Positions 1 to 61,356 of a stretch of 61,356 nucleotides of DNA are shown here, one piece after another (the stretch's first letter is position 1; each line of letters starts with the position of its first letter). The DNA comes from a virus, in the IMG/VR virus record IMGVR_UViG_3300048580_000637, positions 1-61,356 of that record, one strand, 5' to 3'. The notes below the pieces were generated by a model. It was not told the DNA's origin and did no database searches. It saw only the letters and a program-made list of their open reading frames with translations. Both the position numbers and the translations under genes were made by a program.

Positions 1-93
1 CAAGAAATTCGATTCGATATTACCAGCGTTACTGGTGGACCATTGAGTATCCCTTTTTTGTTAATTTTCCGCGAAACAGCATCGCTAACTTAA
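1..93 (+). CDS. 3' end of an unidentified gene (partial)
   Basis: An open frame enters from the left edge and ends at TAA (91-93), directly abutting the ATG of the next gene. Only 30 residues are visible. They include an ITSVTGGPLSIPFLL stretch typical of a beta-rich structural protein, but that is too little to identify. The zero-gap junction with the next plus-strand gene suggests translational coupling in a phage structural operon. Confidence 0.5.
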   Translation, partial: QEIRFDITSVTGGPLSIPFLLIFRETASLT

Positions 94-528
94 ATGCCTA
101 ATAGTTTAACTGCTCAAAGCTTATTTTTAAATAGTCCCGAATATATTGAAAGATACCAAATTGCATTAACAAATGTTTCTGGGTCTTTCAATGAAATGTT
201 AACTAATTCAGCTTTTTTTGATAGTGAAATCAAGCCTAATTTAATCGATGATACATCTGTCCGATTTTATGTTTACAAAAGGATTCTATCAGAAATGATT
301 GTTTTTAATCCTTATGTCAAGTTGAATGTAGCTAAATTGGGAATGACGGCAGCAGTGTTTGGGGAAGCTCCAAGACTCGCGCTTTCTATTAATATTGAAG
401 ATAAATTAAATCCGATTTCTGAATCGGATATTTTGCAAGCAGTGACAGAACAATTCAACGACGAAAATCTGTTGGCTCAATTGCTAAATCAAAATATTCT
501 CAAAGTGTCTGCGGTTTTTAATAATTAG
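94..528 (+). CDS. hypothetical phage protein, 144 aa
   Basis: The protein is mixed alpha/beta, with no signal peptide or membrane segment, and I do not recognise its family. The ATG immediately follows the TAA of the upstream partial gene. It is the second gene of a short plus-strand cluster that continues with lectin-like tail genes, so a tail or baseplate role is possible. That is inference from position only. Confidence 0.6.
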   Translation: MPNSLTAQSLFLNSPEYIERYQIALTNVSGSFNEMLTNSAFFDSEIKPNLIDDTSVRFYVYKRILSEMIVFNPYVKLNVAKLGMTAAVFGEAPRLALSINIEDKLNPISESDILQAVTEQFNDENLLAQLLNQNILKVSAVFNN

Positions 529-547
529 TTCTTGTAGGAGTTTTGTT

Positions 548-769
548 ATGTTTGAATCTAAAAAATCACAAATGTGGACACCAGTAAAACTACAATCTAA
601 AAGACTTTATCACTGGTTTGACGCTACTGATAATACTACTTTTGGTTGCGATAAAAATAATAGTATTTTTATCTTAAAAGGTGGAAGTAATCAGCATTTT
701 CTACAAAAAGTATTTGCTTTCTTTAGAAAAGCAGTAATTAATCTGATAGCGATTTTTAAAGGTCTGTAA
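548..769 (+). CDS. small protein, possible truncated lectin-domain start (73 aa)
   Basis: A good Shine-Dalgarno (TAGGAG) sits 8 nt before the ATG. The N-terminus (MWTPVKLQSKRLYHWFDATD) resembles the opening W-T-P...W-x-D-A pattern of LamG/concanavalin-type phage tail proteins, and the next gene starts similarly (RWTPAFSNSAIWIKA). The rest is short and ends in a hydrophobic helix, so this may be a decayed or swapped fragment of a receptor-binding gene. Confidence 0.5.
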   Translation: MFESKKSQMWTPVKLQSKRLYHWFDATDNTTFGCDKNNSIFILKGGSNQHFLQKVFAFFRKAVINLIAIFKGL

Positions 770-777
770 TTTTAAAA

Positions 778-1569
778 ATGCTAATAATTGATGCTAGTCC
801 GACGCAAAGATGGACTCCGGCTTTTTCAAATTCTGCGATTTGGATTAAAGCTAATAATAGTAGTAGTTTAACTTTAAGTGGCTTAAACGTGACTGCTGTG
901 CAAGATTTAGTTAATAATTTAAACTTTTCTGTCACGGGGCCAATTACAGTTAATACTACAGAATTAGGAGGGGAGCGATCAGTTTTAAGTATTAATAATA
1001 CTAGCTCTGCTCAATTTCTTTCTGCTATTTTTAATTATGCGGGAAATGCAATTACTTTGGCATCTGTTCATAGGAATAATTCTGCGTTAGCAGGAAAAGT
1101 TAGATTCGGAAGATTATGGTCGTTGTCGCCATCGACACAACAAGATTTCGATAACACTGGTGGAATAATTTTAACTTATGGAATTAACTCTAACAATGGT
1201 GTATATTTGTTCAGAAATAATGCTGTAGCTGCTCAAACATCCCCTTTAATTAATAATCAATGGGCATCTGTTATCGCTACCAGAAACAGTTCCCAATCGA
1301 GAATAATTTTAAATGGTGGAACTGCATCATCTGGAACCACTTCTTTAGCTAATCTTGATTGTAATAGAATTAGGATTGGGAACGATATAACCGCAGTCGA
1401 TTCAGGGATGAACGGCTTTATCGCTGAAAATATTTTATGGACTAGAGAGCTATCTACCAATGAGATTAATTTATTAGCTGGTTATTTTCATTGGGAATGG
1501 GGGTTACAGTCTCTTCTACCAACGAATCACCCTTTTAAAAATCGTCCACCTCTTGTGTCTGATATTTAA
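778..1569 (+). CDS. lectin-like (LamG/ConA-fold) phage tail or receptor-binding protein
   Basis: This 263-aa protein is rich in Asn, Ser and Thr and has the pattern of a concanavalin-like jelly-roll domain. It opens with W-T-P, and its later strands include WASVIATRNSSQSRIILNGG (the usual W..V.....s...l.vNG pattern) and RIRIGND...GFIAENILWTRELS, the family's closing strands. Such domains bind carbohydrate at tips of phage tail fibres. It lies 8 nt after the previous gene. Family assignment is by pattern only, and the ligand is unknown. Confidence 0.6.
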   Translation: MLIIDASPTQRWTPAFSNSAIWIKANNSSSLTLSGLNVTAVQDLVNNLNFSVTGPITVNTTELGGERSVLSINNTSSAQFLSAIFNYAGNAITLASVHRNNSALAGKVRFGRLWSLSPSTQQDFDNTGGIILTYGINSNNGVYLFRNNAVAAQTSPLINNQWASVIATRNSSQSRIILNGGTASSGTTSLANLDCNRIRIGNDITAVDSGMNGFIAENILWTRELSTNEINLLAGYFHWEWGLQSLLPTNHPFKNRPPLVSDI

Positions 1570-1606
1570 GGTAAAATAAAATCAGAAAATATTTGGAGAA
1601 TTTAAA

Positions 1607-1792
1607 TTGAATTACAGAAAATACTTAGCTGGAATTAGTATTCCACCAGCAGAATTGATCACATGGCAAGACAAGAGTGGCAATAATAACCACCTTTTAG
1701 CACAACCGAAAAAAAGGTGGCATCAACGGCTTTCTGTCTTATCGAGCGATGCTATTAAATATCATCCCATCCCGTTAAGCCAGAAGACATAA
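1607..1792 (+). pseudogene. truncated lectin-type tail protein remnant
   Basis: A TTG start is preceded by GGAG. The 61-aa product contains LITWQDKSGNNNHLLAQ, the classic W-x-D-x-S-G-N-x-N-H element near the start of LamG-like phage domains. It stops soon after, and its last 13 codons run antiparallel into the 3' end of nrdB. The expected 150-200 further residues are missing. I read it as a fragment cut off at the junction with the nucleotide-metabolism module. Confidence 0.5.
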
Positions 1793-2822
1793 CATAACTG
1801 GTAACAGTTGCTTCAAAAAAGTTTGACTTAGTGTGACCTTCCCCTTGAGTATCAGAGAATTTCTCTAAATGGGAATAGGGAGATTTTTTGTATTTGTCCT
1901 CGGTAAAAATTGGATTTAAGCCGATGGCTTTTAGTCGAATATTGGCAAGGTATTTAGTATAGTGATCTATACTTTCTTCAGTAATGCCCAGTATTTGATT
2001 ACCGATAATATGGTTAGACCAATTAATTTCTTGATTGACAGCCTCTAAAAATGAACTTGCTATACCTTCTTTAATTGACTCTTTCGGGAATAATTGCAAT
2101 GCTTCCACAATTAATTTTTGATACAATCGGACGTGACTTAATTCGTCTCGGTTGATCATCCTAAAAATATCGGCACTTCCAGCCATTAGCTGTCTAGAAG
2201 CTAAATTATAAAAATACTGGAACCCATTATAGAAATACAGTCCTTCTAGAATATAATTAGCAACAAGAGAACCAAAATAATTACCCTGTGTTGGGCTGTC
2301 AATATATTTTTGATAAGAACTAGCAATAAATTCACAGCGATTTCTAAGAATTTTATCGGTGCGCCATAAATCATAAATTTCAGCCCTTTTGTTTGAGGGA
2401 ATAATAGTCTCAATCAAGTATTGATAACTTTGATTGTGCATAGCCTCTTGAGAGATTTGTTCTGCCATACAAAGGCTGATCTCTGGGGCTGTGACGCAAG
2501 ATTTTAAGTGAGGAATGTTACAGGTTTGTACAGAATCAAGAAAAGTTAGATAGGATAAAATACCATCATAAGCGCGTCTTTCATCAAGGGTTAAGTTATT
2601 ATAGTCAGTTATATCTTGAGTAATATCTATTTTTTGCGGAATCCAGAAATTTTCACGCATCTGTTGATATAAACCTACAGCCCAAGCGTAGCGGACATCA
2701 TTTAATTGCATTAGGTTGGTAGTGTTACCAAACCAGATAGATCGAGTTTCAGTCGCATCATCCCCCGATGGATTGAAGATCGGGGAAATGGGCATTTTAT
2801 TGTCAAGATTTGCTGATGTCAT
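1755..2822 (-). CDS. nrdB: class I ribonucleotide reductase, small (beta/R2) subunit
   Basis: This 355-aa subunit would hold the di-iron/tyrosyl radical cofactor and pass the radical to NrdA for dNTP synthesis. The metal ligands are visible: Asp in FLDSVQ, Glu and His in QEAMHNQSY (with the radical Tyr at His+4), Glu in ILEGLYF, and Glu and His in RDELSHVRL. Length is normal for R2. It is the last gene of a minus-strand operon led by small genes, thyA and nrdA. Phage RNRs usually recycle degraded host DNA and enlarge the dNTP pool. Its 3' end overlaps a convergent truncated gene by 38 bp. Confidence 0.93.
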   Translation of the reverse strand: MTSANLDNKMPISPIFNPSGDDATETRSIWFGNTTNLMQLNDVRYAWAVGLYQQMRENFWIPQKIDITQDITDYNNLTLDERRAYDGILSYLTFLDSVQTCNIPHLKSCVTAPEISLCMAEQISQEAMHNQSYQYLIETIIPSNKRAEIYDLWRTDKILRNRCEFIASSYQKYIDSPTQGNYFGSLVANYILEGLYFYNGFQYFYNLASRQLMAGSADIFRMINRDELSHVRLYQKLIVEALQLFPKESIKEGIASSFLEAVNQEINWSNHIIGNQILGITEESIDHYTKYLANIRLKAIGLNPIFTEDKYKKSPYSHLEKFSDTQGEGHTKSNFFEATVTSYVMSSGLTGWDDI

Positions 2823-2839
2823 AGTTTTGATTGAGTAAA

Positions 2840-3112
2840 TTATCTGAAGATTGATTTAAAAGCTTCTAGGTCAAGATGTATGTCGTATTTTTTCCAGTGA
2901 ATATAGCTGCCGTCTTCTGGAATAGTAAATCTTGATTGGTCGGATATTTCGATTCTTTTTAGTGCTGACAGAGAACTAAACGGAATCTGAAATAAATTTA
3001 AATTGCAATCAAAAACGATTAAGCTATCTTTAAAAACAATAGCTGTACTAATCATCTTATTAGATGAACGCCATTTGTGAGCGATTATGATTCTTTTAAT
3101 TATTGAAATCAT
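2840..3112 (-). CDS. hypothetical protein, DUF2442-like
   Basis: The 90-aa protein ends in a pattern (RIEIS...F.IPEDGSYIHWKKYDIHLDLEAFK) reminiscent of small DUF2442-type proteins common in cyanobacteria. The resemblance is from memory and weak. It overlaps the upstream gene by 4 nt and lies 17 nt before nrdB, so it is co-transcribed with the reductase genes. Function unknown. Confidence 0.55.
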   Translation of the reverse strand: MISIIKRIIIAHKWRSSNKMISTAIVFKDSLIVFDCNLNLFQIPFSSLSALKRIEISDQSRFTIPEDGSYIHWKKYDIHLDLEAFKSIFR

Positions 3113-3399
3113 GGTTTATCTGAAGGTTCCCAGTCTCTACATTGTACACAAGAAATAGAGGGATTTACACTACATTTCAGATTAAAATCTTTATGGGTTT
3201 CAGGATTATAATATTTACAAGAACTAATCCGATTATATTCAGCTGTTGAATAGTATTTGAGTTGTTTAACTGTGTAGATTAAATTGGTCTTAAATCTAAA
3301 AAACACTCTACACACGACAACAGCAAAAATTAAAGCAGTATAAAGTAAAAATATACTTAATACAATAGTTGCTAGAAAGTTAATAATTATTATTGCCAT
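3109..3399 (-). CDS. membrane-anchored Cys-rich small protein (DUF6464-like)
   Basis: One strong N-terminal transmembrane helix (residues about 3-33) is followed by C-K-Y-Y...LKCSVNP...CVQCRDWE. That Cys arrangement matches small cyanobacterial proteins annotated DUF6464 (pattern ...CAVNP...C..C.D.E). Four cysteines may bind metal. It sits between nrdA and nrdB. It supports a cyanobacterial host range; the function is unknown. Confidence 0.65.
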   Translation of the reverse strand: MAIIIINFLATIVLSIFLLYTALIFAVVVCRVFFRFKTNLIYTVKQLKYYSTAEYNRISSCKYYNPETHKDFNLKCSVNPSISCVQCRDWEPSDKP

Positions 3400-3408
3400 A
3401 ATGATTAT

Positions 3409-3545
3409 TTATTTTTTCGAGTATCGATAAAATCTTTGAGAGTTTCGGTGAATCCAACAAAAACCAATTGTATAAAACATGATCAAAAAAAAACAATTAG
3501 CACAATACATAAAATGGGATTAATGACATTAGAGGTAATATTCAT
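3409..3545 (-). pseudogene. possible ~45-aa membrane peptide split at a T9 tract
   Basis: An ATG 2 nt after the nrdA stop opens a 20-codon hydrophobic frame (MNITSNVINPILCIVLIVFF) that stops just after nine T residues (A9 on the + strand, 3485-3493). In the neighbouring frame coding continues for about 25 more codons to TAA at 3409. One extra T would fuse both into a single-TM peptide. It could be a decayed gene, a sequencing error or slippage. Codes for nothing recognisable. Confidence 0.3.
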
Positions 3546-3547
3546 AG

Positions 3548-5800
3548 TTAATTAGCACAGCTAGAACAGCTATCTTTAAAGTTATCCTTTTGAACAGTCC
3601 GTACATAATAGACTGCTTTACATCCTGATTCCCACGCTAAAACTAGAGTCTCGTAAATTTCTTTAACTGTTAATACGCGGTTAGGCTTGTCAGGAAAATA
3701 AACCCCTTGATTAAGGTTGAAAAGCAATTCCATAGAAATTCCTGTATCAATCCATTTTTGCATTTCAGCAATTGCCTGAACGACGATCTTTTGGTCAAGA
3801 TTTTGATTCTCTTGATAATACCAAAAAGAATCTTTGATAAAAGGAGGACAATTAGGAATAGCACCTTTTGAGTTTTTTTCTGTGAATACCCGCTTAAAGA
3901 CGGGCAAAACACTAGCAGTACAACCCTGAATTAAAGATGAAGTAGTATTGGGAGCTATAGCAGTAATATGAGAGTTTCTAATCCCGTAGCGTTGCACATC
4001 ATTAATTAATTTATGCCAATTATAGGTATCATCAGAATTTACTTTGAACCATTCTAATGGTTTAGCCCCTAGTAATTTACCCTGACTCCATTCACTGCCA
4101 GAAAAAGCTTGATAAGCACCGCGTTCTTTAGCTAATTCCATCGAAGCGTGAGTACAAAAATAGCTAATTCTTTCAAATAAATCACTGATAGATTTAAAGT
4201 CTTTATAAGATAATTTTTGTTTAGCCAACCAATCGGCTAATCCCATGACTCCAACTCCAATCGTTCGATATTTATCATTATGTTCTTTAGCCTCGCCAAT
4301 TGGGGGACAAGTGAGGTCGATAGTATTGTCAAGCATCCTGACAGCAAGATGACACATTTCTGATAAATCAGCAAGAGTGTCAATGTTAGCAAGATTAAGA
4401 CTAACTAAATTACAGCAATGGGCCGTTTTACCCGGTGTGACATTAGAAAAGCTTTCACAGCACAAATTAACTTGAGGGATGTACCCATCGTGTTTATTAG
4501 GATTAGCCCGATTAATGGTATCTTTGAAGGCAAGATAAGGCATACCTGTCTCGATTTGAGAGCGCATAATATCTTTAAATAATTCCCTAGCATTAACCTT
4601 CTTGTAGAGAGTAATTTTTGTTCCTAGACTATCTTCAATTAATTCATAAGCCTCTTCAAATTTGTCCCCCCATAGTTCCGCTAATTCTATCCCTAGTTGT
4701 GTGCAAACTTCATAAGGATCAACTAATGTCCACTCGGCTTTATTTATTACCCGACGCATAAATTCATCGGTGATAACTAATTGGGGAAAAATATCATAAG
4801 CTTTGCGTCTTTGATCACCGGTTTCTGTTTGCATTTCCAAAAATTCTGGCACATCTAAATGCCAGATATCAACACCGATAGTTACTGCCCCGGCGCGTCT
4901 TCCCCCCTGATTTACTGCAATAGCTGTGTCGTTGAGTAATTTAATCCAGGGTATAATCCCCCCGGAAGCGTTAGCTTTTCCCATAACCGAGCTACCAGTG
5001 GCACGGATTCTACTCACATTCACCCCGACACCGCCACCATTCTTAGAGATGCGAGCAGTATTAGTAATCTCGCTAAAAATACTCTCTAGATTGTCTTCCA
5101 TTGCTACGATGAAGCAACTACTTAAAGAACCATTAGGGGTTCTTAGATTGCCTAAAATTGGAGTAGCTAGAGAGATTTTTCTTTGGGCTATGGCTAGGTA
5201 GATTTGACGAGCAAAACTTAATCTATCTTCTGGTTCCTTTTCTACACTGGCAAGTAATAAAGCGCAAGTCAAAAAAGCCTCTTGAGGTAATTCACAATCA
5301 AGTAAATACCTTTTTGACAACATGATTGCACCAGCATAGTCAAAGTCTTTATCGTATTCTGGGTATATCCACTCCCCCGCAATTTCTAAGTCTTTTTCGT
5401 CATAGATTTCCGTAATTTTTGAATCATAAACACCTCTATCCACTTGCCACTGGGCATATTTAGCGTAGTCAGTTCCTTCTAATCTCCTGAAAACCGTGCG
5501 AGATAAATACCCGCCAAATTCTCTTTTAATTCTAGTATCCTTCCACAGTCCCCAGACGTGAAGTCTTCCAGCTACATACTTCCAATCGGTTTCTTCTACA
5601 CAAAACAATCGTGTGGCAACATTGATTAAATTTTCTTGAATTTCTTGCGTGGTAATACTATCTCGTAATCGAGAGGTTAACCCTGATTCTAAAGCGAGGG
5701 GATTTACTTCTAACCCTTCACACGCCCATTCCACTACTCGTCGAATTTTAGTGATGTCTAAGGGACGAGTTTCTCCACTTCTTTGAATTACGTTAATCAT
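3548..5800 (-). CDS. nrdA: class Ia ribonucleotide reductase, large (alpha/R1) subunit
   Basis: The 750-aa enzyme reduces ribonucleoside diphosphates to dNDPs. An N-terminal ATP-cone (MINVIQRSGETRPLDITKI...) suggests allosteric activity control. Active-site landmarks are LSSCFI (redox Cys), QVNLCCES (the N-x-C-x-E catalytic triad) and a C-terminal CSSC pair for thioredoxin or glutaredoxin regeneration. Length is typical. It lies 68 nt downstream of thyA and upstream of nrdB, separated from it only by small genes, which fits a phage nucleotide-biosynthesis operon. Confidence 0.95.
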   Translation of the reverse strand: MINVIQRSGETRPLDITKIRRVVEWACEGLEVNPLALESGLTSRLRDSITTQEIQENLINVATRLFCVEETDWKYVAGRLHVWGLWKDTRIKREFGGYLSRTVFRRLEGTDYAKYAQWQVDRGVYDSKITEIYDEKDLEIAGEWIYPEYDKDFDYAGAIMLSKRYLLDCELPQEAFLTCALLLASVEKEPEDRLSFARQIYLAIAQRKISLATPILGNLRTPNGSLSSCFIVAMEDNLESIFSEITNTARISKNGGGVGVNVSRIRATGSSVMGKANASGGIIPWIKLLNDTAIAVNQGGRRAGAVTIGVDIWHLDVPEFLEMQTETGDQRRKAYDIFPQLVITDEFMRRVINKAEWTLVDPYEVCTQLGIELAELWGDKFEEAYELIEDSLGTKITLYKKVNARELFKDIMRSQIETGMPYLAFKDTINRANPNKHDGYIPQVNLCCESFSNVTPGKTAHCCNLVSLNLANIDTLADLSEMCHLAVRMLDNTIDLTCPPIGEAKEHNDKYRTIGVGVMGLADWLAKQKLSYKDFKSISDLFERISYFCTHASMELAKERGAYQAFSGSEWSQGKLLGAKPLEWFKVNSDDTYNWHKLINDVQRYGIRNSHITAIAPNTTSSLIQGCTASVLPVFKRVFTEKNSKGAIPNCPPFIKDSFWYYQENQNLDQKIVVQAIAEMQKWIDTGISMELLFNLNQGVYFPDKPNRVLTVKEIYETLVLAWESGCKAVYYVRTVQKDNFKDSCSSCAN

Positions 5801-5868
5801 TTGGTTACTCCTGATTTTTAATTTTACTTTAATAATGATTGTCCTTTTGGGATAATTTGTGTTGACAT

Positions 5869-7404
5869 TTATTTATCCTGAGTGTAATTTGTTTTTAGTT
5901 GAGATGCCCGTTCAATTTCTCTAGCTAGGTAGCCGATATGAAAAGATTGAATACTGGGACAATCGGCAATTATTTGACGGATTAGCTTCAAAGGATTCTT
6001 ACCTTCCCATTTTCCCACAAATTCACCGTTAGGGGTTAGCTGACTGACTGTGATATTATTGCCATCTGTTTCTACTAAAAAGTTACCAGCGGGATCACTG
6101 TACTCTCGAAACTCTTGACTAATAATTGATTGGTATTGATTGTTAATTAACTGTTGTACGTTTTCCCAACAGTCATCGTAAATATGGGCCGATTGGCTAA
6201 TAGTAATTAATGGACCCATTGATAAATTGTAGTCAGAGTGCTTGCTAATCTCATCCCTAATATGTTGCTGTAAAGCCCGCAGTCCCATGGCATTAGCGGG
6301 CCAAGCAGAAAACATATCATTACTTCTAAAGGTAGCTGTTAAAGACAGTTCATTATCTACTACTCTTACCCAAATGTGATTAAGGCAAGGTGAACCGCCG
6401 TGATTATGATCTGAGTCACCCCCTTTTCTTTCTCCTCGCACGATTGTATGATAATCGTTTGTACGCCAACTGTTATGTTCAGCAAGTATTTGATAGTTTC
6501 CACTCCCACTATCCCAGAGGGACATAACTGCACTGGCAGAGTCGATTTCTTTGATTAATTTTGTGATAACTGCTTTAATCTGATCCTGACCGAACCAAGA
6601 GCGTAATCTTTGACCGTAGGTATATTTAACTCCTTCCCGATAGTTAGCATCACTAAGTATTTGTGGAATATAGTTCTTTAGATATTTTCTATCTAAAGGT
6701 AAGTAATTAGGTTCTGGAAAATAAAAATCTTCTGATTCATCGGTAACTATCGCCATTAAATCGATTAATTCTTGCCATTTACCGTCATAGCCAGTAGGTC
6801 TGATCGTGCCAGTAGTTTTGATTCTTTGCAGTATTTTTATCCAAGTTTCAGCAATGGTTTTACCTTCAATCCGATGACCATAGAGCGACCCAGGTTTTAC
6901 TTCTGATGTAGGTTCATTGTAGGGAAAAGCCATCGGTTCTGCCCACGGTTTATTAGCACCATAAACTGTAGCCAGAATTGCGTAAGTTGTGAGACTATCT
7001 CTTAAAGTAACAGAAGACCGTAATTGATTTAAAACTTCTAAAGGAATATCTATATCAATATATCCTTTCACTAAAGAATCAATTACCCAACACTCTTTCC
7101 CTACATCATTTTTTCCTTTATAAACTCCATTCTCAAAGAAGTCTTTCAAGCATTGAACACTACCAGAATTTTTGTCTTCTTGGGTTGAATCCATTACAAC
7201 AAGATCGCGGACGTGGGGATTAGCTAACAAATTGCGAACTAAAAAGTTAATTCCCCTTGATGCACTATAAAGATTGCCAATCACAGCATAATCAGAAGGA
7301 TCAAGTTTTGCGGCTACCGACTTAGCAGGAGTCCATCCTGTGCAGATAGCTATACAGCCTGTCCCGACAATTAATTGATTGGGCTTGTAGATTGCATTAA
7401 ACAT
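5869..7404 (-). CDS. thyA: thymidylate synthase, three-domain cyanobacterial type
   Basis: The 511-aa protein is nearly twice a normal ThyA. Residues about 1-180 (LIVGTGCIAICTGWTPAKSV...) resemble the MtrA-like corrinoid-protein domain found fused to ThyA in cyanobacteria. The middle carries ThyA signatures: GGSPCLNHIWVRV with the catalytic Cys, then RSNDMFSAWPANAMGL. The last ~80 residues (DPAGNFLVETDGNNITV...) look like the DUF4346 tail. It would make dTMP from dUMP and supply dNTPs with NrdA/B. It overlaps a 47-aa gene upstream by 8 nt. Confidence 0.85.
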   Translation of the reverse strand: MFNAIYKPNQLIVGTGCIAICTGWTPAKSVAAKLDPSDYAVIGNLYSASRGINFLVRNLLANPHVRDLVVMDSTQEDKNSGSVQCLKDFFENGVYKGKNDVGKECWVIDSLVKGYIDIDIPLEVLNQLRSSVTLRDSLTTYAILATVYGANKPWAEPMAFPYNEPTSEVKPGSLYGHRIEGKTIAETWIKILQRIKTTGTIRPTGYDGKWQELIDLMAIVTDESEDFYFPEPNYLPLDRKYLKNYIPQILSDANYREGVKYTYGQRLRSWFGQDQIKAVITKLIKEIDSASAVMSLWDSGSGNYQILAEHNSWRTNDYHTIVRGERKGGDSDHNHGGSPCLNHIWVRVVDNELSLTATFRSNDMFSAWPANAMGLRALQQHIRDEISKHSDYNLSMGPLITISQSAHIYDDCWENVQQLINNQYQSIISQEFREYSDPAGNFLVETDGNNITVSQLTPNGEFVGKWEGKNPLKLIRQIIADCPSIQSFHIGYLAREIERASQLKTNYTQDK

Positions 7405-7540
7405 TGGCTTTTCCTTTTTCTTTAATATTGGGTTGCTTCCAAGTTTCTATTTCTTTCAGAAATAAATCAGATTTAGGTTTCCAGTTTTCTATTTCTTTAA
7501 GAAGCGAGTCTAATTTTGCGTTGATTTCTTCAAGAGTCAT
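7397..7540 (-). CDS. small coiled-coil protein, 47 aa
   Basis: The ATG (7540) has AGAGGT upstream at a suitable distance. The frame overlaps the end of the preceding gene and the first codons of thyA, which is typical of tight phage operons. The product (MTLEEINAKLDSLLKEIENW...) holds a near-duplicate motif, LKEIENWKPKS and LKEIETWKQPN. It is helical and charged. Function unknown. Confidence 0.55.
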   Translation of the reverse strand: MTLEEINAKLDSLLKEIENWKPKSDLFLKEIETWKQPNIKEKGKANV

Positions 7541-7712
7541 AATTGATTTTACCTCTACTTTGTTCAAGAGATTTTATTTCTGCTAATGTTTTTTTGATTG
7601 ATTCTTTTTCATTGGCAAGCAATTCTCTTACTTTTTGAAAAAGAATCAATATTCTTTTGTCAATTTCTGCGATAGTTATAAGTCCCTCTTTATTGAGGCC
7701 TAACAAATACAT
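7530..7712 (-). CDS. small helical protein, 60 aa
   Basis: A charged, probably coiled-coil small protein (IDKRILILFQKVRELLANEKESIKK...). It overlaps the genes on both sides (23 and 11 nt), in the run of small genes ahead of thyA. No family recognised. Its heptad-like helices resemble those of the 47-aa product that follows. Confidence 0.5.
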   Translation of the reverse strand: MYLLGLNKEGLITIAEIDKRILILFQKVRELLANEKESIKKTLAEIKSLEQSRGKINYDS

Positions 7713-7950
7713 GATATACCAATCCAGCTAGTTGATAAGTTCCAATGTATTGTCCTTTTTCATCTATCCAATAGCTACCAGTATAGTAAGTCAAAATATC
7801 AAAAATCCTCTTAGGTTCTTCTGTTTCTACTAATGCCCAAAGTGTAGGAATATTATTTTGCAACTGAACGCATAATATCTTCGCGTTTAAAGGCATTTCA
7901 ATCTCGCGACAAGAAGTTGTATCTATAGGGTACTTCCAGATGGTTCTCAT
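7690..7950 (-). CDS. conserved small phage protein (IWKYPI...YIGTYQ family)
   Basis: The 86-aa protein starts MRTIWKYPIDTTSC, continues IEMPLNAKILCVQLQNNIPTLWALVET and ends YIGTYQLAGLVYHVFV. I recognise this layout as a small family widespread in phages and bacteria (annotated as a DUF, I believe DUF7352). No biochemical function is known to me. It lies in the pre-thyA operon. Confidence 0.7.
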   Translation of the reverse strand: MRTIWKYPIDTTSCREIEMPLNAKILCVQLQNNIPTLWALVETEEPKRIFDILTYYTGSYWIDEKGQYIGTYQLAGLVYHVFVRPQ

Positions 7951-8005
7951 TGGTTTTTTGGGTTAGTGTACATTGATCCGATAACCAGTAACTGACATTG
8001 TGGTA

Positions 8006-8209
8006 CTACTCTGTTCTTGGGAAAGGATTATCTCCTAATCCCCATTGATGCTTAAGAAAAGCTTTGTACATATTTTCTCTGACCATCATTTGTTCGTAAA
8101 GCTTGATCAGGAAATCCTGCGCTTGCTCCTGACTCATTTTTTCTACCTGAGTCTGAAAAGAACGAATGTTGAACTGTTGTTCTAAGGAAAGTTCGATAGG
8201 TTGAGACAT
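8006..8209 (-). CDS. small helical protein, NblA-like pattern, 67 aa
   Basis: Sequence MSQPIELSLEQQFNIRSFQT...VEKMSQEQAQDFLIKLYEQMMVRENMYK matches the layout of NblA: a short N-terminal leader ending L-x-x-E-Q-x-F-x, then two helices with S-x-E-Q-A-Q-x-F-L-x-x-L-Y-x-Q-M-M-x-x-x-N-x-Y-x-x-L. NblA marks phycobilisomes for degradation by Clp protease, and Microcystis phages such as Ma-LMM01 carry nblA. Length (67 aa) fits the family's usual 55-65 aa plus a short tail. Assignment is by pattern memory but most positions agree. Confidence 0.75.
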   Translation of the reverse strand: MSQPIELSLEQQFNIRSFQTQVEKMSQEQAQDFLIKLYEQMMVRENMYKAFLKHQWGLGDNPFPRTE

Positions 8210-8224
8210 AGCATTACTCCTAAA

Positions 8225-8416
8225 TTAAAATTCAGACTCTTCTTTTTGAGGTTCAAATCTATTATCAAAGTCTTCCAACGTTTGTTTTAGACAATGATAA
8301 AAGCCATTAAATTCGTCAAAAGGTTCCCAGTCTTTTTCGTGATGTTTGAGTAGCTTTCTTGCCATTTCTGGTTCAATGGGAACGTAAATGTAGTCTTCTA
8401 GTGATTTATCTTCCAC
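8225..8416 (-). CDS. hypothetical acidic protein, 63 aa
   Basis: An acidic small protein (MEDKSLEDYIYVPIEPEMAR...), overlapping the start of its upstream neighbour's stop by 11 nt. No family recognised. Part of the small-gene run transcribed toward nblA-like, thyA and nrdA. Confidence 0.5.
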   Translation of the reverse strand: MEDKSLEDYIYVPIEPEMARKLLKHHEKDWEPFDEFNGFYHCLKQTLEDFDNRFEPQKEESEF

Positions 8417-8702
8417 TGTCTAACTCCTCCCAAAAATTGTCAAAACAAGTGATTTTCGTCTCTAATCTTCTGTCAAATAAATCTTGAAAATTAGGATTAT
8501 CAATTTCTTTTTTTATTCTATCAGAGTATTCATGTACAAAAGAAATAATGTTTTCAAGGCTGATAGCATTGTTAGCTTCATCTTGATAATATTGTTCTTT
8601 TTGAGCATTCGACATTTTATCCCAAATTTGACTTCTTAATTCTATTAAGTCTTTTTTGGTTTTTTCTACAAAAGCAAGTCTAGCTTTAATTCTATCTTCC
8701 AT
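8406..8702 (-). CDS. hypothetical helical protein, 98 aa
   Basis: A mainly helical, charged protein (MEDRIKARLAFVEKTKKDLIELR...). It shares the MED start with the next gene and overlaps it. No recognised domain, signal or membrane segment. It is expressed with the small-gene run before thyA. Confidence 0.55.
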   Translation of the reverse strand: MEDRIKARLAFVEKTKKDLIELRSQIWDKMSNAQKEQYYQDEANNAISLENIISFVHEYSDRIKKEIDNPNFQDLFDRRLETKITCFDNFWEELDSGR

Positions 8703-8731
8703 TGCCTAACTCCTTCCCAAAATTATCAAAA

Positions 8732-9241
8732 CTAGGTAATTTTTTGCTTTGTCTTTACTAAAACTTCCCACAGGTCGTTAGTGTAGGCTAGTTCTCTAGC
8801 CAGTTTTCTTTGTCTTTCTCTGTAATCTTCTTCCCATGATTTCTGAAATTCATCCCACGCTTTCTCGTCCCATCGTTTTTCGTATATATCATATTCGTAT
8901 TGACTGTAGTCAAAGTCGTTCATTTTTTGCCACATTTCTTGTATTGTTTTTCTGAAATAGTTTTGCCTAATTTTCTTTAATTCCTCCCATACGTCATTAA
9001 AATTTGGAATAATTAATTGACTGGTTTTTATCCAATTTTTCCAGTTTGCTTGCGTGTACTTTTTTATCGGATTAACCTCGACAATTTCCTGTATAACATT
9101 TTTTAGCAGTTCAATGCTTTTAATGTCTAGACATTCTTGAATTTCAAAACCACAGTAGTTACAAAAAACTACATAACTTAATGTGGTTCCCATTTTTACT
9201 CCAAGAGATAACGAGGTTTTATGAAGCTTGGATTTGTCCAT
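8732..9241 (-). CDS. hypothetical protein, 169 aa
   Basis: First gene of the nucleotide-metabolism operon, about 165 nt downstream of a strong promoter. The C-terminal half is very rich in Trp, Tyr, Asp and Glu (repeated W-D-E / Y-x-x-Y-E patterns) and predicted helical. The N-terminus has a short C-x-x-C (FCNYCGFEIQECL). No family recognised. Early-expressed phage genes in this position are often host-takeover factors, which is inference. Confidence 0.55.
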   Translation of the reverse strand: MDKSKLHKTSLSLGVKMGTTLSYVVFCNYCGFEIQECLDIKSIELLKNVIQEIVEVNPIKKYTQANWKNWIKTSQLIIPNFNDVWEELKKIRQNYFRKTIQEMWQKMNDFDYSQYEYDIYEKRWDEKAWDEFQKSWEEDYRERQRKLARELAYTNDLWEVLVKTKQKIT

Positions 9242-9410
9242 GATGTACCTCCTTTAGATAACTATTTGGCTTTATAAGTTAACTTTTTTCTAAGAAAAGC
9301 CAAGAAACCCATAGAACTACTATCGCAATATTTAACATGAAAAATGTTAAATCTATCAGTAATTGTTTTGACATAATTTTATCTTGTTTCTACAAATTTA
9401 CCATAACTCA

Positions 9411-9439
9411 ACTATACGCCTTCTTACTTGAATTGTCAA
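9411..9439 (-). promoter_or_regulatory. sigma70-type promoter for the small-gene/thyA/nrd operon
   Basis: On the minus strand TTGACA (9439-9434), a 17-bp spacer and TATAGT (9416-9411). It is the only clear promoter upstream of the run 9241 to 1755, and its -35 overlaps the -35 of a plus-strand promoter. Confidence 0.65.
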
Positions 9440-9461
9440 GATAATTTTGATACACTAAGAT
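9433..9461 (+). promoter_or_regulatory. divergent sigma70-type promoter
   Basis: TTGTCA (9433-9438), 17-bp spacer and TAAGAT (9456-9461) on the plus strand, giving a short leader before the ATG at 9485. It overlaps the minus-strand promoter, so the two should compete for polymerase. Confidence 0.55.
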
Positions 9462-9484
9462 TAGAAAAATTTATATTAATACAA

Positions 9485-9919
9485 ATGTTTGACACTGCTA
9501 TTGGAGTTGCGGGAAAGTTTCTAGAAAATCCCACAATTAAGGCTAATGCCTCTCTATCCTTTTCTGTGGCTACAGGCTCTACCATGACTACCGATGCCGT
9601 TGGTAATCCAATTATGCGAGCATCTTCTACAGAGTCTTTAGTAATTGCCTGTTGGTTGCAACAGGCAAAACCGCCTGTAGCAGAAGTACAAGAAGGTAGT
9701 TATCTCGATTGTGAATATTTTGAGGGAAGATTGGTAAAGCCTAAAGATTACCCGTTCCCAATTCAGGCTACAGGGGAATTACAAGTAACAATTAATAACA
9801 GAATCGGTCTTGTCAGACAGTTAAATGTGTTTGAGTCTCCGACAAGCCAGCAGTTAGGGATTGCCGCAAAACTAGGACGGAGGATTAAACTTTATGTAAG
9901 ATTTGATCAAGGTAGTTAA
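9485..9919 (+). CDS. hypothetical beta-rich protein, possible structural, 144 aa
   Basis: I chose the ATG at 9485; a longer TTG-started frame from 9428 would run through the promoter. The protein contains a long beta-rich stretch (TGELQVTINNRIGLVRQLNVFESPTSQ). It is the only plus-strand gene in the head region and ends convergent with a small minus-strand gene, the stops overlapping by 2-3 nt. It could be a head-tail joining or decoration protein. I do not recognise it. Confidence 0.6.
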   Translation: MFDTAIGVAGKFLENPTIKANASLSFSVATGSTMTTDAVGNPIMRASSTESLVIACWLQQAKPPVAEVQEGSYLDCEYFEGRLVKPKDYPFPIQATGELQVTINNRIGLVRQLNVFESPTSQQLGIAAKLGRRIKLYVRFDQGS

Positions 9920-10077
9920 CTTTCAGAACCTTTTAAATAACCGAGGTATCCTGAAACAACTGCTACGATAACATTGCCGTAGGTGTCAGTAGTTTCAGGA
10001 GTAAAGAAAGAATGAATCAAGCAGGCGAAAACAATTAAAACACAGACAATAGACGGGTCTAATTTAAGATGTGGCAT
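9916..10077 (-). CDS. two-TM small membrane protein (holin-like), 53 aa
   Basis: ATG at 10077 overlaps the end of the RusA gene by 14 nt. The 53 residues hold two hydrophobic segments (SIVCVLIVFACLIHSFF and GNVIVAVVSGYLGYLKG) with a short polar loop, the topology of small class II holins. No homologue recognised. It lies at the 3' end of the head operon rather than next to the endolysin, so holin is only one possibility. Confidence 0.5.
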   Translation of the reverse strand: MPHLKLDPSIVCVLIVFACLIHSFFTPETTDTYGNVIVAVVSGYLGYLKGSES

Positions 10078-10474
10078 TGCTGTTATCATCTTCTATAAAA
10101 ATTTTCTTTAGAATTGGTTTATCACTAATTGTTAACTTTAATTCGTCTTGTTTCCATTTTGTAAACATTGAATCGTATCCATAGATATATTTTAAATTGT
10201 CGTCGACAATAACTCCTGTCTTTTTCAGTGCGTCATTAACATATTTTGCGCTGCCACAAACATTATCGGGGTCACGTCCAAAGTTTTTAATTCGCCATTC
10301 GTAAAGCATCCATACTTTGTCAGGAAAACGTGGAATTTTTTGTTCTATAATAAGTTTTTGTATATTAAAGTCCCATTCTTTTTTAGTAGTTGCGCTTTTA
10401 AATTTATTTGCACGAGCTAATCTTATTTGATCATTAAGAGTCGGCGGAAGTGGACAGATAAAAATCGCTTTCAT
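10064..10474 (-). CDS. RusA-family Holliday junction resolvase
   Basis: The 136-aa protein starts MKAIFICPLPPTLNDQIR, like RusA (P-x-P-x-x-N-x). It has the catalytic acidic cluster in RDPDNVCGSAKYVNDALKKTGVIVDDNLK. RusA enzymes cut four-way junctions and resolve phage recombination or replication intermediates before packaging. Length is typical (120-140 aa). It overlaps the upstream head gene by 4 nt, an uncommon place for a recombination gene. Confidence 0.75.
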   Translation of the reverse strand: MKAIFICPLPPTLNDQIRLARANKFKSATTKKEWDFNIQKLIIEQKIPRFPDKVWMLYEWRIKNFGRDPDNVCGSAKYVNDALKKTGVIVDDNLKYIYGYDSMFTKWKQDELKLTISDKPILKKIFIEDDNSNATS

Positions 10475-11142
10475 AATCTTGTTGGGCGATACTTTTTAAA
10501 TACCATTAGCAAATCATCAGGAATTGTACCAAGTTGACCAGTTCCATAATTGATTTTTACCTCTTCAAAAGGTAACTCAACTGACGAAACACCCTTAAAA
10601 GAACCCGTATTACATACCCAATCTAAAATACGACCAAAAGCCGCTTTTATTTCCCTTGTTTGTCGGGTATCTTGGGTAAAATCAATGCCACTGGAATACT
10701 CTACATCAGCCTCAGAAAACTCAGGATATGGTTCCCGACTGTAGCCATGATAGCCGCCATATCCCCACGATCTACCAATTGCTGTAGATAAGTGAATTTG
10801 ACCATCTATATCGATTATGTAGTCGTTAGAACCTAAAACTTGCCAACTATCAGGAGCGATAGCCCGATTAAATCCATCGGTAATATTGCCTAGTCTAGCT
10901 TTAATTATCGGAGCAGGATTGCTGATAAGTGGAGTATTTATACTGACATAAGTTAATCTAAAATTTTGGAATTTTAGATTAACTCTTAGTCTTTCCCGGT
11001 GACGGGTAATTTCTAAAGGTCGATCTGCTCCTCTATCGCCTTCAATGATTGATTGAACAAAGTAAATCGCACCAGTGACGGCATCTTCTGATAAAGATAC
11101 CGATGGTGCGAAAATAGAGAGGTCATCAATGGTAAACATCAT
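10471..11142 (-). CDS. probable head-tail connector/adaptor protein, 223 aa
   Basis: ATG at 11142 overlaps the stop of the upstream gene (TAATG); a TTG at 11169 is an alternative. The N-terminal helical part (FAPSVSLSEDAVTGAIYFVQ) followed by beta strands is what gp6/gp15-type connectors look like, and it lies after the capsid gene as such genes do. No sequence family firmly recognised. Confidence 0.5.
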   Translation of the reverse strand: MMFTIDDLSIFAPSVSLSEDAVTGAIYFVQSIIEGDRGADRPLEITRHRERLRVNLKFQNFRLTYVSINTPLISNPAPIIKARLGNITDGFNRAIAPDSWQVLGSNDYIIDIDGQIHLSTAIGRSWGYGGYHGYSREPYPEFSEADVEYSSGIDFTQDTRQTREIKAAFGRILDWVCNTGSFKGVSSVELPFEEVKINYGTGQLGTIPDDLLMVFKKYRPTRL

Positions 11143-11366
11143 TAGGAAATTTTGCTCAACAAAGGACAACTTGTGTCATGAACCGGGCAAAATGGACGAT
11201 GATCGAGATCAGTTCTGAGTTGACCCTTACACCGGTTGCAGACTGGATAACCCAATGCCTTCAGATTGTTATAAGTGACCTCATTGGTTCCATTTGTCAG
11301 GAGAAGGTTTTTAGTTCCACTTGTTGCGATAGATGGAGTTTCTTCGGGGGTTTCTTTGCTTGCCAT
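11142..11366 (-). CDS. small Cys/His (zinc-ribbon-like) protein, 74 aa
   Basis: A disordered Thr/Glu-rich N-terminus is followed by CNRCKGQLRTDLDHRPFCPVH, two C/H pairs 17 residues apart that could bind zinc. It lies between the capsid and connector genes, and its stop overlaps the next start. Small proteins of this kind occur in phage head modules, but the role is unknown. Confidence 0.55.
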   Translation of the reverse strand: MASKETPEETPSIATSGTKNLLLTNGTNEVTYNNLKALGYPVCNRCKGQLRTDLDHRPFCPVHDTSCPLLSKIS

Positions 11367-11386
11367 AATTGTTAGAAAGATAAGGT

Positions 11387-13261
11387 TTATACAGCTACAT
11401 CTAGGGTGCGTAATTCGGCTACTCGTAATTGTTGAGAAGCTTCCCCAGTACCTACGGGATCAACGTCAAGAGTTTTGTAGCCGAGCCACGCTAACCAAGT
11501 TGCGCGAATCCGACGATCAAATTGAGTGACATTATCAAAAGTGATTTGAAACGGCATCCCTACACCAACACCTAACGCACCGGCTCCAATTAAATAACCA
11601 GTACGGGTAGTTTTAGCACCTAAAGAACCACCCAATGTTTCACTTTGAACACCGGGTTGACCGGCCGCTCCGACACCGACACTATTGCCAGTTTCAAAAA
11701 TATGGAATTTTTCTACCAACCCTAAATACGAGCTAACCCTTCCAGTATCCCCGGGGGGAATATAAGACGGATTGAGAATATTTAGTAAAGCGTCAAGATC
11801 ACGGGTCGTATTTGCTTGCCAATCGTCATCATAACTCTCTTTTAATTGCAGAATTTGAGTCGAATTTAGGAATAGCAAATACGTCTGGTCAGGGTACATC
11901 TGGAACCTGTTATCGTGGGCGTATTGATATAATCGCCGCAAGAATCCTTTGGTAAAAGTTCCATCATCTCCTGTTGCTGATAATCCAGTGGGGGAAGTAA
12001 CGAGACTGCCTTTTTTGTTATACAAATGTAGTGACGTGCTATCAAGCATCGTTTTGATCATGGTATTATCAAAACTTGCATAGTCGTAATACAGCGTATT
12101 CTGCATCCAATCAATCATTCCCATCGCACTAAAATATTCAGTGAAAGTTGGGATAGAAACAGGTCGGATTGCAGTAGAAGCACCTACTTTACCGCGCCCA
12201 TACTCAAAGATTTCTGCCGATACGCTAGACGCACTATTATTATCTGATTCAGAAGTCAGATCAGCATACTCACCCTTTCCTGATAGTTGATAATCGCTTA
12301 CCGACGGGGAACTTGTTAGGTAATTTAATCGAGGAATTCGGATAACAGTTCCATTACGAGCCGTAAAGTCTAAGGCATAATTAGGAATCTGCCAAAAGGC
12401 AAACCCAGGGATTTGAGTTTGACGGAGAATTGCTGACAAAGTGTCAAGAAAAAACGGGGGAAGATCAGCCGCAGTCGTTGGGGCATTTTTTGAAACTTGA
12501 CCGCCCATTACAGGAGCCGAACGAGTCCCTCTGAACCAGCCTTGTTTGCGACCCCAATCATCTAAAGAGTTGACAATCTGTTGCCGGTTATTTTTAACAT
12601 GGCGATCTAATCGTACTTTATCGTACAGGTTTACTGTCTGATTACCGCCCATTACAGGAGCCGAATAGATTACACCAGAATTTTTCTGAATGTCTTCAAT
12701 CAAATCAAAGGTTTCGTCAAGCGCACCAGTGATTTTATCGGCATCATGGGCGACGGTTTTATTGAAGTTAGGCAACTGCATTTTTTCTGGTGTTTGGCTA
12801 CCGTAAAGCTTTCCTAAGTCAGCAAAATTATTAATCGTTTTTTCCGATTCAGTGACTTTAGTTTCTAGTTGAGCGATTTTTTCATTAGATTTTTGGATAG
12901 CTTCCGTGGCAGAATTGAGAGAAGCTTCTAGGGTAGCTTTTGTAGTTTCAAACTGTTGCTTTTGGAATTCTAGTGCCGATTGTTTTTCCAATTCCATCGC
13001 TTGCTTTACTGAAGCTACGGTTTCTGCTACGGTGTTTTTGACAATCTCTTGAATCGCTTTGGGGTCAAAGACTGGGACGGGAGTGGGATCAGGGTCAGAA
13101 TTTTTGACTGGTACACCACCCTCAGAAGACTTTAAATCACCTCGAAAAGTGGCTTTTTGAGTCAGGGCGTAGATTTCTTCTTGAGAAGGAGCATCACTTC
13201 CTTCTACTGAATCTTTAATAACTACGGGAGTAACCCGTTTGATTTCTTTTAGGGTATTCAT
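11387..13261 (-). CDS. major capsid protein with N-terminal scaffold-like coiled coil
   Basis: The 624-aa protein has a charged coiled-coil region (about residues 75-160, KQAMELEKQSALEFQKQQF...) followed by a capsid-like globular part (residues ~195-620). This matches HK97-type capsid proteins carrying a delta/scaffold domain removed by a protease, and the protease gene lies just upstream. It repeats SAPVMGG around residues 199 and 253. It follows portal, MuF-like and protease genes in the standard order. Assigned by position and architecture. Confidence 0.7.
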   Translation of the reverse strand: MNTLKEIKRVTPVVIKDSVEGSDAPSQEEIYALTQKATFRGDLKSSEGGVPVKNSDPDPTPVPVFDPKAIQEIVKNTVAETVASVKQAMELEKQSALEFQKQQFETTKATLEASLNSATEAIQKSNEKIAQLETKVTESEKTINNFADLGKLYGSQTPEKMQLPNFNKTVAHDADKITGALDETFDLIEDIQKNSGVIYSAPVMGGNQTVNLYDKVRLDRHVKNNRQQIVNSLDDWGRKQGWFRGTRSAPVMGGQVSKNAPTTAADLPPFFLDTLSAILRQTQIPGFAFWQIPNYALDFTARNGTVIRIPRLNYLTSSPSVSDYQLSGKGEYADLTSESDNNSASSVSAEIFEYGRGKVGASTAIRPVSIPTFTEYFSAMGMIDWMQNTLYYDYASFDNTMIKTMLDSTSLHLYNKKGSLVTSPTGLSATGDDGTFTKGFLRRLYQYAHDNRFQMYPDQTYLLFLNSTQILQLKESYDDDWQANTTRDLDALLNILNPSYIPPGDTGRVSSYLGLVEKFHIFETGNSVGVGAAGQPGVQSETLGGSLGAKTTRTGYLIGAGALGVGVGMPFQITFDNVTQFDRRIRATWLAWLGYKTLDVDPVGTGEASQQLRVAELRTLDVAV

Positions 13262-13316
13262 TACTGATTACTGATCACTAACTATTAGATATAATTGTAC
13301 TACAGAACTTTCTGTT

Positions 13317-14036
13317 TTAGCTAAAAACAAAAGTATTAAGACGGGAATCTATTAATCTTGCCTGACGACAATTGCCACTGGTAACAAAACTGCATTCGAT
13401 AGAATCCATTTTTCCGGAGCGGCGATAGTAAGGGGTTAGTATTTCTTCATCTACTAATCCCGCCATATACGGGGGGTAGTGGGGACACTTAGGATCACTG
13501 TAAGGAATATCGCAGATAGGACAAATCGACTCGCCATAAAAGATTCCCCCCATTGAAACATCGGCTTTTCTGCCATAGGAAATTTCAGAAATAATCGGGT
13601 GAGTCGCTTCTACAAAACCGAAAACCAAGACCTGATGATAGCCATCTTTTTGGATTATTCGGTAATCTTCGTTTGGATTAGGAGATTTTTCGAGGATTCG
13701 TGCTATCCCTTCCTTGCTTACACGAGGCAAGGAATAAATAAAAGAATCATAGATCATCCCAAAAGTTTTGGACTGATCTTCCCATTCATGATCGATCATT
13801 AAAGCGCATCCAGGATAACTAGCTACCATGGTTTCTAAAACATTTTTATCCCATACCTGGCCAGAACTGTGAATTAAGTTATTTGAGGCAATTAAAGCAA
13901 ATCGCATCAGTTCCGATGATTCCCACGGATCGAGTCCGTAGGGCTTAAATTGATTGATTAACGACATCTCCTCGTCGGTAGGATGACGGGTCTGTAGCAA
14001 TATCTCTAATTCAGCGCGGGTTAGTTTTAGTTCCAT
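13317..14036 (-). CDS. prohead maturation protease
   Basis: The 239-aa protein has the layout of HK97-like prohead proteases of large phages: LMIDHEWE (catalytic His), RKADVSMGGIFYGESICPICDIPYSDPKCPHYPPY (nucleophile Ser in VSMGG and a Cys cluster often inserted there), then IECSFVTSGNC near the C-terminus. It would cleave the capsid scaffold domain. It lies directly before the capsid gene (56 nt gap). The family match is by motif. Confidence 0.65.
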   Translation of the reverse strand: MELKLTRAELEILLQTRHPTDEEMSLINQFKPYGLDPWESSELMRFALIASNNLIHSSGQVWDKNVLETMVASYPGCALMIDHEWEDQSKTFGMIYDSFIYSLPRVSKEGIARILEKSPNPNEDYRIIQKDGYHQVLVFGFVEATHPIISEISYGRKADVSMGGIFYGESICPICDIPYSDPKCPHYPPYMAGLVDEEILTPYYRRSGKMDSIECSFVTSGNCRQARLIDSRLNTFVFS

Positions 14037-14077
14037 GTCAATAAAAAATACTTATATAAATAATTCTATCCAAAGAC

Positions 14078-14106
14078 TTGACGTTTGTGGTTGGTTGATC
14101 TATATT
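14078..14106 (+). promoter_or_regulatory. plus-strand promoter of a small RNA
   Basis: TTGACG (14078-14083), exactly 17 bp, TATATT (14101-14106). It points opposite to all flanking head genes and has no long ORF downstream, only a terminator about 110 bp away. Confidence 0.55.
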
Positions 14107-14112
14107 AATAGT

Positions 14113-14221
14113 GTCGTCTCCAGCCCAACCCTATAAATACAAAATTTCAATACAAAATATTTGTCTCCATAGAAAGTGTATAGCTGAGGAAACAACGCAG
14201 GATTGATACCCTGCGTTTTTT
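14113..14221 (+). ncRNA. candidate phage small RNA (~109 nt)
   Basis: A plus-strand transcription unit lies in the gap between the MuF-like and protease genes: promoter at 14078-14106, a predicted start near 14113, and an intrinsic terminator at 14194-14221. The body has no ORF of note. It contains two copies of AATACAAAAT and two of TGTCTCCA-like sequence that could be single-stranded contact sites. Its 3' end overlaps the stop codon of the MuF-like gene, so it may act as an antisense RNA there or in trans. Confidence 0.5.
14194..14221 (+). terminator. intrinsic terminator (plus strand)
   Basis: Stem AACGCAGG / CCTGCGTT with an 8-nt loop, followed by a run of T in the plus direction. The minus-direction flank is not T-rich, so it is directional and ends the small RNA. 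Confidence 0.7.
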
Positions 14222-14864
14222 ATTTCGTCCAGCCAAAGTTTAACGAGAGCATATTCTCGGTAGGTCGTGTCCTAGAGTTAGAAAAAACAAAATAACAACC
14301 GCAATTGGCCCGACAAGTACATCTTTCAGTCGGTCGGGGAAGTGTTCCAATAGGCTGCCAGCCGGCACTTTCATAAAAAAGACACTCTTGGCAAGATTCT
14401 CTTTTGGTAATTATTCTCTTTTCCCACTTGTTGACTAGAGCGTGTCCTCTCCTATTCCCCTCTTCAAAAGCTTCTCTAGACTTGGCAACGTACTGTTTAG
14501 AGCGGTTGATTATTTGAGCCTCTGATTGAGTACCAAGAATAATATCACGGGAAAACTTTCTTAATCGTGCGTATTGTGTTCTAAGCATCTGACCAATTCT
14601 GCCATAGTCAGAAGCGTTCATATCAGGCTTGCCAACTCGATAAAGCTGAATAGTTAGGTTTTTAATCTCGAAAGACATTTTCTCTTCCCACTCACTAACA
14701 GTTATTTTTTTTTCTAAAAGGTCACGGGTAAGTTTATCTGTTTTTTGAGTACGGGCATTAATAGTTTGTTGAGAGATTTGTCTAACTTTTTCAGTAGAGA
14801 CAAATCTCCCCGTTCGATTGTCTCGATAGCGTCGAGTTGCGGGGTTGAAAGAAAAATCACTCAT
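14220..14864 (-). CDS. MuF/SPP1 gp7-like minor head protein
   Basis: The 214-aa protein begins RRYRDNRTGRFVSTEKV and is helical, ending in a Cys-rich module ESCQECLFYESAGWQPIGTL...CTCRANCGCYFVF that is typical of phage head-morphogenesis (MuF-like) proteins. These bind the portal and are packaged with DNA. It lies a few small genes downstream of the portal gene, the usual position. It overlaps the 56-aa gene upstream by 8 nt. Confidence 0.65.
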   Translation of the reverse strand: MSDFSFNPATRRYRDNRTGRFVSTEKVRQISQQTINARTQKTDKLTRDLLEKKITVSEWEEKMSFEIKNLTIQLYRVGKPDMNASDYGRIGQMLRTQYARLRKFSRDIILGTQSEAQIINRSKQYVAKSREAFEEGNRRGHALVNKWEKRIITKRESCQECLFYESAGWQPIGTLPRPTERCTCRANCGCYFVFSNSRTRPTENMLSLNFGWTK

Positions 14865-15027
14865 AACTTATTTCAGGTTCTAATAGGTTTTTAAATTCAT
14901 CATCCGGAGGTTTCTTTTTCCAGTCATCGATAGCTTTTTGAATGTCATTGGCTGTTACTTCCGCTCTCTCTAGTAACTGACCAATTGGCTGTAAGTTTTT
15001 ATCTTCTGGGTTAAATTTATCTGCCAT
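14857..15027 (-). CDS. small acidic protein, 56 aa
   Basis: ATG at 15027; stop TGA lies inside the first codons of the MuF-like gene (ATGA-type overlap). The N-terminus MADKFNPEDKN is nearly the same as that of the next gene (MTDKFNPKDKK), so the two appear to be a small tandem family in the head module. Function unknown. Confidence 0.55.
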   Translation of the reverse strand: MADKFNPEDKNLQPIGQLLERAEVTANDIQKAIDDWKKKPPDDEFKNLLEPEISYE

Positions 15028-15031
15028 GACC

Positions 15032-15232
15032 TTATTCTACTTTCGATGGTTTTATCGGGCTTTTCAATGCTTTAACAAATTTAGAGCGTCCAATGTTTTT
15101 ATGAATCGGGTCTTGTAAAGCAGAAATTAATATTTCTGGCGGCAGTGGTTTTCGCATTTCCCATTCTTCTTTACTCATCTTTTTAGTAAGTTTACTTGAC
15201 TTTTTATCTTTTGGGTTAAATTTATCTGTCAT
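15032..15232 (-). CDS. small basic protein, 66 aa, paralogue of neighbour
   Basis: N-terminus MTDKFNPKDKK matches the 56-aa neighbour. The rest is basic and helical (SKLTKKMSKEEWEMRK). It may be a small head or DNA-binding accessory protein. No family recognised. It lies 1 nt from the next upstream gene's stop. Confidence 0.5.
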   Translation of the reverse strand: MTDKFNPKDKKSSKLTKKMSKEEWEMRKPLPPEILISALQDPIHKNIGRSKFVKALKSPIKPSKVE

Positions 15233-15233
15233 A

Positions 15234-15458
15234 TTATTTATCTCCTAATCCGTCATAAACTAATTCTTGGATTTTTTCTGATTTATTGAGTTTAGCTTTT
15301 AGGTTACGGTTTTCAATTTCTAACATTTTTATCTTTAATTTTAATGTTTCATAATCAAACATCAGGTTATCGTATGAGTCGGTTAATTCGGCGTATTCAG
15401 CTCTCAAGTCTTCGATACTCAAATCTTCGATAATAGCGTCAAAGTTATTGTTATTCAT
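15234..15458 (-). CDS. coiled-coil protein, 74 aa
   Basis: A highly acidic leucine-heptad protein (YDNLMFDYETLKLKIKMLEI...), very probably a coiled coil over its central 45 residues. It could be a scaffold or chaperone for head assembly, inferred from its position only. Confidence 0.5.
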   Translation of the reverse strand: MNNNNFDAIIEDLSIEDLRAEYAELTDSYDNLMFDYETLKLKIKMLEIENRNLKAKLNKSEKIQELVYDGLGDK

Positions 15459-15512
15459 GAATTTTCTCTTTAAATTAAATAATAACTCTTGACCGTCAAG
15501 AGTTATTTCTTG

Positions 15513-15698
15513 TCAGTTCCCTAATCTACTGTACGCTTTTCTTTCTGCTTTATTAAGTTCGCTAATCAAAGACTTACCCCGAGTTGTTAAGTCACGCACC
15601 TCATCTTCTAAAACCTCACTTTTAGCGTCTTTAGCATCTAGTTCGGTTAGAATACTATTATTAGAATCGGAAACAACATAAGCTTTTAGATTTGTCAT
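15513..15698 (-). CDS. small helical protein, 61 aa
   Basis: A short charged protein (MTNLKAYVVSDSNNSILTELD...) with a heptad-like helix in its second half. It lies between the methyltransferase and head genes. No family recognised. Confidence 0.45.
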   Translation of the reverse strand: MTNLKAYVVSDSNNSILTELDAKDAKSEVLEDEVRDLTTRGKSLISELNKAERKAYSRLGN

Positions 15699-15732
15699 AA
15701 TTATCTCTTGATTTTACTGTATTTTATCAAAT

Positions 15733-17103
15733 TTAAAACAGTTTTAACTGTAATGGAGAATTATCTACTGGTTCTTCTATCGGTTCATCTGGAATAGGTT
15801 CTATAGGTTGGTCTAGTCTGTTACAAGCTATCTGATAATATTCTAATTCTTTCTCGATACAGATATAATTTCTACCTAATTCTTTGCAAGCTAAAGCAGT
15901 AGTGCCAGAACCACAAAAAGGGTCTAAGACTGTCCCACCCGGAGGTAATCCTAGAGTTAAGAGATATTTCATTAATGCTAGTGGTTTTACCGTAGGATGA
16001 GTATTACCTTCACCGCGTTCGGATTTACTAGCTTTAGCGCAATAGAAAAATCGGGCGGCAGAGCCTGAGTCACCGTATGTTTCAGCGATATGGTCTGTCT
16101 TGCTTCCGAAGAGAGGCTTGCTGGTTCGTATCTGTCCCTCTTTCATCTTTCCGCTTTTTGTCTCAGGAAACAACCCCACCACCTCCTCGCTGCCGTCGTG
16201 GATGAAGTTGGCGGGCCATCTTCCGATGTTGGGAGAAGCGTCACTGTGGCGAAGAAGTGGTGTTGTGTTGCCTAGCTTGTCGAAATGAGAGCCAAGCCCA
16301 TTCCCACCGCTTCCGCTAGTCTCCACCCTGCACCTATCGATATTAATCCCCCCAGTTCCCCACTGTAGGACATTCTCCGCGACCGTGCCAGTGAGAGGTT
16401 TACGAGCCACAATGATTGGTTCAAAGGCTGGTTTTAGAGCAGTTCCCCAGCCTTGCCACTGCTGGGCTTCGGGGGTGGCGGGATTGCATGAATCCATCAC
16501 GGATGCACTATCGCCGATCTTGCTCCAACCGTCATCGTTCAGGTTTGCGTTTTTATGAAGTCCTCCGGTAGCTGGCACTTTGTCCCTCTCCGCTCCGCGT
16601 ACTTTTCCTGTACCATTACACGCAGGACATTCAACTATAGATAATTCTAGCAATCGTTCCCACTCTTTGCGTGTCCCACCATAGGCTTGAGTTTTTTTAA
16701 TCCACTCTTCCCATGACTCAAGTTTAGTGTTTTTTCCTGTACCATTACACGCAGGACATTCAACTACTGCAATTTTATCAATCGCCTTGCTCACGTCCAA
16801 CGACTTCGGGAACCCCGACCCATAGACCCACATAATTGTATCTCTGATTTCCCAACCAGCGTCCTCGATCGCTACTGCCAATCGGTGAAAAGTACGAGTC
16901 CCACCAAAAGCAAATAGGTGCGCTCCTGGGTTAGCAACTCGTAAAGCTTCAATCCAAAACTGTACACCGGGTACACCATGATCCCAATTTTTTCCCATGA
17001 ACGAAAGTCCATAAGGAGGATCAGTAAGGATTAAATCAATAGAACCATCAGAAATAGTTTTCAAAACCTCAAAACAATCACCATGAATAATTTGATTAAT
17101 CAT
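15733..17103 (-). CDS. DNA (adenine- or cytosine-N4) methyltransferase, beta-type
   Basis: Motif IV is LTDPPYGLSF (residues ~29-38) and motif I is LDPFCGSGTTALA (~residue 400), the circularly permuted beta-class order. A central insertion contains two nearly identical VECPACNGTGK knuckles (residues ~113 and ~156), like DnaJ-type zinc motifs. At DNA level these are a perfect 35-bp direct repeat. It lies inside the head module between portal and MuF-like genes, overlapping the portal stop by 8 nt. No restriction partner is visible, so it is probably an orphan enzyme protecting phage DNA. Confidence 0.85.
   Translation of the reverse strand: MINQIIHGDCFEVLKTISDGSIDLILTDPPYGLSFMGKNWDHGVPGVQFWIEALRVANPGAHLFAFGGTRTFHRLAVAIEDAGWEIRDTIMWVYGSGFPKSLDVSKAIDKIAVVECPACNGTGKNTKLESWEEWIKKTQAYGGTRKEWERLLELSIVECPACNGTGKVRGAERDKVPATGGLHKNANLNDDGWSKIGDSASVMDSCNPATPEAQQWQGWGTALKPAFEPIIVARKPLTGTVAENVLQWGTGGINIDRCRVETSGSGGNGLGSHFDKLGNTTPLLRHSDASPNIGRWPANFIHDGSEEVVGLFPETKSGKMKEGQIRTSKPLFGSKTDHIAETYGDSGSAARFFYCAKASKSERGEGNTHPTVKPLALMKYLLTLGLPPGGTVLDPFCGSGTTALACKELGRNYICIEKELEYYQIACNRLDQPIEPIPDEPIEEPVDNSPLQLKLF
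16603..16766. repeat. 35-bp direct repeat encoding duplicated CxxC knuckles
   Basis: 16603-16637 and 16732-16766 are identical over 35 bp, 129 bp (43 codons) apart and in frame within the methyltransferase gene. Perfect identity suggests recent duplication or gene conversion. Confidence 0.85.
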
Positions 17104-18379
17104 TTTGATTTATATTTAGTTTCTTAACAGGTTGTTTATTAGTTTCTTCATCGGTTAAATCAGAGTCAGTGTCTTCAACCTCCCCTCCTGATAGACCATC
17201 TATAGATTCACTCCATTCTGGCCACAGTATCCGATATTTATTTTTAGCATTTTCGGCATAAAAATCTAACCCTTTTCTGAGAATGATTTCTGTATCAATT
17301 ACCTGTTTGATAGCACCGCTAAGAAGCTGACACCATCCGTATCTCATCCTAGAATAGCGACGATCAGGCGACCGGGATAACTCTTTAGTTCCCCCTTTTG
17401 ATTCTAATCCTGGGAAGAAATAGGTCGGGAATCCAGGGATAATTAGCTTGTACCGGCATTGTAAAAGAGTATCAATTAACCCTGTTAAATCAGAGTTAAA
17501 ATTAGTCATTTTGCGAATATCTTGTCCAGGATAGCTGAGAATATGGTCGGTTATTATTCCGCTTTTTCTACGGATTTCTAATTCTCGCTCATAAATTCTT
17601 TCTTGCTCGGTAGAAATACCTGGCATAATATGAAGCGTCGGGGAAACTCCTAAGTCATTGGATGCCCTAATCAAATTATCGAAAGCTTGTTTAACATCAG
17701 CCCAAGCATCTAAAGAAGCTAACCAAAGAGAGCGACCATAAAGAAAATCAGGTTCATGGCGAATATGGCAGATTTTATAGGGTTCAAAAAAATAATCAGG
17801 GTCAGACTCCGAAACGTATTTCCTTTGCTCAAACCCAATTAATTCCCCTTGATCTGTTTCTTTCCTAAACATCTCAAAGGTAGGCAAATAAAGAGCCTTT
17901 GCTACACCAAAATCCTTAGACTTGTTAGCAGATAAACCCTCTCGTTCAATACCTAACTCTAGAAAGCATTCTCCCTTCCCTAATGCCCATCTTAAGGCTT
18001 TCTTGAGTCTATCCCCACCAATCACATAGGTTGAAAAATTCTGCTTTCTCAACCTAATATCTTCTGCAATGGCAAACACTTCTGGGTTAATAGGAGTTTC
18101 TTCATCATCAAGGGTTTTGGCTACTACCCATCCCTGATCATCTCCATCGTCAGATGCAAAGGTATCAGAAGCGGCCATGTCAAGGGCATGGATAACCTCA
18201 TAGCACCATTGATTAAGTTCAATTAATTCTCTTGATATTCTTGGATCACGGATAGGATTTTCCGTAATCTCCAAATCGTACCGACGTGATACCGACACGA
18301 TCCCCGGTGAAGTAAGGGATCGCTGAGAGCCTCTTAATTTGTCATCCTTTTTCTTCTTTTTTGCCATTAGAACTGCCAT
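17096..18379 (-). CDS. phage portal protein
   Basis: The 427-aa protein follows the lysis genes and precedes methyltransferase, MuF-like, protease and capsid genes. It has the portal layout: RYDLEITENPIRDPRISREL, a WCYEVIHALDMAASDTFASDDG segment, then an FRKETDQGELIGFEQRKY stem-type region and an acidic tail. It resembles DUF935/SPP1-type portals by pattern. The start may be the ATG at 18367 (MAKKKKK). No terminase large-subunit gene precedes it in the window. Confidence 0.7.
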   Translation of the reverse strand: MAVLMAKKKKKDDKLRGSQRSLTSPGIVSVSRRYDLEITENPIRDPRISRELIELNQWCYEVIHALDMAASDTFASDDGDDQGWVVAKTLDDEETPINPEVFAIAEDIRLRKQNFSTYVIGGDRLKKALRWALGKGECFLELGIEREGLSANKSKDFGVAKALYLPTFEMFRKETDQGELIGFEQRKYVSESDPDYFFEPYKICHIRHEPDFLYGRSLWLASLDAWADVKQAFDNLIRASNDLGVSPTLHIMPGISTEQERIYERELEIRRKSGIITDHILSYPGQDIRKMTNFNSDLTGLIDTLLQCRYKLIIPGFPTYFFPGLESKGGTKELSRSPDRRYSRMRYGWCQLLSGAIKQVIDTEIILRKGLDFYAENAKNKYRILWPEWSESIDGLSGGEVEDTDSDLTDEETNKQPVKKLNINQND

Positions 18380-18399
18380 GTACTATTTCTATGATATAA

Positions 18400-18428
18400 G
18401 AAAACAGACCATTTTGTTGATGGTCTGT
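18400..18428 (-). terminator. intrinsic terminator, minus strand
   Basis: A 9-bp stem (ACAGACCAT / ATGGTCTGT) with a 7-nt loop is followed on the minus strand by TTTTCTT. It ends the transcript of the 88-aa gene just upstream and overlaps the region before the portal start. Confidence 0.6.
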
Positions 18429-18457
18429 CTTAAATCACCCAAGGAGAAATCTAAATA

Positions 18458-18724
18458 TTAAAAATATCTATCAAATGTCCCATCGCTCCGCAAAACTTTT
18501 CTTTCGTCAATGTCATCATCGGAAAAAAATAAATCAGTAGTTAACGCTTTCATTAAAGCCTTAGCCGCAACATTAGATATTACAATTCCCACTTGTGAAG
18601 TCGCATCGACTATGTAATTATCTTCAATAGAGCAATAGGTAATTGTAATAATCTCGTAACAGTTAATAAATGCCGGATAACCTTCTACTGTCTCTAGTAT
18701 TAACGGACGGTATTGTTTTCTCAT
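18458..18724 (-). CDS. hypothetical protein, 88 aa
   Basis: It has its own promoter and terminator, so is a monocistronic unit. The protein (MRKQYRPLILETVEGYPAFIN...) is mixed alpha/beta, with an acidic SDDDIDERKVLR tail. No recognised family. Separate expression between lysis and head modules hints at an independent regulatory role, which is inference. Confidence 0.55.
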   Translation of the reverse strand: MRKQYRPLILETVEGYPAFINCYEIITITYCSIEDNYIVDATSQVGIVISNVAAKALMKALTTDLFFSDDDIDERKVLRSDGTFDRYF

Positions 18725-18746
18725 GACAACCTCTAATTTTAACTAA

Positions 18747-18775
18747 ATATTACAGGTTACTTTTTGAATTGTCAA
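18747..18775 (-). promoter_or_regulatory. sigma70-type promoter for the 88-aa gene
   Basis: Minus-strand TTGACA (18775-18770), 17 bp, TAATAT (18752-18747), 23 nt before the ATG of the 88-aa gene. Confidence 0.6.
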
Positions 18776-18779
18776 TATC

Positions 18780-19538
18780 TTAGATAAATCTTAAAGCCCT
18801 CTCATAATACCGTTTTCTTTCAGCTAGACCATTTGTACCACCGTTGACACGACGGGTAATTTGTTCAACGGTTGCCCCACGGTCACACAGTTCGTTCATT
18901 TTGTTATTTTGCCACCAAAACCCAGAAGGTAAAAATAAATATTTTTCGCTAACATATCGCCACCCTTCCATAACACGCTGATCGCCTATATAGTTAGCAA
19001 ATGCCTGATAATGGGTTCTGCCAGTCATTTGAATAGCATCTACACCTCTGAACTTTTTGCCGTCACCAGGTCTGGTATTCCCTAAGTCTTTTCGTCCTTC
19101 ATAATTTGAGCCGTCGTGGATTTCTACCATAAACCTTAAGCCAGCTGATTCATGGGCTATTTGGCTTAAAAAATGTCGAACTCTTTGTACTGTGGTAATG
19201 TCAAATCTCTTAAGGCACTCATCTAATTTTTGAAACTGAAAATCAGTAATTTTATCGTTAAGCCTATTAAACACACCCTCAACTTGATCCTTGCGGACTA
19301 CCGAGGGATTAGGGTCGTCAAAGTGACTAGCAAAAGCGTACCAATTAAATTTACCCTCAATCGGAGGCTTTACTTCTAGTAAATAGTGATTTTTTTCTTT
19401 TTTGAGAATCTGATTATAAATTACTCTTTGTCCAGCTTTGATTGGGATTGTTCTAAAGTCTTGGGGAAGACTTTCAGAACTAGAGTCAATTAGGTGCGAT
19501 TTTAATATAGTGTTGCGATTTGCCGTTAGGGATTTCAT
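18780..19538 (-). CDS. GH19-type endolysin
   Basis: The 252-aa enzyme has an N-terminal ~80-residue SH3-like module (TILKSHLIDSSSESLP...NWYAFASHFD) of a type I associate with cyanobacterial cell-wall proteins. A glycoside hydrolase 19/lysozyme-like domain follows, with catalytic Glu in FLSQIAHESAGLRF and the RGVDAIQMTGRTHYQAF and RRVNGGTNG motifs. It should cleave peptidoglycan at lysis. It directly follows a one-TM putative holin gene. Confidence 0.85.
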   Translation of the reverse strand: MKSLTANRNTILKSHLIDSSSESLPQDFRTIPIKAGQRVIYNQILKKEKNHYLLEVKPPIEGKFNWYAFASHFDDPNPSVVRKDQVEGVFNRLNDKITDFQFQKLDECLKRFDITTVQRVRHFLSQIAHESAGLRFMVEIHDGSNYEGRKDLGNTRPGDGKKFRGVDAIQMTGRTHYQAFANYIGDQRVMEGWRYVSEKYLFLPSGFWWQNNKMNELCDRGATVEQITRRVNGGTNGLAERKRYYERALRFI

Positions 19539-19569
19539 GGTAATTTAGTTAATAAAGTTGACAATTCTG

Positions 19570-19974
19570 TTAAGATTTATGTTCAAGTATTCCGATTCGT
19601 ATATCAAATTCTTCCTGTTTTTTGCGAATTGCTTCTATTTGATTAGAAATAGAAGAGAAAGTTTCTTGTTTCGCTTTAATAAGGCTTATCTCTTTGTCAA
19701 GTTGCGCTGTTAATATAGTCAGTTTTTCTATCCCTGTTGATAGTCTTTCGACCATTTTCTCTAGCTTTTGCTCAAGAGATTCCATCTTCTTTGATGTTTT
19801 CTCAAAAGTTTCGTGATCAAGTTCTTTGGCCTGTGATTTGGTATTTCTTGAAAACATACTAAGTAATGCTATTGCGATAGCCACAACAGTGCCAATGTCA
19901 TTAAGACTTATTTTTAGACCATGATTTTCGACATAGGGGGGATGGCTTTGGCTGGCAACAGAAATATAATACAT
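19570..19974 (-). CDS. holin-like protein with TM helix and coiled coil, 134 aa
   Basis: One hydrophobic segment (ISLNDIGTVVAIAIALLSMF, residues ~22-41) is followed by a ~90-residue coiled coil. Position 31 nt upstream of the endolysin gene fits a holin or spanin-like accessory. No strict family recognised; a tail-anchored structural protein is the alternative. Confidence 0.55.
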   Translation of the reverse strand: MYYISVASQSHPPYVENHGLKISLNDIGTVVAIAIALLSMFSRNTKSQAKELDHETFEKTSKKMESLEQKLEKMVERLSTGIEKLTILTAQLDKEISLIKAKQETFSSISNQIEAIRKKQEEFDIRIGILEHKS

Positions 19975-20053
19975 GGCAGAAGGGGAACATTAATAAAACT
20001 ATTCTACAGTTTTTACTGTTATTTATGAATTCAAATTAATTCTTTAGAAAAAC

Positions 20054-23000
20054 TTAGCTTTGCTTTGGAGAACTTAACAAAAAGTCATTTCCAGGCATAA
20101 AGTTGCCAAAACTGGGGATATTGCCAAAATTTATAGTATTATTCCAAGTGTTTTTACAAGTATTGTAAGTTTTGTCACAGCCGGCTGTAAGGATTACGCC
20201 ATCGTGGGTAGCTACGGGGCCAGATGCTTCAGTAAATAACTGAATATTAGTTTTACCTCCAAATATTGAAACAGTTCGGTAGATTGCGTAAGTAGCTGAT
20301 TTATTTGCCCCGTCTGTAAATGTGCATTTTCCCCAAGCAAGATTTTGGTATTCTCCCCACACCTCAAAGTCTCTCCGACCATTAACACCAGCAACCTGAG
20401 TTTCGTAAAATGGTACTTGTTTACGGCATCCTGAGTTATCACCGTTATCCTGTCCAAAAGCCCATTGGCAAAAAGGTGATGTTTTTTGATCTCTACTTTG
20501 CCTTAAATTAATACTAGAGCCAGTAAGATTTTCAAGTGTATAGCTTTCGCCACCAAGTGATTTAATTTCTCCCACATAACCTATTTGTATTTGCTCGTCT
20601 GGAAGATCTAAAAGTGAATTAGGTAGGTTTCTCCAGTCAACAACTGCTGTAATAATTCGAGCTTCTCTAAATTTATTAGAAAAAAGTAAATTTTCGTCAA
20701 TATTATCACTAAAAGCACCTCTATATTCCTGATTATCCGATTGTATTCCCAATCGTTTTTCCATTGCAGTCGGATCAAGAGATTGCTTTGCTCGAAATAC
20801 TACCCCGCCAATTTTTAAGTCTTGGGAAAAATTCGTATAACCGAGATTTTCTCCGTTTGTAAGTTCAATTAAAACGCAATAACACAGCGTTAGAACAGGA
20901 TTCGCGAAAAAATCTTCTAGCCCTGAATCTTGTTGTATTCCCTCGGTAAATCTCCTGATCTGTAATTCTCCAAGTGAATAAATCTGTAAAGAGGATTGGT
21001 TTTGGTAGCTCAAAGAGACAGAGTTGAATCGGGACAAAATTGATAAATTGTTAACTAAATCAGGATAACGAAATGTCGCTCCTGAACCCTTGGCACACAA
21101 CCATAGGGCAATCAAATAATCAATATCTTTTTGAGATAAAGTTTTTCTTTGTTGTAAAGAGCTAATGTCAGAGGGAATATTTCTCCGAGAAAATCTTTTT
21201 CTTTCTCCACTAGATAAACTAATAATATTTGTCTCAAATTTAGGAGAAATTGTACACCTTTTAGTCAAATTTAAATTAAAATCGTGATTTAAGTCCGAAG
21301 AAAAAACATCGCTAGGTAGCAATGCAATTTCAGGCTCAATTCTTGATTCTCGTAAAATTAATTTTGGGATAGAAAAAATAGCGTTATCTCTATTTTTTGT
21401 AATAGGTTGATAATCTAATTTATCTTCTTCAAAATGACATAATACCTTAAAAGTGCCTTCCCAAGTTAATTTGGGGCTACTAGGAGGTGGATTGTTGAAA
21501 ACTATTTTACCAGGAGCTACTATATATTCCGACGGTGGTATCTCTGTAGTTCCTTGATAAATTTTTAGGTTGTCAATATCTGGGTAAAGAATAGGCCTGT
21601 AATGCACGTTGTCGCCGCAGGAATATGTTTTGATCAAAATAAATTCTGTATTTACTCCATTGTGTTCTGGGCTAAATATTCCTTCTGTGGGGGATGTTGA
21701 AGCAGTGAGATTAAATTTACTGGTGATAAACATTCCGAAAACGTTATCATCATTGCTTGGGTTCACTGTTTTTAAGCTAAGGAAAGTATCTCCTGGCTGG
21801 ATAAAAGGAGTGGTACTAGCGCTATTGCCAAGAGCAAGGTTATAGTATTCGTCGTCTGGATTCCCAACCCCAAAAGGATTGGGCTGAATCGTCGGATTTG
21901 GATTGGCAGGATTATCGCCTATCCCCCCAACAGTTATCAAACTTCCATCTGCCGATGTTTGACCAGTAGTGCGGTCATCCGCTCCCCCTGCACTTGTAGT
22001 TAAACGTCGATTATTGGTTGAGTTAGTAGTTACGTCAATTACGGTAAATTGCTGCTGCCCCAAGACTGGCTGATGGCTATGACTAGAGGCAAGTGAAACC
22101 AGAAAATCTCCCCCAGTGTAAGGACTGGCAAAATTAAACTGGAACGTGTCTCCTTCGGTGGACAGTTCTCCGTCTAAGATAACCGAGGTAAAACCTTGGG
22201 TAGAAGGATTACTATAGGCAACGACAAGAACCGCCCCATCGTTAGTTAGGTTTGGAGAAGGAGGCCCGTTTTCAACGATAGTAAAGTTTTGCAATCCCCC
22301 CGTAAAAGAAGAGGCGATGATACTGGTGACATCCCAAAGGACGGTAGTGGCTAGGTTGTTATTCTGACTAAGAATAGTTGCTGAATCTAAGGAAAGTGTA
22401 TTCCCATTAAAAGTTACTCCGTAAACTGAACTTTTATCCCAGACGGAAACAGCATAGAGATAAGCCCTCTCAATAGTAGAACCCGTGGGTATATTGGCTT
22501 GAATAACTCCACTATTAGTTGTACTACCGAAACCGTCAATAGAAAGGGCAGCGTTGGGAATGACATTTCGTACCATCAAATCACCCATCAAACTGGTGGC
22601 AGCAGTGGCAGCACTCAATAGGCCTTTTACCTGATAATCAGAAAGGTCACGATAAAGAAAATCTTTTTTTGATCCTTTCATTTCTTCATGAAAGTCGAGA
22701 ATGGCATTTAAATCATCAGATTGTAACGTAGTTCGAGCAAGATTGAACACTCTAATAGGGCTAGACCATTCCACTATTCGTTGTTCTGCCCCTTCTGTGT
22801 TTTCTAGTAAAGAATTAGAAAACTGAATTTCTGTTTGATAGTCTTTGTCTGGAATAATAGGAAATTCAGGAATATTTACTGGGTAAGGATCATCAGGAAA
22901 ATCAACTGGATCAGTGACACGAATAATGTCAATTACTGTAACATCATAAGCTAGTTTTTTGGGTTCGCTTACAGTACCAGAATAAGTGTAATTTTTACTG

Positions 23001-23266
23001 GTTCTCTCTAAAGAGATTGTGTCGGCAATTGAACCAGTGTAACGAGAGTTATACTGATTTTCTGGAATAGAGAAAATACTTACTTGTTGACCGTATTTGC
23101 TAATTATTTTCCAAAATTGACCAAATAGATTAATTCCACCAACAGGCTTTAATGTCGGTTCTTTGTCCCACGAAACCGGTATACCAGTACGCCAAAATAT
23201 GGGATTATCTTGACTCCCATTTAAGCTTTTTTCTCTAGCAGTTCCAAAAACGTGATAATAAATCAT
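20054..23266 (-). CDS. large tail hub/baseplate protein (DUF2460 + gpL-like/DUF2163 parts)
   Basis: The 1,070-aa protein opens with a DUF2460-like region (NIPEFPIIPDKDYQ... and KKDFLYRDLSDYQV), contains a large Ser/Thr-rich beta insertion (~residues 230-520), and ends with a gpL/DUF2163-like module with Cys residues (CQWAFGQDNGDNSGCRKQVPF). In GTA and lambda-like tails separate small genes encode these distal tail pieces; here they are fused. It is followed by tail-fibre genes. Assignment by pattern, moderate confidence. Confidence 0.6.
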   Translation of the reverse strand: MIYYHVFGTAREKSLNGSQDNPIFWRTGIPVSWDKEPTLKPVGGINLFGQFWKIISKYGQQVSIFSIPENQYNSRYTGSIADTISLERTSKNYTYSGTVSEPKKLAYDVTVIDIIRVTDPVDFPDDPYPVNIPEFPIIPDKDYQTEIQFSNSLLENTEGAEQRIVEWSSPIRVFNLARTTLQSDDLNAILDFHEEMKGSKKDFLYRDLSDYQVKGLLSAATAATSLMGDLMVRNVIPNAALSIDGFGSTTNSGVIQANIPTGSTIERAYLYAVSVWDKSSVYGVTFNGNTLSLDSATILSQNNNLATTVLWDVTSIIASSFTGGLQNFTIVENGPPSPNLTNDGAVLVVAYSNPSTQGFTSVILDGELSTEGDTFQFNFASPYTGGDFLVSLASSHSHQPVLGQQQFTVIDVTTNSTNNRRLTTSAGGADDRTTGQTSADGSLITVGGIGDNPANPNPTIQPNPFGVGNPDDEYYNLALGNSASTTPFIQPGDTFLSLKTVNPSNDDNVFGMFITSKFNLTASTSPTEGIFSPEHNGVNTEFILIKTYSCGDNVHYRPILYPDIDNLKIYQGTTEIPPSEYIVAPGKIVFNNPPPSSPKLTWEGTFKVLCHFEEDKLDYQPITKNRDNAIFSIPKLILRESRIEPEIALLPSDVFSSDLNHDFNLNLTKRCTISPKFETNIISLSSGERKRFSRRNIPSDISSLQQRKTLSQKDIDYLIALWLCAKGSGATFRYPDLVNNLSILSRFNSVSLSYQNQSSLQIYSLGELQIRRFTEGIQQDSGLEDFFANPVLTLCYCVLIELTNGENLGYTNFSQDLKIGGVVFRAKQSLDPTAMEKRLGIQSDNQEYRGAFSDNIDENLLFSNKFREARIITAVVDWRNLPNSLLDLPDEQIQIGYVGEIKSLGGESYTLENLTGSSINLRQSRDQKTSPFCQWAFGQDNGDNSGCRKQVPFYETQVAGVNGRRDFEVWGEYQNLAWGKCTFTDGANKSATYAIYRTVSIFGGKTNIQLFTEASGPVATHDGVILTAGCDKTYNTCKNTWNNTINFGNIPSFGNFMPGNDFLLSSPKQS

Positions 23267-23267
23267 A

Positions 23268-24128
23268 CTAAACTAATCCCTCAGTCCATACTCGCGTTAA
23301 AACTCTTTCATTGCCTATCTCTGCCACACAAATCCAAAAAGGGTTATCGCTTCCATCAGGGTCAACTCCAGTATTGCGAATAACTTGACCTAATGGAATA
23401 GCTTGATTTACTTTTATAAGGTTGTGTGCTATTCCTATGGCTCTGTTAGGAGAAGCATTATCCCTAAAAACGTAATCTGTAGCGTCAGCACCTGGAGTTG
23501 ATGTTTGGCAAGTTATGCCGTAATTATCATTTAAGATAAGGGGTTCTCTTATTGTTTGGTTTTCAGATGCAACCCTAGCCGCTTGGTTGATGCTATGAGA
23601 GCGATATAATCCGCAAATATTTCTAAATCTGCTAGTCTCAGTATATAAACCTTGTTTTGTCCATCCTGCATAAAAAAATCTATATAAACCGAAATTATAG
23701 GCTCCCCCATTATTTGATACTGCAAAATAGCAAATAGATTCGGAATTGGCTACCATGTAAATATAAGCAGTTGAAACATTTAAAGTGTTTGAAAAGAAGC
23801 TACTATCGCTAACACCTATGGATTGGCTATTACCATTAGCGGAGCCAGATTTTATCCTCAGATTATTACGTCCAGTCTCATTTTCCCCTATCCCAACTTT
23901 AAATCTCCAATTAGCAGAACTGGAAGTTGATGTAATGTTTCCCGTCAAAGATTCATTTGTGGACGGCGGCCTAATATAAATGGCATCAGTTCCGTCAACA
24001 AAAAAGTTGCCAGCACCAAAAGCTGTTGTGCAAAAATTAGTTAAATCAGTCGATGTGATGCCCGCTTGTCCTAGTGTCAAGGAGCGTTCGTTAAAGTAGG
24101 TATTCCCAATATTGTCTTGGTTTATCAT
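23268..24128 (-). CDS. tail fibre or tail-associated protein, 286 aa
   Basis: A beta-rich, Asn/Ser-rich protein (FVDGTDAIYIRPPSTNES... and NNGGAYNFGLYRFFYAGW) with a C-terminal NPFWICVAEIGNERVLTRVWTE. It overlaps the 54-aa gene at its start (ATGA) and lies directly after the hub gene's start. Likely fibre or tip protein by position and composition. No family recognised. Confidence 0.6.
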   Translation of the reverse strand: MINQDNIGNTYFNERSLTLGQAGITSTDLTNFCTTAFGAGNFFVDGTDAIYIRPPSTNESLTGNITSTSSSANWRFKVGIGENETGRNNLRIKSGSANGNSQSIGVSDSSFFSNTLNVSTAYIYMVANSESICYFAVSNNGGAYNFGLYRFFYAGWTKQGLYTETSRFRNICGLYRSHSINQAARVASENQTIREPLILNDNYGITCQTSTPGADATDYVFRDNASPNRAIGIAHNLIKVNQAIPLGQVIRNTGVDPDGSDNPFWICVAEIGNERVLTRVWTEGLV

Positions 24129-24289
24129 GGTGTTCTATTGAATTGGTTAATATCTTGAGCGCAATATAAGAAAGTCCCACCGACTAATATTGGTGGTCGC
24201 CATGCTTGTATTTGAGAATTTGCAAGTTGGCAATAAGTAAATTCTCCGTAAAGAGATGTAAGAGAGGGGAAAAATAACCATCTAGACAT
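24125..24289 (-). CDS. small hypothetical protein, 54 aa
   Basis: The frame from ATG 24289 ends with TGA inside the next start (ATGA) and overlaps the stop of the upstream tail-fibre gene, a tight phage junction on both sides. The product (MSRWLFFPSLTSLYGEF...GGTFLYCAQDINQFN) is Trp/Phe-rich. Unknown function; perhaps a tail tip piece. Confidence 0.55.
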   Translation of the reverse strand: MSRWLFFPSLTSLYGEFTYCQLANSQIQAWRPPILVGGTFLYCAQDINQFNRTP

Positions 24290-25472
24290 ATTTTCTTCCT
24301 ATAGTAAAAAATAAATGTTTAGGGTTATTAACAGCAGAAACAACAAGTTCTAACCTGTCTCCTATGTCAAGAAGATTCCCTGTTGTTACGGGAACAGTTA
24401 ATCGAGTAGAAGTAATAGATAAATTATTCAATCCAGAAATATTTATTCCATTAATGCTAACCGATATAGTAGCTGTACCAGATTCAGATACGGCACTAAA
24501 GCTTAGGATGTTATACCCTTTTAATAAAGCGAAATCAAGAGGATAAGTTTGAACAATAGGAGATTCTATGTCCCCAGAATATTGTTCTGTATTATCATTA
24601 ATCTGATTTTGGATTTTGCCTAACGCAATCAACAGTGTATCAGTAGCAGTTATTGCGCCACCAGTAGCTGTTGACAATCCAGTTAATACGGTTGTTAAAA
24701 TATTTCCACTCAAATTAATATTAATACTATTAATCTGATTTTGGATTTTGCCTAACGCAATCAACAGTGTATCAGTAGCAGTTATTGCGCCACCAGTAGC
24801 TGTTGACAATCCAGTTAATACGGTTGTTAAAATATTTCCACTCAAATTAATATTAATACTATTAATCTGATTTTGGATTTTGCCTAACGCAATCAACAGT
24901 GTATCAGTAGCAGTTATTGCGCCACCAGTAGTTATATTTAAAGCCGTCAATGAAGTTGACAAAACTTTTGAGAAAAAACCGAAGAATCCTTTATTTCCTG
25001 ATTCTTTCCCGTAGAAAGTATCATTACTAGGATTCCCTACAATTTCATCAGCTCTAGCCACTGTCCCGAACGATGATCCCCCGTAATCAGCGATAAGCAT
25101 ATCCCCCCCCGCGACTGAGGTTCGCCAATCTATACCATCAAAAAATATTATTTCTCCAGAAACAGAAAAAACTGTTAATCCAGTAAAAGGCTGCCAGAAT
25201 TTCCAAGTTCCTGTAGGTAATCCATTCAAGCCAATTACGGGATAAGCTATCTGATTAGTTTTTCCCGCCCATGCCCCAGTAGCTCCTGCGGGGACAATAT
25301 AGTAGCTATCTATACTTTGAGGAATTGGGGGTGTGGTAAGGGTATAGGAAAGAATAGGCGCGGAGCCTATAGAAATAAGTCTAAATAGCTCGTTAGCTAT
25401 TTGTTCCTTGTATTCCTGGGAAGATGCCAGTAATAATCCATTAGAGCCGAATATTGTCCCAGCCATCTCCAA
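24282..25472 (-). CDS. tail fibre protein with 44-aa tandem repeats
   Basis: The 396-aa protein has a globular N-terminus, then 2.5 copies of a 44-residue repeat containing TDTLLIALGKIQNQIN and NINLSGNILTTVL, and a beta-rich C-terminal domain. The repeats resemble trimeric fibre shaft segments. At DNA level the repeats are identical 132-bp copies. It is just downstream of the helicase gene, overlapping its end, mixing tail and replication genes in one transcript. Start may be the ATG at 25466. Confidence 0.7.
   Translation of the reverse strand: MEMAGTIFGSNGLLLASSQEYKEQIANELFRLISIGSAPILSYTLTTPPIPQSIDSYYIVPAGATGAWAGKTNQIAYPVIGLNGLPTGTWKFWQPFTGLTVFSVSGEIIFFDGIDWRTSVAGGDMLIADYGGSSFGTVARADEIVGNPSNDTFYGKESGNKGFFGFFSKVLSTSLTALNITTGGAITATDTLLIALGKIQNQINSININLSGNILTTVLTGLSTATGGAITATDTLLIALGKIQNQINSININLSGNILTTVLTGLSTATGGAITATDTLLIALGKIQNQINDNTEQYSGDIESPIVQTYPLDFALLKGYNILSFSAVSESGTATISVSINGINISGLNNLSITSTRLTVPVTTGNLLDIGDRLELVVSAVNNPKHLFFTIGRKYV
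24603..24932. repeat. 132-bp tandem repeat (2.5 copies) in the tail-fibre gene
   Basis: Unit starts at 24603, 24735 and 24867; the first two are full 132-bp copies and the third about half. The copies match at nucleotide level, so they arose recently or are homogenised. Copy number can change without frameshift (44 codons). Confidence 0.85.
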
Positions 25473-27249
25473 ATTCCTCTTTCATCTTGGCTTTTACCCA
25501 GTTATCGTTCTCGATTTGACAAAGACTTTTCAAGTAAGCCTCGTAATTATTCAAGTCTTTTACAGTATAGTCTTTTTTGAAGATTGCGTGTAACTTCCAA
25601 GATTTAGGGGGCATCCAGTCTTTAGTTAATTTAGGATTTTTGAATGTTTTGATCATCCATCCCCGGACACTATCAATATGCTCACCTTTCTTATAGGCTT
25701 CCTTGAGGGCGTACTTATAGGCTAAGTATAATTCTCTATCTTTATCGTGAATAATGATCTCTAGTCTTTCGTTAGCGATTTGTTTCTTTTCTTTTGTCGG
25801 AAATTCGTAGCCACAATGAGGACAAATACGAGCGGAAGCGTAGGTTATTTTATTGCAATTTTTGCACTCTTTGATCGGAGCTTGTCCTTTTTGAGTATCA
25901 GAAGATGTAAAAAGCTTAGGATACTCTACATCCTCGATAAATCCATGCTCGGTTACGTTCCCCGCTTGATCCAAAATCAGACAATCGATCTTGCCCAACC
26001 AGCTACAGAGCCGCTGACCCCGACCAGTCATCTGAATATAAAGAGTTCTGCTCTTAGTTGGTCTAGCGTGAATTATGCAAGAAATTGCGGGTAAGTTGAA
26101 CCCTATCCCGCAAGTATTGATATTTATGATCCCCCGCAATCTCAATTCAGCTACTTTTCTAAATATTTCTCTTCTTTCCTGCTCTGGTGTTTCGGCCGTA
26201 ATAACAGCCGTGGGAACACCCCTCTCGTTAAATTCTGTACAGAGGCTTTTAGCGTGTTCCACACCCGTAGCAAAACAAACGAATTGTCTCCCTTGACCGA
26301 GCCTGCGATACTCGGAAACTGTTGATTTTACCGCCTCAAGACAACGAATCTCTAACTGACTAGCATCAAAGTCACCGCCATTAATTTTTACTCCTTTAGT
26401 ATTAATTTTATTTTTAGTTCCAAAATAAACACAACCGACAAGCGCGCCACGTTCGATCATTTCTTTTGGAGTGGGTCCAGTTACCTGAACCTCAAAAATA
26501 TCTCCCAACTCTTCACGCGGAGTTGCTGTTAGTCCAATTACGAGGCGATTATCTACTGGTAGGGTTTTCCCTGAAAAAAGGTGCTGTTGTTTCCGAATTA
26601 CTCCCCATGCTGAGTTTATTTCTTGTAATATCTCTTTTGACTCAGCGTAAACTAGGCTAAGGTGTTTGCATTTTTCTTTAGCTTCCTCAAAAGTAATTTT
26701 GTAAGATTCTATGTCTTCTCTTTCTACAGCGATACCTAATACTGCTAATTCATCACGAATGTCTTTAATTGAGGTTGTTTGCTTACCGTTTTTAAGATTG
26801 GGAAAATTGTCTCTAAACCATTGGCAGTAAGCTGATAGATGAACTTCGTCGGCCAGTATTACTTCGGGATTAAACCAAGTAATATCTCGTCCTCTAGATA
26901 AGGTTTGAGTTGTTGCGATTTGTACTAATTGGCTTCTATCTTCTTTGTAGTTACCAGCAATTACCCCAGCAGATAGTCCAAATTTTCCTAGAGTTTCTAG
27001 GGTTTGCTCAATAAGCACCCTAAAAGGTACTACGATTAAAGTCCGACGCTGTCTTTTTACAGCAGCGTCGTAGATTATTTGACACAAAAATACTGTTTTA
27101 CCCCATCCGCAAGGGGCAACTGCTAAGGCTCTTTTGTAGATTTTTAGAGCATCATACAGTTCTCTTTTAAGAGCTTTTTGGTCATCTCTTAATTGAATTT
27201 GTGGCTTGGTCGGCACGAAAAGTGTTTGTGTTTGTAGTGTTAGTGTCAT
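25441..27249 (-). CDS. DEAD/DEAH superfamily 2 helicase
   Basis: The 602-aa protein has a Q-rich lead (QIQLRDDQKALKRELYDAL), Walker A APCGWGKTVFL, DEVH box ADEVHLSAYC, motif III-like VIGLTATPRE, and C-terminal helicase motif VI QMTGRGQRL. A zinc-ribbon (CKNCNKITYASARICPHCGYEF) follows the second RecA domain. It resembles phage/RecG-UvrB-type SF2 ATPases used in replication or recombination. It heads a transcript leading into tail-fibre genes. Confidence 0.88.
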   Translation of the reverse strand: MTLTLQTQTLFVPTKPQIQLRDDQKALKRELYDALKIYKRALAVAPCGWGKTVFLCQIIYDAAVKRQRRTLIVVPFRVLIEQTLETLGKFGLSAGVIAGNYKEDRSQLVQIATTQTLSRGRDITWFNPEVILADEVHLSAYCQWFRDNFPNLKNGKQTTSIKDIRDELAVLGIAVEREDIESYKITFEEAKEKCKHLSLVYAESKEILQEINSAWGVIRKQQHLFSGKTLPVDNRLVIGLTATPREELGDIFEVQVTGPTPKEMIERGALVGCVYFGTKNKINTKGVKINGGDFDASQLEIRCLEAVKSTVSEYRRLGQGRQFVCFATGVEHAKSLCTEFNERGVPTAVITAETPEQERREIFRKVAELRLRGIININTCGIGFNLPAISCIIHARPTKSRTLYIQMTGRGQRLCSWLGKIDCLILDQAGNVTEHGFIEDVEYPKLFTSSDTQKGQAPIKECKNCNKITYASARICPHCGYEFPTKEKKQIANERLEIIIHDKDRELYLAYKYALKEAYKKGEHIDSVRGWMIKTFKNPKLTKDWMPPKSWKLHAIFKKDYTVKDLNNYEAYLKSLCQIENDNWVKAKMKEEFGDGWDNIRL

Positions 27250-27296
27250 GTTTTTATTTTAGATTATATTTTGGTTTTAATAAAATCTATAGCCAC

Positions 27297-27719
27297 TTAC
27301 AATTGACTATTTTTTTTTCTAGACGAGTCTATTTTAGACTGTATTCCATTTTCGATAAAATCTGAGATAGGTCTCATTATTTCCTTTGTTTCTGTGAGTA
27401 AAATATCCAAATGTTTACCATCTCCTTGTATTTTTTTCTTGTTTGATTTTATTTCAACCCAACTAAGATAAGGTACAGAATTATGCTCTAAAGCTAAACA
27501 AGCTTCTACTGTAACTATTAATTTTTTAGAATATTTATTTTGAAACTCAATCCACACTTCGTATTGACATTGGACTAGACATTGAGAAAACATATGCAGT
27601 GTTCCTTGTAGATAGGAAAATCCGTCTTCCGTCTTTATTTGCCATTCTGAGTAATTAGACTGACTAAAAGTTTCTCTACAAAAAACCTCAATTTGTTTCA
27701 ATGCTTCTATTTTGTTCAT
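27297..27719 (-). CDS. paralogous hypothetical protein A (140 aa)
   Basis: Shares with the next proteins the layout: N-terminal helix ending in (F/V)FC-x-x-x(F/Y), W-x-(I/L) start of the central beta domain, and a C-terminal ETKEIM...I.DFIE helix. Four such genes lie at 27.3-29.4 kb. No known family. Tandem paralogues in phage early regions are often host-interaction proteins; this is inference. Confidence 0.55.
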   Translation of the reverse strand: MNKIEALKQIEVFCRETFSQSNYSEWQIKTEDGFSYLQGTLHMFSQCLVQCQYEVWIEFQNKYSKKLIVTVEACLALEHNSVPYLSWVEIKSNKKKIQGDGKHLDILLTETKEIMRPISDFIENGIQSKIDSSRKKNSQL

Positions 27720-27724
27720 TAGCG

Positions 27725-28201
27725 TTAATCCTCAGCTTTAATTGTTTTGATAAAACCTAAAATAGTTTCCATTATCTTTGTTGCTTCTGGAATCAAAATA
27801 TTGAACTCTTCTTTGTTTCCGCTTGGATAAAGATTATATCTTGAAGTTTCATTGTTTTTGTCAAGACTGTAGTTCCAATGCAGGACAACCAAAGACCCGC
27901 CTAACGTACCTTCTATTGTGATTTTTTCAAAGCATTTGTTTATCAATTGATATTCAGTCGAAATTTCTCGACATTCAATCAAAACTTCATACCTTTTGTT
28001 TTTTATTAACTTACCATAAGTTTTGTAAAGATAATCTTCTTTAATTACCAAAGTTCCTATCAAACGAATACATTTGTCGTCTGCGACTGTATCCCACTCT
28101 GAGATGTCCACTGTATCGTATTCGGAGATACTCATCTGCTCAAAAGTTTTTTTAAAGACATCTCTGATTTCTTTAAGTGACGCTTTTTTTAATAGTTCCA
28201 T
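27725..28201 (-). CDS. paralogous hypothetical protein B (158 aa)
   Basis: The most divergent member of the four-gene family: N-terminal helix (LKEIRDVFKKTF), central beta-rich region, C-terminal EATKIMETILGFIK helix that matches the others. It lies 5 nt upstream of protein A's start. Function unknown. Confidence 0.55.
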   Translation of the reverse strand: MELLKKASLKEIRDVFKKTFEQMSISEYDTVDISEWDTVADDKCIRLIGTLVIKEDYLYKTYGKLIKNKRYEVLIECREISTEYQLINKCFEKITIEGTLGGSLVVLHWNYSLDKNNETSRYNLYPSGNKEEFNILIPEATKIMETILGFIKTIKAED

Positions 28202-28211
28202 TGTTATTGCC

Positions 28212-28544
28212 TCAAATACAAATAACTAAATCGCCGACACAAACATTGACAAATTTCTTGCAGTCATATCGAGAATTATTACAAGCTTGAATAATAGAGG
28301 TATTTTCTTTAACAGAAATAATCATTCCTGACCCTTTATAAAGAATACGATGACCAATGAAGTCGCTAGTTATCGGGTCGTATATTGGCTTGTTTGTAAT
28401 CGAATAAACTAGATGAGAAGTATCTATTCGGATACAATTTAATTTACCACGGTTTATTACTACTTTAAAATCATCGATAACTTCAATTACCTTAGCTGGA
28501 TACGTTCCTTTAGGCGGAAGTCCTAACTCTTTGTTTGTCGCCAT
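28212..28544 (-). CDS. small beta protein with FlgT/OB-like C-terminal-domain pattern
   Basis: The 110-aa protein has the sequence DDFKVVINRGKLNCIRIDTSHLVYSITNKPIYDP...IGHRILYKGSGMIISV, the pattern (V-V-I-N-x-G ... G... V-Y-x-x... DP.T...G...G...V..V) seen in small beta-barrel domains of bacterial proteins such as FlgT C-terminal regions. It interrupts the paralogue series. Function unknown. Confidence 0.55.
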   Translation of the reverse strand: MATNKELGLPPKGTYPAKVIEVIDDFKVVINRGKLNCIRIDTSHLVYSITNKPIYDPITSDFIGHRILYKGSGMIISVKENTSIIQACNNSRYDCKKFVNVCVGDLVICI

Positions 28545-28567
28545 TGTTTTAACTCTTAGTAATGTTT

Positions 28568-28930
28568 TTACTCTTGGATTTCATCGAGAATAAAGTTAAA
28601 AATATTTAACATTATTTTTCGAGTTTCTCTGTATTTGTTATCAAAATAATCAGATTTTGACTTTCTAATATAATTAAATGCTATTTGATTCTCATAACGA
28701 TAGTTATTGTCTCTATCATCAGGGTTTATCCATAATTCAAACGTGCCTACATAATACGCTTTGCATAAAACACGCTTAAGCGGACTATCCAGAAAAACCT
28801 CTATTATTAATTCATCAGGAAAAAGTGGACACTGAATTATATTATTTTCAGAGTCAAGATTCCATCTTAAATTTGGATAACTTCTGTGACAGAATTCCAA
28901 TATTTTCTCTGTTACTTGTTTTATGTCCAT
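28568..28930 (-). CDS. paralogous hypothetical protein C (120 aa)
   Basis: N-terminus VTEKILEFCHRSYPNLRWNLDSE and C-terminus ETRKIMLNIFNFILDEIQE are closely similar to protein D (FCEGRYPDLKWSWDYS ... KARKIVREIFNFIEDEIQE). Clear tandem duplication with divergence of the middle. Function unknown. Confidence 0.6.
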   Translation of the reverse strand: MDIKQVTEKILEFCHRSYPNLRWNLDSENNIIQCPLFPDELIIEVFLDSPLKRVLCKAYYVGTFELWINPDDRDNNYRYENQIAFNYIRKSKSDYFDNKYRETRKIMLNIFNFILDEIQE

Positions 28931-28943
28931 TTGTTACTCCTGT

Positions 28944-29390
28944 CTATTCTTGGATTTCATCTTCAATAAAATTAAAGATTTCTCTCACTATTTTTCTGGC
29001 TTTTTTTACTAAAAGCCAGCTATCATCATTCCACTCGTCATGAGTGGCAATCGTAAACTCTAACTCGCTATTCTTATCATGGTTTAGACTTACTTGAAAG
29101 CTACCTGACCAGGGAAGTAAGGATTTTTCTTCTGATTGAGATATTCGAAGCAACCCTAGTATATAATCGTAAGTAGCTTCTTTTTCGTAAGAATAACGCT
29201 CTTGTTTTTTCTCTGAGCGAATTTCTAGCTCCAGTTTAAACAAAGAGCAAGAACCAAAAATAAGTGAAACATCCTTACAATTATCAATACCACTATAAGA
29301 ATAATCCCAAGACCATTTTAAATCTGGATATCTTCCCTCACAAAAATTAAACAGTTTTTCCGCTACTAACCGTGTGTCCATTAGTGTCAC
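28944..29390 (-). CDS. paralogous hypothetical protein D (148 aa)
   Basis: Closest relative of protein C by both termini; its central part has extra beta strands. It lies 13 nt upstream of protein C. The ATG may be at 29381 (MDTRLVAEKLFNF). Function unknown. Confidence 0.6.
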   Translation of the reverse strand: MTLMDTRLVAEKLFNFCEGRYPDLKWSWDYSYSGIDNCKDVSLIFGSCSLFKLELEIRSEKKQERYSYEKEATYDYILGLLRISQSEEKSLLPWSGSFQVSLNHDKNSELEFTIATHDEWNDDSWLLVKKARKIVREIFNFIEDEIQE

Positions 29391-29408
29391 TCCTGTTGGG
29401 TGAAATTA

Positions 29409-29561
29409 CTAGGAAATACCTACTGATTCCTCTACTAGAATACCGCGATGCCCGTTGCGGCTTAAAGCGTCTAAATAAGCCATTAATCGGCTTTCGTGCA
29501 TAGAAGTTTTAATCTTGCAAGGTTTATTTTTTCTATCTATTGTTCTGATTGTATATTTCAT
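29409..29561 (-). CDS. small protein, 50 aa
   Basis: ATG (29561) overlaps the stop of the preceding gene (ATGA-like). The product (MKYTIRTIDRKNKPCKIKTS...) is basic and ends EESVGIS. Coupling to its neighbour supports translation. No family recognised. Confidence 0.5.
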   Translation of the reverse strand: MKYTIRTIDRKNKPCKIKTSMHESRLMAYLDALSRNGHRGILVEESVGIS

Positions 29562-29719
29562 TGTCTCCAATCCTTTAAGTGTTTTCTACAATTTTCTAGA
29601 TGCGCTTTAAGCCTATTAGCAGACTCTTGTTCTTCCGTTCCTCTGACAAGTCCTTTGTTCTTGTCAATCTCATCCTGACTTGATAATTTAGCCCATGCTT
29701 TCTTTTTTTCTTCTGTCAT
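29558..29719 (-). CDS. small charged protein, 53 aa
   Basis: Frame from ATG 29719 to TGA, overlapping the next gene by 4 nt. The product (MTEEKKKAWAKLSSQDEIDK...) is helical and charged. No family recognised; part of the early small-gene run. Confidence 0.5.
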   Translation of the reverse strand: MTEEKKKAWAKLSSQDEIDKNKGLVRGTEEQESANRLKAHLENCRKHLKDWRQ

Positions 29720-29721
29720 GA

Positions 29722-29910
29722 TTACACCTTTACTTTTTTAAAACCCCGTTGTTCTAAAACTTTATTATACTCCTGGATTTTAGAGTATAAAATGGCACGT
29801 TTTTTTTGGACATTTTCTCCAGATTCTTTTTTAGAATTTCGATATTGTCCCGCATAGAAATTAGCGTAATAACTAATTTCAGCAGTGTTCATGTTTACGA
29901 TAAGCTTCAT
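29722..29910 (-). CDS. small basic protein, 62 aa
   Basis: First gene behind the promoter at 29937-29965. The product (MKLIVNMNTAEISYYANFYAGQY...) ends in a basic helix (EQRGFKKVKV). No family recognised. It leads the small-gene and paralogue series. Confidence 0.5.
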   Translation of the reverse strand: MKLIVNMNTAEISYYANFYAGQYRNSKKESGENVQKKRAILYSKIQEYNKVLEQRGFKKVKV

Positions 29911-29936
29911 GATTTCCTCTTCAATCTATTACTTAA

Positions 29937-29965
29937 ATCTTACATCATTTTACTAGAATTGTCAA
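29937..29965 (-). promoter_or_regulatory. sigma70-type promoter of the small-gene/paralogue operon
   Basis: Minus-strand TTGACA (29965-29960), 17 bp, TAAGAT (29942-29937). The -35 flank (TTGACAATTCTAGTA) matches the early promoter near 38.1 kb. It overlaps the last codons of the upstream 67-aa gene. Confidence 0.65.
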
Positions 29966-30165
29966 GAAATTTCTGTAAAATCTTCTTTGCGAAAACAGTA
30001 AAAATGTTCTCCTTTTGTGAGGTGATCGAGTGACTCAAAGTGATAGTAGATTCCTATAGCAGTCTTAACAATCCCCAGTGGTTTGCACCGAGGAAAAACT
30101 TGACCATAGGAATTGACACGATAAACCTTTTCAGGGTATCGAGAGGGAATGTATTGTCCAATCAT
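29962..30165 (-). CDS. hypothetical protein, 67 aa
   Basis: The ATG is just 2-4 nt after the 3' end of the tRNA-like RNA, with no Shine-Dalgarno visible. The product (MIGQYIPSRYPEKVYRVNSYG...) contains an RVNSYGQVFP...YYHFESLDHL pattern. It would be translated from a transcript whose 5' region is the tRNA-like structure, if that is not processed off. Confidence 0.5.
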   Translation of the reverse strand: MIGQYIPSRYPEKVYRVNSYGQVFPRCKPLGIVKTAIGIYYHFESLDHLTKGEHFYCFRKEDFTEIS

Positions 30166-30169
30166 TAGG

Positions 30170-30367
30170 TACTAGAGACGGGAATTGAACCCGCAAAACT
30201 TAATTAAATCTACTCCTGACGAAACGCCCTTCCCTCACTCAATCTTTGCCAAGTTCGGTGGATTCGCAAATTTCAGTTTTGAAACAAAAAATAACTTTAT
30301 TTTTTGCATTAAGTCCCTTTTCGGTTGAAGGCTCCGTTTCAGCCTTTAGCTACCAAGCTACTCTAGC
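30170..30367 (-). ncRNA. tRNA-like RNA with ~125-nt insertion (possible interrupted tRNA)
   Basis: The minus strand holds a 7-bp acceptor stem (GCTAGAG / CTCTAGT) with discriminator A and CC, and a clear T arm (GCGGG-TTCAATT-CCCGT). A short D-like hairpin and a hairpin AAGGCT-GAAACGG-AGCCTT sit where D and anticodon arms belong. About 125 nt then separate the anticodon-like hairpin from the T arm, closed by ACTTAAT / ATTAAGT and holding a 10-bp hairpin (CAAAAAATAA / TTATTTTTTG). The loop lacks the usual T33. It could be an intron-bearing or degenerate tRNA. A promoter lies right upstream. Confidence 0.5.
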
Positions 30368-30373
30368 ACTTTA

Positions 30374-30402
30374 ATCCTATCAGGGACTCCTAAAATTGTC
30401 AA
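30374..30402 (-). promoter_or_regulatory. promoter of the tRNA-like RNA
   Basis: Minus-strand TTGACA (30402-30397), 17 bp, TAGGAT (30379-30374), placing the start of transcription at or next to the first acceptor-stem base (30367). The gene therefore seems to start with its mature 5' end. Confidence 0.6.
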
Positions 30403-30407
30403 TCCTA

Positions 30408-33275
30408 TCAGGTGCTTATATCCTGTAAATAGCAATCAGAAAACGGAATTGTAAAAATGATCACAGACCCATTTAGAACAGTTTCTACCCTCAAAAGCCA
30501 TTGATCGTCAAAAGTTACTTCTATAATTTTTCCGACCGCTCTCGGAGGGATAGTTCGCTCTCCTATCTGAATAGGTGCAGCCGTCCGCACTAATACCCTT
30601 TCTTTTTCAAGATCAGGTAAGTTATCGATGTGTACACCATCAGCCGATAGCTCATCGACTGGTTCTGGTTCAATTTTTACTGTCTCAGGTTCTGATTTTG
30701 GCGTAGGAGTGGGAACCTGAATAACTTCCTCTTTTATCTCTGATTGATATTCCAGAGAATCTTCTATCTCAAAAGTTTCTACTACTTTTGGCTCTTGATA
30801 GTGCAACACCATACCCCTTGACTTAATTTCTAATCGTCCATAGCCAGCTTGCTCTAACTGAGTAAGTAGGGTACGGGCGATAGATGTATTTACTTTTTCC
30901 CCATTAATTTTACGCCCGCCGAATTTTTGGGCAACGTCCCGAGGTTTAATTTGACCTGCGCTTTTAACGATCTCCCAGATTTCGGATAAAATACCCTGTA
31001 CTGGATTTTCGTCCTGAGACGTGACTCCCTGAATTGTCAAGAATTGACTGATATAGAAGTCGGTCATCTTAGCAGCTTTAATGGCTGTTTGTACAGGAAT
31101 ACTGTAAAGATTGGTATTATCTGGATCAAATATCCAATTGAGAAGATGAATACTTAATGTAAGCCTTAAAAAGGTCTTCATTTGTTTTCCTAAGTAGGAA
31201 GCAAATGATGGATTAATCGCTCGATACTTCTTAATAAGTATCTCGTAATGGTACTTAATACCAAAGGCATAACTTTCTCCAATTTCGCTAAACCAGCAAT
31301 TATGAGGATCGACAATCCCATCCTCATCGGCTTCTAGGCTAATTCCACTGATTTGATTGATAATATTTTCGATACACTCATCGATAGAATTAGGGTCTTC
31401 TGGCGGCTTACCAGGGCGAGGATCAAGAGGTTCGTGTAGCAAGAAAAGATACCGAGAAACCGCTCCGTCAACATCATTAGATAAATCAAGATATTTCCTA
31501 AGTTTGTCGACTTGTATCCCACCTAATTTATTAAGTGTCTGTCCATCTAAATAGTATCGATTATCTTTGTTTACACGGTCAAAAGTATTTCGGATTGGTC
31601 CATTCCAATTGCTTAAATCTCGTTGCCGGTCATTCCCTTTACCACCTGATCGGTACTGATTTAATCCCTCGAAAAATCCCGATAGCTCATCATAGACGAC
31701 TACCCCACCTTGCCAAGAAGGTTGTGAGGACATCGTTTTTAAAATGCCATCAAGAGTCCCCTCGTCGTAAAACCACCGACGCGCCTGACAGTGTTCTTTT
31801 TCGTAAAGACGTGGGTTGATTTCAGCGTTTGTTTTGTTTGCCTTGCGATCTGATGCTGACATTTCTTGCCACGCAGCTTTTAGATCGTCTAGTGTGGATT
31901 GTTCCTTAGTAACTCTTTTCTGCTCGGCTAAATCTTTTCTTTTCAAAACCCGACAAACTTCGTTTTGAGTGAGAGTTTTTCCAGTAGAAACCCCGCCTAA
32001 GTCTGCACAATAGAAGATCGGGTATTCCTTCCAGCATTCCCTTTCTCTTGCAGTAGTTCGGAGGTTAATCGCAAACCGACTTCCTAAAATAGCTCCTAGT
32101 ATTGGCCATAAAGAATGCAGTAATCTGATTGGGGGTTGATTCAAAGTTTTGGCACGGGATATAATCGCTTCGGCTAAAGGTTTGGGAAGTATCTCAAAAA
32201 GATCAATCTCTTTTTTCTGGTAATGCTTACCTTTCAGGAACCCTTCTAATCCTGATTTAATAGCGTCCCCTTCTGCTATTTCTGTTTTACGGATTTCAAT
32301 TAAATGTCGTATTTCTGCTGGTTTTTTACCAGTGGCTTTTGCCCACAGATCGACTTTTTCTTGCCATTGAGTTCGGGTAATTTCGTCTTGACCAATACAG
32401 CCGTCAATAGCTGTTATTAGGTCTTGAAAAGTCATCGTTTCTGTTACCGTGACTTCTTTTTCTTTGCTCTCTTTTATTTCTTTTGGCTTATCAACTATTG
32501 AAGTTAATAATGTATCGAGAGTTACCTTCTTTTCTTCAATCCAATTGATAATATCTACCCCTTGAGATTCTGGCAAGTGATCCCATAAAGGAGAATCTGG
32601 ATAGGCATAAAGCCATTTTGCATCGGGGAAATCTTGATAAATTTTCTGGCAGTGAGACACTCCCCCTTTGTCACGATCAGGACATAAAACCAGATTTGCT
32701 CCCTTTAAAGCTTCTGTGTGAAGCGGCTGCCATTTCTTTGATCCGCCTATATTACAAGTGGCAACTAATCCCAGAGATTCAAGCTTTTCTACTTTAGCCT
32801 CACCCTCAACTACAAATACCCGGGTTCCTTCCTTAATAGCCTTTTCCAGCCGATCTTGACGGTAAAGAGGTATATCTTTGTACTCAATATCACCTAGTCC
32901 CCATTTCCAATTTTTACCATTATCTGTAGAATGCTGCTGCTTGATATCCTTTTTCCAGATACCATTCTCTTGATAGTCCTTCCGGTACACACGGATTTTC
33001 AAGCCACTGGCAAGAGGGGGATAAAGGGAGTATTGAGTTTTTTCTGTTTTGTAGTCGGAAAATTTGACTTCTTTCTTGAGATAGTAGAGCGGTGTACCCT
33101 CACTATCTACGTTGCTCGATTTTTCCCATCCTGGTGCAGGGTCGTAGTTTCGCTTGCATACCGAGAGTAGATTGCCGTCCTGGGCTGTGTACATATAGCA
33201 CCAATCAGGCTTGCCACAGTGGGGACAAGGATTGTTTTTATCGATCTTGACACGGTTAGAGTTTTGTGTTACCAT
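30408..33275 (-). CDS. primase/TOPRIM-DUF3987 replication protein
   Basis: The 955-aa protein has an N-terminal Cys/His zinc motif (NPCPHCGKPDWCYMY), a TOPRIM-like region (VFVVEGEAKVEKLESLG ... LVLCPDRDKGG), then a DUF3987 helicase-like domain with Walker A GGVSTGKTLT, acidic FDELSGFFEGLNQ and the RNTFDRV motif. The C-terminal ~100 residues form an SH3-like tail after a Pro/Glu-rich linker. Such proteins combine priming and helicase roles in phage and plasmid replication. It is the largest early gene. Confidence 0.85.
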   Translation of the reverse strand: MVTQNSNRVKIDKNNPCPHCGKPDWCYMYTAQDGNLLSVCKRNYDPAPGWEKSSNVDSEGTPLYYLKKEVKFSDYKTEKTQYSLYPPLASGLKIRVYRKDYQENGIWKKDIKQQHSTDNGKNWKWGLGDIEYKDIPLYRQDRLEKAIKEGTRVFVVEGEAKVEKLESLGLVATCNIGGSKKWQPLHTEALKGANLVLCPDRDKGGVSHCQKIYQDFPDAKWLYAYPDSPLWDHLPESQGVDIINWIEEKKVTLDTLLTSIVDKPKEIKESKEKEVTVTETMTFQDLITAIDGCIGQDEITRTQWQEKVDLWAKATGKKPAEIRHLIEIRKTEIAEGDAIKSGLEGFLKGKHYQKKEIDLFEILPKPLAEAIISRAKTLNQPPIRLLHSLWPILGAILGSRFAINLRTTARERECWKEYPIFYCADLGGVSTGKTLTQNEVCRVLKRKDLAEQKRVTKEQSTLDDLKAAWQEMSASDRKANKTNAEINPRLYEKEHCQARRWFYDEGTLDGILKTMSSQPSWQGGVVVYDELSGFFEGLNQYRSGGKGNDRQRDLSNWNGPIRNTFDRVNKDNRYYLDGQTLNKLGGIQVDKLRKYLDLSNDVDGAVSRYLFLLHEPLDPRPGKPPEDPNSIDECIENIINQISGISLEADEDGIVDPHNCWFSEIGESYAFGIKYHYEILIKKYRAINPSFASYLGKQMKTFLRLTLSIHLLNWIFDPDNTNLYSIPVQTAIKAAKMTDFYISQFLTIQGVTSQDENPVQGILSEIWEIVKSAGQIKPRDVAQKFGGRKINGEKVNTSIARTLLTQLEQAGYGRLEIKSRGMVLHYQEPKVVETFEIEDSLEYQSEIKEEVIQVPTPTPKSEPETVKIEPEPVDELSADGVHIDNLPDLEKERVLVRTAAPIQIGERTIPPRAVGKIIEVTFDDQWLLRVETVLNGSVIIFTIPFSDCYLQDIST

Positions 33276-33281
33276 AGTTTC

Positions 33282-33329
33282 TATATGAAAAGTGTTTGTT
33301 TACACGACCCGCCTCTGAGCGGGTTTTTT
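33282..33329 (+). ncRNA. possible short plus-strand transcript over the primase start
   Basis: On the plus strand TTGACA (33247-33252), 17 bp and TACCAT (33270-33275) are followed by a strong intrinsic terminator at 33307-33329. Predicted transcript about 48 nt. It would be antisense to the primase leader. The -35/-10 lie within the primase coding start, so the promoter may be fortuitous; the terminator is clearer than the promoter. Confidence 0.3.
33307..33329 (+). terminator. intrinsic terminator, plus direction
   Basis: Stem ACCCGC / GCGGGT with a 6-nt loop and a run of T on the plus strand. No plus-strand gene precedes it, so either it ends a short antisense RNA or blocks plus-strand read-through into the region of the repressor. 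Confidence 0.6.
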
Positions 33330-33446
33330 GTTGGGTAGTTGGGTAGATGGGTAGGAGGGAGCAAATCAAGGTATTTACTATCCTAGCAGAATTTTCTTGA
33401 TCGGTAAATACTACACTTGCACTACACCTGTAAATCCTTGCTACGC

Positions 33447-33671
33447 TTAGGTTTTAGATTTATGCAAAGAGTTGTAAAACGCAGCTTCGCCTTCTTTTCT
33501 GGCATTGAGTTCGGTGTCAATGGGGATAAAAAGGTAAGATTTTAGTGCAATTTCAAATACTTCTTGGGTCTTTAGGTCTAAAACCTCGGCCCTTTGACAA
33601 ATTTCAGCCCATAGCTCTCGTTTTACCCGGATCGAAACAACTTTTATTGGGGCATCTTGATTGGCGGACAT
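33447..33671 (-). CDS. small DNA-binding protein, ribbon-helix-helix pattern, 74 aa
   Basis: IKVVSIRVKRELWAEICQRAEVLDLKTQEVFEIALKSYLF fits the RHH fold: one beta strand with alternating polar residues (KVVSIRVKRELW), then two helices. RHH dimers bind operators. Lies divergent to the cI-like repressor gene, in the regulatory switch region. Family by pattern. Confidence 0.6.
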   Translation of the reverse strand: MSANQDAPIKVVSIRVKRELWAEICQRAEVLDLKTQEVFEIALKSYLFIPIDTELNARKEGEAAFYNSLHKSKT

Positions 33672-33720
33672 AGTTCAATCTACAGAATTTTCTATATTGT
33701 AGCATAAAAGTTGAGATTGG

Positions 33721-33753
33721 TTGCAAGTTTTTTGTAAGTTTTTTGTAAGTTTT
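33721..33753. promoter_or_regulatory. tandem 11-bp operator-like repeats
   Basis: Three tandem copies of TTG(C/T)AAGTTTT lie between the RHH gene and the repressor gene. The same motif recurs twice, inverted, at 38142-38166 above the early promoter. Shared spacing (11 bp, one helical turn) suggests a bound regulator, probably the repressor. Confidence 0.55.
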
Positions 33754-33766
33754 TTACAGGGTAGTG

Positions 33767-33784
33767 TAAGATAAGGGTATCTTA
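33767..33784. promoter_or_regulatory. palindromic operator overlapping repressor -10
   Basis: TAAGATA-AGGG-TATCTTA, an inverted repeat covering a -10-like TAAGAT (33767-33772) with TTGTAA 18 bp upstream. A near-identical AGATAAGGGTATCT core occurs at 38211-38224. This fits autoregulation of the downstream repressor. Confidence 0.5.
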
Positions 33785-33799
33785 TCAAAATACACTTTT

Positions 33800-34405
33800 A
33801 TGGCTACACCACGATTCAATAGCGACGGATCACCCCGGAAACGAGTAAAAAGTTCGGCCCTGTCAGAAAAAGGGATAAGTAGAATGTCTGATACTATTAA
33901 AGCGAAAAGAATAGGTCTAGGTATGACCCAAGCCGAATTTACCGAGTGGATACTAAAAGAAGGCCGGCGATTGGGATTACCTGGCACAGAATTTTCTGGG
34001 GGAGCGGTTCAAAACTGGGAGCTAAAAAATATCGCTAGTTGCCCTGATCTAGGGAATATGCGATTACTAGCTGCTGTATTTGGACTTGATACAGATTCTT
34101 TTGTGAATTATCTTAATGGCGATTGGCTAACAATTCAGGATTTTCTAAAAGATCCAATCAATCAAAAAAAGGATTGTGTTAAAAATCCTAATTTAGTTCC
34201 CGAACTTTTTCAGGAAGCTGATACTCAAGTTAAAGCAAAGCTTGTAATTAAAGAAGTTGAGTCTCTTTACTCAAAGCTAGATGAGTTACAGAAGATGATT
34301 AAAGAGATTGATCTAGAAGATGTGAAAGCTTTTCTGTGTTCCGCCCCAAAAGATTTACAGAAAGAAGTTTACCAATATTTACAGGAGAAACTAATCGGAG
34401 CATAA
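33800..34405 (+). CDS. cI-like/XRE-type repressor, 201 aa
   Basis: The only plus-strand gene of the early region. Residues ~30-75 (MSDTIKAKRIGLGMTQAEFTEWI...FSGGAVQNWELKN) match a lambda-repressor-type helix-turn-helix: R-x-x-x-G-x-T-Q-x-x-x-A/F and recognition helix before W-E. The C-terminal half is helical, without a visible LexA-type peptidase. It is divergent to the early genes, behind operator-like repeats. It ends at a bidirectional terminator. Confidence 0.75.
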   Translation: MATPRFNSDGSPRKRVKSSALSEKGISRMSDTIKAKRIGLGMTQAEFTEWILKEGRRLGLPGTEFSGGAVQNWELKNIASCPDLGNMRLLAAVFGLDTDSFVNYLNGDWLTIQDFLKDPINQKKDCVKNPNLVPELFQEADTQVKAKLVIKEVESLYSKLDELQKMIKEIDLEDVKAFLCSAPKDLQKEVYQYLQEKLIGA

Positions 34406-34410
34406 CAGAA

Positions 34411-34440
34411 AAAAAACAGAGGGTTAACCCTCTGTTTTTT
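34411..34440. terminator. bidirectional intrinsic terminator
   Basis: A perfect 30-bp palindrome with an AACAGAGGG / CCCTCTGTT core, A-run on one side and T-run on the other. It separates the convergent repressor gene and the 119-aa minus-strand gene, ending transcripts from both. Confidence 0.85.
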
Positions 34441-34449
34441 ATTTGAGAT

Positions 34450-34809
34450 TTATTGAAACATATCATTTGTTGCTTGATATGTTCTAACTGGAGTAAATCC
34501 TTCTTTATCTTTTCGGTTAATTCCATAATCACTTAAGTACGGACCGTAAAGGGGAATACTTTCTAAATGTCTATAATAATCCTCTAAGTTCCATCGGCTG
34601 CCATCAGAAAATACATAAATTGTATATCCGTAAACTATTTCAATTTTTTCTAGACTCCCAAGTATTCTTTTTGAATGAATACTTCTAAAAATCTTTTTTT
34701 CTGCCCGTTTTTTTTCTTGTTCTATTTTTTCTGGACTCAGTTGTACGGGGTCAAGCTGAGGCCACTCTGTGTCACGAGAAGGACAATCTGAAAAGACGAA
34801 AAAAGACAT
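34450..34809 (-). CDS. hypothetical protein, 119 aa
   Basis: Last gene of the early minus-strand operon before the terminator. The protein (MSFFVFSDCPSRDTEWPQLDPV...) has a helical linker and YTIYVFSDGSRWNLEDYYRHLES, a small alpha/beta pattern. No family recognised. Confidence 0.55.
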   Translation of the reverse strand: MSFFVFSDCPSRDTEWPQLDPVQLSPEKIEQEKKRAEKKIFRSIHSKRILGSLEKIEIVYGYTIYVFSDGSRWNLEDYYRHLESIPLYGPYLSDYGINRKDKEGFTPVRTYQATNDMFQ

Positions 34810-34861
34810 AATACTCCTAATTGTTTTGATTTTTAGTTGATAACTGATAGCTAATTTTAAA

Positions 34862-35092
34862 CTAATCTAACTTAGATAGTAAAGCTTCAATTGTTTTTAG
34901 CCCATTCCCCGCCGCTACACATCCGTCTTGAGAAGCTAAAAGCGACAAATCTACAAGTATTAATTCAAAAAAGACTGTTTTTTCTTCTTTACTAGCAAAG
35001 AGAAAAACTAAATCACCGACTACATCTGTTAGTTTTTCGGCCATTAGTGAAGTCTGTGTAGGATCGCTGTAATAGTCAATTTTTTGGCTCAT
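34862..35092 (-). CDS. hypothetical helical protein, 76 aa
   Basis: An acidic, helix-rich protein with hydrophobic stretch VVGDLVFLFASKEEKTVFFELILVDLSLLA that is more likely buried helix than membrane. It lies between the ParB-like gene and the 119-aa gene in the early operon. No family recognised. Confidence 0.5.
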   Translation of the reverse strand: MSQKIDYYSDPTQTSLMAEKLTDVVGDLVFLFASKEEKTVFFELILVDLSLLASQDGCVAAGNGLKTIEALLSKLD

Positions 35093-35124
35093 TGTTTTTC
35101 TCTGATTTATTTAGTAATTTTCTA

Positions 35125-35142
35125 CTGATAACTGACAACTAA
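35125..35142. repeat. dispersed intergenic repeat CTGATAACTGACAACTAA
   Basis: The 18-bp sequence recurs exactly at 36755-36772, with a related copy at 34837-34854, each time in the gap between two early genes. Similar short ACTGATAACTGA-type repeats are common between genes in cyanobacterial genomes, so it may be of host origin or a leader/SD spacer element. Confidence 0.6.
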
Positions 35143-35144
35143 TC

Positions 35145-36206
35145 CTAACTTAATCTCTCTACAAAATCAATGACTTTTTCCCATAACTCTTTGGGAAAGT
35201 CCACACTCATTGTATCATCATCTGTTTGCCTCGCATTCCCTTCGGTTGCTAAAGTCATTAGTAGATATTTAACTTCTTTAGCTTTCGGAGTAAGCTTAAT
35301 TGGTTTTGGCTCTGTTTCGTCGCTAGGTTTTACACTCTCATCAGAGTCTAAAAAGGTTGGATTTTTAGACTCTATAAAGTTGGCTGTTACCGATTCGACT
35401 AATTCCCCAGTGGCTTTTATCCCTTTTTCTTCTGCTATAGCTACAGTCTCTAAAAGAACACTTTCTTTCTCCGAGAGTGTTAGTTCATTTTTCCTCACAA
35501 GATTGTGTAAAGTCGTTTCCGATACTTTACCTTCGATTGCTTTTAATGTCGGACTAGACATCGAGGAAATCTCTAAAGTTCGGTTATAGTCCGATTTTTT
35601 CCATCCTGTTTTTTCACAAAACTGTTGGCAGGACTGTTCTTCAGTTAAGCCACCTAATCTGTCCTCATGTAGATGTCTTTTGATCAGTTTTGCTTTATCG
35701 TACACCGATAGTTTTTCGCTGTCAGTGCCGTAGGAAAGCATTTGATACTCTAAATCACGGACGGTCAGACCTGATGCTAGAGGCTTAATAATTGCCAAAA
35801 CATTAGGAACAATAATCTCTTGAGAGGCTAAAAGCAACCAAGCCAAGACCCTCCGATGCCCGTCCATAGGAAACAATCTATCGCCGTCGGCGACTAAATG
35901 TAAAGGTTGATAAATTGTTCCCGATGCTAGTATTTTATCGGCTAGTTCCTGAATTAGCTCCAAATCGTAGGTAACGCGGGTATTCCATCCGTTTTCTCCT
36001 GAGATAGCCTCGATTAAATCGAGGCTAAAGGTTAAATGGGTTTCGCTAGGTAAGACGCGCATTTTGCCGTCGTCATGAAGCCCTATTCTTGGTCCGATAA
36101 AGTCACCGTTAGCTAATCTAAAAGAAATTAGCTGGGGATCGACTACGATTAACTCTCCTCTTGCAGACCCATAAGTTCTGATTTTGTCTCTTGATTTTGC
36201 GCTCAT
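35145..36206 (-). CDS. ParB-like nuclease-domain protein
   Basis: The 353-aa protein has the ParB N-terminal layout: IYQPLHLVADGDRLFPMDGHRRVLAWLLLASQEI, with the G-H-R-R box, then helix-turn-helix-like segments (GLTEEQSCQQFCEKTGWKKSDYNR). Phage ParB-like proteins act as partition, nuclease or regulatory proteins. No ParA is visible nearby, so partition is not implied. It has an acidic linker and a C-terminal helical tail. Confidence 0.75.
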   Translation of the reverse strand: MSAKSRDKIRTYGSARGELIVVDPQLISFRLANGDFIGPRIGLHDDGKMRVLPSETHLTFSLDLIEAISGENGWNTRVTYDLELIQELADKILASGTIYQPLHLVADGDRLFPMDGHRRVLAWLLLASQEIIVPNVLAIIKPLASGLTVRDLEYQMLSYGTDSEKLSVYDKAKLIKRHLHEDRLGGLTEEQSCQQFCEKTGWKKSDYNRTLEISSMSSPTLKAIEGKVSETTLHNLVRKNELTLSEKESVLLETVAIAEEKGIKATGELVESVTANFIESKNPTFLDSDESVKPSDETEPKPIKLTPKAKEVKYLLMTLATEGNARQTDDDTMSVDFPKELWEKVIDFVERLS

Positions 36207-36267
36207 ATGGCTTACCCCTGTTTTAGGTTATTTTTAGTTGTTTTTTACTTTATTTATGGCTCTAATA

Positions 36268-36696
36268 TTAGAGACTAGATTTATCGTCATCGCTCTTTAC
36301 AGAATAGCTAGAAGCTATAACAAGAGATTGCAGAAAAAGACAATAGTTTTCTTTGAGAAGTTTAGGTATTGCTACACCTGTTAAAATCGAAAAGATAAAC
36401 TGGAATATAGCAATTTTAAAATGCCAAAAACATCCTGCTTCCCTATCTGAATCAGCGTCAATAAATGCACCGCTTAAAAGTGCATCTATGTCGTCTGCTT
36501 TGATTGCAATGTCATGAAAATCTTTTAGGATTGTCGATACAAAGGGTTTTTTTGTTTTTATTAAGTGCTTAATGTATTGTTTAGCTTCAGTTGGTAACTC
36601 ATCATAACTTAAATCAACTAAGAGATTCAGAATGTATTGTTTAGCTTCAGTTGGTAACTCATCATAACTTAAATCAACTAAGAAATTCAGATTCAT
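36268..36696 (-). CDS. hypothetical protein with 20-aa tandem duplication, 142 aa
   Basis: The N-terminus reads LVDLSYDELPTEAKQYI twice in a row (60-bp duplication at DNA level), followed by a helical region and a C-terminal hydrophobic stretch (HFKIAIFQFIFSILTGVAIP) that may be a membrane helix. No family recognised. Confidence 0.55.
   Translation of the reverse strand: MNLNFLVDLSYDELPTEAKQYILNLLVDLSYDELPTEAKQYIKHLIKTKKPFVSTILKDFHDIAIKADDIDALLSGAFIDADSDREAGCFWHFKIAIFQFIFSILTGVAIPKLLKENYCLFLQSLVIASSYSVKSDDDKSSL
36571..36690. repeat. 60-bp tandem duplication in coding sequence
   Basis: Two head-to-tail 60-bp units (36571-36630, 36631-36690), differing at one base near the end. In frame, adds 20 residues to the 142-aa protein's N-terminus. 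Its near identity points to recent origin. Confidence 0.8.
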
Positions 36697-36775
36697 TTAA
36701 TACTCCTTAATTTCTATTTTTAGATTTTTTAGTTTTTCAGGTCTTTATAGGTTGCTGATAACTGACAACTAACTA

Positions 36776-37768
36776 TTAAAAATCTTCACTGAGGAGTTCA
36801 CCAGGATCAATAATTTCACTGCAAACTTCTATTACTGGCTTTGTCCTTGCGTCTATAGCTTTTTTCAGGAGGTCGGCTAATTCTTTTTCAGAGGTTGCTT
36901 GTTGGGCGATTTGCTCTGCTTGTGATTGAGGTAATCCTTGATTTACAGCCCAAGCGATACCAGCTTTTTTACGATCATCTAGTAGTGATTGCGAAGGGTT
37001 AAACATTTTTACGTTTCCCGTTGACGCAGGAGTTAGAGTTCTGATAGGTTCTACATTTCCCGTAAATTGCTGAAAAGCTTTTGTTTCGATTATTTGCAAT
37101 ACTTGAGAAGCACTATTAGGGTGAACACGGATCGATAAAAGACTAAAAGTCTTTCGTCCCCTTTTTCCGTCTGGTAAGGGATAAGATAGCTCTCTTGACC
37201 CGCGTTCTAATAGAAAAGGGATACCAATCAAACTACCAGCCGATGTTTCAATAGCTAGTAGTTGCTCTGTTAGTCCGATAATATCCCACTTTGAATGGGT
37301 TTCGACTTCAAAGTATCCTAGCTCACCTAATTTAGGCAAGACAACTTGTAATCGACCGACTTGCTTGCATTTACACCCTGAATAGCTTCCGTCAGGGTTT
37401 TGTTGACGTTTGCACGGGATAGGATTAGTGGCAATCATTTTGCCAGCTTGTTGGTAGATATGTTGCTTTTCTTCGTCACAACGAGAAACTAATCCCGTAG
37501 CTCCCCAATCTTCCATCCAACAAGGAAATACTTGATCTGTATAAGGAAAAGGTAATAAGCAATCTAATTGCTTTGGTTCTTTCCCGTAAATAGCGGTAAA
37601 TTTTTCGTTGATTCCTTGAATATCAGAATCAATGCGAAAATATTCTAAATCATCTCCGCTTATTAGAGTGCCAGGTCTTTTAGGGTTTTCTTTTTTTTCT
37701 CCCCCTTTGCGAATTTTCCCTAATAAAGGGAATCGGGCCTGCCTTGTTGTCAAAGATTTTATAGGCAT
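36776..37768 (-). CDS. Gp3/recombination-directionality-factor-like protein
   Basis: The 330-aa protein begins KSLTTRQARFPLLGKIRKGG...PKRPGTLISGDDLEYFRID...IYGKEPKQLDCLLPFP, continues VFPCWMEDWGATGLVSRCDEE, then IPCKRQQN...GCKCKQVGRLQVVLPKL. This is the layout of the Gp3-like (phiC31 RDF) family, also found as a cyanobacterial 'metal-binding' protein. Cys residues could bind zinc. RDFs steer serine integrases, but none is seen here; a replication role is equally possible. Confidence 0.6.
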   Translation of the reverse strand: MPIKSLTTRQARFPLLGKIRKGGEKKENPKRPGTLISGDDLEYFRIDSDIQGINEKFTAIYGKEPKQLDCLLPFPYTDQVFPCWMEDWGATGLVSRCDEEKQHIYQQAGKMIATNPIPCKRQQNPDGSYSGCKCKQVGRLQVVLPKLGELGYFEVETHSKWDIIGLTEQLLAIETSAGSLIGIPFLLERGSRELSYPLPDGKRGRKTFSLLSIRVHPNSASQVLQIIETKAFQQFTGNVEPIRTLTPASTGNVKMFNPSQSLLDDRKKAGIAWAVNQGLPQSQAEQIAQQATSEKELADLLKKAIDARTKPVIEVCSEIIDPGELLSEDF

Positions 37769-37779
37769 TGTTTTTACTC

Positions 37780-38073
37780 CTAAAACGGAAGGTTACTCTG
37801 TAATTCAGAATAAATAGATGATGGAAACTCATCTATTTCTTTACCAGCAAAATATTTAGTAACACTGGGGCAAACGACGCTGTGAGCCTCTGTTATTTCT
37901 TGCAGTTTCGACATAACTACTTGCTGTGCTTGATTTAAAAGAAATTCATAGCAAGCGTCAGGATATTCGTCGTCTTCTGGTTTTCCGTGAATATTTAGGG
38001 AGATACTCACAGACTCAAAATTACCAAGGTTGACTTTCTGAGTGTAATCTACCGAGATATGGGTGATAAGCAT
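37780..38073 (-). CDS. conserved-looking small protein, 97 aa, first early gene
   Basis: First gene behind the early promoter. The protein (LITHISVDYTQKVNLGNFESVSISLN ... DACYEFLLNQAQQVV) has the sequence style of small phage proteins that precede recombination genes (N-F-E-S-V-x-I-x-x-x-I). Function unknown to me. Confidence 0.6.
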   Translation of the reverse strand: MLITHISVDYTQKVNLGNFESVSISLNIHGKPEDDEYPDACYEFLLNQAQQVVMSKLQEITEAHSVVCPSVTKYFAGKEIDEFPSSIYSELQSNLPF

Positions 38074-38099
38074 CTCTCCTCTAAAATTTGATTAATACA

Positions 38100-38128
38100 A
38101 TCTTATAGTAAATTGCTAGAATTGTCAA
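38100..38128 (-). promoter_or_regulatory. early-operon promoter
   Basis: Minus-strand TTGACA (38128-38123), 17 bp, TAAGAT (38105-38100), 27 nt before the first early gene. It closely matches the promoter at 29937 (shared TTGACAATTCTAG). Operator-like repeats lie directly upstream. Confidence 0.7.
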
Positions 38129-38141
38129 GCATTTTTTAAAA

Positions 38142-38166
38142 AAAACTTGCAAAAAACTTACAAAAA
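38142..38166. promoter_or_regulatory. operator-like repeats above the early promoter
   Basis: Read on the minus strand, TTGTAAGTTTT followed by TTGCAAGTTTT: the same 11-bp units as the three at 33721-33753. They sit 14 bp upstream of the -35, where a repressor or activator could act. Confidence 0.55.
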
Positions 38167-38206
38167 GATAATAGTACAAAAAAACTAAGTTATTATCGTT
38201 AATAAA

Positions 38207-38446
38207 TTGTAGATAAGGGTATCTACAATGGAACTATTGATATATATAGGTTTCAGGCTTTGTTGATGTTGTTAACGCTATCCCCCAATATTGTTTTTCT
38301 TACACTCTTACTGTTGAGGCTGTCTTCCCCCTTTACCCCATTTTCTTTTTTTCCCCTATAAAGCATCAACGGTATCAACAAACCTTAAAACCTAGTCAGG
38401 TTAAAGGTTTCGATTGTTAATAAGGTTATTAACAATCGAATTACAA
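38207..38446. repeat. ~240-bp structured non-coding element, copy 1
   Basis: Imperfect direct repeat of 49030-49268 (roughly 80% by eye). Contains hairpin TTGTAGATA-AGGG-TATCTACAA (38207-38228), a long inverted pair (38249-38267 with 38374-38392), a pyrimidine-rich tract and a 32-bp palindrome (38409-38440). No ORF. It fills most of the gap between the early promoter and the J-like gene. It could be an origin, regulatory RNA or recombination site. Confidence 0.8.
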
Positions 38447-38495
38447 AAGAACAGTAGATATACTTAGCATATTTAAATTAAATGCTGCTATCTGC

Positions 38496-40757
38496 CTAGC
38501 TGATCGTTGCTAGTGATTCTTTAAAAGGCACTGGATAACTTGAATTTTGAAAAACCCGTACTGTGTAAGCCGATTGGACTGACCCCCAGTCGGCTATCTG
38601 TTGCGATTCTGTGTAAACGACGCTTCGGGTCGATGGTACTGACCATTCTCGTTTTACTGTGTCCCCGTCGTAAATTCTGACTACATAGCTGTCCAATTCT
38701 CCTGCTGCGTAAGCAATGTCGATATAGTCGATCCAACGACCATTTAACCGCGTCCGTCGATACCAAGTAATAATTAAATCGTTGTTATCTTTTTCGCCTC
38801 TTACAGCACAAGGGAAAGGCTTCAATCCTTCTAGGGTGATTGTGTGAGCAATCTCGTCTTCTATATCAGTTTCAAGTAGTCCATTAGGAACTACTTTTAA
38901 TAAATATTCTCGATTAATATCAGAAAGATTTAAGGGGAATCGAACTAAATAATTAGTTAGTAACACAAATTTTTCCCCTATTATATGCCTAGAAATAACT
39001 GGTTCAGTTCCTTTGACTCCACGAATTGTATATGAAATATCAAAGGTTAAGGGATTGTTGGACACAATAGCAGCATTTTTAAAAGCTATAATTTCTCCGG
39101 TAGAGAACCAACCTAATTGTTTGCCCGATAGAAATGTTTCAAGAGTGACTGGCTCTAATTCCCCTGAATTCATGCTTACTCGTATCCAGTTTGAATCGTC
39201 AATAAAACTAGGAGAAGCGTTGTTAAAATTTGGGGAGAAGCTTAATACAGTACCAGTTGTGCTGTTGATGATATTGCCAGCAGCAAAATCATAACTTAAG
39301 CCGTTGTCATCGGAATAAAATAAGGCTCCTCTGTTAAAACTAGAGTTACCTTCAATTGCCACATAAATTCCTATGTCTGTATCTCGGGTATCAACTATTG
39401 GGCATTCAATAGGAATAGCGTTAGCGCGTCCGTAGGGACGAGGGCTGTTATTGTCTGGTGGAAATTCGTTATCTATAGGAATATCTGGTGAATATCCTAC
39501 TCCTTGAAATCGAGTAGCTTCAATTTCAATTAAATAATTTACACCTCTTACTTTCTTTGTAATTTGCATCAATTCCTGATGATAATTGTTATTATCATCG
39601 GTAAAAATTACATCCCCAACTTTCAAATTTTCCCATGCTGGCAATAAAAACATTTTTGAAAAAGTTTTTGATTGCGTTTTCCCTAAAAAAAGAATTTTTG
39701 AAGCAATATTCATGAAAAGCGTATCTACATCTATTAACTTAGTTTGAAAACTAAGCTCGTTTGTGTGAGTATCTGATGGGTCTTTAGCTACTACGGTAAT
39801 AGTTTCATGATTTTTTAAAACATTTAGTCCAGATACTGTAACGGCACTAGGAGTTTCTCTAAAATGAGTCAGTTTTTTCTCATTAATGTCAATAGGATTT
39901 TCTCCAAATTTTTTAGATCCAAAAGAGCTTTTAGGGATAAAAATAGGATCAGATAATTGTTCTTGTCTTTTAAAAATGATTTTATCTTTTGGCTCCCTTG
40001 CTACAATAAAAAAAGCTCTCATAAGTTCTTCTAACTGATCAGCAAAAGATGTCCCATCAAACAATAAATCAAATCCTTGAATTCGGTAATCATCAGGAAT
40101 GTCAGTCACATCAATTTGATCGTCTTTTCTACTAGCTAATTTACAAATAGTTTTCAAAATATCTTTTATTTTTGGATTGTCTTCACTTTCTCCAATCACC
40201 TCAATATCAATAGCAGGAAATCCAGTGCCGTCATAGTTAGCAATCGGATAATTATCGAAAATTAAAAAAGACATTCCAGTAAAAGCAGGTACTGGATTAG
40301 ATTCTTTTGATTGAATTACTGACGATGGTGTAGTTTGATTGCCAGTATAAATAGTTGTATGCTCAATAAACTTTAGGCTTTTTTCGTCATTAGTTTCGGA
40401 ATTGTAAACGAGGACGCTGTTCATCCAAACCCGCCTAACAGAGCCAATTTTTCTAGCAATTGGATAAGCAGCTGTCAGAAAATAAGTGTAAACTTCGGTA
40501 GTTTGCCCACCACCACCACCTTTTCCGCCTTGTCTTTCGGTCGTGACGACTTCCTTAAGAGGAATCCCCCACATCATAGTTAGCCCTTCTTTCCTCACTT
40601 TTCCAAAAGGATAGGATAGGCTTTTACCGTATTCAGCATCGGGAAAACCAGTATCCTCAATTTTTCCTTTTTGTTGGGTAGGAGGTTTAGGAGCAAATAG
40701 AGATAATAATAGGTTAGCTCCGATTCCTATCGCTACGGGAATGAGAAAATTAGCCAC
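38496..40757 (-). CDS. tail tip/central hub protein (lambda J-like)
   Basis: The 753-aa protein starts with a hydrophobic helix and APKPPTQQKGKIEDTGFPDAEYGKSLSYPFGKVRKEG, the start I associate with J-like hub proteins of siphoviruses. It contains a glycine linker (GGKGGGGG), an FADQLEELMRAFFIVAREPKDKIIFK region, and C-terminal FN3-like strands (DLIITWYRRTR...YVVRIYDGD). Forms the tail tip and DNA-injection channel. In related phages it follows NlpC/P60 closely, but here about 8.9 kb of accessory DNA intervenes. Confidence 0.8.
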   Translation of the reverse strand: MANFLIPVAIGIGANLLLSLFAPKPPTQQKGKIEDTGFPDAEYGKSLSYPFGKVRKEGLTMMWGIPLKEVVTTERQGGKGGGGGQTTEVYTYFLTAAYPIARKIGSVRRVWMNSVLVYNSETNDEKSLKFIEHTTIYTGNQTTPSSVIQSKESNPVPAFTGMSFLIFDNYPIANYDGTGFPAIDIEVIGESEDNPKIKDILKTICKLASRKDDQIDVTDIPDDYRIQGFDLLFDGTSFADQLEELMRAFFIVAREPKDKIIFKRQEQLSDPIFIPKSSFGSKKFGENPIDINEKKLTHFRETPSAVTVSGLNVLKNHETITVVAKDPSDTHTNELSFQTKLIDVDTLFMNIASKILFLGKTQSKTFSKMFLLPAWENLKVGDVIFTDDNNNYHQELMQITKKVRGVNYLIEIEATRFQGVGYSPDIPIDNEFPPDNNSPRPYGRANAIPIECPIVDTRDTDIGIYVAIEGNSSFNRGALFYSDDNGLSYDFAAGNIINSTTGTVLSFSPNFNNASPSFIDDSNWIRVSMNSGELEPVTLETFLSGKQLGWFSTGEIIAFKNAAIVSNNPLTFDISYTIRGVKGTEPVISRHIIGEKFVLLTNYLVRFPLNLSDINREYLLKVVPNGLLETDIEDEIAHTITLEGLKPFPCAVRGEKDNNDLIITWYRRTRLNGRWIDYIDIAYAAGELDSYVVRIYDGDTVKREWSVPSTRSVVYTESQQIADWGSVQSAYTVRVFQNSSYPVPFKESLATIS

Positions 40758-40795
40758 GGGTTAAGTAGGTAGAGTGAGTATTTTCTCTATTCTAA

Positions 40796-40868
40796 TAGGT
40801 TGAGTAGGAATCGAACCTACCCAAGACGAATTATGAGTTCGTTGCCTCAACCGCTCGGCCATCAACCC
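40796..40868 (-). tRNA. tRNA with CAT anticodon (Met, or Ile if lysidine-modified)
   Basis: 73 nt on the minus strand: acceptor GGGTTGA / TCAACCT, D stem GCC / GGC, anticodon arm ACGAA-CTCATAA-TTCGT (anticodon CAT), T arm GTAGG-TTCGATT-CCTAC, discriminator A. No CCA encoded. It sits 5 nt after the HigA-like gene's stop and before the J-like gene. Confidence 0.85.
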
Positions 40869-40873
40869 TTGAC

Positions 40874-41284
40874 CTATTTAGGAAAAAATAAAGTAGGAGA
40901 GATATTAAAAAAATCGGCTAATTTTTGAACGTGAATATCTGTTATCTCTCGCTGTCTATCAAAAATATCATCTAGGATTGATTGATCCTCAAAAATAGAT
41001 AATAAGTCTTGCTTTTGCAAGTTCTTTAGTTCTAACAAAAATTTCAATAGCTCAACTCCATAAATATCAGGTATTGGCTCTTGATTTTCCTCATACTCAT
41101 AAATCAAAGTTCCTAAAACACTTAAATACTCCCTTTCTTCTATTGTCAATTGAATTTTATCTAATATGATTTTATCTAAAAAAGAACTGATAACTCTTTC
41201 CGTGTTTTCTAGCTCTTCCTTGTCGTGAATAGGACGAGGAGGGTATTGTTTTAATAATTCTAAGTATTTATTTGTATCAAACAT
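40874..41284 (-). CDS. HigA-type antitoxin-like regulator (136 aa), orphan
   Basis: Layout of the HigA/xre antitoxins of higBA pairs: YPPRPIHDKEELENTERVI, IEEREYLSVLGTLIYEYEE, LKFLLELKNLQKQDLLSIFEDQSILDDIFDRQREITDIHVQKLADFFNISPTLFF, i.e. an N-terminal helical part then HTH. No HigB toxin gene adjoins it, so it may antagonise a host toxin or act as a regulator. It has a perfect consensus promoter. Confidence 0.75.
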   Translation of the reverse strand: MFDTNKYLELLKQYPPRPIHDKEELENTERVISSFLDKIILDKIQLTIEEREYLSVLGTLIYEYEENQEPIPDIYGVELLKFLLELKNLQKQDLLSIFEDQSILDDIFDRQREITDIHVQKLADFFNISPTLFFPK

Positions 41285-41312
41285 AGTGTGACTTTAATCG
41301 CTGTAACTTTTT

Positions 41313-41341
41313 ATTATAGGTCAAGTCTTTGATTTTGTCAA
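41313..41341 (-). promoter_or_regulatory. consensus sigma70 promoter
   Basis: Minus-strand TTGACA (41341-41336), 17 bp, TATAAT (41318-41313): a full consensus match, 29 nt before the HigA-like gene. It should be strong and can also transcribe the tRNA that follows. Confidence 0.75.
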
Positions 41342-41357
41342 TATGTTTGATTTTAAG

Positions 41358-41440
41358 TGGGTTGGGCTGGATTTGCACCAGCGTGGAATTAAATCTACAG
41401 ATTTACAGTCTGTCACCTTCGGCTACTCGGTCACTAACCC
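41358..41440 (-). tRNA. tRNA-Tyr (GTA)
   Basis: 83 nt on the minus strand: acceptor GGGTTAG / CCAACCC (one A-C mismatch), anticodon loop with GTA, long class II variable arm, T arm GCTGG-TGCAAAT-CCAGC, discriminator A. No CCA encoded. A -10-like TAAGAT lies shortly upstream. Confidence 0.8.
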
Positions 41441-41470
41441 TTGTTTAAATTTATCTTACCACAATTAAAG

Positions 41471-41662
41471 TTATTTGTCTATAGTTTTGATAAAAAAATA
41501 AATTAGATTTACTTTTTCCGATGTCAGTGTTTTGATTTTCATTAAGATTTCTATTAATTTATCCTTAAGTTCTTTTTTAGTGGGTTCTGTGTCAGTTGGT
41601 TTGTAAATGAAAGTTTTAGCACTCCCATCTTGTTCTATTTTAATCAAAGTGTATTTTTCCAT
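41471..41662 (-). CDS. hypothetical protein, 63 aa
   Basis: I start at the ATG at 41662 (MEKYTLIKIEQDGSAKTFIYK); a longer frame from 41719 reaches to within 14 nt of the CRISPR array. The product is a short beta hairpin followed by a helix. It lies directly downstream of the array on the same strand, so read-through array transcripts would include it. Function unknown. Confidence 0.5.
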   Translation of the reverse strand: MEKYTLIKIEQDGSAKTFIYKPTDTEPTKKELKDKLIEILMKIKTLTSEKVNLIYFFIKTIDK

Positions 41663-41732
41663 TGTTTTGTTCTTCAATAAGAAATCCTGATATATCAAAA
41701 TGATATTCACTGTCACCATTTTGAGAAACTAC

Positions 41733-42793
41733 CCTGCAATCTACTTAACAAGTCAAGCCGATTGTTACAAAAACCAGTAAATGCGATGGTGAAGGTAGCT
41801 TTTTCCTTGCAATCTACTTAACAAGTCAAGCCGATTGTTACCCTTAGTGGCGAAGGTTTCCCCTGAGATGAAGCGTCACTTGCAATCTACTTAACAAGTC
41901 AAGCCGATTGTTACGAAAAGCGAGGGGAAACCGCGGCCACAATCTTAAGAGACTTGCAATCTACTTAACAAGTCAAGCCGATTGTTACTGTGGGGAGGGT
42001 TCCCCAGATTGTCGGTATAGTACCCTTGCAATCTACTTAACAAGTCAAGCCGATTGTTACGGAAAAGGAAAGATTCACTTGACAGATTCCAAGAGAAACT
42101 TGCAATCTACTTAACAAGTCAAGCCGATTGTTACCCCGATCGACCGCGAGTCTCTCTCGACAAAGGGGCTTGCAATCTACTTAACAAGTCAAGCCGATTG
42201 TTACCTGATTTTGATAACGTTGATTGGCACTGGATAGGTCTTCTTGCAATCTACTTAACAAGTCAAGCCGATTGTTACTAGATGAAATTTTGGCCGCAAT
42301 TGCTATAAGTAACCCACTTGCAATCTACTTAACAAGTCAAGCCGATTGTTACTTCGCGGTTTATCAGGCTTAAAACACCCCCATTGTGCTTGCAATCTAC
42401 TTGACAAGTCAAGCCGATTGTTACTAACTGATTAAGATCATCGGAGTAGTACACTTCTGTCCTACTTGCAATCTACTTAACAAGTCAAGCCGATTGTTAC
42501 CAATTGCCTCGATAATTTGATCCTTAGTTGCCCCTTCATCCTTGCAATCTACTTAACAAGTCAAGCCGATTGTTACCAGTTACCGGCTAGAGTGCCGGGA
42601 GTGTGGACGGTTCCAAACTTGCAATCTACTTAACAAGTCAAGCCGATTGTTACAGGTTCATTTTGGCAAAATAAGCCAAAATGACGCGCTTGCAATCTAC
42701 TTAACAAGTCAAGCCGATTGTTACTGGGAATACAATTTTGATCGCTCAAGTGCCGGTCTTGCAATCTACTTAACAAGTCAAGCCGATTGTTAC
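41733..42793 (-). CRISPR. CRISPR array 1: 15 repeats (36 bp), 14 spacers
   Basis: Repeat on the + strand starts CTTGCAATCTACTTAACAAG and ends GCCGATTGTTAC. Starts: 41733, 41806, 41879, 41953, 42025, 42099, 42169, 42243, 42317, 42389, 42465, 42541, 42618, 42689, 42758. Spacers 33-41 bp. All repeats are identical except one base change at 41733 and A-to-G at 42389. Minus-strand transcription is likely, since effector 1 runs into the array and the altered terminal repeat is distal. The repeat can form CTTGAC / GTTAAG hairpin. The final repeat overlaps the effector's stop codon. No separate leader is seen. Confidence 0.97.
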
Positions 42794-44475
42794 CCAGTCT
42801 CCCAGAGTGTAAGCTGCGTATAGTCTGCGTTGACTGTTTGCGCGGGTTGCGAGTGGATCGACCTTTTCCTTGTTTTTTTCTTAGGTGTCACTGGCTCGGA
42901 GGTCAAAACCAGTAAGGTTTCGAGGGTTTCTTCCCCAAGTAACAATCGGCTGGACTTGTCAAGTAATTCCTCCTGCGCTGATTCCTTATCGAAATCCTTC
43001 AGAGGCTTAACTTCCCCGGTGCAAGCCGGGTAGCTTCTTACGAAGTCTGCTTTCCCTAAGATGTTGATTGCGGCGGCCACATCTCTGGGTAAAGTACATC
43101 CACACTCTAAACATTTATGGGTGCGGGTTGATAAACTTTTTTTAACACGATTGCCACAGCGAGGACAATCCTGACTGGTGTAAGCTGGTTGAACTTTGAT
43201 AAACTCTCGGTTGGGAGTTTTCATTTTCGTTTCAAGAAAACCAGTTAATTGTCCTAAACTAGCATCAGCAAAGGATTTATTTAATCCCCCTTTGGCTTTC
43301 GCGTTATTGCGTTCGTAGCCTTTACCGTCTTCTCTTTTTTTCGGTTTAGGTCGTCGCATTAAATTCTTTAAGTTGAGGTCTTCTACGGCTACAGCGCCAT
43401 GATTTCTAGCAATATCGGTACTTAAGGCATGATTAAATCCTTTGCGTTGTCTTGCTATTTTTTCGTGAGTTTTGGCAACTTTAGCACGAGTTTTAGCGAG
43501 ATTTTTGCCGTCTTTATTTTCCCCTGCTTTATACTGTCTAGCGGTTTTTCTTTGCAGTTTTGCTAGTCTTTTTTGCTGTTTTCTATAGTATTTGGGCGGG
43601 TCAATTTGTTGGCCGTCGCTGGTACTAATTATATATTCTAGTCCTACGTCAATACCGATTGCTTTATCGGAATCAGGTAGATCATCTACTTCAAATTCAC
43701 CAAATAGACTTAGATAATATCCCGATGGGTATTTGATAATTGATACGGTAGAGGCTTTTCTGTCACCCCACCGAATATCTAAGGTATTGTTGATAATTTT
43801 TAAATCGCCTAATGTTTTGCCACAGCTACCTATAGATATTTTATCCCCTTTTCTAACAGCGCAATCGCTGATCTCAGAATAAAGAGATTTAATTTTATCT
43901 TCTTTTCTTTTAAATCTAGGAAGTTTTCTGTCTAAATTCTTTTTATCGAGTTTGGTGTAAGCTTTCCAAGAATCAGCAAGCTTTTTTAAAACCCCTTTGA
44001 CAAAAGCCATAGGGATGTCCTTGCATAGCTCTGGACATTTTTCTTTTGTAATACAGCCACATAACCCAAAATAATTATCAGATTTTAACCGCCGTTGAAT
44101 AGGGATATGGACAGGATAAGAGTGACCTGCTTTTTGTCTTTTTTCTCTAGCTATCTGTATTTTAACTTTTTGCTTGCCAGTTAAATATTTGGGGGTGTAA
44201 AGGGGATTAGGAAGGGATTTACCTTTTTCGTTTTTCAGGGAGTCAATAAATTGAGGTTTTTTAGCTAAACGACGTTTAACCCGTTTAACTGGTTTTCCTG
44301 TTATTTTCTCAATCTCGTCGTAATACTTATTAAGCTGATATTCCATCAGTAGCTCTAGCCCAAAATTCCAGACAGCTTTAAGCTCGTCCATCCAGCGATC
44401 AATATAGGCTCGCTGAGTAGCATTAAGGTTAAGCTTTATGTCCGCAATAGTTTTCTTGACTAGCATGGCTCTCAT
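42790..44475 (-). CDS. TnpB-derived miniature Cas12-like effector 1 (561 aa)
   Basis: RuvC triad is intact: D276 (AIGIDVGLEY), E365 (VAVEDLNLKN), D465 (LPRDVAAAINIL). A zinc ribbon (CPRCG...CLECGC) lies between the last two. The N-terminal ~270 residues form a TnpB-like WED/REC region with extra Cys (CGCITKEKCPELC). The 561 aa exceed TnpB (~400) and match type V-U/compact Cas12 effectors, perhaps V-U2. It would be an RNA-guided DNA nuclease. Stop TAA is inside the first repeat; the C-terminal extension contains the anti-repeat (42939-42965) and ends TLWETG, like effector 2's QLTIWDLLA. No tnpA. Confidence 0.85.
   Translation of the reverse strand: MRAMLVKKTIADIKLNLNATQRAYIDRWMDELKAVWNFGLELLMEYQLNKYYDEIEKITGKPVKRVKRRLAKKPQFIDSLKNEKGKSLPNPLYTPKYLTGKQKVKIQIAREKRQKAGHSYPVHIPIQRRLKSDNYFGLCGCITKEKCPELCKDIPMAFVKGVLKKLADSWKAYTKLDKKNLDRKLPRFKRKEDKIKSLYSEISDCAVRKGDKISIGSCGKTLGDLKIINNTLDIRWGDRKASTVSIIKYPSGYYLSLFGEFEVDDLPDSDKAIGIDVGLEYIISTSDGQQIDPPKYYRKQQKRLAKLQRKTARQYKAGENKDGKNLAKTRAKVAKTHEKIARQRKGFNHALSTDIARNHGAVAVEDLNLKNLMRRPKPKKREDGKGYERNNAKAKGGLNKSFADASLGQLTGFLETKMKTPNREFIKVQPAYTSQDCPRCGNRVKKSLSTRTHKCLECGCTLPRDVAAAINILGKADFVRSYPACTGEVKPLKDFDKESAQEELLDKSSRLLLGEETLETLLVLTSEPVTPKKKTRKRSIHSQPAQTVNADYTQLTLWETG
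42939..42965 (-). promoter_or_regulatory. tracrRNA-like anti-repeat inside effector 1 coding sequence
   Basis: On the + strand GTAACAATCGGCT-G-GACTTGT-C-AAGTA equals the array-1 repeat read on its minus strand, with two differences in 27 nt. Effector mRNA and crRNA therefore would pair over 13 bp, one mismatch, 7 bp, one G-U wobble and 5 bp. It encodes LLDKSSRLLL in the C-terminal extension, about 150 nt before the stop/array start. Confidence 0.85.
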
Positions 44476-44596
44476 GGATCGACCTTCCTTTATTCTTATT
44501 TAAATCTACCACAACCCTACTAGAAATGTCAAGTAAAAAGTCTAAAGATTTTTTGGGATACCAGTTCCCACATCAGAACCTGTAGCCCAACCCTTA
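44466..44596. repeat. 131-bp perfect direct repeat, copy 1 (partner 47361-47491)
   Basis: Identical over 131 bp, 2,895 bp apart. Covers the start codon region of each effector (MRA), RBS AGGAAGG, promoter and the last 18 codons of the 122-aa gene that lies upstream of effector 2. In this copy those codons (44542-44596) are a stranded fragment, so copy 1 derives from copy 2. Confidence 0.95.
44503..44532 (-). promoter_or_regulatory. promoter of effector 1/array 1
   Basis: Minus-strand TTGACA (44532-44527), 18 bp, TAGATT (44508-44503), then RBS AGGAAGG (44489-44483) 7 nt before the ATG. Inside the 131-bp repeat and identical to that of effector 2. No promoter is needed at the array since it adjoins the stop codon. 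Confidence 0.65.
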
Positions 44597-44675
44597 GTTA
44601 GGCTAACCATGTTCCCAAGAGAAATCCTAGTAATAAAGTTGGTATTCCAATAAGATAAATTTCGTGATTTATTAT

Positions 44676-44963
44676 TTATTCTTTATAATTATTAATAGTT
44701 TCCCAGAAATAAATCTCTGCTAGTAATTTATTTCTTTTAAGTATTAGTTTTTGCCAAAAACGAAAACTTTCAAAAAAGTTATCCCATCCACGAGGGACAT
44801 CAACAAAAATACTATCTAAAATGATAAGTAGATACCTCTCGACAAAATTGCGTATTGTTAAGATTAAAGAACGTGGTTTTATTTCCATTTCTTTTAGTTC
44901 CGCTTTGGTTAATTTTTTCCTTAAAAATTGACTAATCTTTTTATCTAGTTGTGTTTGATTCAT
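44676..44963 (-). CDS. hypothetical helical protein between the two CRISPR units (95 aa)
   Basis: A mainly helical protein (MNQTQLDKKISQFLRKKLTKAELKE...) with a hydrophobic middle (IRNFVERYLLIILDSIFVDV) that may be amphipathic or membrane-associated. Lies just downstream of array 2 on the same strand, so may be expressed with it. No family recognised; not a cas1/cas2 gene. Confidence 0.5.
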   Translation of the reverse strand: MNQTQLDKKISQFLRKKLTKAELKEMEIKPRSLILTIRNFVERYLLIILDSIFVDVPRGWDNFFESFRFWQKLILKRNKLLAEIYFWETINNYKE

Positions 44964-44987
44964 TGTTTTTTTCGGGTTTAATATTTA

Positions 44988-45383
44988 GTTTAATCTTAAT
45001 AAGGCTTAAGCTTAATTGTTTCACTCAAAATCACCCATAGGATGATATTAAGATGGTACGTTTCAATCCCTAATAAGGATTAAGGTTAATTGCTTTAACA
45101 TATTAATTTGCAAACAATAGCTTCAGATGAAGTTTCAATCTCTAATAAGGCTTAAGGTTAATTGCTTCATCGCCTAGACTTGAAATAATTCTCAATGATT
45201 ACATCGTTTCAATCCCTAATAAAGCTTAAGCTTAATTGCTTCTGTTAAAGGGGAAAAATTGTCATCATACCGTGAGTTTCAACCCCTAATAAGGATTAAG
45301 CTTAATTGCTTCGCTAATTGCGACCGGGTTAATTGGGACTACATTGGTTTCAACCCCTAATAAGGCTTAAGCTTAATTGCTTC
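44988..45383 (-). CRISPR. CRISPR array 2: 6 repeats (37 bp), 5 spacers
   Basis: Repeat on the + strand starts GTTTCAA(T/C)CCCTAATAAGG and ends TTAATTGCTTC. Starts: 44988 (degenerate, 35 nt), 45060, 45132, 45206, 45276, 45347. Spacers 33-37 bp, AT-rich. Repeats vary at several positions, best conserved near the effector and decayed at the far end, so the leader side faces effector 2 and transcription is minus. On that strand the repeat ends GGTTGAAAC, the common CRISPR 3' end. 97 bp separate it from the effector 2 stop. Confidence 0.92.
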
Positions 45384-45424
45384 CCATCTTCTTTTAGCCC
45401 TTGATGTAAAAGGGTTTCGGGTAA

Positions 45425-45536
45425 GGATTGCGCCCCATTCGCTAAAATTTAGTTTTCAAGGTTCTGCTCATTCCAAAAAATCAGGCTAGTAAATCCCAGA
45501 TCGTAAGTTGGTCGGGGTTTTCGGGGATTGCGCCCC
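45425..45536. repeat. 12-bp direct repeat across effector 2 stop/leader
   Basis: GGATTGCGCCCC occurs at 45425-45436 (between effector stop and array) and 45525-45536 (effector 3' coding end), exactly 100 bp apart, each preceded by TTTCGGG-like sequence. On the minus strand the second forms CGGGG / CCCCG around CGCAAT. It may be part of a structured guide-scaffold RNA. Confidence 0.6.
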
Positions 45537-47370
45537 GTGATTTTTTAGAACTTCGCTTAGATGCCTTATTGGGTAAGGCTTTCGGGTTATTTATGCCGTG
45601 GCTATCCTCGCACGGCTGAGGTGGGGCGGAAAGAAAAATAAGGGATTGCGAGTCATTCTCGGACTGAGTAGGTATGCGATTCCCTTCCTGCTTCATCTGC
45701 TTACTGATCGAGTGTTCGGCATTCTCTATCGGCGCGTCCCCGATAGACTCTTGATTTGCATCAAGATCAGGCGTGAATTCCCTCGCTAAACCGAGGTATT
45801 TTCCAATCAAAGAGACAGGAAACTTGATTAAAGAGCCAATCGCTCTTAAAAACTCATCTCGTAAGCCACGAATCAGAATATTTGCGGCGGCATTCTGATC
45901 GGCGTGGGCTTCGTAACCACAGCTAGTGCATTTAAACTTTGATTGACTAACGCGGTTAGCTTTATTAATATTACCACAATTGAAGCAAGTTTGTGAAGTA
46001 TGTTTAGGATTAACTCGGATCACTTTTCTGCCACGTTCTTTGGCTTTATTCTCGATGAACGTGCGAAGTTGACCGATAGCATTATCAAGCAATACTTTAT
46101 TTAATCCAGACTTTCTTTTTTTGCCATTCTGTTTATAGCCATTGCCGTCTTCCTTTTCTTTAGGTTTTGCGGCGGCTGTCATGTTTTTTAGTTTTAAATC
46201 TTCTAAAATAACTGATTGATATTCGCTGGTTATTTTATGGGCTAATTGGGCATTTCTCCCTTTTCTTTGACGGGCTATTTTCTCATGAACACGGGCAAGT
46301 TTAGCGTAAGTTTTACGCTGATTATTAGAGTTATCTTTTTGTCTAGAAGCTTGACGTTGCAATCGGTTAAGTCGCTTTTTCTGAATTTTTGCGTAGCGTT
46401 TAGCTTCTGATTGTCTCCCTAAGTCATCGGTAAATATTGCTACAGCACCCATATCTAACCCGACACACTTATCAGATTCTTTGTAGATCGTGTCGTCAGT
46501 TTCGATTTCGATAGTTAGCTGTAAATAATATCCCGTCGCTTTACGAGTAATTTTAGCCATTCGGGGAGCTTTCCCTTGCAATCGATCAAGTCCCCGTACT
46601 TTCAGTAATCCTATCTTTGAAGAAACAATAACTCCATTAGATTTAATCTTTATAGTTTCAGGTTGACCGTTAACAAGAGTCTCTACCTTATCCCGTCTTC
46701 CTTTAAACTTAGGAACCCCACGAATACCTTTTTTAGCGGCATCGTAAGCGGGTTCAATCACACTTTTAAAAAAGCCTTTTTTAAACTCTGTTTCAATTTC
46801 ACCGATAAATTTTGCTGTATCTTCTCGGAAATAAAAAGCAAGTTTCTGTCTATTAAGATAGTTAACAGCATCCTTATCAATATTTTCAGCATTCATAAAA
46901 CGACGGATAGGAATAGCATCTAAGGGAGTGTACTCTTTTCCGTTACTTGTCTTTTTAAAATAGGCGATTTTACAGCAAGGATTACCGATTAAAAGTTCTT
47001 TCTCTTCATCTTTAAGGGTTTCAAACTCTTTTTCGTCGTAATGCCCAAAATAACTTAACTCCCATATTTCAGGGCTAAACTCATCAAATTTATGTTTTGT
47101 GCGATAATATCTTTGTTTTGATTCTTCCTTAAGTGCGATCGAAAGATTCCAGAGTAACTTACACGCCACTAAAGAACGATCAATCTCTGTGATTTGTTCT
47201 TTAGTAGGATGTATTTTAAATTCTAAGACTTTCCTAGGAGGCTTTTCTTCCTTTGTCTTAGGAGTCTTTTTGACAATACTAAACCTTATATGCCCGTCTT
47301 TAGAACTAGGCGTTTTTTGAATTTGATACTCATCTACTTTACGCTTAACTTTACTTTTTTTGGCTCTCAT
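45481..47370 (-). CDS. TnpB-derived miniature Cas12-like effector 2 (629 aa)
   Basis: Intact RuvC triad: D306 (CVGLDMGAVA), E390 (VILEDLKLKN), D491 (AHADQNAAANIL), with zinc ribbon CFNCG...CTSCGY. The N-terminal ~300 residues are unlike effector 1 in detail; the RuvC half is clearly related (GNGYKQNGKKRKSGLNK vs GKGYERNNAKAKGGLNK). A ~120-aa C-terminal extension ends DQLTIWDLLA. Same promoter, RBS and MRA start as effector 1. Likely a compact type V-U effector using array 2. A partial anti-repeat-like stretch lies at 45555-45573. Confidence 0.85.
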   Translation of the reverse strand: MRAKKSKVKRKVDEYQIQKTPSSKDGHIRFSIVKKTPKTKEEKPPRKVLEFKIHPTKEQITEIDRSLVACKLLWNLSIALKEESKQRYYRTKHKFDEFSPEIWELSYFGHYDEKEFETLKDEEKELLIGNPCCKIAYFKKTSNGKEYTPLDAIPIRRFMNAENIDKDAVNYLNRQKLAFYFREDTAKFIGEIETEFKKGFFKSVIEPAYDAAKKGIRGVPKFKGRRDKVETLVNGQPETIKIKSNGVIVSSKIGLLKVRGLDRLQGKAPRMAKITRKATGYYLQLTIEIETDDTIYKESDKCVGLDMGAVAIFTDDLGRQSEAKRYAKIQKKRLNRLQRQASRQKDNSNNQRKTYAKLARVHEKIARQRKGRNAQLAHKITSEYQSVILEDLKLKNMTAAAKPKEKEDGNGYKQNGKKRKSGLNKVLLDNAIGQLRTFIENKAKERGRKVIRVNPKHTSQTCFNCGNINKANRVSQSKFKCTSCGYEAHADQNAAANILIRGLRDEFLRAIGSLIKFPVSLIGKYLGLAREFTPDLDANQESIGDAPIENAEHSISKQMKQEGNRIPTQSENDSQSLIFLSAPPQPCEDSHGINNPKALPNKASKRSSKKSRGAIPENPDQLTIWDLLA

Positions 47371-47491
47371 GGATCGACCTTCCTTTATTCTTATTTAAAT
47401 CTACCACAACCCTACTAGAAATGTCAAGTAAAAAGTCTAAAGATTTTTTGGGATACCAGTTCCCACATCAGAACCTGTAGCCCAACCCTTA
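47361..47491. repeat. 131-bp perfect direct repeat, copy 2
   Basis: Partner of 44466-44596. Here the segment 47437-47491 is the genuine 3' end of the 122-aa gene, indicating this is the source copy. Confidence 0.95.
47398..47427 (-). promoter_or_regulatory. promoter of effector 2/array 2
   Basis: Minus-strand TTGACA (47427-47422), 18 bp, TAGATT (47403-47398) in the 131-bp repeat. Overlaps the 37-bp motif also present before the 122-aa gene. Confidence 0.65.
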
Positions 47492-47805
47492 TAAAAGTTA
47501 AAGGCGGTAGTATCAATATAAAGGGGAAAACCTATAGCTTCCCAACAGTATAATAATCTTGGCACATCAACAATCTGAGACTTATAATTTAATCCTGTTT
47601 CAGTGATGATAAATTTTTCAAAAATCTCTGGGGCAACTAAAACAGAACAATAGCTAGTATCGTTAAATTTACCAGATTTTTTGGCTAATTCAGAAGTAAT
47701 TGCGATCAAAATCTCTTTTGTAAGTAATCTTTCTTGCGATATATTGCAACTATCTAAGTTAGTCCAAGCGGTAAATTTAACATAATTAGATCGGGAATTA
47801 AACAT
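47437..47805 (-). CDS. hypothetical protein, 122 aa, first gene of the effector operon
   Basis: Located 66 nt upstream of effector 2's start and under the same type of promoter. The protein (MFNSRSNYVKFTAWTNLDSC...) ends YKGWATGSDVGTGIPKNL, a segment whose DNA is duplicated upstream of effector 1. No family recognised. Conserved co-location with the effector could mean an accessory or regulatory role, or just hitch-hiking. Confidence 0.6.
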   Translation of the reverse strand: MFNSRSNYVKFTAWTNLDSCNISQERLLTKEILIAITSELAKKSGKFNDTSYCSVLVAPEIFEKFIITETGLNYKSQIVDVPRLLYCWEAIGFPLYIDTTAFNFYKGWATGSDVGTGIPKNL

Positions 47806-47849
47806 AACTTATAGCAGAAAAAGGTGCTAAACTATATTTGACTAACTTA

Positions 47850-47879
47850 AATCTACCATAAACCTACTAGAAATGTCAA
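47850..47879 (-). promoter_or_regulatory. third copy of the effector-type promoter
   Basis: Minus-strand TTGACA (47879-47874), 18 bp, TAGATT (47855-47850). Over 37 bp it matches the two effector promoters at all but about four positions (CTACTAGAAATGTCAA core on the + strand). It overlaps the start codon of the divergent RHH gene. Confidence 0.65.
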
Positions 47880-48025
47880 ATGAAAATAAGGATATAGATT
47901 ATTATCCTCTCAATGCCCGTATCTCGATCCCCGAAGAGAAAAAGCTAAAAAACTACTGTAAAGCCCAAAAGCGGTCAATAACCGAGGTAGTCCGGGAATT
48001 GATTAGAAGTTTACCCGATGACTGA
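47873..48025 (+). CDS. ribbon-helix-helix (CopG/Arc-type) protein, 50 aa
   Basis: YPLNARISIPEEKKLKNYCKAQKRSITEVVRELIRSLP has the RHH layout: one beta strand (NARISIP), helix, turn S-I-T-E-V-V-R-E-L-I. Its start overlaps the promoter driving the effector operon in the other direction, and a strong terminator follows. A natural candidate for a repressor of the three identical-type promoters; function inferred. Confidence 0.7.
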   Translation: MSNENKDIDYYPLNARISIPEEKKLKNYCKAQKRSITEVVRELIRSLPDD

Positions 48026-48057
48026 TACTCAAGAGTGTTGTCGGAATAGCCAACACA

Positions 48058-48087
48058 AAAAGTGCCAGTTCATAGACTGGCACTTTT
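48058..48087. terminator. bidirectional intrinsic terminator
   Basis: An 11-bp stem (AAAAGTGCCAG / CTGGCACTTTT) with an 8-nt loop between the convergent RHH and Rha-type genes; A-run and T-run flanks allow termination in both directions. Confidence 0.85.
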
Positions 48088-48091
48088 AACT

Positions 48092-48838
48092 TTATTCCCC
48101 AATTAATAGTTGACGGTTTCTAGCCTTAGAAAAAAGCTGCTTAACTTCCTTGAGGTTTTCGGTGGGGACATAGGATGCTTGATTAACTCGCAACCCCTGA
48201 CACACTAAATGAGAGTGTCCATTCTTCTCTAACCAACGCTCTAACTCTCTTCCAGACTTGAATCCTAGTTCTTTCCCTAACTCAGCAGTAGAACGACCCT
48301 CAAAACTCACGTTTCGTCCGTTTTTACAAATAATTGTCTCAGTAATTTTTTCAACCTTCTCGATCACAATATCTGGACGGCCATCTAACAAGGCTAAAAC
48401 CTCAGCACCATGTATTAATCGAATTGCGTCACGCCGATCCATGTAGTAGGTTTTGGCTTTTGTCAGTTCTAACTCAAGTTCTAATTCTCGAATACGTCCA
48501 CTTTGAGCGGGGATTACTTCTTTGATAAGTTGCTTTGCTTGACTAAATGCCTTGACTAAGTTGCGCTTACAAGCAATGACCTGCGAAGTATTTCGAGACA
48601 GTGTCATCAAAAAAGTTGCTTGCTCTTCATTCAGGTAGCAGTAACGCTCAGGACGACCGCCGCTAGAGCCTTCTAGGGGTTTCGACATTTGAAATGCGAC
48701 AACTCCAAACTCTTGAATCTCGTCAATGTATTTTTCTATGGTTTGACGCAAGGCGCGGTGTTCAATCCCCAACTCATCAGCAATCAAACGAGAATCAACG
48801 ACAAGACAATCATTCTGTGATACTATTTCAATAGCCAT
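48092..48838 (-). CDS. Rha-family phage regulatory protein, 248 aa
   Basis: I start at ATG 48838 because AGAGG lies 6 nt upstream; a frame from 48913 would run through a hairpin. The N-terminal domain (VVDSRLIADELGIEHRALRQTIEKYIDEI...RYCYLNEEQATFLMTLSRNTSQVIACKRNLVKAF) matches phage Rha proteins. The C-terminal part has a wHTH-like segment (STAELGKELGFKSGRELERWLEKNGHSHLV). It likely regulates late or lysogeny functions. Confidence 0.8.
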   Translation of the reverse strand: MAIEIVSQNDCLVVDSRLIADELGIEHRALRQTIEKYIDEIQEFGVVAFQMSKPLEGSSGGRPERYCYLNEEQATFLMTLSRNTSQVIACKRNLVKAFSQAKQLIKEVIPAQSGRIRELELELELTKAKTYYMDRRDAIRLIHGAEVLALLDGRPDIVIEKVEKITETIICKNGRNVSFEGRSTAELGKELGFKSGRELERWLEKNGHSHLVCQGLRVNQASYVPTENLKEVKQLFSKARNRQLLIGE

Positions 48839-48956
48839 ATTGGCCTCTTGTTCAGGTAATGTGGTTAGTCCCCCGGTACTAACGGGGGCATCGCTACAAT
48901 TGTACCATTTCAAATAGTTGCTTGACGATTCTAGTCAGTAGGAAGAAATAATCAGG

Positions 48957-48989
48957 GAAAGAGGATTAAAATAATCCTCTTTCTTTTTT
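48957..48989 (+). terminator. intrinsic terminator, plus direction
   Basis: 11-bp stem GAAAGAGGATT / AATCCTCTTTC with 5-nt loop, then six T on the plus strand. No plus-strand gene precedes it except read-through; it may shield the 240-bp element and tail operon from the island. Confidence 0.7.
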
Positions 48990-49029
48990 AGTGTCCTATG
49001 CTGGCAGTCATTGTTAGTTTGTAGTTAGA

Positions 49030-49268
49030 TTGTAGATATTGTTATTAACAATAGAACCCTTGATATATATAGCTTCTAGACTTTGTTAATACTGTTAACG
49101 CTATCTCCCGATATTATTTTTTTACGCTCTTATTGCTGAGACTGTCTTTCCTTTTTACCCCATTTTCTTTTTTTTCTCTATACGACATCAACGACATCAA
49201 CAAAGCCTAAAACCTAGACAGGGTAAAGGTTTCGATTGTCAATAACTTTATTAACAATCGAATTACAA
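49030..49268. repeat. ~240-bp structured non-coding element, copy 2
   Basis: Imperfect direct repeat of 38207-38446. Keeps the TGATATATATAG, GTTAACGCTATC and TACCCCATTTTCTTTTTTT blocks and the 32-bp palindrome (49231-49262); its one mismatch becomes a G-U pair on the minus strand. The first hairpin is lost. It lies between the Rha-type gene and the tail operon's last gene. Confidence 0.8.
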
Positions 49269-49292
49269 TCTAACTTCTCACGGCATTACCTC

Positions 49293-49604
49293 TCAGTTAC
49301 GCGGAAAAAACTCTGGACATCTTTTTTTAGCGTTGACAAGGATTGCTTCTGTTTGACCTCTCACAATTTCATCGCGCAAAATATACAGTATTTCTGATCC
49401 TGATCCTGTCCCCGTCCCTACTCTTGCTGTTGCGTACGGAAAAACAGCAGAACTAATCGCTCCCATAGTTTCTCCCAGTGTCAGTCCAGATTTGAGATAC
49501 TGACAAGTTCTTTTCTCAAGTATCTCTTGAGTTTGAGCATCGAGAGACAGTGCCACGGTAGGCATCATTCCTAAAAACAATAAGCTTAAAACAATCTTTC
49601 TCAT
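49293..49604 (-). CDS. exported small protein, 103 aa
   Basis: Clear signal peptide (MRKIVLSLLFLGMMPTVALSL), then a helix with CQYLKSGLTLGETMGAISSAVFPYATARVGTG and a Cys near the end (KKRCPEFF), maybe a disulphide. Resembles cyanobacterial small periplasmic proteins; no exact family known to me. It lies 18 nt after the NlpC/P60 gene. It could be a superinfection-exclusion or lysis accessory; inference only. Confidence 0.6.
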   Translation of the reverse strand: MRKIVLSLLFLGMMPTVALSLDAQTQEILEKRTCQYLKSGLTLGETMGAISSAVFPYATARVGTGTGSGSEILYILRDEIVRGQTEAILVNAKKRCPEFFPRN

Positions 49605-49622
49605 CGGGGTTATGGTAATTTT

Positions 49623-50066
49623 CTATGATTTTACCACTCCCAAAACAGGTACTCGATAAATTAGTACAGGCGGGTATTCATGGATATAGGTCTTAGTCAC
49701 GCCATTTATTGAATCAGCATGGATGTACTCACCATCTCCCAGATAAATCCCCACGTGACCATTTACTCCTGACTTACGAAACATCAAAATATCTCCTTTA
49801 AACAAATCACCTTCAACTCTATCTAGTAAGCGATCAAGGAATTTAACTAAGAAGTTATTCCGGGGAATCCGTTCGTAGTTTTCAATAATGAAATCATGAG
49901 GCAAGAATCCGACTTCAATCCCTACGCCAGCGATAAATCCTACACAATCGGTTCCAATTCCTTTAAGCGATTGACCATGAAACCAAGGAGTACCGAGCCA
50001 TTCAAGAGATTCAGCAACGATTTGATTACCCAAAGAATCGTTTTTTAGTTCGTTCATTTTGTGCAT
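49623..50066 (-). CDS. NlpC/P60 tail-associated peptidase (lambda K-like)
   Basis: The 147-aa protein has ESLEWLGTPWFHGQSLKGIGTDCVGFIAGVG (catalytic Cys), then GHVGIYLGDGEYIHADS (His), matching NlpC/P60 cysteine peptidases of phage tail tips that open peptidoglycan during DNA entry. It overlaps the tape measure gene's end by 41 nt. ATG at 50057 is an alternative start. In lambda-type tails this gene precedes the J gene; here J lies past the accessory island. Confidence 0.85.
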   Translation of the reverse strand: MHKMNELKNDSLGNQIVAESLEWLGTPWFHGQSLKGIGTDCVGFIAGVGIEVGFLPHDFIIENYERIPRNNFLVKFLDRLLDRVEGDLFKGDILMFRKSGVNGHVGIYLGDGEYIHADSINGVTKTYIHEYPPVLIYRVPVLGVVKS

Positions 50067-53000
50067 TTTCCCGTTCTTTCAATTGATTTAAACTATAACC
50101 CATATCATTCCGTGATTCTACAGTCACATTATTGGTGTTATTAATTACCAAAGACTGATTAGAGCTATTAGTATTTGAAGTTGTGGAGTAATTAGGCTTA
50201 CCCCCGACAAATCCTCCATTAGCATAGTTCTTAATAGGAGCGTTGTTTCTGTACTCTAGATATGCTTCTGTTTCTTTAGGGTTGAGAACTAATTCGTCTT
50301 CATTGGCTACGATTAATCGAGGTTTTCGGCCTCCTGACATTGATCGTTCACGCTGGAAAGCTGAAATGATATTTTTCTCTATCGGAACATTGGCATCCCC
50401 AACTTTCCCGCCATCACTAAATAAGCTGAATCCTGTACCTAGAGAAAAGGCAGAAGCTGGGACAGAAGCAAAGCTAGAGGCTCCTATACTACCAAGTGAT
50501 CCAATGGAACCGAGTCCTCCACTAAAAATCCCTGTTATTCCACTAAATAAGCTATTAAATAAGCCACCTCCGCCACCGCCCCCAAAAATAGAGGAAAAGA
50601 TGTTACCTACTGGTTTGAAGATACTGTTTAGGGCGTTAGTAAAGAAATTGCCTACTGGCCCGATGATTGCATTAAATACTGATTCAAATGCCTGAGTAAT
50701 CGGCTTTATAAATCCATCGATAGCAGAAGTTAGGACATCGATAGCAGGCTTAGTAATACCCTCGACAAATTTTGTCATGATATTTAAGCCAAGACTACTA
50801 AAAGCTGATCCTATTCCTTTTCCTTCTCTAATATCAGAGAAAAAGCTTTCAGCTGCGCCACGATTTGGGGAAGCGTCTAACTCCGCTCGTTCTAATCTTA
50901 ATTCTGCAAGTTTTTCCCATTCCGAGCGAATATTAGCCACATATTCAGCGTATTGTGGTAAGTTTTTGTAAGGTTCTAAATAATCCTCTAATTCTTCTTT
51001 TTCTTTTTGTAGGCTAATACGTTCGGCAAGGATAGCAGAATCATCAAATAAAGTCGGTCGGGATTGATTCTCTAACTTCATTCTTTGGACAGTTAAATCA
51101 TTTAACCGATCACGAATACTCCTGACTGTATCTCTGGTTTTTCTAAATGATGCTTCTAAGGTAGCTACTCCCTGATTCTTGCCTAATCGTTCAATTGCTT
51201 GATCAAGAATTGTTACCTGTTCTTTAGCTGATTCAGCGTTTTTAGCTAAAACCTCGATACTATCTGTCATCTCTTTGACAAATTCAGGAGGAAGAGCTAT
51301 ACCTTTTTCTTGAAATTCTCCTAAGATTTCTTTTATTGCGTCGCTGTATTTTTTTTGAGCGTCGGCATTTAAAAGTAAAGTCCGTCGCTGGTCTTGTAGT
51401 GATTCAATCTGAGAGCGGTATTGTCGAGAGACTTCTGTGGCACTCTTATTAATTTCTTCTTGTACTGTCAGATACCCTTTAGAGTTGATAGTCAAATCAG
51501 CGACATTCTCGGAAGCATCTCTTAAAGTACGTTCTAATCCACGGGCATCTTCCTCTTGCTGCCGTCTAAATTTCATTGATCTGTCAAGAGCATTGTTTAG
51601 ATTTTGTTGCTCTTCTAGTCGTCTTGAAAACTCCTCAGCGTTTTGGTTAGCTATTTCAGCTTTGCGAATTTGATCAGCGGCCGCATCAAGATTACCCGTA
51701 GGGAGATTAGGAACGGGAAGTAAATTAGGACTCTGGAAGTTAATCGGATTGTCTTTAAGAACCGGTGGTAAATCGGCATCCCAGAAATTATCTTGATTTT
51801 GATTAGGTAGAGTCGGTAATTGGGCTATAGGTGGAGGACTACTATATTCTGGACCACCTTGATTTCTTCTGAATTGCCGAAGAAATTCCCGGTAATACTG
51901 CATTACTATCTTGACATCTTCAACAGTACCCTTGGCTAATTGACCATTTCTAACATTTCCTGGTCCTGCTTTGTAGGCTGATATAGCTAACTCAATATTG
52001 CCGTTAAATCGCTCAAGCATTCTAGCAAGATAAGTTGCGCCGCCAATTAGATTTTCAGTAGGATTAAGGGGATTTACTCCTAACTCTTCGGCAGTGCCAG
52101 GCATTAATTGACTAAGTCCCATTGCACCCGCTGAACTCTTATGGATTTGAGTAGGATGATCGGGATCCATGTGATGGAAACTTGATTCTTTTTTAATTAA
52201 AGCGGCAAAAAGAAGCGGATCAATGCCAACTTGTCTAGCCGCACCTTCAATCAAAGAAGCAAAGGGAACTTTAGGAAATCCTGAACTTACAGTATTTTTT
52301 TGTTGATTTGCAATCGCATCAAACACTCGTAAAGTGTCGCGATTTGATAAAGCTGATCGCCCTCGAAAATTTGCAGTTTCTGAGAGTCCTAAGTGGAGAT
52401 GAGGTGCTCCTCCAGCCATGCCTACGCCGCCTAAAACTACTCCTTCTTTTACTTGTTGCCCTACCTGAAAATTTTGTGCAAGATCAGTTAAATGAGTATA
52501 GTAAGCGTGTGTCAAAGTTTTCCCATCTACGACAATTGGAATATCAAATTGGATTTTGATCGAATGTTGATTTTGATATCCAGGTAAACTTGGATTAGAA
52601 TCTTCTTTATTAATTGTTCCGCCTGGTCCAGCACTAACAATCCTTCCTGATCGAATATTTAAAACTGGCGTTCCTACGGGCGCAAAAACATCAACTCCGC
52701 GATGTTGATCGCCCTGATCGCCTGTGATTTGCCCGTTTGGAACAGGATAAACAAAGATATTGCGCGGGATATTTTTAAATTCCGAGCCGTTAAAAGTTTG
52801 TCGAAAATTATTGCGGCCTTTTAACGACTGTGGTGGCGGTAAAAACCCTCCCCCATTCCACACAGGAGCAGGGGCGAAATTACCAGGTGCTGGTAGTATC
52901 AAACCTTCCTTAGCTTTTCTAATTGCCTCAGCAGTTTCCTCTATACTTTTTACTAAGTCTTCTCCAGAAGTCTTAATATTTGGGGGAATAGCCACTAACT

Positions 53001-56000
53001 CAGAATTGATTAATTTAATTGGTTCTGGAAGTGTATTAAGATTTGTGACAATATCCTTGATTGATTGGGGAATAAAGCCTAATTCTTTATTAGTTTGTCG
53101 GATTAAATCAGCTAAAGTGCGATTAAGGTTTTCCTGAGTCCGTTTAATATCCTCAATCGTTCTTAGTCTATTTCTTTCAGCGTCTTGCTGTTGCTCTTGT
53201 AGATTACGGATATTTCTTAGGGTAGAGATATAGGAAGTTTCTATCTCCTCGGTTCGGGATTGGAAGGTGCGTCCGCGACTGGCAAGGTCAGCTTGTCCCT
53301 GTACAAATTCCAGGAAAATGTCCCCTAATTCTTTACCAGCGTCGCTTGTACCGGGTATTAATAACCGATTTTTAACTTGCTGTACCCTGATTCTATCAGT
53401 TGTATCTAGTAGCTGATTTTGGGCATTTAAGAGGTTCTTATCGAGTTCCCTAACTAAATCACTGTAACTTTCAGATAGGGAACGATTCTCTTTAAATGCT
53501 GACAGTTGAGCGTCTTCAATCTGTCTCCTGTAATCGTCAATCTGACGATTAAAGTCGATTATCTGACGGTCAAGGTTGCGGTAATAGTCTTGTAGTGATG
53601 TTTGTTGCTGTAATAGGTTAGCGCGGGCTTGTTCTAGGGCTAATCGGGTATTATCAACCTCTTGCTGAATCACATTAGGGTCGTCTGACGCACTTTCTAA
53701 TCGACGATAAGCCTCTCCTAATAATCTCTCTTGGTTGCGAACTTCTGATAAGGCATCCCGATAGGAAGCGGCTGGCCCCCCAAAGGGTAATTGCCTTAAA
53801 GTAGCAATTCTCTCGTTGACATTGGCACCGACTATTGATGCTTGTCTGGCATTTCTTGCGCGCTCTCGTCTAGCGTTAGCAATTTCTAGTTCTGTATCAA
53901 CAATTGATTTATCAATAGTTAAAGTTTGTCGTCTAATAGATGCTTGCTGTTTAGCTGTTTCTAATACCTGTTTTAATTCAAAAGGCGATTGATCTCCCAA
54001 CTGTTGTAACCGATCACCTATAGCTTCTGGTGACACACTTCCCTGCTGTAATGCCGTTCTAAAATCTATTCCATTTAATTCAGGCATTAACTCAGTTATT
54101 CGCTGATTAATCTGATCTGTTAGGGTGTTTTGTAATTCTTTTTCTTTAGTTGCCAGTAATCCATTAAGCGAATTAAACTGATCCTTGACAATAGATAGGC
54201 TCTGTTCTCTAACGGTCAAGTCTATTTCAAACGGCTTCAGGTTCCCAGATAAAACTTGTCGTTTAATATCTGTTTCAGACAAAATAGTTCGACCACTAGA
54301 GACAAATTCAATATTAGATAAAGCTCTTGCTACTTTATTTATTTGTTCTGTTAATTGTTGATAGTTGACTAAATTCTCTTTGACTGCTTCGTTATATTTT
54401 TCTTGCGATTCTTTTAATTTTCTAAGTTGAACTTCAGTAATTTCTAGCTGGATACTAGCATTATCTTTTTGGGAATTAGAAGACTCTGGATCATCTAAAA
54501 CTTTTTTAATTGCTGTAATTCTTTCTTCTGTAGATGCTATCTCATTAACAATAAGCCCAATTTGAGGAAAGTATTTTTCCGTTAAAGCTTGTATTTCTTG
54601 GTTTACTTTCGCAATTTCTTGACGAACAGATGTAGCTTTTTTAATGTCAGCATCTCCACTAGCTATGATTTCATCTATCTTGAGGTCTTTCGCTTTTTGC
54701 CGCAATGTGTCAAGTTTACCTGTAAATTCGGTAATCTTTGTATCACTGAATGTATCGGTTGATAATCTTAAAATTTGTGTCGTATCAATGAGTCCCCCCG
54801 CAGTAAATTCTAAGCTTTTATCTCTTTCTCTGTTGTTTTTAAATCGCTGAATTGCGGTTGCACTATCAGTTATAACAGTAGAAGCTTTAGGTGTAGGCAA
54901 AGGTTTCTCTAGTAATCTTCTCAATTCTTGTAACGATTCTTGAGTTGATTTAAGAGATCGTTTAGACTCTTCGGAGCCTGCGTTGATGTACTGATAAAGC
55001 TCTTTAAAAGCTTCCATTACACCATAAATTAAAGCAGTCCATCCTAGTCCTTTAAGTAGTCCTACTCCAATCTGAGATATTGCCCCACGAGTAGATGCCG
55101 CTGTAACTCCCAGTGCTTTTAATCCTAAGTCTATAAGTCCGATATTTTTTAAAACCATAATAAAACCGCCAGCACTAACAACACCAATAGATGTCAATAC
55201 AGTAGCTAACGACTGACCATTTTTCGTTAATATTTCTAGTCCTTTTGTTATTAATGGTAATCCTAATTTAGAAGCGTTTAATAAAGATTCGCCTAATGAA
55301 ATGCGAAGCAATTCTATCTGATTTTGAACTCTGGCAACTTGAGCAAAAGCAGTATCATCAATAACACTAAGTCCACCAGCACTTTCTAAGTTAATCTGTG
55401 TAGCTAGTTTAGGTAGCAAATCTTCTGCTAAAATAGATCCTGATTCAACTAATTTAATAAATTCTTGAGAAGTCAATCCCATAGAACGAGCAGCAATCTG
55501 TAACGCGCCTGGCATTGCTTCACCTAACTGAGAGTTAAGTTCTTCCATTGAAACACGACCTTTACTAGCTATCTGAGTAATGGCTAGTAAAGCTCTGTCT
55601 TGCTGTTGAGAACTAGCACCTCTAGTAGCCAATCCTAATGTTATTCCTTCAAAAATTTTATCTTTTTGAAATTCTAATGGCGTATTTATTACAGAAGCAC
55701 TAAACTGCTGATAATTTTTGGCAGAAGATAAAAATGATATTCCTAATCGGTCAGCTTGTATCTTTAATTTAGCAAGAGAAGATTCAGCATTTCCAGTTGA
55801 GAAATTTAAGACTGTTTCAAGCCGCTCCATGTTTAATGCTGCTTGAAAAGAATCAGTGGTAAATTGTCGAAAAAACACACCGGCTTGCTGAAGAATTTGA
55901 AAACCAGCAAAAGCTGATAACAGTGTTCTTGCTCCAAGCAAGACTCGTTTAATAGGTTCAGGCAAGTTATTTAACTGATTTTTAATTGCTTCAAATGCCT

Positions 56001-59000
56001 TACCTATTTTTTGTAATTGAGTAGGATTGTCTATATTCTGAATTATCTTGCTTGCCGATTTTACCTGTTTATTTGGTTCGGGTTCGGGATCAGATGAAGC
56101 AACAGGTCGGTTGATAGGGGGTTTAGGAGGTTGCCCATCTGCACCACCTGTAGATGCTTCTGTCCAAGGATCAGGAATTGAACCAAGATTAATAGCAGGC
56201 GGTAAAGCTTTCTGTTTAAATTCCTTAATAGTTTTAGCATAAATTTCTTCCGCTTTTTTAGCTGAACGTTTTGTCATTTCTTTTAAAAATAACTCTTCAG
56301 ACTTTTTAGCAGATTCTGCTAACATTTTTTCAATTTTATTAGTAGATTGCCCAGATTCTTTTAATACTTGAACCTTTTTTTCTACAATAGAAGACGGTGT
56401 ATAAAGAGGAAGTTCTTCTTCTGTCTTTTCTGTTTTTATTTTGTTGTTACCTAGTGTTTCAGTGGATGCTATAACAGGAACTAGCTGTTGTGTACTAGCT
56501 TTTTTCTGCGCTTCATGATTTGTCCATAATTTTGCCCATGCTTCTTTTTCTGCTTTATGTTTACGAGTACGTTCCGCATCTTTCTCAGACAGTTCTCGTA
56601 TTTTTGCAGTATATTTAGATGCTTCAGTTAATGCTTTATTAGTAGCTTTTCTATTTGCTTCATTTTCGGCTTCTAACGCTAGTCTTTGGTTAATAGCTTT
56701 TTGATTGACTTGAGAAATAGATTGACTTTGATATGAAACGCCTTGTATTTTTTCTTGCCCTAATTGGATGTCCCCAATAAAAGTATTTGATGATTGTTTT
56801 TGATACGCTTCTATTTGATGAGGAAAAAACGGATCGATGTTTACAGGATTTTTAGTTGCCAAATAACGATTTTCTATCATATTTTTAGCAATGATAGCCA
56901 TCGTCGCTTGTAAGTCTTTTTCTTTTGACTTAATTCCTTTAATTTCACCTTCAACTATATTTTTTCCTACTTTTTCAAATTCTTTAGAAGGCGACTGTAT
57001 TTTATTGATTTGTTTGGTTATTTCTAGTGGAATAGAGGCAATGTCTATTGAAACAGTCTCAAGTTCTGCTAATTTACTATTTAATCCTTGTACTAATCCA
57101 GAGACAATACTAGAACCAGTATCAGTCATTTCTGGTATTACTTGAGATTTAACGTCAATAGCGTCAAGAATTTCTTTATTTACACCTAATTTTTTTAAAT
57201 CATAAATAGGATTAACATTTTCGGCAGATTCTTTAAGTTGAGTAAGGTTCCCTTTTAATGACGCTAATGGATGCCCAAATCTTTCGTTTTTTGGCACTTT
57301 AGCTAATAAATTATTAACTCGATCAATAGCATCTTGAGACGCTTTTCTTAAAGTGTTAGCATTTTGAATAACATAGGAAACTTCGCGTTGAACGTCTTCA
57401 ATTCTAAGGTTTTTAGCAATTGTCTGTTTATCAATCTTGCTTAACTGTGGAGGGGTCGGTATTTTGGCTTCTGGATTGTTGGTCTGCTCGTATTTAATTA
57501 ATGCTTGCTCGTATTCTGTTTGTTTTTTAAGAAATGATTCTCGTTTTTTTTCTGGTAATAAATTTAGATAATTTGAATTAACACCACTACCGAACATTTT
57601 TAATTGAGGTGTTACTCCTGTTAATTGAGTTTGTATATCTTTTGTTAATGAAGAAATAATTGATCCTAAGAGTGTAGGATCAATTATTTCTTCTGGCTGA
57701 AATTGTGCAACACGCTCAAGTAATTTTTTAACAATTTCTTTAGGCACATTTTCTGTGATTTTAGTAATTTTTAATGCAATTTTTGCTAATTGTTCTTTTG
57801 GTACAAGAGTATCTATATTTGTTATGTCTATTTTAGAAAAATCCCGTAAAATAGGATCGTTTTGTAGTCTTTTGCTTTGTTTTATCCTTGCCTGTAAGTT
57901 TTTTAAATTTTGATTTATTTTATTTTGAGATTGTATTGCGGGTGAATCATCATATTCAGCGTTTTGGGCTTCTTTTTGAAGTTGCTCTAAATCTTGTTGA
58001 ATTAACTCGCTTCCAACAATTATAGATTTAGCGTATTGAATAGCTTGTGAAATACTATGCTGAAATAAATTATCGAACGTACCTAAAGTAGTTGTCAATC
58101 TTTGTTCAATCTGTTTACTTATTTGAGTAACTTGTTCATTCTGTTTTAAATTAAATTTTAAGTTTGGCTCAACAATTTTTCTAGAAGAAATTTGCGCTAC
58201 TAAACGATTACCTTCTCCTTCAGGAACAAACCCAAATCGTTGATAAATTGATCCCCGTCTTTTTCCTTTTTGATCTGCATTTTCTGGCGATGCAGTTAAT
58301 ATAGCTTCATTAGTATTGCTTACAAACTTATTAAAAAACTCAGACACAGAGTTTTTTAGCTGAATTACTTCTTTTTTTGTTAATTGCGCTGCATCCCCTA
58401 GACTAGAAAACTGAGAATCTAGAGAAAAAGCAATTTCATAAATATCTTGCCCAACACCAGGCATTGATTGTTTTGGTGTGGCTGTAAATCCGATCACTCG
58501 ACCACCTACATTGTCGGTTCCAATATATTTACCTTCATCGTTAACAAAAAATGATTTATGATTTTCTCTTGCAATTAATCTAAATCCTTGTTCAATAATT
58601 TTTTGCTCTGATACTGCTTGCTTTAAAGCTCCGATAAATTCTGCGCTACTTCCCTCTAAAGCTTTTTGAGTTTTCAAAAGAGAGTGAGATTGTTTAATAA
58701 TTTGTAAAAAATCTTTTCCACTAAAAGCAATTGTTATTTTTAATAAATCTGCTAAATCTTTAGTAAGCTCACCTAAGTCATTTTCGGAAGATATAAGGTT
58801 TAATAACTCTGTTAGTGAAGTTATTGCTTTTTGAGATGCTTCTGGAAATTTTGAAAATTCGCCACTTCCTAAAACACTGAGCATATTTTGAAAACTTGCT
58901 ATCGAATTATCTATAGATTTTTGAGTATAAGGATTATTATTAGAAACTCCTATCTTGGTTTGTATTTTTTGGAAAGTTTCTGATGCAGTTAATATTCGTT

Positions 59001-59733
59001 CTCCAATCGGTTTATCTCTGCCTGTTATTTTATCTATTTTTATTTGTAAAGTATCAACAAGTTTATTTAATACTGGTTGAACAAACTGTACAGAACTAGC
59101 AGTTATATTTCCAGTTTTTTGCCCAGCGGATTCAAAGTTAAACCCAGTTTTTTTAGTAAAACTTTGTTCAAATCCTTGACTAAAACTTTTAGTCAAATTA
59201 AATCCAATTCCTTGTATTAAAGAATTGCTTATAGTTCCAATAGCTGTAGGCTTTAATCTAGAAACAGATTTAACAACTTCTTTAATTTCTTTTGTAACCG
59301 CTTTAATTTCTGTTAATAATTCAAGATTTGCATTTTTGATAGATACTTCTACTTTTTGTTTAATCTCATTAGAATATTTTTGGCTAGAACCTTTAGATTG
59401 AACTGATGCCTGAACTATAACTGTTTTGTTTGCTATTTCTTGTAGTTCACTGTCATCAACTTTAATCCTGATAACTTTTTTACTAACTCGATCAATGTGT
59501 TTTTCTTTTTCTGATAAATGTTTATTTAAACCATGCAATGGGCGATGATCTACTACTGGAACAATTGTTAACTTAGGAATACTTTGCTTAAGAGACCATT
59601 CTATGTCTCTAGTGATTTTTTGGGCATGATCTTCTAAAGAAGAAAGCTGGTCTTTAGCCGATTTGATACCGCTATCATATTGGGCTGTATTTAGCCCTAG
59701 ACCGATTTCTAAAGTACCAAGTGATAAAGACAT
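50026..59733 (-). CDS. giant tape measure protein with M23 and SLT domains, 3,235 aa
   Basis: Start at ATG 59733 (TAATG junction; GGGGAGAA upstream). Coiled coils dominate. A GNAT-like segment (~residues 375-510, YQRFGFVPEGEGN) is embedded near the N-terminus. The tape-measure domain is at ~1300-1420 (RLETVLNFSTGNAESSLAKLK, ELNSQLGEAMPGAL). An M23 peptidase (HRGVDVFAP ~2340, HLHLG ~2445) and a lytic transglycosylase (KKESSFHH ~2515, AYKAGPGN ~2588) can open the cell wall. The glycine-rich C-terminus is membrane-active-like. At 1.5 angstrom per residue the tail would be near 485 nm. Confidence 0.92.
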   Translation of the reverse strand: MSLSLGTLEIGLGLNTAQYDSGIKSAKDQLSSLEDHAQKITRDIEWSLKQSIPKLTIVPVVDHRPLHGLNKHLSEKEKHIDRVSKKVIRIKVDDSELQEIANKTVIVQASVQSKGSSQKYSNEIKQKVEVSIKNANLELLTEIKAVTKEIKEVVKSVSRLKPTAIGTISNSLIQGIGFNLTKSFSQGFEQSFTKKTGFNFESAGQKTGNITASSVQFVQPVLNKLVDTLQIKIDKITGRDKPIGERILTASETFQKIQTKIGVSNNNPYTQKSIDNSIASFQNMLSVLGSGEFSKFPEASQKAITSLTELLNLISSENDLGELTKDLADLLKITIAFSGKDFLQIIKQSHSLLKTQKALEGSSAEFIGALKQAVSEQKIIEQGFRLIARENHKSFFVNDEGKYIGTDNVGGRVIGFTATPKQSMPGVGQDIYEIAFSLDSQFSSLGDAAQLTKKEVIQLKNSVSEFFNKFVSNTNEAILTASPENADQKGKRRGSIYQRFGFVPEGEGNRLVAQISSRKIVEPNLKFNLKQNEQVTQISKQIEQRLTTTLGTFDNLFQHSISQAIQYAKSIIVGSELIQQDLEQLQKEAQNAEYDDSPAIQSQNKINQNLKNLQARIKQSKRLQNDPILRDFSKIDITNIDTLVPKEQLAKIALKITKITENVPKEIVKKLLERVAQFQPEEIIDPTLLGSIISSLTKDIQTQLTGVTPQLKMFGSGVNSNYLNLLPEKKRESFLKKQTEYEQALIKYEQTNNPEAKIPTPPQLSKIDKQTIAKNLRIEDVQREVSYVIQNANTLRKASQDAIDRVNNLLAKVPKNERFGHPLASLKGNLTQLKESAENVNPIYDLKKLGVNKEILDAIDVKSQVIPEMTDTGSSIVSGLVQGLNSKLAELETVSIDIASIPLEITKQINKIQSPSKEFEKVGKNIVEGEIKGIKSKEKDLQATMAIIAKNMIENRYLATKNPVNIDPFFPHQIEAYQKQSSNTFIGDIQLGQEKIQGVSYQSQSISQVNQKAINQRLALEAENEANRKATNKALTEASKYTAKIRELSEKDAERTRKHKAEKEAWAKLWTNHEAQKKASTQQLVPVIASTETLGNNKIKTEKTEEELPLYTPSSIVEKKVQVLKESGQSTNKIEKMLAESAKKSEELFLKEMTKRSAKKAEEIYAKTIKEFKQKALPPAINLGSIPDPWTEASTGGADGQPPKPPINRPVASSDPEPEPNKQVKSASKIIQNIDNPTQLQKIGKAFEAIKNQLNNLPEPIKRVLLGARTLLSAFAGFQILQQAGVFFRQFTTDSFQAALNMERLETVLNFSTGNAESSLAKLKIQADRLGISFLSSAKNYQQFSASVINTPLEFQKDKIFEGITLGLATRGASSQQQDRALLAITQIASKGRVSMEELNSQLGEAMPGALQIAARSMGLTSQEFIKLVESGSILAEDLLPKLATQINLESAGGLSVIDDTAFAQVARVQNQIELLRISLGESLLNASKLGLPLITKGLEILTKNGQSLATVLTSIGVVSAGGFIMVLKNIGLIDLGLKALGVTAASTRGAISQIGVGLLKGLGWTALIYGVMEAFKELYQYINAGSEESKRSLKSTQESLQELRRLLEKPLPTPKASTVITDSATAIQRFKNNRERDKSLEFTAGGLIDTTQILRLSTDTFSDTKITEFTGKLDTLRQKAKDLKIDEIIASGDADIKKATSVRQEIAKVNQEIQALTEKYFPQIGLIVNEIASTEERITAIKKVLDDPESSNSQKDNASIQLEITEVQLRKLKESQEKYNEAVKENLVNYQQLTEQINKVARALSNIEFVSSGRTILSETDIKRQVLSGNLKPFEIDLTVREQSLSIVKDQFNSLNGLLATKEKELQNTLTDQINQRITELMPELNGIDFRTALQQGSVSPEAIGDRLQQLGDQSPFELKQVLETAKQQASIRRQTLTIDKSIVDTELEIANARRERARNARQASIVGANVNERIATLRQLPFGGPAASYRDALSEVRNQERLLGEAYRRLESASDDPNVIQQEVDNTRLALEQARANLLQQQTSLQDYYRNLDRQIIDFNRQIDDYRRQIEDAQLSAFKENRSLSESYSDLVRELDKNLLNAQNQLLDTTDRIRVQQVKNRLLIPGTSDAGKELGDIFLEFVQGQADLASRGRTFQSRTEEIETSYISTLRNIRNLQEQQQDAERNRLRTIEDIKRTQENLNRTLADLIRQTNKELGFIPQSIKDIVTNLNTLPEPIKLINSELVAIPPNIKTSGEDLVKSIEETAEAIRKAKEGLILPAPGNFAPAPVWNGGGFLPPPQSLKGRNNFRQTFNGSEFKNIPRNIFVYPVPNGQITGDQGDQHRGVDVFAPVGTPVLNIRSGRIVSAGPGGTINKEDSNPSLPGYQNQHSIKIQFDIPIVVDGKTLTHAYYTHLTDLAQNFQVGQQVKEGVVLGGVGMAGGAPHLHLGLSETANFRGRSALSNRDTLRVFDAIANQQKNTVSSGFPKVPFASLIEGAARQVGIDPLLFAALIKKESSFHHMDPDHPTQIHKSSAGAMGLSQLMPGTAEELGVNPLNPTENLIGGATYLARMLERFNGNIELAISAYKAGPGNVRNGQLAKGTVEDVKIVMQYYREFLRQFRRNQGGPEYSSPPPIAQLPTLPNQNQDNFWDADLPPVLKDNPINFQSPNLLPVPNLPTGNLDAAADQIRKAEIANQNAEEFSRRLEEQQNLNNALDRSMKFRRQQEEDARGLERTLRDASENVADLTINSKGYLTVQEEINKSATEVSRQYRSQIESLQDQRRTLLLNADAQKKYSDAIKEILGEFQEKGIALPPEFVKEMTDSIEVLAKNAESAKEQVTILDQAIERLGKNQGVATLEASFRKTRDTVRSIRDRLNDLTVQRMKLENQSRPTLFDDSAILAERISLQKEKEELEDYLEPYKNLPQYAEYVANIRSEWEKLAELRLERAELDASPNRGAAESFFSDIREGKGIGSAFSSLGLNIMTKFVEGITKPAIDVLTSAIDGFIKPITQAFESVFNAIIGPVGNFFTNALNSIFKPVGNIFSSIFGGGGGGGLFNSLFSGITGIFSGGLGSIGSLGSIGASSFASVPASAFSLGTGFSLFSDGGKVGDANVPIEKNIISAFQRERSMSGGRKPRLIVANEDELVLNPKETEAYLEYRNNAPIKNYANGGFVGGKPNYSTTSNTNSSNQSLVINNTNNVTVESRNDMGYSLNQLKERENAQNERTKKRFFG

Positions 59734-60967
59734 TAGCTTTTCTCCCCTATTAATTGAATTATTTCGTCGTATAGTCCGCAATCAACTATTATCTGAGTGG
59801 CGAAGACTGGCACTTGGCCAGCTTGCATAGCTTCTAACAGAATTTGAGCGGTTTCTTGATCAAGAAAATATTTTTTATTTTCTTTAAACTGGTAAGGCAG
59901 AAAATCATTGGGTTTTGGAGGTTGAGACTGTGATTTTTCTTTTGATTGTGCTATTAGGTAGGCGTGAACCATGGCGGCAATTTGACTAACCGTAGCCGAT
60001 AGTGAATTAATTTCTTCACATTTGACTTTTTGAATCCCTGAATATTTTTTTAGGATTAACCAGTCTGGCCACTCTTCCCACTCCTCGATAGGCAATCCCC
60101 ATGCACACCATTTGTAATAGATTTCTTCCCAATTAATGGGGTTAGCGATTGCCTCTAACCGCGCATTAATTGCGTCATCTATTCGTTTTTTTCGTCATCC
60201 TCCGTTGATTCTGATTCTGATTTTTCAGGCTCTGGTTTCTCAGTTTCTGGGTTTTGCCACTGAGTTATGTCTTGCCAGAGATAGTCTTGATAGAGTTTTA
60301 CTACCATAAATTGAGACATATCATTAATGTCTTGTATGGTAAAATCAACAGAAGATTTATTATCTTTAAGTTTAACTACCCGTCGAGGACTACCTAGAAA
60401 GTTAGCTAACAAGGCTTTATTGTAAGTTTCATAGGTTGTTTCCCGATCCTTAAATAAAGCGTTTAATTCATCGAGATAAGGCTCTACAAGTTCTATAGAT
60501 TCTCTTGCTAGTTCTCTTGTTTTTTTACGGTTGCTTAAAATCGATTGCTGTACAATAGCGGCGGTTTCTACTTTTTGTTCTACGCTGTCAGATTTTACCC
60601 CGTCAAGGGCATCAACCATGACCTGTTCAATCCGTTCTCGGATCGAACCGTCGTTAACTACTACTCCTTCAATTTCAGCAGTGGATAGTCCCGTTTTTTG
60701 TCCGATAGCTTTAATTTTCTCAAGATAAGCTTTGTCAGCTTTTTCCCGTGCCTCTAAGTATTCCTTGACTGTTTCATTTTCCTTTGGATTAATTCCGTAT
60801 CGTTTTAAAAACTTGATTCCAATCTCTCCATTTTCTTCAGTGGCAATTGTATCTATCTTTTCTAATAAAGCATCATTGTCTTGGATATAATAAAGCCACT
60901 CTTTTTTTAAAGGAAAAAAGAATGTTTCATTAAATTTCAATTTGCCCAATACGCTTAACTTCGCCAT
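59733..60967 (-). CDS. tail assembly chaperone GT fusion made by -1 frameshift (~411 aa)
   Basis: The frame of the 262-aa gene ends at TAG 60179. On the slippery A AAA AAC (60191-60185) a -1 shift enters the overlapping frame, reading R-I-D-D-A-I-N-A-R-L-E-A-I-A-N-P-I-N-W-E-E and on to TAA at 59733, which abuts the tape measure start. The downstream part (59733-60184) has no strong start of its own; a TTG at 60095 is all there is. This is the classic lambda G/GT arrangement. Confidence 0.8.
60179..60967 (-). CDS. tail assembly chaperone G (262 aa)
   Basis: The unshifted product, helical and acidic at the end (EPEKSESESTEDDEKNE). Located directly before the tape measure gene like lambda gpG. 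It should coat the tape measure protein during tail assembly. It overlaps the upstream tail gene by 38 nt. Its last codons hold the slippery heptamer. Confidence 0.75.
   Translation of the reverse strand: MAKLSVLGKLKFNETFFFPLKKEWLYYIQDNDALLEKIDTIATEENGEIGIKFLKRYGINPKENETVKEYLEAREKADKAYLEKIKAIGQKTGLSTAEIEGVVVNDGSIRERIEQVMVDALDGVKSDSVEQKVETAAIVQQSILSNRKKTRELARESIELVEPYLDELNALFKDRETTYETYNKALLANFLGSPRRVVKLKDNKSSVDFTIQDINDMSQFMVVKLYQDYLWQDITQWQNPETEKPEPEKSESESTEDDEKNE
60185..60191 (-). promoter_or_regulatory. -1 frameshift slippery heptamer A AAA AAC
   Basis: In zero frame the codons are GAA AAA AAC GAA TAG. Both tRNAs can re-pair after a -1 slip, and the new frame is open through the tape measure start. 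The stop two codons downstream matches known phage G/GT sites. Confidence 0.75.
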
Positions 60968-61223
60968 TTATTTTTACCTTTTGATTTCTTTTTGCACTTT
61001 GTTCAGTATTGAGCCACAGAGGATCAATGATCACAGATACCTGTATTCTTTCTTGGTTTTTTGTTCCGTCTGGTGGTTCGATTAATATCTTTTCTTGTTG
61101 ACTTATTTCTCGATCAAACGTACCGAAAGAAAACCAGAGGTAATTATTGATTATTCTAGAATTGACTAACATTACCTCTTGGTCTTCATCAACAAGGAGT
61201 TTAACTATTTTAATTGAGGTCAT
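60930..61223 (-). CDS. tail protein, 97 aa
   Basis: Beta-rich small protein (IKIVKLLVDEDQEVMLVNSR...) located between the probable tail tube gene and the chaperone gene and overlapping both. Position fits a tail completion or minor tail protein. No family recognised. Confidence 0.55.
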   Translation of the reverse strand: MTSIKIVKLLVDEDQEVMLVNSRIINNYLWFSFGTFDREISQQEKILIEPPDGTKNQERIQVSVIIDPLWLNTEQSAKRNQKVKINGEVKRIGQIEI

Positions 61224-61356
61224 CGGCTACATTAGGAGAGAATGGCGACGTTGCCATCGGTTTAATGTCAAACACATTGCCACTAATAGTTAGAGTTACG
61301 TTTCCTTGTAGGAAATTGCCTTTTTCACCACTAACATTTTGGCTAACATTTGTCTG
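61210..61356 (-). CDS. C-terminal part of a probable tail tube protein (partial)
   Basis: An open frame enters from the right edge and ends at TAA 61210, overlapping the next gene's start by 14 nt. The 48 visible residues (QGNVTLTISGNVFDIKPMA...) are beta-rich. The gene ahead of chaperone and tape measure genes is normally the major tail tube, hence the guess. Confidence 0.5.
   Translation of the reverse strand, partial: QTNVSQNVSGEKGNFLQGNVTLTISGNVFDIKPMATSPFSPNVADDLN

Follow-up and report, generated by a model that had tools for sequence, protein, structure and literature searches.

Compact type V effectors such as Cas12f (type V-F) and Cas12k (type V-K) work with a tracrRNA that has an anti-repeat near its 3′ end and is located outside the effector gene. 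How tracrRNAs originated from the single guide RNA of a transposon nuclease is an open evolutionary question. A 2025 Cell paper reportedly describes TranC, TnpB-derived type V intermediates whose split omegaRNA gives a tracrRNA and a crRNA; TranC is defined as working with split crRNA/tracrRNA and also with fused, transposon-type RNA. TnpB has been described as excising its omegaRNA from its own mRNA, and a region of the TnpB mRNA complementary to the omegaRNA is reported there to lower cleavage (PMC10278001). For type V-U, a 2019 review calls the experimental demonstration of function pending (PMC6452270), and the paper on Aphanizomenon phage CL131 states that it detected no tracrRNA around its V-U2 locus and proposes a repeat hairpin (PMC6293099). 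Our literature search, with subscription papers and preprints mostly outside its scope, found no report of a V-U2/C2c8 tracrRNA or of a tracrRNA in an effector coding sequence. Here we analyse a virus record of 61,356 bases (the window) and propose that the 3′ part of one of its effector genes probably doubles as a tracrRNA, made by splitting an omegaRNA.

Two tandem C2c8 effectors and their arrays

The − strand of the window encodes a tandem pair of C2c8 effectors, each with a CRISPR array downstream:

41733–42793, − strand: CRISPR array 1, 15 repeats of 36 nt, repeat GTAACAATCGGCTTGACTTGTTAAGTAGATTGCAAG in effector sense
42790–44475, − strand: effector 1, C2c8 / type V-U2 (Cas12u2) RuvC nuclease, 561 aa (NF038192, PADLOC)
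44466–44596 and 47361–47491, − strand: 131-bp direct repeat, identical ahead of either effector, that includes a promoter-like site and the first codons
44986–45383, − strand: CRISPR array 2, 6 repeats of 37 nt
45481–47370, − strand: effector 2, C2c8 / V-U2, 629 aa (NF038192, 463 bits; cut-off 350)

Effector 1 scored 369.7 bits against NF038192 (curated cut-off 350) and E=5e-126 against PADLOC Cas12u2, and its RuvC acidic residues were visible by eye in an alignment. Both effectors combine a signature above cut-off with an adjoining CRISPR array, as expected of type V-U2/C2c8. Neither cas1 nor cas2 was found by Pfam in the 9 ORFs neighbouring the effector locus, and an Rfam search over 41400–47500 returned nothing above the gathering score. 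The array 2 repeat is nearly identical to that of the C2c8 locus on a Microcystis aeruginosa NIES-2481 plasmid. The host of the virus is most likely the bloom-forming cyanobacterium Microcystis: one Microcystis genome (L065) has an array next to a C2c8 gene, and spacers from it match the window at 39049, 33396 and 40678 at 97–100%.

The stop codon of effector 1 overlaps the first repeat of array 1. Before the effector, inside the 131-bp repeat common to both effectors, we found a promoter-like site with 10/12 matches, in a scan whose calibration gave promoter-like sites in all 11, versus 7.1 in shuffles. No terminator-like site was detected on the − strand down to the array, and no terminator-like or clear internal promoter signal for a separate small RNA. 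This pattern would fit a single effector-array transcript, and proves nothing.

A QLTLW-like motif is retained at the C-termini of several C2c8 proteins just before their arrays, and some TnpBs end in QLSLF; since these termini are kept, the overlap of gene and array is probably translated too. A AACCTTGAAAACT stretch, perhaps a boxA-like or leader element, is common to the window (about 45450) and a cyanobacterial locus (L130), near arrays. The 37 loci related to effector 1 and a list of 17 loci, many of them fragments, have one contig in common, so most records show a single effector type. In one of two Chroococcidiopsis plasmids (L059), S occupies the position of the first RuvC aspartate; no array was detected in the stretch examined of either plasmid (L059, L060).

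An anti-repeat inside the effector-1 reading frame

The 3′ part of the effector-1 gene contains the following elements:

42939–42970, − strand: anti-repeat, 42939–42965 as first noted, reaching about 42970 with one bulge
42969–43005, − strand: putative hairpin 2 (co-fold), directly upstream of and touching the anti-repeat
43009–43035, − strand: hairpin 1 of the putative tracrRNA, a two-tier stem with compensatory changes among relatives
42939–43040, − strand: predicted core of the putative tracrRNA, hairpin 1 to anti-repeat, entirely inside the effector reading frame

The original prediction was that effector 1 holds a 27-nt inverted copy of the array repeat with two differences, one of them a G-U wobble in RNA. 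We recovered this copy exactly at 42939–42965: TACTTGACAAGTCCAGCCGATTGTTAC in the effector mRNA, set against the repeat complement TACTTAACAAGTCAAGCCGATTGTTAC, forms 25/27 Watson–Crick pairs with the array-1 repeat plus the one G-U, and the second difference is a C-U mismatch. The element is sense-oriented within the effector mRNA and ends 145 nt before array 1. Because pairing extends to about 42970 with one bulge, it takes in about 31–34 of the 36 repeat bases, the exact figure varying with the method. When the window was dinucleotide-shuffled 100 times, no anti-repeat match appeared, even with up to 3 mismatches allowed. Scored by RNA energy against 640 windows of 44 nt from the 2.6 kb upstream of the array, the site ranked first at −43.0 kcal/mol (runner-up −23.0); between −200 and −110, 200 shuffled repeats gave −15.5 ± 2.8 kcal/mol. 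The anti-repeat is not especially open in its mRNA context, with a mean unpaired probability of 0.36 versus 0.42 in the surroundings.

Natural variation at this site changes the protein while sparing the pairing. The anti-repeat occurs in GA, AG and AA forms (44, 11 and 2 locus records, several of which share a contig), which swap the amino acid (codons for D, S and N), and both base pairs stay in 57/57 anchored locus records. A test for synonymous constraint in the effector-1 family was uninformative, with 0 variable sites among the 27 of the anti-repeat in 14 sequences anchored on the commonest form, a set that leaves out AG and AA.

Recurrence among homologues and a covarying scaffold

As the 37 loci closest to effector 1 were too similar to be informative, we collected C2c8 loci with other repeats: phage CL131 (L057), a Microcystis plasmid and genome (L058, L065), Dolichospermum (L064), Chroococcus (L063), viral contigs (L086–L098, L113, L115) and cyanobacterial genomes (L129, L130). 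Among these, L113 was left out of the energy scan (unclear repeat), L115 was included in the 20-locus energy scan alone, and L061 amounted to ORFs with a poor repeat. Scans for additional C2c8 genes at E ≤ 1e-75 yielded few loci (4/386, 2/217, 3/10 and 1/6 genomes, starting genomes included), and BLAST of array 1 against the phage collection gave no match.

In ten of the 20 loci, a top-three pairing site of the 2.6 kb preceding the array fell 130–165 nt ahead of it: effector 1 and its relative L086 (144 nt), L097 (145), L091 (132), CL131 (134, third-ranked), effector 2 (162), L058 (163), L129 (139), L064 (164, second-ranked) and L115 (165), the last from a distant lineage and with a repeat that is doubtful. 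No top-three site fell there in the remaining ten (L048, L045, L065, L088, L089, L090, L095, L098, L063, L130). When the repeat of each of 15 loci was shuffled 200 times and paired with the −200 to −110 region, at most 1/200 shuffles reached the real pairing in seven loci (effector 1, effector 2, L058, L097, L091, L064, L129); CL131 was weak (equalled by 5/200), and the other seven (L048, L065, L088, L090, L095, L063, L130) were not significant. A gapped test of 17 loci gave p < 0.05 in eight (effector 1, effector 2, L048, L065, CL131, L097, L091, L064), the best alignment of L065 lying elsewhere than the expected anti-repeat site, and p ≥ 0.05 in nine. The Chroococcus locus, L130 and the L088 group failed the shuffle and gapped tests alike. 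Given this mixed outcome, the anti-repeat is recurrent in C2c8 loci and not provable in every one. The search among homologues suggested by the original prediction came out positive in several loci with unrelated repeats; the prediction had also named array-bearing homologues lacking an anti-repeat as evidence against it, and the loci without significance (7/15 by shuffling, 9/17 by the gapped test) touch on that point.

The effector-1 repeat folds on itself at −8.7 kcal/mol, which makes a crRNA-only guide conceivable: the effector would be guided through a repeat hairpin, as in V-A, and the anti-repeat would be either a relic, left over from an inverted repeat, or a match that arose by chance. 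Self-folding beats most shuffles in several loci (as low in 4 of 200 shuffles for effector 1, 7 for L129, 7 for L130, 11 for L064 and 13 for L091), the seven loci lacking significance in the shuffle test would fit such a guide, and so would the published account of CL131, with its proposed repeat hairpin and no tracrRNA found around the locus (PMC6293099). We nevertheless judge it very unlikely, as self-folding is ordinary in CL131, L097, L088 and L063 (129, 91, 89 and 49 of 200 shuffles as low), and a relic would not fit the local repeat in several loci, be found again next to hairpin 2 or go on pairing when the encoded amino acid changes.

Local fit was most visible in CL131, L097 and L091, which have like flanks and between them differing anti-repeats, each fitting the local repeat, most clearly in L091. 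The L091 segment binds its own repeat at −33.3, that of CL131 at −15.1 and that of L097 at −19.6; neither the CL131 nor the L097 segment favours its own repeat over that of the other, and the own repeat ranks 2 of 15 in each case. The CL131 reading frame is truncated 258 nt before the array and the anti-repeat is still present, while the frames of L097 and L091 are open to −8. In CL131 (6515–6534 of L057), the anti-repeat is followed by AGTTGGCAAG, which equals the last 10 nt of the repeat and makes this locus the sole candidate for a fused-type RNA, possibly a natural fused guide. This copied end might point to one undivided omegaRNA that acts in cis and is guided by whatever follows the anti-repeat, with the array secondary. 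Such an arrangement seems highly improbable to us: by eye, among the loci compared, the copied repeat end occurs in CL131 alone, the first 20 nt of its would-be cis guide have no second match in CL131, and spacers of effector-2-type arrays match phage DNA beside GTY (below), so that array guides are those with targets.

Upstream of the anti-repeat, hairpin 1 is placed right after the RuvC core. Across 14 distinct sequences, 92.9% of its cells are paired, versus 70.3% when shuffled (0/500 shuffles), and its covariation score is 0.663 versus 0.196 (0/500), in a set that favours pairing, as 3 of the 14 were added by, and the others re-found with, a pattern requiring the stem; 11 of the 14 had been recognised earlier by their place after the nuclease core. 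Slid controls were 19–51% paired, and the number of pairs with double changes (5) was not above shuffles (169/500). In L129, hairpin 1 lies after the stop codon, outside the reading frame.

Hairpin 2, compared in seven sequences, has 97.6% of cells paired versus 61.1% shuffled (0/500) and a covariation score of 1.032 versus 0.337 (0/500), values that rest on other C2c8 loci, the effector-1 copy being placed by co-folding. All six of its pairs show double changes (reached by 15/500 shuffles); its count of pair types is not unusual (267/500), and one slid control pairs at 69%. By eye, the anti-repeat begins 0–1 nt after hairpin 2, and the last 4–5 repeat bases stay free. For the nine nucleotides beside hairpin 2 in seven loci, assigning each locus its own repeat gave the best total (52 identities) of 5,040 assignments, with anchors picked by eye and with CL131 and L091 being related. 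The effector-1 row alone matched its own repeat at 4 of 9 positions and the best other repeat at 6, because its pairing is bulged there. Effector 1 has, in its own locus, a complementary anti-repeat with a structured scaffold attached, as a putative tracrRNA would.

The order of these elements resembles that of TnpB omegaRNAs. We inspected 3′ ends by eye in 30 loci, drawn from nine cyanobacterial genomes and including two C2c8 loci and some wrongly picked ORFs; many showed the usual order of V(K/R)P-like codons, a GAATC-/CAGGAA-like element, a hairpin, a short tail (GTCAA or TTCAC) and the guide. With the search anchored on the TnpB gene, 17/24 cyanobacterial loci had, beyond the nuclease core, a 6-bp hairpin ≤8 nt ahead of a tail reading GTCAA, GTCAC or GTTCAC, versus 2.7 on average and at most 7 in 100 dinucleotide shuffles; a looser, unanchored count of terminal hairpins did not separate from its control (17 versus 14 of 28). 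By eye, C2c8 loci follow the same order, with the anti-repeat in place of the last hairpin and the CRISPR repeat as the missing arm. A TnpB-like gene of phage Mic1, gp49, is described as early, its disruption accompanying a low burst size (PMC11237433). We considered it as a C2c8 locus and rejected it, as it scores as a TnpB (113 bits with the C2c8 model, cut-off 350) and no such array was detected in 30 kb; public Mic1 RNA-seq therefore cannot test this tracrRNA.

Four viral loci (L088, L089, L090, L098) carry a second repeat complement within the effector coding sequence, at conserved PKLG codons some 1121 nt upstream of the array. It is 13 nt exact in L088 (0/1000 shuffled repeats); L089 changes both sides together, and L095 pairs more weakly there. 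This second complement may regulate the mRNA. The original prediction had offered such autoregulation as its alternative for effector 1. In a scheme of this kind, crRNA would pair with the anti-repeat, RNase III would cut the duplex and effector synthesis would be limited, with the anti-repeat outside the guide complex. The sense orientation of the anti-repeat inside the mRNA speaks for it, as do the L088-group complement, if it is such a regulator, and the reported reduction of cleavage by a TnpB mRNA region (PMC10278001). As a replacement for a guide function we think it unlikely, since it leaves unexplained the covarying upstream hairpins, the omegaRNA-like layout and the retention of elements outside the frame (hairpin 1 in L129, the anti-repeat in CL131). 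It is possible as a by-product, and both autoregulation and a tracrRNA can be true together.

Effector 2 has comparable candidate elements:

45775–45801, − strand: hairpin 1 of the effector-2 putative tracrRNA
45637–45662, − strand: small hairpin (45649–45662), then a proximal anti-repeat CAATCCCTTATT (45637–45648); p 0.032, gapped test
45549–45573, − strand: distal, bulged anti-repeat (z −4.2)

The proximal anti-repeat with its small hairpin has moderate support, and the distal one can alternatively be folded, by eye, as a local hairpin.

Spacer targets, proposed mechanism and known systems

Comparing 287 spacers from 27 loci with the collected loci, we found ten distinct effector-2-type spacers with matches outside arrays, 8 of which, as a raw count, have a 5′ GTY (in repeat-then-spacer orientation). 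This speaks for co-directional transcription of array and effector. Among the collected loci, spacers of effector-1 type found matches solely in other arrays. An effector-1-type array (L004) and two effector-2-type arrays (L053, L055) have a 30–31-nt spacer stretch in common, so both types may be directed at one element. One match falls on the effector-1 scaffold itself:

42961–42996, + strand: spacer match of 35/36 from the second spacer of the L110 array (another phage record), overlapping the effector-1 anti-repeat

The 5′ GTC of this target lies inside the anti-repeat. The spacer-bearing record measures 84 kb, is possibly a fragment, and the sole C2c8 gene found in it is effector-2-type. 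Six contigs with the AG form (L027 among them) read GCT in place of GTC; that these variants escaped the spacer is a guess.

We return to the reading of the effector-1 element as a tracrRNA, built on the computed pairing and position, the covarying hairpins, the local-repeat fit in part of the family and the GTY at most effector-2-type targets. Effector and array would be transcribed as a single unit, whose effector mRNA holds the scaffold (hairpin 1, hairpin 2) ending in the anti-repeat, and a tracrRNA of about 100 nt would be released from the 3′ coding sequence, its 5′ end processed by the effector (as TnpB does on its own mRNA) or by host RNase III. For every crRNA made from the downstream array, the anti-repeat would pair in trans with the repeat portion, leaving the last few repeat bases free beside the spacer, and the C2c8 protein would bind duplex and scaffold as its guide RNA. 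In evolutionary terms, the terminal hairpin of a TnpB omegaRNA would have been split, its 5′ arm staying in the gene and its 3′ arm moving to the CRISPR repeat. The original prediction, which saw a possible intermediate between omegaRNA and a separate tracrRNA, gains from the local-repeat fit, the covarying hairpins and the TnpB-like layout; with compensatory changes and this layout, that reading has evidence beyond bare pairing. The sequence comparisons support a tracrRNA-type element and, less firmly, its origin in a split omegaRNA.

An in-gene tracrRNA, with its 5′ arm coding and its 3′ arm in the CRISPR repeat, is the stage that a splitting model predicts. It would provide a putative missing RNA component for V-U2, making compact cyanophage effectors directly testable, and suggests that coding sequence is worth including in anti-repeat searches. 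Tentatively, and with more doubt than confidence, V-U2 might be a living halfway stage, in which the last omegaRNA helix is split between CRISPR repeat and effector frame and the same bases encode protein and tracrRNA, and which is also the ground of a fight between sister phages: crRNA of an effector-2 phage would be directed against a rival's scaffold and anti-repeat, and rivals would lose the GTY by a two-base change with pairing kept.

Among described systems, V-F and V-K resemble this locus in pairing a compact effector with a tracrRNA and differ in that the putative C2c8 tracrRNA lies within the effector gene. The locus of Aphanizomenon phage CL131 (V-U2) has the same effector family, an array directly downstream and the same setting of cyanobacteria and their phages; it was published without a tracrRNA, whereas here an anti-repeat and scaffold are found in or at the 3′ end of the effector gene, CL131 included. 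TranC (LaTranC structures 9jfo, 9jfp, 9jfq) is alike in the concept of a split omegaRNA and distant in protein (phmmer E 6e-7); the novelty of our reading falls if the TranC paper already covers V-U2. The layout also resembles that of TnpB (IS200/IS605): there too an RNA scaffold overlaps the nuclease gene at its 3′ end, codon runs of the V(K/R)P-like and (K/N/H)QE-like kinds lie over the scaffold (by eye) and, in 17/24 loci, a paired helix stands just before the guide. An OMEGA RNA runs on in the 3′ direction from its scaffold straight into the guide, and here 145 nt lie between anti-repeat and array; in C2c8, the last helix would instead form in trans with the CRISPR repeat, and the guides would come from the array.
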